The notes under the pieces: model-generated
The model's database searches: none
What the model was told of the DNA's origin: nothing
What the model saw: only the letters and a program-made list of their open reading frames with translations
Translations under genes and position numbers: made by a program
In this document: positions 1 to 34,801 of the stretch, piece after piece
How positions within the stretch are numbered: position 1 is the stretch's first letter
How the letters are laid out: each line of letters starts with the position of its first letter
Source of the DNA: Methanosarcinales archaeon
GTDB taxonomy: Archaea > Halobacteriota > Methanosarcinia > Methanosarcinales > Methanocomedenaceae
Direction: 5' to 3'
DNA: 34,801 nucleotides
Assembly (NCBI GenBank): GCA_014859725.1
Contig: JACUTQ010000005.1
Span: forward strand, 1-34,801

Positions 1-83
1 TAACCTCGGGGCTATTACCCCAACAAGAGGTGCGCTATGGGCTCTACTCGACATTGGCAGCAGCGGCTTATTTAATTAAATAA
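1..83 (+). other. Possible C-terminal end of a gene cut by the window edge
   Basis: The frame starting at base 3 is open from the window edge to a TAA at 81-83 and reads as a plausible protein end (...EVRYGLYSTLAAAAYLIK). A second frame is also open to a stop at 79, so the choice of frame is not secure. I do not recognise a family. This may be the 3' end of a plus-strand gene lying mostly outside the window, or only chance open sequence. Confidence 0.22.
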
Positions 84-272
84 CCTTAAAAATATATTTC
101 AGGTTGCTCCGGCACTTACCGGCATAACATCTAATCTAACATTCCCAAACCGCCGATTCAATCGAAAAGCGCCTGCCACCCCCCACACCACAAGAGCAGG
201 CGGAGGCAGATCAGGACGGGCACCCGGACAGAGTGCAGGCGAGAAGGGGCGGCAAGAAATTACTTAACATAT
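84..272. other. Intergenic stretch with a GC-rich patch, no recognisable gene
   Basis: No gene was identified here. The first part (84-145) is AT-rich. Bases about 150-256 are clearly richer in G+C than the surroundings and keep one plus-strand frame open without a start codon or a recognisable motif. I looked for tRNA, RNase P and SRP RNA landmarks and found none that hold up. Together with the two gene remnants downstream this looks like decaying accessory DNA. Confidence 0.4.
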
Positions 273-472
273 TCATAAAAAAGAGTCGATCGACTTATTA
301 CGTTCATTCAATTTTATTTTGAACCACATTTTATCTGCAAAAACCACAGATGAATTAATTTTAAGTTCTGGTGTTGACCAGTATTTTCTTTGTAATCGAA
401 GTCCCTCATCAAGGGATACTAAATTAAAATCATATTTCTTATAAAATCTAATTGCACGAGTAGCACCCGACC
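273..472 (-). pseudogene. GNAT acetyltransferase remnant (C-terminal part only)
   Basis: The minus-strand reading frame contains the typical end of a GNAT N-acetyltransferase: a helix and strand of the form ATRAIRFYKKYDFNLVS, then LLxxYW-like and SSVVFADKMW segments. Only about 60 of the roughly 150 residues expected for this family are present. The N-terminal half, including the acetyl-CoA binding motif, is missing. The first residues of the open frame (about 473-503) are antisense to the neighbouring DUF6544-like coding sequence, so the true homology begins near 472. No ribosome binding site is visible. It is best read as a broken gene whose 5' half was lost where it meets the next remnant. 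Confidence 0.6.
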
Positions 473-474
473 AG

Positions 475-942
475 GTGGGGGATTGGTACCCCGTGGAAGG
501 CAAAGAATGTTATACTGCAGATGTTCCGGCCTTTATCTGGTACGGAAAAGTAAATATGAATCCACTGGTCTGGGTCAAAGCCAGGGATAAATATCATAAC
601 GGCAGTGGGAATATGCTCATCAAATTGCATTCCACAATAAAGATCGCAGATGTAGAAGGCAGGAAATTATCCCAGTCAGACCTGTTACGATGGGTTTCAG
701 AAGCACCAATATTCCCTACTGCCCTTTTGCCAGGTGAGAATCTCAGGTGGGAAGAGATCGATTCTGATTCTGCACGGGTCATTGTAGAAGATCATGGCTT
801 ACAGGTTTCAGGAGTCTTTTATTTTAACAAAAAGGGACAGATAACCCGTTTTTTTACAAGTGACAGATTCAGGACAGTTGACGATAGACAGGTCAATGAT
901 CCATGGAATGGATTCAGGATATGGTCTTATATAAAATTTTAG
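475..942 (+). pseudogene. DUF6544/DUF6920-like protein remnant
   Basis: The frame opens at a GTG (475) and encodes about 155 residues resembling the DUF6544/DUF6920 family of uncharacterised proteins: a GDWYPVEGKECYT segment, PAFIWYGKV, RDKYHNGSGNM, then FPTALLPGENLRWEEID and DPWNG. Family members are much longer, with an N-terminal region before this domain. Here the sequence starts inside the domain, directly at the junction with the GNAT remnant, and it also appears to stop early after the PWNG segment, where homologues usually continue. An in-frame stop lies upstream at 442. Function of the family is unknown. It could still be expressed as a short protein, but a decayed gene is more likely. 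Confidence 0.55.
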
Positions 943-1031
943 TAGCATTCACGTTTTTTTCAAAATCCTTGATTTCTAAAAATTCCCGATAAAATATTTT
1001 AAAAGTTATATATTAAAATTGACTTGTTAAA

Positions 1032-1057
1032 ATAATGTGTGCATAAGCACACATTAT
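1032..1057. terminator. 11-bp perfect hairpin between convergent genes
   Basis: The arms ATAATGTGTGC and GCACACATTAT flank the loop ATAA, giving a perfect 11-bp stem. It lies between the plus-strand DUF6544-like remnant (ends 942) and the minus-strand cytochrome gene (ends 1067), only 9 bases beyond the cytochrome stop. T-rich sequence follows on the minus-strand side. It is probably a transcription terminator or mRNA 3'-end stabiliser for the cytochrome transcript. Confidence 0.6.
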
Positions 1058-1066
1058 ATATTTTGT

Positions 1067-2746
1067 TTAATCCCGTCTGATTAGCATCATTGATGCAATC
1101 AATCCGAGTGCTGCGAAGATAGATTCAAAACCAGGTGTATCATTGGATTCTGGCGTCTCTGTCTTTGTCGGTGTAGGGGCTGCATCAGCAACATCAGTTT
1201 CTTCTTTTATTGAAACTTCAGTCGTCCTGCCGCCAACCACCATTGGATCACCCTCATAACTCAATGCACTAAAGTTTAGCACACCATCGTTTGTGTTATG
1301 ACAATCCGTGCATGAGTATGCATCAGTCTTATCAAGATTGATATTGTGCACACTTAATACTGGATATGCATCAAACAGGTACAATGAGTATGGACCTTTC
1401 TTTATGTATCCAATTGCCTCAAGTTCAGATTCATCTACTATATAGTCCTGATTACCAAGTCTATCTGCAGCCCAGAGAAGATCCCTGTCAATGCCCATCA
1501 TCGTTGGATTCGAAGGATCGGACATGTTTGCATAGACCCATATTTTCATCTCAAATACATTTCCAACTGATATTTTTGCATCAGGGTCATTTCTAAATGC
1601 AGCTGGATCATTCATAAATGGATAGATTATGTAATCCTCATCACCATTAACTGGAAGCTGAGGTCCCCAATCTCCACCTACTTTTCCACGCCAGTAATAC
1701 TTCACGACGTGTTCGTCAAATACATGTTTTGACTGAACAAATGCATTTTCAGTATCTACACCTGGATTTATATCATCAGATGTAAGTTGCGTCCAGTCAT
1801 CTATTGAAATTCCAGCATTGGATTTACTGGAATGACATACCGTACATTCTAATGTAGCAGTGTGTTTATTGAGTATCGCATCCTCATGTGGTCCTTCATG
1901 GCATGCTGGGTCATCACATACTCTCATAGTCCCCATTGTGGAGTAATCAAAAGATGTGTCTGTAGTCCAGCCTCTTCCAAAATTATGAGTTAAACCACCA
2001 AGTTTTGGATCTGCATTGGGTGCACTTCCAGGTTCGTGACATAGTAGACAGGTATTATTTCCATATCCAGCATCTTTTGCCATTTGCTCAAATGCGGCAT
2101 TACCGGCATGGACATCGTGACCAGTCGTAAATTCCATTCCACGCTTTATGAAATCCTCACCTTCAAGAGGTTCAATCTCACCATTTACAGTTCCGTCAGT
2201 TGTCGTTATATGGCATCCACTAAGACATGAAGTGTCTCCACGATATTGTCCTTCAGTTGGAGGTACCGGATTTGAATATTCATGACATGCTTCACATTGA
2301 ATGTCATCTGCAGTTCCACTATTTGGAGTTAATCCACCGCCACCAACATGGCATCCACCAGTTCCACAATACTGGTCCCATTCATCGGCATCTGCTGTGA
2401 ATATATCATTATTTTTCCATTCCGGGTTTACAGTATTCAATTTCTCTACATCGAGTTGAACTTCATTATTTGTAAAACCCATGAGCATTTCATTATACCC
2501 CATTCCTGGCGGCATGTTAAATGTCATAACCATATTCGGTAATCCACACCATTTATCATACATGCTTGAACCGTATGGCCAAGTACCCTCAAAAAAGCCA
2601 GTTCTTGCTTCAGGGGTTATCCCAGGCAATTGTGCATGGTATGACTGATTAATATCTTCTTTATAGTCATCACTTGCTGCAATTACATTGCCCGTTATTG
2701 AAATTATCAATATTGCAATTAATATTGGCACTTTGTAAATTTTCAT
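1067..2746 (-). CDS. Secreted seven-haem c-type cytochrome with PGF-type C-terminal anchor signal
   Basis: This 559-residue protein has an N-terminal signal peptide (hydrophobic core about residues 7-24, ending VIAA) and seven candidate haem c sites: four CxxCH (151-155, 233-237, 301-305, 479-483), one CxxxCH (174-179) and two CxxxxCH (127-133, 277-283). A Thr/Pro-rich linker (about 520-537) precedes Pro-Gly-Phe at 538-540, a hydrophobic helix and a basic end (RRD). This is the layout of PGF-CTERM substrates of archaeosortase, so the mature protein is probably lipid-anchored on the outer face of the membrane. The middle (310-470) has no haem motif and may form a separate fold. It resembles the multihaem cytochromes of Methanosarcinales and ANME archaea, where they carry electrons from membrane methanophenazine to outside acceptors; that role here is inferred. 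A ribosome binding site (GGAG, 5 bases before ATG) supports the start. Confidence 0.88.
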   Translation of the reverse strand: MKIYKVPILIAILIISITGNVIAASDDYKEDINQSYHAQLPGITPEARTGFFEGTWPYGSSMYDKWCGLPNMVMTFNMPPGMGYNEMLMGFTNNEVQLDVEKLNTVNPEWKNNDIFTADADEWDQYCGTGGCHVGGGGLTPNSGTADDIQCEACHEYSNPVPPTEGQYRGDTSCLSGCHITTTDGTVNGEIEPLEGEDFIKRGMEFTTGHDVHAGNAAFEQMAKDAGYGNNTCLLCHEPGSAPNADPKLGGLTHNFGRGWTTDTSFDYSTMGTMRVCDDPACHEGPHEDAILNKHTATLECTVCHSSKSNAGISIDDWTQLTSDDINPGVDTENAFVQSKHVFDEHVVKYYWRGKVGGDWGPQLPVNGDEDYIIYPFMNDPAAFRNDPDAKISVGNVFEMKIWVYANMSDPSNPTMMGIDRDLLWAADRLGNQDYIVDESELEAIGYIKKGPYSLYLFDAYPVLSVHNINLDKTDAYSCTDCHNTNDGVLNFSALSYEGDPMVVGGRTTEVSIKEETDVADAAPTPTKTETPESNDTPGFESIFAALGLIASMMLIRRD

Positions 2747-2760
2747 TAAATCTCCTTCTG

Positions 2761-2777
2761 TCAGATTATATAGTTAT
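2761..2777 (-). promoter_or_regulatory. Possible TATA region of the cytochrome gene
   Basis: On the minus strand the stretch upstream of the cytochrome start reads ACTATAACTATATAATC, an AT-rich TATA-like element 15-31 bases before the ATG. The distance is short for a transcript with a ribosome binding site, so the exact box is uncertain. Confidence 0.35.
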
Positions 2778-2791
2778 AGTGTTTTTTCAAA

Positions 2792-2818
2792 CAATCATGG
2801 CATAATTTGCCATGATTG
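2792..2818. terminator. 11-bp perfect hairpin upstream of the cytochrome gene
   Basis: The arms CAATCATGGCA and TGCCATGATTG are perfectly complementary across a 5-base loop (TAATT). The hairpin lies 6 bases past the stop of the small membrane protein gene and upstream of the cytochrome promoter region. No strong T-run follows on the minus strand, so it could be a terminator, a processing site or a protein-binding palindrome. Confidence 0.5.
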
Positions 2819-2823
2819 AGAAA

Positions 2824-3150
2824 TCATGGATAATATTTAACAGTTGTGTTTAGTTTTGTAAAAACCCCGCATTTGCAAGATGATAACATTGAATCCCAAA
2901 AACGATTGCGGGCCGTATCCAAAAGGACCGTGCTCTTATGCCGGCGGTCCCTGCTGAGCAGCATAAGCGTGAGCACTGCAAAGAGAAGGGAGCCGACCAA
3001 GCCTGCGTATTGTGCGGGCCCGAGGCCCACGTTCAATGGGGTTTTTGCAAGCCCCATGAGGTTGAGCTCATTCGTATCATCGATAGCATTCAGCCCCAGC
3101 ACTGCAGCCAGGACGGTCAGGAATACGGAGGTCAGGGTCAGCTTTGACAT
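2824..3150 (-). CDS. Small membrane protein with two predicted helices, function unknown
   Basis: This 108-residue reading frame starts with a hydrophobic segment (residues 4-21), a short polar loop with DDTNELN, a Gly-rich stretch (LGPAQYAGLVG) leading into a second hydrophobic segment (about 45-65), and then a basic end (SRDRRHK). I do not recognise the family. The first 80 or so codons are visibly richer in G+C than the neighbours, while the last 28 or so (from about 2905 to the stop) are AT-rich and Cys/Lys-containing. The tail may therefore be a frameshifted or read-through addition to a shorter original protein. It lies 91 bases after cgi121 on the same strand. Confidence 0.5.
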   Translation of the reverse strand: MSKLTLTSVFLTVLAAVLGLNAIDDTNELNLMGLAKTPLNVGLGPAQYAGLVGSLLFAVLTLMLLSRDRRHKSTVLLDTARNRFWDSMLSSCKCGVFTKLNTTVKYYP

Positions 3151-3241
3151 GGAAAGCAGCCTGATTTCATTGAAAAGAAGGATAATCTCTGATTTTTACC
3201 TTTTTAAAAAAATCTCCATATTTCTTCCATAACCACCCATT

Positions 3242-3754
3242 CTATTTCATTACATCAACCAGTGCAACCCTTTCCAGGACAAGTTCTGGTATTTTATCTT
3301 CCCCTACTGCTTCAAGTTCAGCGGCAGTGATGTTGAATATTCTCAATAAATTCTCCTTTTTACTATCAGAATAATCCACTATAGAAGCATCTTCTGAATT
3401 CAAAAGATTCCTGATATCGAATACTGCCTCGTCTGACACATTTTCAGCAACCAGTACAATAGCTACTCGATTTTCTCCTCTCTTAACTCCCAAATTAATC
3501 GCCTTCTCTATTTGACGGCTGCCTGACGCATACAGCATAATTTCCATGCCCAGATTATTAGCTGTATTTTTTCCGGATTCGAATGACCTAATGGCTTTCT
3601 CTACAGCAAATTGTATATGCCTGACTCCTGACAGCAGGTCAGCATTCAGGGCCTGGACAGTTATAGTGTAACGGCTGGCAATATCTGATAGTTGTTTGAT
3701 AAAAATATTATTATCTGTAATTTTGACTAAACCACTTATAATTACAATATTCAT
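3242..3754 (-). CDS. cgi121: KEOPS complex subunit Cgi121
   Basis: The 170-residue product matches Cgi121, the KEOPS subunit that binds the tRNA 3' CCA end during N6-threonylcarbamoyladenosine (t6A37) modification, together with Kae1, Bud32 and Pcc1. Diagnostic segments are ALNADLLSGVRHIQFAVEKA near the middle and the LGMEIMLYASGSRQIEKAI block with the G(V)KRGEN turn. I start it at the ATG at 3754 (MNIVII) because GAGGTG lies 10 bases upstream. The frame extends to a TTG at 3784, but that would bury the ribosome binding site in the coding region. It is transcribed divergently from larA with 66 bases between them. No other KEOPS gene is in the window. Confidence 0.85.
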   Translation of the reverse strand: MNIVIISGLVKITDNNIFIKQLSDIASRYTITVQALNADLLSGVRHIQFAVEKAIRSFESGKNTANNLGMEIMLYASGSRQIEKAINLGVKRGENRVAIVLVAENVSDEAVFDIRNLLNSEDASIVDYSDSKKENLLRIFNITAAELEAVGEDKIPELVLERVALVDVMK

Positions 3755-3820
3755 AATTTTATTACACCTCTTGCATTTTACCAATAATTATACATTTAAT
3801 CATTAATAATATAGCCAAGA

Positions 3821-5071
3821 ATGAGGCTGGAAATTCCATTCGGAAAGAAAAAATTAGATTTGAATATTCCAAAATCTAATTCAATAGAAGTTATAGTCCC
3901 TAATGAAATCCACGAAATTTCAGATCCTGATATCCAGATTGAAAATGCTCTGCAAAATCCCATAGGCAAAGAACGCCTTGGTAATACCTTAAAACCTACT
4001 GATAAAGTTTCTATAATTGTTAGTGATGCGACCCGTCCCGTCCCCACAGCCCTGATACTTAAACATCTTCTTAAGGAGATCCAGGCTTCCAATGTGGAAA
4101 ATGAGAATATTTACATAATTTTCGGACTTGGCATACACAGGACCCAGACCGAAGAAGAGAAGATAAACATAGTCGGGGATGATGTATATCAACAATATCG
4201 GTGCCTTGACCATAACAGAGAACAATGCATCTATCTTGGAAATACCTCAAGAGGCACACCTGTGGAAATATTTCGGCTTGTAGCCGAATCCGACATCGTA
4301 ATATGCACGGGAAGTATCGAACATCACTATTTTGCAGGATATACTGCCGGGTTAAAAGCATTGCTTCCAGGAGTAAGTTCCCGCCGCTCCATAGAAGCAA
4401 ACCATGCACTGATGATCGAAGATGGGACCGGCCCTGGAAATCTGGATTGTCCTGTGAGAGCTGATCTTGAGGAAGCAGGAAATATGTTGGGTGTGGATTT
4501 TATTTTGAACGTGGTCTTAAACAGCAAAAAAGAGATCGTGCAGGCAGTGGCAGGTCATCCTATTAAAGCTCACAGGAAGGGGGCGGAGATAGTGGATACC
4601 TTAAACAAATATAGTGTGGAGCCTGCTGACATTGTTGTAGTATCCCCTGGTGGCTGGCCTAAGGATATTAATCTGTTCCAGTCCCATAAAGCACTGGAGA
4701 ATGTAAAATCTGCTGTAAAACCTGGAGGGAGCATTATATTGATTGCACAGTGCCCCGAAGGTTTAGGAAATGATGTATATGAAGAGTGGCTAAATACAAC
4801 ATCTACTCCCCAGGAAGCTATTGAAAAGTTAAATAAGGGATTTATCCAGGGCGGGCATAAGGCCGCGCTTATTGGAAAAATGGCACTGGAGTTCGAGCTA
4901 TATCTTGTTTCAGATCTTCCGGATGAAGTTGCCAGAAAATCATATTTTAATCCGGTATCAAGTGTACAGGAAGCATTTGATGATGCAACAGATCTTCATG
5001 GTACCAATTCCCGGGTAGTTGTTGTACCATACGGTGGGTCGACTATGGTTGTGGGAATAAATAAATCTTGA
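3821..5071 (+). CDS. larA: Nickel-dependent lactate racemase (LarA family)
   Basis: This 416-residue protein belongs to the LarA/DUF2088 family, which interconverts D- and L-lactate (some members act on other 2-hydroxyacids) using a nickel pincer nucleotide. The catalytic set can be placed: His106 in GLGIHR, His168-His169 in EHHYFAG, Lys179 in AGLKALLPG (the cofactor-attachment lysine) and His195 in EANHALM (nickel ligand). These match His108, His174, Lys184 and His200 of the Lactobacillus enzyme. Length is normal. The cofactor-making genes larB, larC and larE are not in this window. The next gene is a lactate/glycolate-type dehydrogenase on the same strand 109 bases downstream, so a role in feeding lactate enantiomers into that enzyme is likely. 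Substrate is inferred from family and neighbour. Confidence 0.85.
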   Translation: MRLEIPFGKKKLDLNIPKSNSIEVIVPNEIHEISDPDIQIENALQNPIGKERLGNTLKPTDKVSIIVSDATRPVPTALILKHLLKEIQASNVENENIYIIFGLGIHRTQTEEEKINIVGDDVYQQYRCLDHNREQCIYLGNTSRGTPVEIFRLVAESDIVICTGSIEHHYFAGYTAGLKALLPGVSSRRSIEANHALMIEDGTGPGNLDCPVRADLEEAGNMLGVDFILNVVLNSKKEIVQAVAGHPIKAHRKGAEIVDTLNKYSVEPADIVVVSPGGWPKDINLFQSHKALENVKSAVKPGGSIILIAQCPEGLGNDVYEEWLNTTSTPQEAIEKLNKGFIQGGHKAALIGKMALEFELYLVSDLPDEVARKSYFNPVSSVQEAFDDATDLHGTNSRVVVVPYGGSTMVVGINKS

Positions 5072-5126
5072 GTTAACAGTAACAATCCTGGATATTATTA
5101 TTTACACATTCAAACTTCTGAAAATC

Positions 5127-5163
5127 TATATATATAATCAAGTTTTATAAATAATTATACTTG
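5127..5163 (+). promoter_or_regulatory. TATA box and inverted repeat upstream of the FAD/Fe-S dehydrogenase
   Basis: A clear TATA-like run (TATATATATAAT, 5127-5138) precedes an imperfect inverted repeat whose outer arms are CAAGT (5139-5143) and ACTTG (5159-5163). The expected transcription start, about 25 bases after the box centre, falls in the repeat. This is a plausible operator for a substrate-responsive repressor, but the arms are short. Confidence 0.4.
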
Positions 5164-5180
5164 GGAATGGGAGTGTAAAC

Positions 5181-8100
5181 GTGGTTAAGGCAAAACATTC
5201 TATATCAGATAACGAAATGAATGAACTATCAAAGATATTTGGCAAACGTGTAAACTTTAGCAAACGTGAACGCCACTATTATACCCATGATGTAGGAACC
5301 ATGCCATCTTTGATAAAACCATTACTTGGAAGAGTAGAACCTGCCGCTATCGTTAAAATAGGTAGTGAAGAGGAAGCCATCAAGCTCTTTGAATTTGCAA
5401 ACAAGTATCTCATACCCATTGTTCCAAGAGCGGGAGCTTCATCCGGGTATGGTGGGATCATTCCGACAAAAGGAGGGGTTATCGCCGATGTTACTCTAAT
5501 GAATAAGATAATCGAAATTGATAAAGATAACCTGACAGCCACTGTGGGAGCTGGGATTATCTGGGAGCAGCTTGAGAGCAAACTGCGCTTGAAAGGATTG
5601 GCGCTAAAGGCAGTCCCGTCAAGCGCACCTTCATCTACAGTCGGGGGCTGGCTTGCACAGACCGGAATTGGTTACGGGAGTTATGAATACGGCTGGTCAT
5701 ATGATACAATGGAATCGGCAAGAGTCGTATTACCAACAGGAGAGGTGAAAGAGTTTTCTTCAGATGATCTTATTAATATCAGTGGTACGATGGGTACTAC
5801 TGGTATTATCACACAGGTTAAGCTCAAAATTCGAAAATATGAACAGACATCTGCCACATCAGCCGAATTCCCAGATGCATCATCCATGAAAAATGCCATT
5901 AAAGCAGTAGGCGAGAAGAATATTCCTGTATGGGCGATCTCATTTTTAAATCCCAGCTGGGCAGACATGAAGAACAGAGCACCTTCAAAAACACATCACG
6001 GCCATCCCATAGACGAGCACCGCCCAATACTTCCAGTATCGTATATCTTAAACTTCGTATATCCCGAATCAAGAGATGTAAGTGGTCTTAGAGACGTGAT
6101 AATAAACGCTGGTGGAACAGTCCTGCCGGATGAGATTGCCAAACATGAGACTGACGATTGGTACAGGTCCATGAAAGTAAAGCGGTTGGGTCCGTCCTTT
6201 GTTCCCGCTGAAGTGCTGGTGCCAGTGGACAGTATTGATAAAGTATTGGATGAGATTGAACGTAAAATCTCACTTCCTGTAATGGTTGAAGGGATGATAT
6301 CTAATGATAACAGGGCTACATTGCTTTGCTTTATCCCGCACTCTGAACGATCGATCAGGTTCAACCTGGCATTTCCACTTGCACTTAGCATCATAAAGAT
6401 TGCTCAAAACAACGGGGGAAGGATATACTCGTCAGGGTTATATTTTGCAAAGCAGGCTGAAAAAGTGTTTGGGGAACGTTTTACCCGGATTCAGGAATAT
6501 AAGAAGCAGGTGGACCCGAATGGGATAATGAATCCTGAAACCCTGACTGGGAAAACCGTATTAAAAACCGGACTTTCTTTTGCACAGGCCTTTGAACCTG
6601 TGACGCGTTTTGTGGGCAACCGATCAGGTATCAAAAAGAAGGCAGAGTTCAAAGACGAAAAAGACATTCCGGGCGATATCATATCCCATGCCTTTACGTG
6701 TGCACAATGCGGTTATTGTGTAGGTGAATGCGACCAGTATTACGGGCGCGGCTGGGAATCCCAGTCTCCAAGAGGTAAATGGTTCTTTATCAAGGAATAT
6801 CTAAAAGGGCATGAGAAACTTGACCAGGAACAGGTTAACACTTTCCTGGCATGTACAACCTGTGAGACCTGCGTGTTTAAATGCCAGCTAGACCTGCCCA
6901 TAGAACCCGCATGGCTCAGGTTAAGACAGTTGTTTGTGGAAACACTGGGCAAGATGACCTTCCCGCCCTTTGAGATCATGGCAGCAAGCTTGCTCAAGGA
7001 ACGAAACATCTGGGCAAGTTATCAGGACCAGAGGGATAAGTGGCTGCCCGATGACCTTAGAGGAAAGATAAAGGAAAAGGCTGATCATGCATACTTTGCC
7101 GGGTGTACTGCATCCCTTGTTGAGAAAGACATTGCCATAGGGACAGCACGCATGCTGGATGATGCGGGTGTGGAGTTTACTTACATGGGTGATGAGGAAG
7201 CATGCTGCGGAATACCCATGCTTGCAGCAGGAAAATGGAAAGTGTTTGAAATGATCATGAGAATGAACGTGGCCAACATGAAAAAGCGGGATGTTAAGAC
7301 CGTGGTCACATCGTGTCCCGCATGCTGGCTGGTATGGCATACATTCTATCCTGACTGGGCAAGGAAACTGGGGATTGAATATAATTTTGAGGTCAAACAT
7401 TATTCAGAAGTGCTGGCAGATCGACTGGATGTACTAAAGCCCAAGTTCAAGGTACCTATAAATAAAGTTGTCTCCTGGCATGATTCCTGCCATATAGGGA
7501 GAGCAGGTGGGATATACGAGCCTCCACGGGAATTAATTAAAGCCATTCCAGGTGTTGAATTCAGGGATCTGGAACACAACAGGGAACGCTCACACTGCTG
7601 CGGATCGGTGCTGTCACTTCTGGCAGACCCGCAGGTTGCCAGTATTATCGGGAGGATTAAACTTAATGAAGCCGTAGATGTTGGTTCAGATTTATTGCTT
7701 GCAGCATGCCCTTGCTGTCAGGTCCAGTTGCGGGTTTCAGCTCAAAAGAACAAAATACCTGTGGAAGTGCAGGACCTGGGCGCTGTGCTGGCACGCAGTC
7801 TTGGATATAATATACCTGATACTACAAACGATGCATTGGACGCCTGGGCGGTATTTGAGAAGATGATATTCCTGATGAGACCAGAAAACATGACAGACCT
7901 GATGATTGAGTTGCTACCGGAAATGATAGCTGCCATGCCGTCATACCTGCGAACAATGATGAAAACGGTCAAGTACGTACCTGGTATGGGTGCTGTGATG
8001 AAACCGATTATGCCAAGGATGATGCTGCTACTTATACCTTCATTGATGCCCAAAGTTATGCCAGATATGCTGGAAGCTGTTGGCAGGCGGATACCAATGC

Positions 8101-8228
8101 CAGATTATATGCAGGAGCAGCTGCCTGACCTTATGCCTAAGGCCATGGAGAATCTGATGCCAAATATGATGCCGCAGATTGCACCGCTTTTGACCCCTAA
8201 GATGATAGAGTATATTAAGATGCATTGA
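5181..8228 (+). CDS. FAD/Fe-S oxidoreductase fusion, D-lactate/glycolate dehydrogenase type, with Met/Pro-rich tail
   Basis: This 1015-residue protein fuses a GlcD/Dld-like flavoprotein to a GlpC/HdrD-like iron-sulfur module. Residues about 45-215 form the FAD-binding domain (VPRAGASSGYGG, SSTVGGWLAQTGIGYGSYEYG), followed by the FAD-linked oxidase C-domain to about 465 (VDPNGIMNPETL). Two 4Fe-4S motifs follow (TCAQCGYCVGEC near 505; CTTCETCVFKC near 560). Two cysteine-rich CCG domains come next: AGCT...ACCGIP...SCPAC and DSCHIG...HCCGS...CPCC (640-850). These are the type of domain that carries the special cluster in HdrB/HdrD. The last 120 or so residues contain about 25 methionines in repeated MP/LMP units. 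It probably oxidises D-lactate or another 2-hydroxyacid and passes electrons to a membrane or Hdr-like acceptor. The start is GTG with GGGAGTG upstream. Exact substrate is not determined. Confidence 0.85.
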   Translation: MVKAKHSISDNEMNELSKIFGKRVNFSKRERHYYTHDVGTMPSLIKPLLGRVEPAAIVKIGSEEEAIKLFEFANKYLIPIVPRAGASSGYGGIIPTKGGVIADVTLMNKIIEIDKDNLTATVGAGIIWEQLESKLRLKGLALKAVPSSAPSSTVGGWLAQTGIGYGSYEYGWSYDTMESARVVLPTGEVKEFSSDDLINISGTMGTTGIITQVKLKIRKYEQTSATSAEFPDASSMKNAIKAVGEKNIPVWAISFLNPSWADMKNRAPSKTHHGHPIDEHRPILPVSYILNFVYPESRDVSGLRDVIINAGGTVLPDEIAKHETDDWYRSMKVKRLGPSFVPAEVLVPVDSIDKVLDEIERKISLPVMVEGMISNDNRATLLCFIPHSERSIRFNLAFPLALSIIKIAQNNGGRIYSSGLYFAKQAEKVFGERFTRIQEYKKQVDPNGIMNPETLTGKTVLKTGLSFAQAFEPVTRFVGNRSGIKKKAEFKDEKDIPGDIISHAFTCAQCGYCVGECDQYYGRGWESQSPRGKWFFIKEYLKGHEKLDQEQVNTFLACTTCETCVFKCQLDLPIEPAWLRLRQLFVETLGKMTFPPFEIMAASLLKERNIWASYQDQRDKWLPDDLRGKIKEKADHAYFAGCTASLVEKDIAIGTARMLDDAGVEFTYMGDEEACCGIPMLAAGKWKVFEMIMRMNVANMKKRDVKTVVTSCPACWLVWHTFYPDWARKLGIEYNFEVKHYSEVLADRLDVLKPKFKVPINKVVSWHDSCHIGRAGGIYEPPRELIKAIPGVEFRDLEHNRERSHCCGSVLSLLADPQVASIIGRIKLNEAVDVGSDLLLAACPCCQVQLRVSAQKNKIPVEVQDLGAVLARSLGYNIPDTTNDALDAWAVFEKMIFLMRPENMTDLMIELLPEMIAAMPSYLRTMMKTVKYVPGMGAVMKPIMPRMMLLLIPSLMPKVMPDMLEAVGRRIPMPDYMQEQLPDLMPKAMENLMPNMMPQIAPLLTPKMIEYIKMH

Positions 8229-8233
8229 ACTCT

Positions 8234-8848
8234 TCAGTTATTTGCTATCATTATCAGAAAATTATACAATATCAGGTATAATACCAGCAAGATAAGGGTA
8301 AATAGCAGACTTTCCTTCCATTCTTCATTCCAGTTGGCACCAAAAAATAGGCCGATTACAAATCCAATTGCGTGGGATATATATGCCACACTCCCCGGTT
8401 CTCCGGATTGAATAGAGATAAAATTAAAAACAAAGAACAAAATTGCCAGTGGTCCGATTGGTGAAAGGAACCTACCTGAAATACCGGGATGCCTGACAAG
8501 TAATACAACAGCCATTAAAGTAAATATGGCACCTGATGCACCGACCATATTTGATTGTGGATAAAATGGAATACTTATGATGAAGGTTAGAATTCCGCCT
8601 GTGAAAAATGCAACTCCCGTACGTAGCGGACCTACCTCTTCCTCAAGAAAAGTGCCGAACAAATACAGAAATAACATATTGCCTGCAAGATGAAGAAAAT
8701 CAGAATGAATGAAAATGGCTGTTATTAATGTATAATAATTCCCGTTCATTAAAGCCATTAAACTAAAAGCAAGGTTTAGATTAGGATGGGTCCAGGCATA
8801 CAGGCTTAAACCTATACATATCATTATCAGAAAAGATGTAATTCTCAT
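8234..8848 (-). CDS. Rhomboid family intramembrane serine protease
   Basis: The 204-residue product is an integral membrane protein with about six predicted helices. It carries the rhomboid catalytic signature: His53 and Asn57 in HLAGN on the second helix, Ser105 in GASG, and His159 in YISHAIGF on a later helix. The enzyme cuts substrate proteins within or next to the membrane. Substrates are unknown. Its start lies 12 bases after the end of the fumarase beta gene on the same strand, so it is probably read through from the fumarase operon. Its end nearly touches the converging dehydrogenase gene (5 bases apart). Confidence 0.9.
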   Translation of the reverse strand: MRITSFLIMICIGLSLYAWTHPNLNLAFSLMALMNGNYYTLITAIFIHSDFLHLAGNMLFLYLFGTFLEEEVGPLRTGVAFFTGGILTFIISIPFYPQSNMVGASGAIFTLMAVVLLVRHPGISGRFLSPIGPLAILFFVFNFISIQSGEPGSVAYISHAIGFVIGLFFGANWNEEWKESLLFTLILLVLYLILYNFLIMIANN

Positions 8849-8860
8849 TTTATATAGTGT

Positions 8861-9442
8861 CTAATTAAATGTTTTATCGAAAGTATTTCCTGCCCGTTCC
8901 ATGACCTCTCCAAACAGGTCCATGCCTCCGGCATCCACTCCTACGATCAAAGGCCCGAACCTCTCAACCTCCAATACCCACACAGCCTCTGGCATTCCCA
9001 GCTCAAGCCAGTGTACACCCTTCACTTCTTTTATCATATCAACAGCCAGTGCAGCACACCCGCCCGTATATGCAAGGTATACGCACCGTCCTTCAAGAAC
9101 AGGACCAATGTCCTTCATCCCGCCTTTGCCGATAATGGCCCTCACATTATAATTATCAAGTAGTGCCGGTGTCATCTCTGTCATCCTGGCACTGGTGGTT
9201 GGTCCGGCAGCCACCGCCTCCCAGCCGCCGTCGGCCTTCTGCATCAACGGACCGCAATGATATAATACCGCTCCATCCAGGTCAAAAGGAAGAGGCTTGC
9301 CTTCGTCGGTCAAATCCAATATTCGCATGTGTGCTTCATCCCGTGCAGTAAAAATAATGCCAGACAGGTACACAATATCCCCTGCATTAAGTTCCAGAAT
9401 ATCATAACTATCAAGGGGTGTAGTCAAATGGTGTTCAGTCAT
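8861..9442 (-). CDS. fumB: Fumarate hydratase class I, beta subunit
   Basis: This 193-residue protein matches the C-terminal (beta) domain of class I iron-sulfur fumarases, which archaea encode as two subunits. Visible landmarks are GDIVYLSGIIFTARDEAH near the N-terminus, GPTTSARMTEMTPALL (substrate-binding region), IGKGGM and YTGGCAALA. It hydrates fumarate to malate with the alpha subunit. Its start overlaps the alpha gene by 8 bases, indicating translational coupling. The symbol follows common archaeal usage for the beta subunit and should not be confused with E. coli FumB. Confidence 0.92.
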   Translation of the reverse strand: MTEHHLTTPLDSYDILELNAGDIVYLSGIIFTARDEAHMRILDLTDEGKPLPFDLDGAVLYHCGPLMQKADGGWEAVAAGPTTSARMTEMTPALLDNYNVRAIIGKGGMKDIGPVLEGRCVYLAYTGGCAALAVDMIKEVKGVHWLELGMPEAVWVLEVERFGPLIVGVDAGGMDLFGEVMERAGNTFDKTFN

Positions 9443-10274
9443 CCTCAGCCCTCAATATAACAGATGCATGCCTGTTGCCCCAACACTGGATATTCACGGC
9501 CACTGGTAGCGATGCGGTATGACAATATGCCTTCTCTACATGCACAGCCAGTGCAGTTGTCCTGCCACCCAATCCCATGGGTCCTATGCCTAACGAATTG
9601 ATAGCATCCAGTATCATCTGCTCATACTCATCCATGTGGTCAAGATCCCGAAGCAGTGCACGCTTGGCAGACCTTGCCGATTTATCAAAACTACCTCCTA
9701 TACCCACACCGACAACAATAGGTGGACAGGGCATACCACCTGAATTCAATACGGTCTCAACAATAAACTGCTTGATCATATCGATCTGGGTGGGTTTGAG
9801 CATCCTCAATGCACTCATGTTTTCGGAACCTGCACCTTTAGGAGCCACCGTGATCTTTATTGCATCCCCGTCCACAAAAGAATAATTGATATCTGGCAGC
9901 CCGTCTCCTGTATTATCCCCTGAGTTCTTTCTCGTTAGGGGGTCCACTGCATTTGGACGTAAGGGAACACTTAACGTTGCCTTTCTAACACCCTGTATGA
10001 TGGCAGCATCCAGATCGAAATCAATACATACCTGCCTGCCGATCTCAACAAAGAATACCAGGATACCAGTGTCCTGGCACATTGGTATAGTCCTGCTGTT
10101 TGCTATTTTGATATTTTCAAGAATAGCAGATAATTGTGCTTTAGCAGTAGGATTGTCTTCTGACGTCGTGGCATTTTTTAAGGCAACAATGACATCATCA
10201 GGCAATTCGGTTTCTGCCCGTTTAATAATGTTTTCGACAGCATCTGATACTGTCTGGCTTTTCAGATCGCTCAT
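9435..10274 (-). CDS. fumA: Fumarate hydratase class I, alpha subunit
   Basis: The 279-residue product is the alpha subunit of two-component class I fumarase and holds the catalytic 4Fe-4S cluster. The three expected cluster cysteines are visible: Cys in PMCQDTGI, in GGMPCPPIVVGVGIGG and in KAYCHTASLPVAV. Length is typical. Its ATG overlaps the stop of malate dehydrogenase by 4 bases (ATGA), and its end overlaps the beta subunit start. These overlaps place it firmly in a malate/fumarate operon. Confidence 0.93.
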   Translation of the reverse strand: MSDLKSQTVSDAVENIIKRAETELPDDVIVALKNATTSEDNPTAKAQLSAILENIKIANSRTIPMCQDTGILVFFVEIGRQVCIDFDLDAAIIQGVRKATLSVPLRPNAVDPLTRKNSGDNTGDGLPDINYSFVDGDAIKITVAPKGAGSENMSALRMLKPTQIDMIKQFIVETVLNSGGMPCPPIVVGVGIGGSFDKSARSAKRALLRDLDHMDEYEQMILDAINSLGIGPMGLGGRTTALAVHVEKAYCHTASLPVAVNIQCWGNRHASVILRAEDD

Positions 10275-11194
10275 AGTTCAAGTTTTGAGATACCCTGTTT
10301 TACAGCTTCTGCAGACCTGTCAAGCATAGCCCGCTCATCAGCTGAGAGTTTTAACTGGATGATTTCCTCAACGCCGCCTTTACCAAGTTTCGCAGGTACG
10401 CCCAGATATATGTCCTTATAACCGTACTGGCCTTCAAGATAGGCACAGGCAGGCAGGATGCGTTTCTGGTCTCTGATTATAGATTCCGCCATACTTGTAA
10501 TGGCTGCTGACGGGGCATAGAAAGCACTGCCGTTCTTGAGCAACTCAACGATCTCGGCCCCGCCATTCACAGTACGCTGAACCAGTCTGTCTATGGTGGC
10601 TTTATCCATCAATTCTGTGATAGGTACTCCCGTTACCGTCGTATTCTTAGGTAGCGGTACCATTGAATCCCCGTGTCCTCCCAGGACCATAGCATCCACA
10701 TTCCTGGCAGAACAGCCCAACTCCATTGCTACAAAAGTCGCGAACCTGCCAGAATCCAGCACCCCGCTCATGCCAAAAACCCTGTTGGATGGGAACCCGG
10801 TCTTTTTTAACACCACATATGTCATAATGTCCAGCGGATTAGTTACAACCATAACTATGGCATCTGGAGCATATTTTTTAATATTCTCACTGACATCGCT
10901 TACAATATCACGGTTTATCTTTACCAGGTCATCACGATTCATGCCCGGCTTTCTGGCGATGCCGGCAGTGATTATGACCAGGTCCGACCCTTCGATATCT
11001 GAATAATCGTTAGTACCAAGTACATTAGCATCAAAACCTAAAATTGGTCCTGACTGCATGAGATCAAGGGCCTTACCTTGCGGCATGCCTTTTATGATGT
11101 CCATTAATACCAGATCACCAAGTTCTTTTTCAGCGATCCTCTGTACAGTGGTTGCCCCCACGAACCCAGCACCGACGATTGTGATTTTTTTCAA
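10271..11194 (-). CDS. mdh: NAD-dependent malate dehydrogenase
   Basis: This 307-residue protein is a lactate/malate dehydrogenase family enzyme of the LDH-like MDH type. The Rossmann motif GAGFVGATT is at residues 8-16, and Asp32 at the end of the second strand predicts preference for NAD(H). Catalytic landmarks include ARKPGMNRDDL (mobile loop Arg), VTNPLDIMTYV and the active-site His in LGGHGDSMVPL. Substrate discrimination between malate and lactate rests on the loop and on context. Its position directly before fumarase and after malic enzyme favours malate. GGAGG lies upstream of the ATG. A 73-base gap separates it from the malic enzyme gene. Confidence 0.92.
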   Translation of the reverse strand: MKKITIVGAGFVGATTVQRIAEKELGDLVLMDIIKGMPQGKALDLMQSGPILGFDANVLGTNDYSDIEGSDLVIITAGIARKPGMNRDDLVKINRDIVSDVSENIKKYAPDAIVMVVTNPLDIMTYVVLKKTGFPSNRVFGMSGVLDSGRFATFVAMELGCSARNVDAMVLGGHGDSMVPLPKNTTVTGVPITELMDKATIDRLVQRTVNGGAEIVELLKNGSAFYAPSAAITSMAESIIRDQKRILPACAYLEGQYGYKDIYLGVPAKLGKGGVEEIIQLKLSADERAMLDRSAEAVKQGISKLEL

Positions 11195-11267
11195 GTTTTA
11201 ATCCTCCAGTATAATATAACCTTTTATGCGTTATAGGTTATTATTCGTCGAATAGAGATGACAATTT

Positions 11268-12524
11268 CTATTTATGATGCCGTCTACTATGCTCTATCAG
11301 TTTTTCGGCATGCCTGGCTACTTCTTCGGGTGTTGGTGAGACCATGGCCGCTCCTGTAAGCACAGCAGCCTTTGCCACTGCTGCTGCAACTCTGGGCACC
11401 ACTCGCCTGTCCAGTGGACCTGGCAGGATATGGTTTTCATCCAGTTCTGAATCGGTTATAATCCCTGCAAGGGCGTTGGCAGCTGCCATCTTCATCTCGA
11501 TATTGATCCCTGTAGCTCTGGTATCAAGCGCACCCCTGAATATGCCAGGAAACCCCAGTACATTGTTAACCTGATTGGGATAATCAGAACGTCCCGTGGC
11601 CACCACCTTTGCACCGGCTTCCATTGCGTCTTCGGGCATGATCTCAGGTACTGGGTTTGCCATGGCAAAGATAATGGAATCTGCGGCCATGTTTTGAACC
11701 ATCTCCTTAGATACAATATTACCCACAGACACTCCGATAAATACATCTGCGCCCTGAATTGCTTTATCCAAACCTCCCATCACCCCCCTCATGTTGGTAA
11801 GACCAGCCAGCAAATATTTCATAGAATTCATACCTTCCCTGCGTGACTGGCCTATGATGCCCCGGCTATCACATACCACCATATCCCTTACACCTGCTCT
11901 GATCAACATAAGAGCAATAGCTACCCCGGCCGCACCGGATCCGTTTATGACCACCCTTATATTACTGATATCCTTTCCCACTAACTTCAATGCATTAATT
12001 AGCCCGGCATAGACTACAATGGCAGTACCGTGCTGGTCATCATGAAATACAGGAATGTCCAGTCCACTATCAAGCCGCCGCTCGATCTCAAAACATCGCG
12101 GTGCGCTGATATCTTCCAGATTGATTCCGCCAAAAAAAGGAGCAATATGTTTTACTGTTTTTATGATCTCCTCTGTATCTTTGGTATCCAGACATATAGG
12201 GACTGCATCCACCCCTCCCAGAGACTTGAACAATATTGATTTACCTTCCATCACAGGGATGGCTGCAGAGGCTCCAATATCTCCCAGACCCAATACTGCC
12301 GATCCGTCGGTTACCACTGCCACAAAATTCCCTTTACTGGTATAAGTATAGACTTCATCCGGATTTGCCCGGATAACCCTGCAGGGTTCAGCTACTCCGG
12401 GTGTATAATCAACACTCAGATCATGCACATCATCAAGTGAGACCTTACTGGCTACTTCCAGCACTCCCTTGTGTAACTCGTGGACCTTTAATGATTCTTC
12501 GTAAATTGATTCGTTTTCTCCCAT
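11268..12524 (-). CDS. mae: Malic enzyme (malate dehydrogenase, oxaloacetate-decarboxylating)
   Basis: The 418-residue protein matches the short prokaryotic malic enzymes: malate + NAD(P)+ to pyruvate + CO2 + NAD(P)H. Visible are the YTPGVAEPCR motif near residue 42, the metal-binding block FHDDQHGTA (about 160), and a Rossmann motif (NGSGAAGVAIA) starting the NAD(P) domain. No phosphotransacetylase domain is fused at the C-terminus, as expected for this length. Together with MDH and fumarase it forms a short route linking pyruvate to C4 acids, which methanogen relatives use to make fumarate and aspartate precursors. It lies 6 bases after the DUF166 gene. The cofactor preference cannot be decided by eye. 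Confidence 0.9.
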   Translation of the reverse strand: MGENESIYEESLKVHELHKGVLEVASKVSLDDVHDLSVDYTPGVAEPCRVIRANPDEVYTYTSKGNFVAVVTDGSAVLGLGDIGASAAIPVMEGKSILFKSLGGVDAVPICLDTKDTEEIIKTVKHIAPFFGGINLEDISAPRCFEIERRLDSGLDIPVFHDDQHGTAIVVYAGLINALKLVGKDISNIRVVINGSGAAGVAIALMLIRAGVRDMVVCDSRGIIGQSRREGMNSMKYLLAGLTNMRGVMGGLDKAIQGADVFIGVSVGNIVSKEMVQNMAADSIIFAMANPVPEIMPEDAMEAGAKVVATGRSDYPNQVNNVLGFPGIFRGALDTRATGINIEMKMAAANALAGIITDSELDENHILPGPLDRRVVPRVAAAVAKAAVLTGAAMVSPTPEEVARHAEKLIEHSRRHHK

Positions 12525-12530
12525 ATGTCA

Positions 12531-13211
12531 TCATCCCTTTTCATAGTATTTCTTTATTGCGTCTTCCATCGCTTTTTTATGCAACCGGGCAGAATTATGT
12601 ATCCCTTCCCTGGTCCCTCTTGCAGCTCTGCAAGGATATTGTTGAACCAGTAAACCCGCTTTGGCTGGTGCATCAATTACGGGAACTCCTATCAGGTTCT
12701 TTGCCATCAACCATGTTGAACCACATGGAGCTCCTTTGATTACTTTTACTTCACTGATTTTATCGTCTCTGATTTTTATCTGAAGCCCCGGACATCCTAA
12801 TCTGGTTGAGAACTCGTAAATTTCAGGATTTTTATCGCTGCAGATCGCACAGCATATATCCTCAACTAAAATCCTGGTATTATATTTTTTTGATATATCC
12901 CTCAAAAAATCCGGGTCCCCTGCGAGGGATCGCCCTCCAGGTATTATTACAGCCTTAGTTCCTGCCTGTGCCGCACGGTTAACTATCTCAGGAGTAATAT
13001 CAGGATGAAGACTATATGTGATGACCAGATCCATACCAAATACATCATTGTCTAGTGCAAGATCATCCACAAAAGAGGCGGGATCTTCGATAAAATCAGG
13101 AAGTATGGAAGGTATCGAGTCGCTTTCAGTCATGAAATCAGTATATTTCTCAATTGTATCCAGTAAACGTGCGCCATATTTGCCCCGCGTAATTACTCCT
13201 ATGGTGAGCAT
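12531..13211 (-). CDS. DUF166 family protein
   Basis: This 226-residue protein belongs to the archaeal DUF166 family (sometimes labelled thymidylate synthase without good support). Conserved features are the N-terminal strand TIGVITRGKYGARL, a cysteine-rich centre (EDICCAIC, LGCPGLQIKI), GAPCGSTWLMAKNLIG and YPCRAARGT near the end. The cysteines suggest a metal or iron-sulfur site, but the function is not known to me. It is the first gene of the malate/fumarate operon, 6 bases before the malic enzyme, and it is transcribed divergently from cdrS-ftsZ2. Confidence 0.82.
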   Translation of the reverse strand: MLTIGVITRGKYGARLLDTIEKYTDFMTESDSIPSILPDFIEDPASFVDDLALDNDVFGMDLVITYSLHPDITPEIVNRAAQAGTKAVIIPGGRSLAGDPDFLRDISKKYNTRILVEDICCAICSDKNPEIYEFSTRLGCPGLQIKIRDDKISEVKVIKGAPCGSTWLMAKNLIGVPVIDAPAKAGLLVQQYPCRAARGTREGIHNSARLHKKAMEDAIKKYYEKG

Positions 13212-13259
13212 GAAGTAATATTATCCTGATGGAGGTTTAATATTTTGGGAAGAAATGAC

Positions 13260-13270
13260 AAATATATATA
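13260..13270 (-). promoter_or_regulatory. TATA box for the DUF166-malic enzyme-mdh-fum operon
   Basis: The minus strand reads TATATATATTT here, 49-59 bases before the DUF166 start. The predicted transcription start near 13240 would leave a leader of about 28 bases. Confidence 0.5.
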
Positions 13271-13283
13271 CCTTTACAAAAAC

Positions 13284-13293
13284 TATTTATATG
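13284..13293 (+). promoter_or_regulatory. TATA box for cdrS-ftsZ2
   Basis: TATTTATATG is the best TATA-like element on the plus strand before cdrS. The expected start of transcription, about 25 bases on, falls near 13313, inside the second unit of the 11-bp array. The leader would be about 108 bases. A second candidate lies at 13260-13270. Confidence 0.45.
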
Positions 13294-13299
13294 ATTAAT

Positions 13300-13398
13300 G
13301 TCAGACAGATAGCATACAACCGTCATACTTTTGTCAGACATACAGCAGACGAAGAGCAGACAAGCGTCATACATTCGTCAGACGCATGTCGGACAGAT
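13300..13398 (+). repeat. Nine tandem 11-bp units before cdrS-ftsZ2, probable operator array
   Basis: Nine units begin at 13300, 13311, 13322, 13333, 13344, 13355, 13366, 13377 and 13388. Each starts with a heptamer fitting [GA][TG]C[AG][GT]AC, for example GTCAGAC, AGCAGAC or GTCATAC, followed by four variable bases. The period is exactly 11 bp, close to one helical turn, so the heptamers all face one side of the DNA. The array runs from just past the TATA-like box to 8 bases before the ribosome binding site. The period is not a multiple of three and there is no start codon, so it is not coding. Ribbon-helix-helix proteins are known to bind tandem short repeats, so the adjacent CdrS is the natural candidate ligand. 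That assignment is inference. Confidence 0.85.
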
Positions 13399-13420
13399 CT
13401 GAAAGGGAGGGAGTAAACCC

Positions 13421-13612
13421 ATGCAAAGAGTAACAATAAGGCTCCCCGAGCAACAATTAAAAATGATCGATTTGATGGTCGACCAAGGAGAATTTCCGTC
13501 CGCGAGTGAAGCAATCAGGGCGGCTATAAGAGACCTGATAGATCAAAGAAGTGATAAAATCATCCGTAACCTTCAATTGTTGGAACGGATAGGAACAAAA
13601 ATAAATGCATGA
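13421..13612 (+). CDS. cdrS: Ribbon-helix-helix regulator CdrS
   Basis: The 63-residue product is a short ribbon-helix-helix (CopG-like) DNA-binding protein: a beta strand [11 protein letters not shown], a first helix ([11 protein letters not shown]) and the [16 protein letters not shown] helix typical of the fold. It sits directly before ftsZ2, the arrangement known from haloarchaea, where CdrS is a regulator of cell division genes. The ribosome binding site GGGAGGGAG lies 6 bases before the ATG. The stop TGA overlaps a non-preferred ftsZ ATG at 13609. It has a 209-base upstream region containing the 11-bp repeat array. I infer autoregulation of the cdrS-ftsZ2 transcript. Confidence 0.87.
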
Positions 13613-13632
13613 ATAACCAGAGGGGATGTAAA

Positions 13633-14766
13633 ATGCAAAATATTGTACAAGAAGCATTAAAAAACTCGGAAAAGGAAAACCTTGCCAGACAGAGTTTCCA
13701 GATCGAAGATATAGGAGAAGATTTCGGAGACCCTAAGATCGTAATAGTAGGATGTGGTGGTGCAGGTAATAACACCATAAACAGACTCTATAATATGGGC
13801 GTTAAGGGTGCAGAGACAATAGCAATCAATACGGACAAACAGCACCTTGAGATGATCCAGGCAGATAAGAAGATATTGGTAGGTAAATCACTAACAAGGG
13901 GCCTTGGCGCTGGCGGTTATCCTGAAGTGGGCCGCAGAGCAGCTGAACTTGCAAGAGGGACATTGGAAGAAGTCCTGAAAGGTGCAGACCTGGTATTTAT
14001 CACAGCAGGCATGGGTGGCGGAACTGGTACTGGAACCGCACCAGTGATTGCTGAGATCGCCAAACAACACGACGCAATTGTAGTCGGAATGGTATCAAGC
14101 CCCTTCCGGGTAGAAAGAGCACGGGCAATTAAAGCAGAAGAAGGTTTGGAAGAATTAAGAAAAGCAGCTGATACAGCCATAGTTCTTGATAATAACAGGC
14201 TGCTGGATTATGTACCCAACCTGCCGATCGAGCAGGCATTTTCTGTGATGGATCAATTAATTGCCGAGACCGTTAAAGGTATCAGCGAAACTATTACTTC
14301 TCCATCATTGATCAACCTGGATTATGCTGACGTTAGGACCATTATGGGGTGCGGCGGCGTAGCAGTAATGCTGGTTGGAGAGGCCAGAAACCAGGATCGA
14401 GGCGACTCGGTGGTAAGAGCAGCCCTGAACCATCCACTGCTTGATGTAGATTACAGAGGTGCAACCGGATGTCTGGTTCACATAACAGGCGGACCTGATT
14501 TAACATTATCAGAGGCTGAAGAGGTTGCTGAAGCTCTAACATATGAACTTGACGATCGTGCAAATGTCATTTGGGGCGCAAGAATCAACAAGGAATATGA
14601 AGGTCGGGTACGTGTCATGGCTATCATGACAGGTGTTCAATCACCAAATATCCTGGGTCCACAGTCACAGCCCGTACGACACAGCGAAATGACAGGTATG
14701 CTTGATAGAAGACCTGTTGCACCAAGAAACAACGGTTCCATTATAGACGTAATCCCAATGCATTAA
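13633..14766 (+). CDS. ftsZ2: Cell division GTPase FtsZ, FtsZ2 type
   Basis: This 377-residue tubulin homologue forms the division ring. Landmarks are [10 protein letters not shown] near residue 40, the tubulin signature [24 protein letters not shown] and the synergy-loop region [11 protein letters not shown] that completes the GTPase site of the neighbouring subunit. The N-terminus (MQNIVQEAL) and the body resemble haloarchaeal FtsZ2 more than FtsZ1, and the cdrS neighbour agrees. I start at 13633 because GAGGGG lies 7 bases upstream and haloarchaeal FtsZ2 proteins begin in the same way. An upstream ATG at 13609 adds eight residues and overlaps the cdrS stop, so it is less likely. Confidence 0.93.
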
Positions 14767-14781
14767 GTCAGGGATTAATCG

Positions 14782-14813
14782 GGCTGACAATTCCGTCAGC
14801 CTATTCTTTTTTT
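14782..14813 (+). terminator. Hairpin plus T-run after ftsZ2
   Basis: The arms GGCTGAC (14782-14788) and GTCAGCC (14795-14801) pair perfectly across a 6-base loop and are followed by a T-run ending with seven Ts (14807-14813). It begins 15 bases after the ftsZ2 stop and separates cdrS-ftsZ2 from the citramalate synthase gene. Confidence 0.8.
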
Positions 14814-14842
14814 ATTATCTAGTATACGTAGTTCGATACTTT

Positions 14843-14851
14843 TTTATATTT
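14843..14851 (+). promoter_or_regulatory. TATA box for the citramalate synthase gene
   Basis: TTTATATTT lies 52-60 bases before the candidate ATG at 14903, after the ftsZ2 terminator. The predicted transcription start near 14872 leaves a leader of about 30 bases containing the AGGAG ribosome binding site at 14890-14894. Confidence 0.5.
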
Positions 14852-14902
14852 TAAACTTAATTATAAGAACCAATTATCTACTATTTGGTAGGAGATATTA
14901 AT

Positions 14903-16400
14903 ATGACCAGAAGGGATCGTTTTATTTGTTAAGAAAGACATTCGATTTTTAGATACTACGCTAAGGGACGGTGAACAAACACCTGGCGTATCGCTTTCTA
15001 CTGAAGAAAAAGTTTTAATTGCTCGCAAGCTCGATGCCCTTGGTGTCGACACTATTGAGGCTGGCTCTGCTATTACTTCTGAAGGTGAGAGAGAATCTAT
15101 CCGTGCCGTGGCAAGGGAAGGACTGGGCGCTGAGATATGTAGTTATTGCCGAGTCAGGAAAGAGGATATTGATTTTGCATTGGGCTGTGAAGTGGATTCA
15201 ATCCATCTGGTGGTCCCGGTATCTGATCTTCATATCGAAAGCAAACTTAAGAAAGACCGGGAAACCGTTAAACAGATGGCTGTGGATACCACCGAGTATG
15301 CCAAAGATCACGGTCTCATTGTGGAATTAAGCGGAGAGGATGCCTCACGGGCAGACCTGGATTTCCTGAGATCACTATATGGTGCAGGGATCGACGCGGG
15401 TGCGGACCGGCTCGTTTTTTGTGATACGGTAGGTTTATTGGTCCCTGAGAAAGCTTATGAGATATTTAAGGACCTCTCAACACTTGACAGGCCGTTAGCA
15501 GTACACTGTCACAATGATTTCGGCCTGGCTACGGCCAATACGCTATCTGCATTAAGGGCCGGGGCTTCAGAGGCTCATGTAACTATAAACGGTATCGGTG
15601 AGAGATCAGGAAATACATCCCTTGAAGAGGTTGTAATGGGACTGGAAACCCTTTACAGCTACCAAACCGGAATTAGATGCAAGGAATTATACACCACCTC
15701 CAGGCTGGTCAGCAGACTTACAGGACTGCTCGTAGCACCGAACAAAGCTATAGTTGGAGGGAACGCATTCACCCATGAAGCTGGTATCCATGTACACGGC
15801 CTGATGGCTGATACTTCCACCTATGAACCTATCAAACCTGAAATAATAGGCAGGGAACGAAAGATCGTATTGGGCAAACATGCCGGAAAAAGTTCAGTGA
15901 TCCTGGCCTTAAAAGAACTGGGTCTTGAAGTGAACAATGCGCAATTGGAAGAGATAGTGCTCAGGATAAAAGATCTGGGAGATAAGGGCAAGCACGTGAC
16001 CGATGCTGATCTGGAGATCATTGCAGAGACAGTGCTGAATATAACCTCTGAATCAAAAGTCAAACTTGAAGAACTTACCGTAGTGTCAGGCAATAAAGTG
16101 ACACCTACTGCTTCTATAAAGCTGAGGGTCAATGGTGATGAAATTGTGGAAGCAGGAATAGGAGATGGTCCGGTCGATGCTGCCATTTCAGCTATCCGCA
16201 AAGGTATTTCAGGCGTTGCAGACATCAGGCTGGAAGAATATCATGTGGATGCAATAACAGGAGGTACTGACGCTTTGGTAGAGGTCTGGGTCAAACTCAG
16301 CAGGGATGGTAAATTTATTACAGCCAGAGGTGCCAGGACAGATATTATAATGGCTTCTGTGGAAGCAGTCATTGAAGGTATAAACCGGCTGATGAAATGA
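14903..16400 (+). CDS. cimA: (R)-citramalate synthase-like enzyme, with a frame break near the start
   Basis: The product, about 497 residues, belongs to the isopropylmalate/citramalate/homocitrate synthase family: TIM barrel with [33 protein letters not shown] and [10 protein letters not shown], plus a C-terminal LeuA-type regulatory domain (from about 370). The segment [14 protein letters not shown] resembles archaeal CimA rather than LeuA (which usually has AGFP). CimA condenses pyruvate and acetyl-CoA to start isoleucine synthesis, which fits the ilvBNC genes that follow. The ATG at 14903 has an ideal AGGAG 8 bases upstream but reaches a stop at 14930. The body is in the next frame, open from 14907, with no ATG, GTG or TTG before a GTG at 15108 that lies past the essential DGEQ motif. 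Removing one base in 14907-14929 (for example from GGG at 14913 or TTTT at 14920) restores one frame. Confidence 0.8.
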
Positions 16401-16502
16401 CCTTATTATAATAACATTAAAGTAGGAAAACATTTCACCTGAATACGTTAAACTATGGATTAATAAAAAATGTACGCAAATAACAGTCGGAGGAACTTGT
16501 AG

Positions 16503-18203
16503 ATGGGAAAAAAAACAAGAATGACCGGGGCTAGAGCCCTTATCGAATCTCTGTACGCCGAAAAAGTGGATGTGATGTTTGGATATCCCGGCGGTGTACT
16601 GCTACCCATCTATGATGAGCTTTTCGATTCAGATATCAAACATATACTTGTCAGGCATGAACAGGCAGCTGCACATGCGGCTGACGGGTATGCCAGGGCA
16701 ACAGGTAAAGTGGGTGTGTGCCTGGCTACTTCAGGGCCCGGAGCTACTAATCTGGTAACAGGTATAGCCAATGCATACATGGATTCTGTACCGATGGTTG
16801 CCATCACGGGCCAGGTCCCCAGATCAATGCTGGGGAATGATGCCTTTCAGGAAGCAGATATCACAGGGATCACACTTCCGATTACCAAACATAATTATCT
16901 TGTCCAGGATGTGGAGGACCTGCCCCGAATAATTAAGGAAGCATTCCATATTGCATCCACGGGAAGACCTGGGCCTGTACTTGTCGATATTCCTAAAGAT
17001 GTTACCACGGACGAACTTGATTTCAAATATCCGGATGAAGTAAATCTTCGCGGGTACAGGCCAACAAAATCAGGTCATAAACAGCAAATAAAAAGAGCAG
17101 CCCAAGCCATTGCCAAAGCTAAAAAACCTGTGCTTTACGTCGGTGGGGGCATCATTATTTCCGACGCCAGCCCCGAACTGCTTGAACTGGCAGAGACGAT
17201 AGAGGCACCTGTTACCACAACTCTGTTGGGTAAAGGTGCTTTTCCTGACACTAATCCCCTGTGTGTAGGGATGCCGGGAATGCACGGGACCAAGTACGCT
17301 AATTTTGCGATCCAGGAATGCGACCTTTTGATTGCTGTGGGGGTCAGGTTCGATGACAGGGTCACGGGCAAGATAGATTCGTTTGCTCCCAATGCAAAGA
17401 TTATTCACATTGACGTGGATCCTGCAGAGATCAGCAAGAACGTACGGGTAGATATCCCTGTTGTTGGAAATGCCAAATCCATATTAAAATTGCTTATTGA
17501 ATTCGTTAAAGAGATACTGCAAGGTAATGTCAATACCAAAGAGTGGCATAAGAAATGGGAAAAATGGAAAAAAGAGTATGTTCTTCATTACATCCCTGAT
17601 GATAAATTAAAACCTCAATATATCATTGAACAGATAAGTGAGATGTACCCTGATAGTATTATTGTAACAGAAGTGGGCCAAAACCAGATGTGGGCGGCCC
17701 AGTATTTTAAATTCACCAAACCAAGGACATTCATATCTTCAGGGGGCTTAGGTACCATGGGATATGGTTTCCCGGCAGCCATGGGAGCAAAGATGGGACA
17801 ACCCGATAAGATTGTGTTTGATATTGCAGGGGACGGTTCGTTCCAGATGAACAGCCAGGAACTTGCTACTGTGGTCCAGAACGAAATCCCGGTCATTGTA
17901 GCCATTTTGAATAATGGATTTTTAGGAATGGTCAGGCAGTGGCAGGAATTATTCTTTGAGCGGAGGTATTCCCACACATGCATTGACGGCAGCGTGGATT
18001 TTGTCAAACTGGCAGAAGCATACGGAGCACTGGGTCTGAGGGTTACCAAACCTGATGAGGTCAGGCCGGCATTAAAAGAAGCCGTGGATTCAGGCAGGCC
18101 CACTGTTATAGATTTTGTTGTCGAGAAGGAGGAAAACGTCTCCCCGATGGTTCCGGCAGGTGCGGCTATCAATGAGATCCTTGACCTGGAGGTCAAAGAA
18201 TGA
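16503..18203 (+). CDS. ilvB: Acetolactate synthase, catalytic subunit
   Basis: This 566-residue thiamine diphosphate enzyme condenses pyruvate with itself or with 2-oxobutyrate in valine, leucine and isoleucine synthesis. Visible are FGYPGG and the catalytic glutamate in [16 protein letters not shown], the SGPGATN block, and the ThDP motif [12 protein letters not shown]...[12 protein letters not shown]. Length is normal. GGAGG is placed upstream of the ATG. It lies 102 bases after cimA, a gap in which I see no clear hairpin, and it overlaps ilvN by 4 bases. Confidence 0.95.
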
Positions 18204-18694
18204 AACATACACTTGCTATTTTAGTTGAAAATAAACCAGGTGTACTGACAAGGGTTGCAGGATTGTTCAGCAGAAGAGGATATAATATTGAAAGTCTGGC
18301 TGTGGGTGTCACAGACAATCCGGAGATTTCCAGAATGACCATTGTAGTCAAAGGTAATGACCATGTTCTTGAACAGGTGTCAAAACAATTGAACAAGCTT
18401 ATAGACGTCATCAGGGTCAGTGACCTGGAACCTGATGAGACTATAGAGAGAGAACTTGCATTTTTCAAGGTAAAGGTGGATAAAGGAAACCGTTCCGAGA
18501 TCATGCAGATCGTGGATGTGTTCAGGGCCCAGATCGTGGATGTTGGTGTTAAGAGTCTTATAGTGGCAGTTACCGGAACTGATGATAAGATCGAAGCCAT
18601 TGAACAGCTTTTGCGAAATTTTGGCATTATCGAAGAAGCTCGAACCGGTAAGATAGCAATGAACAGGGGTGCCAAGATAGTAAAGCAGGATTAA
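18200..18694 (+). CDS. ilvN: Acetolactate synthase, regulatory small subunit
   Basis: The 164-residue protein has the N-terminal ACT domain of acetolactate synthase small subunits ([32 protein letters not shown]) followed by the C-terminal domain with [10 protein letters not shown] and the [17 protein letters not shown] end. It activates IlvB and confers feedback inhibition by branched-chain amino acids. Its ATG overlaps the ilvB stop (ATGA). Length is typical for the family. Confidence 0.94.
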
Positions 18695-18763
18695 TAGCCT
18701 ATCCCATAATTATTAGTAAAATTCATCTAAAATTTAGAATGTCAAGTACAGGAGAGTTAATAA

Positions 18764-19762
18764 ATGGTAAATATGTATTACGATTCGGATGCCGATCTGG
18801 GTATCCTGAAAAACAAGACCATAGCCGTCATTGGTTATGGAAGTCAGGGTCATGCACAGGCCCAGAATCTTAATGATTCAGGCGTGAATGTGGTTGTAGG
18901 ACTCAGGAAAGACAGCAATTCATGGGCACAGGCTGAAGCTGATGGATTGGCTGTAATGACTCCAGCAGAAGCTGCAGACGCAGCAGATATTATCCAGATG
19001 CTGGTACCAGATGAGATCGCGGCAGGGATCTATGATGCCGAGGTTGCACCTAATCTCAAATCAGGAGATGCATTGTGTTTTTCACATGGATTCAATATTC
19101 ACTACAACCAGATCGTACCTCCCAGCGATGTGGATGTGTTCATGGTAGCCCCAAAAAGCCCTGGACATCTGGTAAGGCGAACATATACCGAAGGAAACGG
19201 AGTACCAGGACTATTGGCAGTCTATCAGGATGCTACGGGAAATGCTAAACAGACAGGGCTTGCCTATGCAAGAGGTATCGGATGTACAAGAGCAGGTGTA
19301 ATTGAGACCACGTTCCTGGAAGAGACCGAAACAGACCTGTTCGGTGAGCAAGTAGACCTGTGCGGTGGTTGTGCAAGCATGATCAAAGCATCTTTCGAGA
19401 CCCTTGTCGAAGCGGGATACCAGCCTGAGATTGCATACTTTGAGACCTTGCATGAATTGAAACTTATTGTTGATTTGATCCATGAAGGCGGGCTTGCAAG
19501 GATGTGGTATTCTGTGTCCAACACTGCAGAATATGGCGGCATGACAGTTGGACCTAAGATAATTAATGAGCAATCAAGGGCAGCAATGAAGGAAGCTCTT
19601 AACAGGATCCAGAATGGTGAATTTGCAAAGGAGTTTGTGCTTGAGGGAAAGGCCAATAGACCTGTATTGAAGGCTTTGGAAAGGCAGGAGCATAACCATC
19701 CTATTGAAGTGGTAGGCAAGGAACTCCGCGCAATGATGCCATGGCTAAATCCTGATAAATAA
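18764..19762 (+). CDS. ilvC: Ketol-acid reductoisomerase, class I
   Basis: The 332-residue enzyme isomerises and reduces acetolactate or acetohydroxybutyrate in valine and isoleucine synthesis. It shows the NAD(P) motif [22 protein letters not shown] in the cofactor-specificity loop (Arg and Ser suggest NADPH), [15 protein letters not shown], and the metal site with [12 protein letters not shown] and [13 protein letters not shown]. Length fits class I. It lies 69 bases after ilvN with its own AGGAG site and probably shares the transcript. A hairpin terminator follows. Confidence 0.95.
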
Positions 19763-19768
19763 TACTTT

Positions 19769-19788
19769 AAGGGGTACTAATACCCCTT
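19769..19788. terminator. Bidirectional hairpin between ilvC and fwdD
   Basis: The arms AAGGGGTA and TACCCCTT form a perfect 8-bp stem over the loop CTAA. It fills the 27-base gap between the converging ends of ilvC (plus) and fwdD (minus). T-run on the plus strand is short but contiguous with the stem. Confidence 0.7.
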
Positions 19789-19789
19789 T

Positions 19790-20200
19790 TCATAAACCTG
19801 CTAAGAGATCATCAAGGCTTGTTAATTCTTCTTTTGTAGTTGTGATTTTCACATGAATGTATTTAAATTCAGGAATGCCATCTGAAGTCTCATCAGATAC
19901 CAGTGCATTGGACCAGGGACTATTAACCATAAACCCGATACCTTTTTGCTCACTCTTAGGTGAAGCATGGGCTTTTACAACCACACTTCCCCAATTTGAT
20001 TTAAGAAAAACATTGGATTCATTGCTAATACCCATACGCTTCATCTCTGCATTATCAAGAATAATCACCGCAGACATTTCCCTGCATTCCATGCCAAAAC
20101 GATCTTCTTCACATATTGAAGCCTGGAATACATCCCGGTGTGTGACAACAATAATATCATACTCTGGGGCTTTAATAAATTTTCCAATATCGACAGCCAT
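19790..20200 (-). CDS. fwdD: Formylmethanofuran dehydrogenase subunit D
   Basis: This 136-residue protein is the molybdopterin dinucleotide-binding subunit of formylmethanofuran dehydrogenase, the enzyme that reversibly reduces CO2 onto methanofuran. It has the double-psi beta-barrel features of this domain: DVFQASICEEDRFG near the N-terminus, AVIILDNAEMKRMGI and SNVFLKSNWGSVVVKA. The start overlaps the fwdB stop by one base (TGATG), so the two subunits are translationally coupled. The last positions contain an acidic, leucine-rich end. No fwdA or fwdC follows; the gene converges on ilvC. Confidence 0.85.
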   Translation of the reverse strand: MAVDIGKFIKAPEYDIIVVTHRDVFQASICEEDRFGMECREMSAVIILDNAEMKRMGISNESNVFLKSNWGSVVVKAHASPKSEQKGIGFMVNSPWSNALVSDETSDGIPEFKYIHVKITTTKEELTSLDDLLAGL

Positions 20201-21450
20201 CAGTCCAACTCCTCTATAATCCGCCTGATAATTAATTCATCAGACATGCAACTACTTTCAATCAAAGAAGAAATTTTCTGTGTTTGGCCGTCTAATCTGA
20301 TGGCAGTTCCACCGACTTCAATACCTGAAACCGAGCATGGAATTGTAATATCTGCTACTTTTGATGTCAGGTTCATGCATGGGTCTATCAATATTACGGG
20401 AATATTTTTCAATCTCTTTGAAACAGATGTTGGAAGACTTGTCAATGGGTCAGACCCCACTATTACAGCAGCATCTGCCCCATTCTTAAGCTGTTCAATG
20501 ACAGAAAATTCAATACCGGATCTGATCCCTTCATTTGCGAATTTGACTCTATGCACGAATCCTGTCTTTTCAAACATGTTATGATTAAAACCCCGCATAT
20601 TGAAATGGCCTGCCATGGGGATCAAATAGAAATTTGAAAACTCATTTAGTTTATTTATCAATTCGAGCAAAAGCTGCATCTGGGATTTTATGGAATAGAT
20701 CAATCCTAACCCTACAAATATTACTCCAAATTCAGCCTTTTTCAATATGGCAGCCAATTCCAGAATTCTTTTTATGTCAAATTCATAATCCAACTTTGGG
20801 ACCCTGCCAGACAGTCCATCCATCAGACCTTTAATAAATTCAGCATCACCTTTAGCAGGTATCATATAGAACTTATCCTTGCAGATCTTTGCGGTCCTGG
20901 ACTGCCTGACATCTATGCAGATTGCGGTCCTGTCCTCCTCATATCCCCTCTGTCGCATCTCCCCTCTTGGATAATATGAATATTTGGACAGGTGGCGAGG
21001 ATGCGAACTCATGGGATCAGCACCCCAATACATTATCACATCTGCTTTTTCCCTCACATCTTCCAGTGTGCATGCAGGAAGATTGTTTGTTATAATTTCA
21101 TTAATGGTTAATCCCTGGCAAAAAGATGACGTGGAATCAATGACAGCACCCAGGGTATGTGCCAGTTCTATGCCTGCGCACTGGGCTTCTGATGTGGAAT
21201 TACTCCAGCCATACAATAGAGGATGTTCGGATTCTTTTAACATCCTGACTGCCTGGCTGATGGCTTCTGAAATATCTGCATCTACCTGATTGATGGTAGA
21301 TCTTGCAGGATGTTTGCACCCGAATAATCTTCCTTTGCCCTTCAGACATGCATTTTCTACTTTTTCGATTTTATTGTTGTTGATAATAACCTGGATGTCC
21401 TCACATAAAAGAGCGCATCCGGTGCAGGTCCAGGTAACTGAATGCTCCAT
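20200..21450 (-). CDS. fwdB: Formylmethanofuran dehydrogenase subunit B (catalytic, W or Mo)
   Basis: The 416-residue protein is the metal-pterin subunit that reduces CO2 to formate, or oxidises formate in the reverse direction. The N-terminus holds a 4Fe-4S site (Cys9, Cys12, Cys16 and probably Cys45). The metal ligand is Cys111 in SSFCQGLT, where some methanogens have selenocysteine. Downstream are IMYWGADPMSSHPRH and VIVGSDPLTSLP, typical of the molybdopterin domains. Whether it uses tungsten or molybdenum cannot be told from the sequence. It lies 6 bases after the ferredoxin-like gene and is coupled to fwdD. Confidence 0.92.
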   Translation of the reverse strand: MEHSVTWTCTGCALLCEDIQVIINNNKIEKVENACLKGKGRLFGCKHPARSTINQVDADISEAISQAVRMLKESEHPLLYGWSNSTSEAQCAGIELAHTLGAVIDSTSSFCQGLTINEIITNNLPACTLEDVREKADVIMYWGADPMSSHPRHLSKYSYYPRGEMRQRGYEEDRTAICIDVRQSRTAKICKDKFYMIPAKGDAEFIKGLMDGLSGRVPKLDYEFDIKRILELAAILKKAEFGVIFVGLGLIYSIKSQMQLLLELINKLNEFSNFYLIPMAGHFNMRGFNHNMFEKTGFVHRVKFANEGIRSGIEFSVIEQLKNGADAAVIVGSDPLTSLPTSVSKRLKNIPVILIDPCMNLTSKVADITIPCSVSGIEVGGTAIRLDGQTQKISSLIESSCMSDELIIRRIIEELD

Positions 21451-21456
21451 AATACC

Positions 21457-21918
21457 TCATACAAACTCTATAGCTTCAGTGGGGCAGGGATCTATACATG
21501 CTCTACATAAAATTTTATCTTTACCAAAACGCCTGCATTCCATGATATTTGCTGCCTTCACTTTGCCATCCACTACTCTAAAAATAACTTTTTCATTGGT
21601 CGGACCAAATCCCCTGCCCGAACCATGAGGATCGTTAGCCACATCCACGGGACATGCTACTACACAATTCCCGCAACCCGAACAGAGTTCTTCATGTATG
21701 ATTAGCCCGGTCTCCTCAACACCTTCCAGAGGTTTCAGTAGCTGCTCCAATTTAGTGTTAAAATCGCGGTATTTGTCTTCTTCCATGAGAGGGGGACATT
21801 CCTCATAATGTTTGGCTCTTGAAAGTAAAGCTACTGCGAATGCCATACAGGTGGATTCACCGCATTTCTTGCAGTTCGTTTTTGGAAGCAGTTGATAAAT
21901 TTCCATAGCACTGGTCAT
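21457..21918 (-). CDS. Fwd-associated polyferredoxin with an extra N-terminal Fe-S domain (FwdG-like)
   Basis: This 153-residue protein has three predicted 4Fe-4S sites. Residues about 8-45 resemble the Fe-S domain of corrinoid/iron-sulfur protein and related ferredoxins (TNCKKCGESTCMAFAVAL...C). Residues about 78-153 are a two-cluster ferredoxin with CSGCGNCVVACP, then a Cys within MECRRFG and LCRACIDPCP. It probably carries electrons to or from FwdB, whose gene starts 6 bases downstream. Ordinary FwdG proteins are shorter two-cluster ferredoxins, so the N-terminal domain is an extension. GAGGT precedes the ATG. Confidence 0.78.
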   Translation of the reverse strand: MTSAMEIYQLLPKTNCKKCGESTCMAFAVALLSRAKHYEECPPLMEEDKYRDFNTKLEQLLKPLEGVEETGLIIHEELCSGCGNCVVACPVDVANDPHGSGRGFGPTNEKVIFRVVDGKVKAANIMECRRFGKDKILCRACIDPCPTEAIEFV

Positions 21919-21946
21919 GAAGTAACCTCAGATGTACATTGGTATA

Positions 21947-21960
21947 GGAATATACTAATA
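21947..21960 (-). promoter_or_regulatory. TATA-like box for the fwd cluster
   Basis: The minus strand reads TATTAGTATATTCC about 29-42 bases before the ferredoxin-like gene start. This predicts a short leader that still includes the GAGGT ribosome binding site. Confidence 0.4.
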
Positions 21961-21980
21961 TTAAAGGGTAAGTAGAATTT

Positions 21981-22030
21981 TAAAAAAAAATAAGAAAAAA
22001 AAGAAATATAAACCGGTGTTTTCACACCAG
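21981..22030 (-). terminator. Terminator of the mtr operon, overlapping the mtrH stop codon
   Basis: On the minus strand the last two sense codons and stop of mtrH (CTG GTG TGA) form the left side of a hairpin: CTGGTGT pairs with ACACCGG (one T-G wobble) across GAAA. Downstream come runs of eight and nine Ts broken by a few bases. A strong intrinsic terminator is expected. Confidence 0.75.
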
Positions 22031-22960
22031 TTTATTTATTGGATGGTTTGGATCCAGTGTCTCAATACCTAGTTCATGAGCAGTCTCTGCCAGCATGATA
22101 TCCACAAGGGCAACTGCCGGGAACACAGACCTGGCATTTTCGATTGGACCATACAACAAACAATCTGCACCAACGACCTGGGCGACCAGGTTTGTACCTA
22201 TATCTGTGGGCATGTAGGCTTCCTTGTGTTCTTTCTTGAACTTCTTGAGCCAGTCCCATGCAGATGCCATGTTATGGAAACCGCCACCTGTTGGCAGTCC
22301 CAGATGTCCTTTAACAGCCATGATCGACCTGATGGTAGCACCAGATCCTGCACCTGGCGGCATAGCAGCCACATCAATTATGGGCCTGGTAATACCGCAG
22401 TCCCTGGCCACGTCAAGCATACCCTTTTCCTGACCGGTACCTCCTATTTCCAGGATGTCCATTTTACCCTTTACTGAGGGGTCCGTGGCATTGAATGCAA
22501 GCACAATTGCAGCATCCAGGTCGCTATCCCTTACCGCTGCGATCTCTTCTTCATTTACACTTGCATTGATGGAGTTGTGTATGGCCCTGTCCGCCACTCC
22601 GATCTCTGTACAATACTTGGCTGCTGCAGCCCTTACATCACCAGCTGATGAATCGATCAAAAAGGCTGTGGAATCATCGATCTCAACAAACCAGTCGATG
22701 AATTTCTTGATCGCTTCAGGTGTTTCACCGACGATCTGGTTGATGTACGGTAAACCCGTTATATCGCCCATCTCCTGCTGGATTTTCCACAATTCCTCAG
22801 CTGCGTTAGCGTCGAATATTCCCTTGTCTTCATCACTCACGATCTTATGTCTGCCATAGAACATGGTACTGATGAGCACTGTAGGATATTCTCCTGGTTG
22901 GCCGCCCATTTTAGTGCCGCCGAACTCAAACACTTCCTGTTTCTTATCAAATCTGAACAT
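22022..22960 (-). CDS. mtrH: Tetrahydromethanopterin S-methyltransferase subunit H
   Basis: The 312-residue cytoplasmic subunit transfers the methyl group between methyl-tetrahydromethanopterin (or sarcinapterin) and the corrinoid of MtrA. It is a TIM-barrel methyltransferase of the pterin-binding type: MFRFDKKQEVFEFGGTKMGGQPGEYPT at the start (only part quoted elsewhere), FLIDSSAGDVR, AIVLAFNATDPSVKG and PTGGGFHNMASAW are recognisable blocks. Length is typical. It is the last gene of the operon, 6 bases after mtrG, with GAGGTGA at the mtrG stop acting as its ribosome binding site. Confidence 0.95.
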   Translation of the reverse strand: MFRFDKKQEVFEFGGTKMGGQPGEYPTVLISTMFYGRHKIVSDEDKGIFDANAAEELWKIQQEMGDITGLPYINQIVGETPEAIKKFIDWFVEIDDSTAFLIDSSAGDVRAAAAKYCTEIGVADRAIHNSINASVNEEEIAAVRDSDLDAAIVLAFNATDPSVKGKMDILEIGGTGQEKGMLDVARDCGITRPIIDVAAMPPGAGSGATIRSIMAVKGHLGLPTGGGFHNMASAWDWLKKFKKEHKEAYMPTDIGTNLVAQVVGADCLLYGPIENARSVFPAVALVDIMLAETAHELGIETLDPNHPINKLV

Positions 22961-22966
22961 ATACTA

Positions 22967-23263
22967 TCACCTCAACAAAATTCTTATTATACCTTCGAAA
23001 AGGGATTCTCCACTCTGCAATTGAACTGGTGCAGACGGTGACAAACCCAATGCCGTAATAATCAATAGATATATTACGACAATTATCAGTCCTATACAAA
23101 TGCCGTATAGAACTCCTATATCTCTGCCTATTCGTTTACCGATCCTTTGCTGCATCTCACTATGTGTGAATTCAATTTTTTCATCGATCAGGTCAAGCTT
23201 TTTTATGACCTCTCGATAATCTGTCGGATCAACAATAATCTCCGGAACAGTATTTTCAGCCAT
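22967..23263 (-). CDS. mtrG: Tetrahydromethanopterin S-methyltransferase subunit G
   Basis: This 98-residue subunit has a polar N-terminal helical region (DPTDYREVIKKLDLIDEKIEF, charged) followed by QRIGKRIGRDIGVLYG and one membrane helix (about 50-72). It is a stalk-type subunit of the Mtr complex. I start at the ATG at 23263 (MAENTV) because GGGAGGT lies 7 bases upstream, inside the end of mtrF. A TTG at 23281 in the same frame would overlap mtrF and is rejected. Confidence 0.9.
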   Translation of the reverse strand: MAENTVPEIIVDPTDYREVIKKLDLIDEKIEFTHSEMQQRIGKRIGRDIGVLYGICIGLIIVVIYLLIITALGLSPSAPVQLQSGESLFEGIIRILLR

Positions 23264-23264
23264 G

Positions 23265-23507
23265 TTAAATACCTCCCGCAATTATGGGCAATCCGATCAT
23301 TATTACAGCAAATATGAATCCAAGAATAACACCTTTGTAGGCAACACCAACGCCTGAATCCAGTTTCTGGTTCCTGGCAATAAGCTGCCCCTTGTACCTG
23401 ATATCTTTTGTTATCATATCAAATACAGGCAGAGAAGGATTTACCACCATGGGTACTCCTTTTCCGTACTCAAATTCCTGGGGTGATTCAGCGATCTCAT
23501 CATTCAT
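23265..23507 (-). CDS. mtrF: Tetrahydromethanopterin S-methyltransferase subunit F
   Basis: The 80-residue subunit has a soluble N-terminal part (VVNPSLPVFDMITKDIRYKGQ, LIARNQKLDSG) that resembles the C-terminal region of MtrA, then one membrane helix (about 57-78). The start is the ATG at 23507 with GGGAGGT upstream in the last codons of mtrA. A GTG three codons earlier is less likely. The C-terminus is Ala-Gly-Gly-Ile, whose GGAGGT codons provide the mtrG ribosome binding site. Confidence 0.9.
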   Translation of the reverse strand: MNDEIAESPQEFEYGKGVPMVVNPSLPVFDMITKDIRYKGQLIARNQKLDSGVGVAYKGVILGFIFAVIMIGLPIIAGGI

Positions 23508-23508
23508 A

Positions 23509-24234
23509 TTACACACCTCCCAAGATCAAAAGACCAAGAGTTCCCAGGGTCAGGGTTATGCCTATCATAGCACCTTCGATCTTACCAGAATACACACCTG
23601 ATGCGAATTTGTTTAAATTGCCCATATCTGTTGTCTGGGCCTGAATTAAACGCATCCTTGCCTGTATCATGGCGACCTCTGCAGCCATTGGCCTCATTCC
23701 TGCACCTTCTTCTTCTTCTGCACCTTCCTCCTTGATCTCAATGATCATTGGGTCGGCGTCGAAGGCTCCCGGGTCCCTGGCAGCCAGTTCCTTGATCTTG
23801 CTGGTAATCTTTCCTTCATCCTCAGTATCGATCAGATTGATACATTCGACCTGTTCCTGGAATCTGGCAATTGCCTCCTCTGTCAGGTTTTCGATATATG
23901 GAATGGCTCCTACGGCATCCACGATCCTGTTCTCAAACGTACCATTGGCATGGATCTTGACCACGGCATCACCGGTAATATGACCTTTGACCTCAGAACC
24001 CGTAACCAGAAGGAACCTGATATTTGGATTTGAGATTATATTTGCGACCACTTTTTCGATACCTATATTCTCTGTTTTGCAGGGACCTGTAATAGAAGCC
24101 CCTGCAGACAGATAGGGTCCTGCAGCCAGATGGGAACCGCAGGTGATAACAGCCACACAATCATGGGGATTACCAATTTCGTATTCCCCTTTCATGACCG
24201 GCCACCCTACAGCTGGTTCTTTTTTATCAGCCAC
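23509..24234 (-). CDS. mtrA: Tetrahydromethanopterin S-methyltransferase subunit A (corrinoid protein)
   Basis: This 241-residue protein binds the cobamide that carries the methyl group. The N-terminal domain contains CVAVITCGSHLA, GASITGPCKTENIGIEKV and TGSEVKGHITGDA, where His85 is the expected lower cobalt ligand (His84 in the M. marburgensis protein). An acidic linker (EEEGAEEEEGAG) leads to a helical part and one C-terminal membrane helix that anchors the protein. The start is GTG, overlapping mtrB by 8 bases, with GGGAGGT upstream. Confidence 0.95.
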   Translation of the reverse strand: MADKKEPAVGWPVMKGEYEIGNPHDCVAVITCGSHLAAGPYLSAGASITGPCKTENIGIEKVVANIISNPNIRFLLVTGSEVKGHITGDAVVKIHANGTFENRIVDAVGAIPYIENLTEEAIARFQEQVECINLIDTEDEGKITSKIKELAARDPGAFDADPMIIEIKEEGAEEEEGAGMRPMAAEVAMIQARMRLIQAQTTDMGNLNKFASGVYSGKIEGAMIGITLTLGTLGLLILGGV

Positions 24235-24547
24235 TTATAACACCTCCCAGTTTTATCATCAAGGCCACCATGAACATGAGGATCAATCCTCCTATGAAAC
24301 CATAGAAAATATTTGTCCAGACTCCGGCAGTGACTGCGGCTTTCTCTCGACCGGGGAATGATGCCATAAGCTTTTTATCAGGACCCAGCTGGTTCATCAT
24401 ATCATCTGCTATCTTATTAAGTTCATCCACATAGGTGGATATCCCGTCAAGGGAGTATTCCAATATATCTTCTCTTTCCTTTGCCAGAATTCCGCTCATG
24501 GGCTCAAGTATCAGGTGGAATTCAGGTGCAACTCTAACGTGGCTCAT
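24227..24547 (-). CDS. mtrB: Tetrahydromethanopterin S-methyltransferase subunit B
   Basis: The 106-residue subunit has a soluble N-terminal part (VRVAPEFHLILEPMSGIL, residues about 4-21) followed by a helical segment and a single membrane helix near the C-terminus (about 77-100), ending in KLGGVISG. It is a small structural subunit of the membrane complex. It overlaps mtrC by 4 bases and mtrA by 8 bases. Confidence 0.93.
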   Translation of the reverse strand: MSHVRVAPEFHLILEPMSGILAKEREDILEYSLDGISTYVDELNKIADDMMNQLGPDKKLMASFPGREKAAVTAGVWTNIFYGFIGGLILMFMVALMIKLGGVISG

Positions 24548-25383
24548 TCCAGTTCCTCCTCTGTTGGCAGTAATCCTGTCCCTGTGACCAGGTATGCATC
24601 ATGGTGAGTGTCAGCCATGAACTTCTTAAAGTATACTACGAATATTATCAAACCCACTACAATGGTCAATGCACTGGAGACTGCATCGATAACAGTTAAT
24701 GAAGCCACTCCGGCAAGTACCATCATAAGAGATCCTTTTTCCACCGCAACATGCAGTGTCCTGTACTGGGTCTCATCAGGCCCCAGGCAGGCATTGAAAG
24801 GATGCAGTATTGCCATTGCTCCACCTATAAACACGAGAGCAATATAACCGGTCGTAATAACTCCGGGTACAATACCCTCATCAAATCTGAAATCTCCGGC
24901 AATGACAACGCTTAGCCCTATCATGACAAGACAACCAGCACCTGCGATCTCTACCATTGATTTTTCCATAATGGGTATGTTCATTTTCAGGATCTTATTT
25001 GCCATTAACCCTATTATCAGCCCGATAATAGAAGCTGTAATAAATGAGATTATGGGACCTGATGCTGCCGGCAATGCAATAAGACCTGATTCAGGTAATG
25101 ATAATCCGAACATAGCCGCAACAATACCCATACCCAGGGCAAGCATACCAATGGAAGGCACACCTGTACCAAGACCGTAACTGCATACCCGGCGTACTGC
25201 ATCAGCACCCCATACTGCAGCCAGTATAGCACCTATACCTGCCATGAAGGAGAATATGGTAGTATCCAGATTCTGATTTAATAAAGTCAGGTATATACCG
25301 GCAAGTCCGCCTACTGCTCCAAGTACAATGACATTATTTGGTGAGATCCCGCCTGATGCGGGTCCGCCTGCTGCAGTTGACAT
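24544..25383 (-). CDS. mtrC: Tetrahydromethanopterin S-methyltransferase subunit C
   Basis: This 279-residue integral membrane protein has about seven or eight predicted helices and, with MtrD and MtrE, forms the sodium-translocating membrane part of the complex. Recognisable blocks are GAVGGLAGIYLTLLNQ, GADAVRRVCSYGLGTGVPSIGM and HPFNACLGPDETQYRTL. Its start overlaps the mtrD stop by one base. The C-terminus is acidic (LPTEEELE), and its GAGGAGGAA codons double as the mtrB ribosome binding site. Confidence 0.95.
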   Translation of the reverse strand: MSTAAGGPASGGISPNNVIVLGAVGGLAGIYLTLLNQNLDTTIFSFMAGIGAILAAVWGADAVRRVCSYGLGTGVPSIGMLALGMGIVAAMFGLSLPESGLIALPAASGPIISFITASIIGLIIGLMANKILKMNIPIMEKSMVEIAGAGCLVMIGLSVVIAGDFRFDEGIVPGVITTGYIALVFIGGAMAILHPFNACLGPDETQYRTLHVAVEKGSLMMVLAGVASLTVIDAVSSALTIVVGLIIFVVYFKKFMADTHHDAYLVTGTGLLPTEEELE

Positions 25384-26108
25384 CAGCTAACACCTCCCAT
25401 GATGGGGAAAGCTATTACTGCACAGAGTAGTGAAGCCACCAGGCATGCAATGATTGCCTTTGGTACCCGCTTGAATTTCGGGTCATGGAATCCTTCAATG
25501 GTACCGCCTATATTGTACGATGCAATAACAGAATTCACGTAGAATACACCAGTTGCAAATATAGCTGCAAGGGCAACAATACCCGAATTAGTATAATCGC
25601 CTCCGATATTCATCAATTGAACATAGATCAATGAACCGCCAACTCCTCCCAGGAGACCGCCGATGGCACCGCTCACAAAGCTTACTGTAGGAACACCATG
25701 GCCTTCCGTCCCTTTTGATACGTATATATCCTGAACATCACCGGTTATGGGATCTTTCTTTACCTTTGCTGAAACGGGTGGTACACCCACACCATAAACA
25801 TATACAAGCTGGCCAATAAACATCGTAACTGTGATCATGATCATAGCACCTACAGCTCCTGATGCCAATACCAGGATCATATTGGAATTAGTGAGTCCTG
25901 CCGGAGTTGCTAATGAATTATACATAAATCCGGCACTGATAAGACCGGTCAGACCTGCTCCGGCTGCCAGCTGTACAGTACCTGTACCCACACCAGTTGC
26001 CTGGGCCATTGCCGCAGGGGCTCCTCCCACTGGTATGAAATGAACTCCCAAACCTACCAGGACACCTCCCAGAGTTATTAAGAAAATTGTTGTTACTGGA
26101 TCGATCAT
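25383..26108 (-). CDS. mtrD: Tetrahydromethanopterin S-methyltransferase subunit D
   Basis: The 241-residue integral membrane subunit has about six predicted helices. Typical blocks are GVHFIPVGGAPAAMAQATG, VGVPPVSAKVKKDPITGD and GTEGHGVPTVSFVSG. It belongs to the sodium-translocating MtrCDE core. It overlaps mtrE by 4 bases and mtrC by one base. The C-terminus Met-Gly-Gly-Val-Ser encodes GGAGGT, the mtrC ribosome binding site. Confidence 0.95.
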   Translation of the reverse strand: MIDPVTTIFLITLGGVLVGLGVHFIPVGGAPAAMAQATGVGTGTVQLAAGAGLTGLISAGFMYNSLATPAGLTNSNMILVLASGAVGAMIMITVTMFIGQLVYVYGVGVPPVSAKVKKDPITGDVQDIYVSKGTEGHGVPTVSFVSGAIGGLLGGVGGSLIYVQLMNIGGDYTNSGIVALAAIFATGVFYVNSVIASYNIGGTIEGFHDPKFKRVPKAIIACLVASLLCAVIAFPIMGGVS

Positions 26109-27019
26109 GCGGTTACACCTCCACTTTCCTCCTTATATGGACCGTATGCCTTTCTGGCTTTTACCTCAACAAGCCTATTGGCAAGTATCAGGATCAAGAC
26201 GATTATTATTCCCGTAATAATAGCATTGATGCTCCCGGGAACCGGATCCATTCCACTGAAAATTGTTGATCTCCAGTTGTCCAGGAACACAGTCAGGCCA
26301 AGTGCCAGTCCTGTCATTGGGCCGCCAAACTTAGCGCATGCCCAGACATTATCCATACCGTTTCTAAGACCAGATTCGGCTTTTCTTACAATATTCCCTG
26401 AGAATGCAGCATTTAATCCGGCACCAAATTCCTGTTGCTGGAACTCTCTTTCCGCACCATAATGGACATCACCTGTTGATGAGCCAATGGCTCCTGCTGT
26501 TATTCCCCAAAGTAATGCCAATAGCGGCAGTGGGAATGGGTGTCCCATAAAATGGTCCATTATAAATGAAAAACTCACTATACAAAACACTGCAATAAAT
26601 CCATGTCCCATAATTACAGGGATGTGCCCTGTTACCATGTCCATGTATATCGGTTGTTTGAAACGTTTTTGACTTGCACAACGCCCTAAATGCGCCGTAA
26701 TTGAGAATAATCCGAGTACAAGTGCAGCAATAAATGCACCGATTGCGATAGCAAATATCACTGACATTTCCTTAGCGATCAATACTGAAGCCATCGTCCC
26801 ACCGGTGGCACAAAATAGGCCGTAAGATACCGGTTCTCCTGAAATGGCTTTGTTAAAGATCCTATGGGGGAAGTTCATTTGAGCAGCAAGTTGCACCTGA
26901 GAGTTAGGGTTACTCTGGGAGCCGACATCTGATTCCAGATCTTCGGCTGCACCTGCGATAGTGGCCAGAGCCCCAGTCAGCGCAACAATGCCCATATCCA
27001 TAATTATTGGATCAGTCAT
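26105..27019 (-). CDS. mtrE: Tetrahydromethanopterin S-methyltransferase subunit E
   Basis: This 304-residue integral membrane protein is the first gene of the operon. It shows about six or seven predicted helices and the family blocks AEDLESDVGSQSNPNSQVQ, NFPHRIFNKAISGEPVSYG and SSTGDVHYGAEREFQQ. An acidic residue in the membrane part of MtrE is thought to take part in sodium transport. AGGAGG lies 11 bases before the ATG. It is preceded by a leader of about 85 bases and the palindromic promoter region. Confidence 0.95.
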   Translation of the reverse strand: MTDPIIMDMGIVALTGALATIAGAAEDLESDVGSQSNPNSQVQLAAQMNFPHRIFNKAISGEPVSYGLFCATGGTMASVLIAKEMSVIFAIAIGAFIAALVLGLFSITAHLGRCASQKRFKQPIYMDMVTGHIPVIMGHGFIAVFCIVSFSFIMDHFMGHPFPLPLLALLWGITAGAIGSSTGDVHYGAEREFQQQEFGAGLNAAFSGNIVRKAESGLRNGMDNVWACAKFGGPMTGLALGLTVFLDNWRSTIFSGMDPVPGSINAIITGIIIVLILILANRLVEVKARKAYGPYKEESGGVTA

Positions 27020-27104
27020 TCTATTTTCATCCTCCTATACTTATAATTGTAATCAATGAGATCTTTCTATCCAAAAAAATCCAGATCCCATATCTCATGT
27101 CCAA

Positions 27105-27134
27105 AAACTAGTATATACTAGTTTATTTTATATT
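27105..27134 (-). promoter_or_regulatory. mtr promoter with a 20-bp perfect palindrome
   Basis: The minus strand has a TATA-like element AATATAAAA at 27134-27126, followed by the perfect palindrome AAACTAGTATATACTAGTTT (27105-27124). The expected transcription start, about 25 bases after the box centre, is near 27106, inside the palindrome. The layout is that of a repressor or activator site at the start of the mtr transcript. The palindrome's own GTATATAC core could also act as a TATA box. Confidence 0.6.
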
Positions 27135-27200
27135 GGATTACCAGAAATCCTTTATAAACTTTTCTAAATTAATATGCGGTGGACTAATTGGCGTATCAAT

Positions 27201-27215
27201 AAAAAAAGCAAAAAC
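27201..27215 (-). terminator. Oligo-T terminator after ahcY
   Basis: Directly after the ahcY stop the minus strand has runs of five and seven Ts (GGTTTTTGCTTTTTTT). Archaeal termination commonly uses such T-runs without a hairpin. The remaining bases up to the mtr promoter hold nothing else I can identify. Confidence 0.5.
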
Positions 27216-27216
27216 C

Positions 27217-28449
27217 TCAAGTCCCTATATCCCATCCTTCCATATATTCATACTGATGGGGTTTGAGGGTGTCGATTCTTATATCAAGGGCCTCAAGTTT
27301 GAGTTCAGCTACTTTCATATCTATATCATTTGGCACAGGATGTACACCTGGTGTAAGCCTGGTTTTGGAAATATACTCAACACTCAATGCCTGGTTAGCA
27401 AAACTCATATCCATTACTTCTGCAGGATGGCCGTCCCCGGCAGCGAGATTTACAAGCCGCCCGTCTGCCAGCACATTTATCCGCCGCCCACCCAGGTCGT
27501 ATTCGGTTATGTTATTGCGCACTTTCCGGATTGAAATGGCCATTTCTTTTAAATGGTCAAGATTTATCTCCACATTAAAATGCCCGGAATTGGCAAGTAT
27601 GGCCCCGTCAGGCATTAATTCGAAGTGTTCCTTTGTCAGGATATCCACATTGCCGGTGGTGGTAACAAAGATCTCGCCAATTACCGCAGCTTCGATCATT
27701 GGCATTACACGATAACCATCCATCTTGGCCTCTAAGGCACGGATCGGGTCTACTTCAGTTACGATCATATTTGCACCAAGACCCACCCCACGCATGGCAG
27801 CACCTTTACCACACCAGCCGTATCCTGCAATCACAACGTTCTTACCGGCGACCAGGAGGTTTGTGGTGCGTATTATACCATCCCAGCTGGACTGCCCGGT
27901 ACCATAGCGATTATCGAACAGGAATTTTGTCATAGCATCGTTCACGGCGATCACAGGGATCTTCAAAACACCGTCCCTTTCCATTGATTTCAGTCTATGG
28001 ATGCCAGTTGTGGTCTCTTCACATGCACCCAGGATGTTCGGCATCAGTTCCTGTTTTTCTGTGTGAAGTTTAAAAATAAGGTCAGCACCATCATCAATGG
28101 TGATATCTGGTTTATGGTCAAGTACGGCATCAATGGCACTATAATATTCCTTATCAGAACAATCATATTTTGCATAACAAGAAATATTCTCCCTGGTGTC
28201 AAGAGCCCTTGCCACATCATCCTGTGTACTCAGGGGATTACAGCCTGTTATAGCCACTTCTGCGCCCCCCGCTGCCAGGGTCTCAACCAGTACTGCTGTT
28301 TTTGCTTCCACGTGCAGGGCCATTCCCACAATATGGCCTGAAAGGGGCTGTGTTTTGATAAAATCCTCTCTGACCTTTGCCAGTACAGGCATATGGTTCT
28401 TTGCCCATTCGATCTTCATATTCCCTGATTCGATCAATGTTTCAGTCAT
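27217..28449 (-). CDS. ahcY: S-adenosylhomocysteine hydrolase family, probably S-inosylhomocysteine hydrolase
   Basis: The 410-residue protein is of the adenosylhomocysteinase family, which splits the by-product of SAM-dependent methylation into homocysteine and a nucleoside. Visible are GMALHVEAKTAVL, ETTTGIHRL, NDAMTKFLFDNRYGTGQS (catalytic Lys and Asp), the NAD motif GYGWCGKG and GHFNVEI. The C-terminus ends in GWDIGT rather than the KPDHYRY-type tail of bacterial and eukaryotic enzymes. In Methanocaldococcus the corresponding enzyme acts on S-inosylhomocysteine after deamination of SAH. The adjacent deaminase gene, 49 bases upstream on the same strand, makes that route likely here. The ATG has GGAG 8 bases upstream. 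Confidence 0.9.
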   Translation of the reverse strand: MTETLIESGNMKIEWAKNHMPVLAKVREDFIKTQPLSGHIVGMALHVEAKTAVLVETLAAGGAEVAITGCNPLSTQDDVARALDTRENISCYAKYDCSDKEYYSAIDAVLDHKPDITIDDGADLIFKLHTEKQELMPNILGACEETTTGIHRLKSMERDGVLKIPVIAVNDAMTKFLFDNRYGTGQSSWDGIIRTTNLLVAGKNVVIAGYGWCGKGAAMRGVGLGANMIVTEVDPIRALEAKMDGYRVMPMIEAAVIGEIFVTTTGNVDILTKEHFELMPDGAILANSGHFNVEINLDHLKEMAISIRKVRNNITEYDLGGRRINVLADGRLVNLAAGDGHPAEVMDMSFANQALSVEYISKTRLTPGVHPVPNDIDMKVAELKLEALDIRIDTLKPHQYEYMEGWDIGT

Positions 28450-28498
28450 TCATGTTTCTCCTTGAAAAATTGTAAAAATAAAATCATTTATTTATTAA

Positions 28499-29791
28499 TT
28501 ATTCTTTTTTCACTCTCTGGATTAGCTTTTCAGCTGCAACGGCTGCCTCTTCCATAACTTTTACCTGGTCTATGGATTTGACCACTCCATCTTCCATCAA
28601 AATATTTCCATTCACAATCGTAGTCTTCACATCAGAGCCTCTGGCGGCATATACAAGATGGGATATTGGATTATGGACTGGAAGTAAATGGGGTTTATTC
28701 ATATCCACTATTATCATATCTGCTAACATGCCTGGTTTTAATACTCCGACCGGGACCCCCAGAGCCTTTGCACCATTTAAGGTTGCCATTTTCAATACTT
28801 TTTCAGCCGGTAAAGTCGTAGGATCCATGGAATTTACTTTATGAAGCAGGGCCGTGGTTTTCATCTCTTCGAACATGTCCAGGCTGTTGTTGGAAGCACA
28901 CCCATCCGTGCCCAACGCTACGTTTGCACCACGTTCTAACAGTTCAGGCACCGGGGCGATGCCTGATGCCAGTTTCATATTGCTAATTGGGCAGTGGGCA
29001 ATATTCACATTCCTGTTGGCAAGGATATCCATGTCTCCCCCGGATAGCCAGATGCAGTGGGCAGCCAATACATCAGGTCCCAGAAAACCCAGTTCGTCCA
29101 GCATATTCACACTGCACATCCCGAACTGCTCTTTCATCTGGTTCAGTTCAGCCTCGGTCTCAAGCACATGAATATGTATGCGGGCATTATCCTTGAGAGC
29201 CTGTTCCTTTACAAGCCCCAGGAATTCCCTGCTGCAGGTATTTGGGGCATGGGGACCGTACATTGCGGTAATACGACCTTCGGCACCACCGTCCCATTTC
29301 TTAACAAACCGGGTCCCTTCTGCCAATTCGAAATCAGCCCTGGATTTATCTCCCAGGTCGATCATGCCGTATGAAAGGGCTGCCCTCATCCCTGATTCTT
29401 CAACTGCCCTGGCTACACTGTCCACATGGACATACATATCTGCAAAAGCTGTAGTCCCTGATCTTATCATCTCAACACACCCCAGCATGGTGCCAATATA
29501 CAGGTCTTCGTCTGTGAGCATGGCTTCTGCGGGCCAGATATGATCTTTAAGCCATTGTTTTAGAGGCAGATCATCTGCATAACCGCGAAAAAGCGTCATG
29601 CCAATATGTGTATGGGTATTGATCAGGCCAGGCATTACGACGCAGTTGTTGGCATCGATCACTTTTTGTGCTAGTTTTTCCTCCTTACCCACATAGGTGA
29701 TCTTGCTGTCTTCTATAAGCACACACCCATTTTTAATAGGAGGTCCGTCCATTGTAATTACATAACCGTTCTTAATGAGAATATCAGCCAT
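28499..29791 (-). CDS. dadD: 5'-deoxyadenosine / methylthioadenosine / S-adenosylhomocysteine deaminase
   Basis: This 430-residue amidohydrolase matches the MtaD/DadD family, which removes the 6-amino group from 5'-deoxyadenosine, methylthioadenosine and SAH. The metal site is visible as HTHIGM (about residues 60-65), IHVLETEAEL, LAAHCIWL and the Asp in LGTDGCASNN. Length is typical. It lies directly upstream of ahcY, so the product S-inosylhomocysteine could go straight to that hydrolase. It would also clear the 5'-deoxyadenosine released by radical-SAM enzymes. The assignment to DadD rather than a guanine or triazine deaminase rests on motifs and context. Confidence 0.85.
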   Translation of the reverse strand: MADILIKNGYVITMDGPPIKNGCVLIEDSKITYVGKEEKLAQKVIDANNCVVMPGLINTHTHIGMTLFRGYADDLPLKQWLKDHIWPAEAMLTDEDLYIGTMLGCVEMIRSGTTAFADMYVHVDSVARAVEESGMRAALSYGMIDLGDKSRADFELAEGTRFVKKWDGGAEGRITAMYGPHAPNTCSREFLGLVKEQALKDNARIHIHVLETEAELNQMKEQFGMCSVNMLDELGFLGPDVLAAHCIWLSGGDMDILANRNVNIAHCPISNMKLASGIAPVPELLERGANVALGTDGCASNNSLDMFEEMKTTALLHKVNSMDPTTLPAEKVLKMATLNGAKALGVPVGVLKPGMLADMIIVDMNKPHLLPVHNPISHLVYAARGSDVKTTIVNGNILMEDGVVKSIDQVKVMEEAAVAAEKLIQRVKKE

Positions 29792-29850
29792 CTAGTCCTG
29801 ATAAACAGTTTCAATAATCAATAAGGTTTCTGATAAATCCATTAAAAACA

Positions 29851-29922
29851 TGCGCCGATCGGGATTCGAACCCGAGTTCATGGCTTGGCAAGCCACGGTG
29901 ATAGCCACTACACTATCGGCGC
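29851..29922 (-). tRNA. tRNA-Gly (GCC anticodon)
   Basis: On the minus strand the acceptor arm GCGCCGA pairs with TCGGCGC, the anticodon stem GTGGC pairs with GCCAT (one G-T), and the loop TTGCCAA gives anticodon GCC. The T arm TCGGG/CCCGA encloses TTCGAAT. The discriminator is A; CCA is not encoded, and there is no intron. It lies 59 bases upstream of dadD on the same strand. Confidence 0.95.
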
Positions 29923-29952
29923 ACAATGGTATCTAGTGGAATCCTCATAGGA

Positions 29953-29967
29953 GAATATAGTATATAG
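29953..29967 (-). promoter_or_regulatory. TATA box of tRNA-Gly
   Basis: The minus strand reads CTATATACTATATTC about 31-45 bases before the first tRNA base, a normal distance for an archaeal tRNA promoter with a short 5' leader. Confidence 0.6.
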
Positions 29968-30018
29968 ATTTTTGGTTGTAGAATTACCTTAATGTGACTA
30001 TTAATTTTTTTGTACAAT

Positions 30019-30738
30019 TTATTTGTCTATAGGGTGTTTGAATCGATACTGGATCCTCCTGATCAAACCCCGTATGGTCTGTACCTCCCGGGATGATAAC
30101 CTTGCGCGGCCAAGGATACGCCTTAGCATTAATATAGTCTTGTCTTTCTTGTGTACCGGGTAATCGATATCATTCAGCATCTCCTGGATATGATCATACA
30201 TAAGGTTTTGATCAAAACGCTCTGCAAGTCTCATTTCCCCGCCTTTAATATCGCTTAATTCGTATAATACCACAGCTACTGCATGAGAAAGGTTCATGCT
30301 GGGATATTGGAGACTGGTAGGGATACTCATTATTATATCACAGCCCTTAAGCTCAGCATTACTCAAGCCCTTATCTTCCCTTCCAAACAGGATTGATACC
30401 AATCCCCCTTTTGCTTCCAGTAATTTTCCAATCTCACGAGGGGTGTAAGCAGGCATCCTGATATGTTCTTCAACTCTTTCCCCGGGTTTACCTGTTGCTG
30501 CAATTATTAGATTTGAATCCCCTACTGCTTCAGAAATTGACGGAAAAACTGAAGAATTGTTGAGAAGGTCCCGGGCATGCATTGCAAAAGCCCTGGCTTG
30601 TCCTTCGAGTTGGGGGGGATTGACCAAAGCCAGATCAGAAAAGCCAAAATTTTTCATAGCCCTGGCAACGGAACCTACATTTCCCTCATATAATGGTTCA
30701 ACCAGAACTACCCGTATTTCCAGATCAGAATTATGCAT
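30019..30738 (-). CDS. trmJ: tRNA 2'-O-methyltransferase TrmJ (SPOUT family)
   Basis: The 239-residue protein is a SpoU/TrmJ-type RNA ribose methyltransferase, which in archaea methylates position 32 of tRNAs. The knotted SAM-binding fold is shown by VVLVEPLYEGNVGSVARAMKNFGF at the start (residues 9-32 in part), VSILFGREDKGLSNAEL in the middle and IPTSLQYPSMNLSHAVAVVLYEL at its end, the three SPOUT motifs. A C-terminal helical extension of about 80 residues is typical. It lies 62 bases after mptE on the same strand. A short T-run follows the stop. Confidence 0.9.
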   Translation of the reverse strand: MHNSDLEIRVVLVEPLYEGNVGSVARAMKNFGFSDLALVNPPQLEGQARAFAMHARDLLNNSSVFPSISEAVGDSNLIIAATGKPGERVEEHIRMPAYTPREIGKLLEAKGGLVSILFGREDKGLSNAELKGCDIIMSIPTSLQYPSMNLSHAVAVVLYELSDIKGGEMRLAERFDQNLMYDHIQEMLNDIDYPVHKKDKTILMLRRILGRARLSSREVQTIRGLIRRIQYRFKHPIDK

Positions 30739-30800
30739 GCTCTGATTTTGAGACTGGATGGTTATATTGGTTATGATTCAAAACACTTCTTTTTATTTGT

Positions 30801-31451
30801 TCATGACTGTTTTTTTTCCATTGCAATGTCAATAAGTTTTCTGGCCCAACCCAATTTTTTCTTTTTAATAGCAGAAACATTGATGTCATCGAAATCGAAT
30901 CCGATCATTGTTATGCTGGAAGCACAAAAACTACGTGCAAGAAATACACAACGATCCCCATCTGTAAAGCCCCCGAAGTTGTACACATTCTCAAGAGGTG
31001 CTACCTGGGTAGAACCAATAATATTGTAAAGCCCGGGTAATACCTGGCCGATGACATGGATATTATCTCCATGTGCATGAACGACCATAATAGCCCCTTT
31101 TCGGCTGGCTTCTATCTCTGTTTCAATATCCCCATCCAGGTCTGTTACAATGATATCAGGAACAACGCCTTTTTTAATAAGTACTTCAGTGGCCCCATCG
31201 GCAGCTATAATAAAATAATTAATCAAATCAATATCATTCAGTTCAGCTTTAAGGGTAGATGCATTGCCACAGATCAAAACATCTTTTGCTTTGATCAATG
31301 CCTGAAGGCTGTCTAACGATACAATTCCGGATGGGGCCATGCCAGAGAGCATATCTGATAACTTTCTGGCAGAATACTCATCCTTTACACGGTCATAACC
31401 CATATCCCTGATTATTTCCAGATATATGGGTTCCCAGTCTTCAAATTTCAT
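30801..31451 (-). CDS. mptE: 6-hydroxymethyl-7,8-dihydropterin diphosphokinase MptE
   Basis: This 216-residue protein matches the archaeal MptE family (formerly DUF115), which activates 6-hydroxymethyl-dihydropterin with ATP in the synthesis of tetrahydromethanopterin or sarcinapterin and, in some archaea, folate. Landmarks are [40 protein letters not shown] (quoted in part as IVTDLDGD), VHAHGDN and [15 protein letters not shown], a pattern shared with thiamine pyrophosphokinase-like folds. It overlaps the ileS stop by 4 bases, so it is translated with ileS. It supplies the C1 carrier used by Mtr elsewhere in the window. Confidence 0.9.
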
Positions 31452-34400
31452 GACGATTTTGTAATGCTCATTTTCATACTCGTCCCCTCAACATCCCACT
31501 CCTTGACCAATTCGCCCTCTGGGATTATATCAAGACCTATAACCAGCAGGTTTGACCTGACTTCTCCTGCTATATGGGGTTCCAGATCAAGCACAAGATC
31601 GCAAATCCTTTCATCTTCTATCAGGACCATGGCTTTTACCGTGGCCTCAACTTCCAGGTCCAGTTCCTTTCTCATATCCTGCAGGCGCCTGATAACCTCA
31701 CGGGCATATCCTTCAGATTCCAGTTCCCTTGTAAGTAAGGCATCCACATATACCAGACCATTAGAAAATTCTGCTGTGCCCACATGTTCAGGAATGGTTT
31801 CCTGGAATTTGACCATGTCTGAGGTAATAGTGGCAGTGCCGCCAGGAATTTCCAGTTCATACTGTCCATCCGACAGTAAAGCCTCCTTGAGTGCCAGGAC
31901 ATCTGTTGAACCAAGGGCTGATACTACCTTTTTAGCAGCTCCTTTAAATGTGGGACCAATAACTTTTGGCTGCGGTACAACTTCAATACCCAATTCGTCC
32001 CACAATTCTCCGGCACCAAGTATGATCACATCCTTACTATTGGTTTGCTCAAGCAGCACATTTCTCATAGTTACCACGGCCAAAGCAACGTTTTCATTCT
32101 CTGAAGCCACGACGATCTTATTTACAGGCCATCGCAATTTTCGCTTGACCTTCTGCCTGGCATTGGATACAGCTTCCACGATATTGCGGATTATCTCCAT
32201 CTGTGTTTCAAGTTCTTTATCAATAAATGCTTCATCGGCAACCGGCCAGTCGCACATATGGATTGATTCAGGACTGTCCGGATCCAGGTTTCTTACCAGA
32301 TTCTGGTATATTGATTCTGACAGATGTGGAGTAAAAGGCGATATGATCCTGGCCAGCTTGGTCATTACTTCATAGATCACCCAGTAGGCAGCCAGTTTAT
32401 CGGGATCGTCCTTTTCCACCCAGGTTCTTGGCCTGATGAGTTGTATATACCATCTTGAAAGATCTTCAAGTATAAAATCAGATATAGGCCTGGTGGCCCT
32501 GTGAAGGTTATATTCTTCCATACCAGTGCTTACTTTAGATGCTAAGGAATTTACCCGGCTCAGAATCCAGCGGTCTTCCGGCCTTAAATGAGATTTTACA
32601 GTATCGTAGCTTGATTTTGCCGGGTCGAAATTGTCCATTGCCATATACGGCAGCGGGAACCGGTAAACATTCCAGAAGATGTTAAGCATCCTGCTTACGG
32701 TACTTACCTCTTCCCAATTGAACTTTAAATCTTCCCATGGAGCATTGGATGATAGTACATATAACCTCAGCGCATCGGCTCCGAACTTGTCTATCACTTC
32801 ATAGGGAGCCACCACATTTCCAAGACTTTTACTCATTTTCTTGCCTGAATCATCCAGTGTGAACCCGTGCATCAATACGTTCTTGTAAGGTGCCTTTCCG
32901 AACGCCAGCATGCTGGCACCCAGTTGGGAATAGAACCAGCCCCGCGTCTGATCATGACCTTCAGTAATAAAGTCTGCAGGCCATAGTCTATCGAAATCTT
33001 CATGCTCGTGGGGATAGTTCAGGGTCGCCCATGAGGCCACCGCAGAATCAAACCATACATCAAATACATCCTCAACCCGGTTCATATTACCGCCGCATGT
33101 GCAGGCAATAGAAATAGTGTCCACATAAGGTCTATGCATGTCCAATATATCCTGGCCTCCTGAACGCTGTTTGAGTTCTTCCTTTGTTCCAATAACCTCT
33201 ATCTTACCACAGGCTTCGCATACCCATATCGGTAGTGGAATGCCCCAGTAACGCTGGCGGCTGATGCACCAGTCCCGGGCTCCCGATACCCAGTCCGCGA
33301 ATCTGGCAGAACCTGCCCAATCAGGATACCAGGTTACTTTTTCGATCTCGTTCAGCATTTCCTGCTTGATCTCTGAAATTTTAAGGAACCACTGTTCAGT
33401 AGCCAGATAAATTATAGGGGTCTTGCAGCGCCAGCAGTGCCCGTATCTATGTGAGATAGTACTTTTATTAAGTAATCGTCCTCTTGCTTCCAGGTCATCC
33501 AGTACTTGATCATCGGCTTCTTTTACATATTTGCCCTCATATTCCCCTGCTTCGGATGTGTATCTGCCGTCCGGACCAACTGGGCAGAAAATCGGGAGAT
33601 TGTGTTTGGCACCTAACACAAAATCGTCCAGTCCGTGACCTGGAGCTATGTGTACGCAACCTGTATTTTCAGCAGTCACAAAATCGTCCATATAAACATT
33701 ATGTTCAAACTCGGCCTGTGCTGGCACTTTATCAGCAAGAGGATGTTCATATGAGAGTTTTATCAGATCCTCCCCAAGCATGCTTTCCAATATCTCGAAA
33801 TCATTATAGCGTCCCGCTTTCAGCACATGCTCCACAAGACTTGAAGCCACATAGAGTATATCACTTTGAGCTTTATCCTCTTTCCATGCCCTTATTTTAC
33901 TGTATTCAAAACCTGGATGAACTGCCACTGCGATGTTGGCAGGAATTGTCCAGGGTGTTGTGGTCCAGATAACAATATAAGCACTATCCTCAGATTTTAC
34001 CTTGAACTTGATATAAACCGAAGGATCTTCCCTGTCCCAGTATTCCACTTCACTGTCTGCAATGGCAGTTTCACATCTTGGACACCAGTTTACCACCCGC
34101 TTCCCCTTCTCAAGCAGTCCTTTTTCAAACCCCTGTTTTAATGTCCACCATGCTGCTTCTAAATATTCATCCTTAAGGGTCATATAAGGGTTTTCCCAGT
34201 TCAGCCAGACACCAAGATCCTTGAACTGCTGGGTCATATCATTCTTATGGTCCAGTGCAAATTGCCTGCATTTTTCTATGAATCGCTCTACTCCGTACTC
34301 TTCGATATCCTTTTTGGACTTAAAACCAAGCAATTCTTCAACTTTGACCTCAATGGGAAGCCCATGCATATCCCACCCGGCCCGATCCCGGACATGAAAA

Positions 34401-34627
34401 TGATTCATAGTCTTGTAACGTAAAATTGAATCCTTAATTATCTTGTTCCAGGCAGTCCCAAGATGGATATGGCCTGTAGTATAGGGTGGGCCGTCTACAA
34501 AATAAAAGTCTGTATCACCAGCTCTCAATTGCCTGGTCTTTGGATATGCATCAATTGAATCCCAATACTTTTGAATGTCTTTTTCTAACTTTTTTGCGTC
34601 ATACTTAGTTGTGATTTCTTTTATCAT
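31448..34627 (-). CDS. ileS: Isoleucyl-tRNA synthetase
   Basis: The 1059-residue class I synthetase charges tRNA-Ile. The HIGH motif appears as [10 protein letters not shown] near residue 56 and the KMSKS loop as [10 protein letters not shown] near 590. Zinc-type cysteine pairs are seen in [16 protein letters not shown] and WRCKTPIIY, and the editing domain includes [18 protein letters not shown] and [11 protein letters not shown]. The length and the eukaryote/archaea-like C-terminal domain are normal. The ATG has GGAGAA upstream. The longest antisense frame in the window (31464-32375) lies over this gene and is only a shadow. Confidence 0.96.
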
Positions 34628-34801
34628 TCCCGATTCTCCGGATAAGATACATTATTATGAATAGAGTAGGTAGTAATCATTACTCTTACAATTATGTTCT
34701 GTTTACTATTATTTTCAGCCATGTTATACCGTTTTTAGACAGGGTATTAGTATAAAAAGTTTTATTGTGGTTTTTGACAATTTGCATTTCTTCTAATGAG
34801 A
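34628..34801 (-). promoter_or_regulatory. Upstream region of ileS with a small palindrome
   Basis: No gene was found here. The odd palindrome AGTAATCATTACT (34672-34684) lies 45-57 bases before the ileS start. On the minus strand, TATA-like candidates are TCATAATAATG at about 34651-34661 and TTTTTATACT at about 34751-34760, so the promoter is not settled. The palindrome could be an operator or chance in AT-rich DNA. Confidence 0.3.

Follow-up and report, generated by a model that had tools for sequence, protein, structure and literature searches.

A conserved array of nine phased 11-bp units in the cdrS-ftsZ2 promoter of a Methanosarcinales archaeon, a probable operator for CdrS

Introduction

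Tandem operator arrays read by ribbon-helix-helix (RHH) proteins are already known, the Omega heptads and the Met boxes being examples. Omega, the ParB of pSM19035, is an RHH protein acting at 7-10 tandem heptamers that overlap promoters, including that of omega itself; one RHH dimer is bound per heptamer, with low affinity when a unit stands alone and with high affinity when at least two are present (PMC9499535). For RelB, the placement of dimers on one helical face requires exact spacing (PMC2812701). MetJ recognizes tandem palindromic 8-bp Met boxes, and Arc dimers occupy adjacent half-sites that are spaced by about one helical turn and face the same side of the DNA.

In Haloferax volcanii, ChIP-seq of the RHH regulator CdrS yielded 18 sites and a symmetric motif (PMC8406309). 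How archaea set the levels of their division tubulins is nevertheless unsettled, and published work on CdrS did not resolve how the protein acts on its own operon. Here, we describe a phased array of short sites at the cdrS-ftsZ2 promoter of a Methanosarcinales archaeon and compare it with cdrS promoters from other archaea.

Results

The window, by which we mean the whole stretch of 34,801 nucleotides that was analysed (GCA_014859725.1, contig JACUTQ010000005.1, positions 1 to 34,801, forward strand), contains the following features in and around the cdrS-ftsZ2 promoter.

13284..13292, plus strand: TATA box TATTTATAT of the cdrS-ftsZ2 promoter, with a BRE-like AAAC before it (from the sequence; 12 family genomes show no indels between the box and unit 1)
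13300..13398, plus strand: nine-unit putative operator array, heptamer GTC-N-GAC every 11 bp (sequence, period test, shuffles, comparison across loci)
13311..13317, plus strand: unit 2, expected transcription start (inferred from the usual archaeal TATA-to-start distance, unmapped)
13405..13413, plus strand: ribosome-binding site GGGAGGGAG (from the sequence)
13421..13612, plus strand: cdrS, encoding a 63-aa RHH regulator (Pfam RHH_1, alignment, structure prediction)
13609..14766, plus strand: ftsZ2, encoding a tubulin-like division protein, with a 4-nt overlap with cdrS (Pfam FtsZ)

Elsewhere in the window, positions 1067-2746 of the minus strand encode a protein of 559 aa that has a PGF-CTERM sorting signal and matches to multihaem cytochromes below threshold, features that fit a surface electron-transfer protein.

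An initial annotation, made from the sequence alone, had proposed nine units with an exact 11-bp period at 13300-13398, placed 7 nt past a TATA box and ending before the ribosome-binding site of an RHH gene, cdrS, that is followed by ftsZ. All of this held, the two gene identities through Pfam and the period far above chance. The pattern [GA][TG]C[AG][GT]AC given for the heptamer is matched by 9/9 units (starting at 13300, 13311, 13322, 13333, 13344, 13355, 13366, 13377, and 13388), with four variable bases separating neighbours. Between the end of TATTTATAT at 13292 and unit 1 there are 7 nt, and 6 nt lie between the end of the array and the GGGAGGGAG ribosome-binding site, which is followed by the cdrS ATG at 13421. 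The period-11 self-similarity of the array is 12 SD above the window mean and the highest among the periods of 5-24 tested in the window, and its score of 51.9 compares with a maximum of 37.0 among 300 dinucleotide shuffles of the region. The genome-wide search for more arrays that had been suggested as a check was also run: a three-unit profile gave three matches in the source genome, all inside the array, and no further arrays were found there, loose pair matches outside the array remaining at control level. The array is thus unique to the cdrS-ftsZ2 promoter in this genome.

Refining the earlier description, we find the heptamer to be a small dyad, or pseudo-palindrome, with the consensus GTC-N-GAC. 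Across 12 genomes of the window's family, the mean entropy is 0.25 bits in the units versus 0.90 bits in the spacers. Of the 87 units of this family, 83 have A or T at the central position, and several relatives have GTCTGAC where others have GTCAGAC; both are as expected for a dyad and would be tolerable to a two-fold symmetric reader, such as an RHH dimer. Some unit variants, for example AGCATAC, are poor palindromes, which counts against the dyad-operator reading.

The stretch from the TATA box to unit 1 is free of indels in the window's family (12 genomes). The same 7-nt gap is found in most other lineages, Archaeoglobus included, while in Methanosarcinaceae and Methanocellales it measures about 18-20 nt, roughly one helical turn longer. 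A gap that is either constant or longer by about one turn indicates that the array keeps helical phase not only internally but also with the TATA-bound complex. At the distance usual in archaea between TATA box and start, transcription would begin in unit 2. The downstream position of the array relative to the TATA box is clear; its overlap with the start site rests on this inferred start. A conserved one-base irregularity adjoining the TATA box was seen in one family (f5; loci L013, L014, L016, L017, L019-L021, L023, L025, and others), where units 1 and 2 are mostly 12 bp apart and later units 11 bp; it counts against the operator reading.

A close cdrS was found in 62 of 238 genomes of the same class. 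Two or more units in 11-bp register are present at 69 of 70 cdrS promoter loci (four genomes were apparently counted twice), compared with 0.8% of promoters after shuffling. Among loci that do not belong to the window's family, 470 of the 548 unit pairs are separated by a multiple of 11 bp. At ftsZ2 loci without a detectable cdrS, no in-register pair was found in 20 of 21 cases, the remaining locus having one weak pair. The annotation had called for a search for the period in relatives that have CdrS and for a comparison of copy number. The former was passed, as cdrS-bearing relatives, close or distant, show the period, and the latter gave a range of 2 to 9 units in register. Nine units also occur in a second family, at eight loci from about six genomes of an ANME-3-related group (L043, L045, L261, L263, L264, L270, L272, L273), and recognisable units were seen in Methanocellales, Methanocalculus, and Archaeoglobus. 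The locus meets our criterion for a polymeric operator, namely several short sites repeated in tandem, at a fixed helical register, over a promoter. No site was found upstream of ftsZ1 in the window's family, where this gene lies closely behind another reading frame. Weak profile matches near an aminotransferase start in one genus (g2) overlap coding sequence and were dropped. A plasmid search gave no matches.

The first gene product meets our definition of CdrS, that is, a short RHH protein (63 aa, RHH_1) encoded directly upstream of ftsZ2. The DNA-reading beta-strand, which reads M[EQ]R[VI]T[LI]R[LI]P in almost every sequence, is common to the window and the haloarchaea; R7 is invariant, and R3 and T5 are at least 90% conserved. 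Structure prediction confirmed only the strand-helix-helix order (pLDDT 80, one chain, with an uncertain short last helix), and a fold search returned ParD antitoxins and NikR with E-values that are not significant. Neither carries a claim about docking.

The same element was found at haloarchaeal promoters reported to be CdrS targets. In all 3.8 Mb of H. denitrificans there are three perfect copies of GTCNGAC-N4-GTCNGAC, two of which lie upstream of ftsZ1 and hisB, both among the H. volcanii CdrS ChIP targets (PMC8406309). Scanning four ChIP-listed targets in two Haloferax genomes, we found the element upstream of ftsZ1 and hisB (perfect), psmB (two mismatches), and dacZ (three mismatches), with the best centres at -58, -79, -75, and -50, respectively, from the ATG. 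The published CdrS site offsets from the start site are -50, -76, -72, and -47 in the same order (PMC8406309), an identical 3-nt shift in three of the four targets. As the psmB and dacZ elements are weaker, both rest mainly on position, and the match as a whole is based on the promoters of four targets in H. volcanii relatives, not on the published motif logo. At the ftsZ1 locus, a pair with at most one mismatch is present in 8 of 10 haloarchaea; in the six measured, the element starts -63 to -67 from the ATG. The array supplies a consensus for CdrS, GTCNGAC at 11-bp spacing. Upstream of dacZ, the diadenylate cyclase gene, a Halogeometricum locus (L209) shows three 11-bp units, CGCAGAC, GTCTGAC, and GTCAGCG, a hint that CdrS sites are longer at some targets in haloarchaea.

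Discussion

Comparison establishes that the operator is conserved, that it keeps register with the TATA box, that it is linked to cdrS, and that it resembles the element at CdrS-bound haloarchaeal promoters. The nine sites are, with high probability, docking sites for CdrS, the first product of the operon itself; this conclusion is comparative, and we have no binding data here. It is supported by the conserved operator, the linkage to cdrS, the same element at Haloferax ChIP targets, the conserved DNA-reading strand (R3, T5, R7), and the reported absence outside Halobacteria of CdrL, a regulator discussed below. The reading preferred in the initial annotation, an array on one helical face that is bound by CdrS for autoregulation, is likewise supported, with binding, the sign of regulation, and titration remaining inferred.

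CdrL offers a view of the same promoter in haloarchaea. It was reported to bind the Halobacterium cdrS-ftsZ2 promoter region and to be absent outside Halobacteria (PMC7439475), and it probably binds this region in Haloferax as well. Its DNA-reading strand is K-x-T-x-R. Haloarchaeal cdrS promoters carry GTAAGAC-N4-GTCTTAC, a sequence with no other perfect match in either of two Haloferax genomes. The pair, which we propose as a CdrL site, lies near the expected start site (loci L069-L072 and L074-L110), often with an extra GTAAGAC or GTCTTAC upstream or downstream at other spacings. We infer that a diverged copy of the CdrS operator became the binding site of CdrL; the array suggests that haloarchaea passed the site to this second regulator with its sequence altered. 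In Haloferax sp. Q22 (L120, about 1501-1518), GTGAGAC-N4-GTCTCAC near another RHH gene is possibly a related altered operator.

The most likely function of the array is that of a polymeric CdrS operator that covers the core promoter and start site and serves cooperative negative autoregulation of cdrS-ftsZ2, although binding, repression, and the start site are all inferred. In this model, each GTC-N-GAC heptamer would be held by one CdrS dimer through its antiparallel beta-ribbon (R3, T5, R7); one dimer per unit is an inference. The 11-bp repeat would set successive dimers on the same helical face, where they could touch, giving binding that is cooperative along the array, a property inferred from the register only. 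Since unit 1 directly adjoins the footprint of TATA/TFB and the expected start falls in unit 2, a full array should block or stall transcription. With nine predicted CdrS sites before cdrS-ftsZ2, the operon probably sets its own output, and the autoregulation may keep FtsZ2 within limits, a dosage buffering that is again inferred. The H. volcanii authors also link site positions over the core promoter or start to repression. Overexpression of cdrS alone disturbs or inhibits division and that of cdrS and ftsZ2 together stimulates it, which fits repression. The drop in ftsZ2 upon cdrS deletion in Halobacterium and the omission of this promoter from the H. volcanii CdrS ChIP table, both taken up below, count against the model, and the haloarchaeal data on repression point both ways.

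Several alternatives were considered. CdrS might bind the array and activate, or activate at low and repress at high occupancy. In favour of this, ftsZ2 is 1.3-2.2-fold lower, not higher, upon cdrS deletion in Halobacterium, where CdrL occupies the promoter; in addition, most H. volcanii CdrS sites are upstream of promoters, and ftsZ1 drops on CdrS depletion. The array in the window, however, covers the expected start and the leader on the downstream side of the TATA box, and division is inhibited by cdrS overexpression, so that we consider activation unlikely. Another protein (NikR, a CdrL-like protein, or an unrelated factor) might be the main reader, with CdrS merely a neighbour. This finds support in the CdrL binding described for Halobacterium, in the omission of the cdrS-ftsZ2 promoter from the H. 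volcanii CdrS ChIP table (PMC8406309), and in a NikR-like gene in the source genome, the product of which is the only other RHH_1 match there. Against it, CdrL is not reported beyond Halobacteria, and the array occurs where cdrS does and resembles the elements seen at CdrS targets; we regard this alternative as remote. The NikR operator consensus is the inverted pair GTATGA-N16-TCATAC; 13300-13398 contains no GTATGA, hence no half-site pair, and NikR was rejected as the binder.

The repeats could also work in the mRNA, through folding or an RNA-binding protein, as the annotation had allowed. Most units lie in the expected 5' leader, and single-sequence folds gave z-scores of -2.9 and beyond. 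With a null that preserves the units, however, z ranges from -1.9 to 0.2, and the structures predicted for different species are not alike, so that fold stability comes mostly from the self-complementarity of the units and the RNA-level alternative is weakened. The leader has no Rfam match above threshold and does not meet the criterion for a structured RNA leader (a curated family or conserved pairing), and the 11-bp register with the TATA box, together with matching elements upstream of other promoters, points to DNA. We hold an RNA-level role to be highly improbable. A neutral expansion of repeats, or structural phasing with no specific binding protein, is supported by the tandem arrangement and nothing else; with units conserved across genera while spacers vary, and the register kept across families, it is practically ruled out.

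Returning to the CdrS operator, a bolder reading is conceivable, in which the array is a graded molecular counter: starting at the TATA box, nine CdrS dimers would assemble on a single face of the leader DNA and extend in the direction of the ribosome-binding site. If this were true, FtsZ2 output would be a steep function of CdrS per promoter copy, division capacity would be tied to cell volume or genome copy number, and lineages would tune the counter by gain or loss of units (2 to 9). With or without the counter, the conserved phased operator provides a direct, testable element of FtsZ2 control in methanogens and anaerobic methane oxidisers.

An array of this form at cdrS-ftsZ2 is undescribed in the full-text literature searched, most subscription papers being outside the search; within this scope, the statement in the initial annotation that no described array of this form was known held. 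By analogy, the Omega heptad arrays and the RelB operator are closest in action. The Omega heptads, however, are contiguous (7-bp period), have the non-palindromic sequence WATCACW, and double as plasmid centromeres (PMC9499535), whereas the units in the window are pseudo-palindromic with 4 bp between them, giving the 11-bp period. RelB differs in using two 12-bp half-sites made from four hexads, with the toxin as co-repressor (PMC2812701). The Met boxes have an 8-bp period and are few, and Arc uses two half-sites only; neither system is archaeal. The CdrS sites of Haloferax share the regulator and, as identified in the present analysis, an element of two heptamers 11 bp apart, but were reported mostly upstream of other promoters, with no array on the regulator's own operon (PMC8406309). 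In Halobacterium the operon is the same, but its promoter region is bound by CdrL (PMC7439475), and haloarchaeal cdrS promoters have one pair of changed sequence. What appears to be new is thus the combination of nine dyads at one-turn spacing, in register with an archaeal TATA box, at a cell-division operon.
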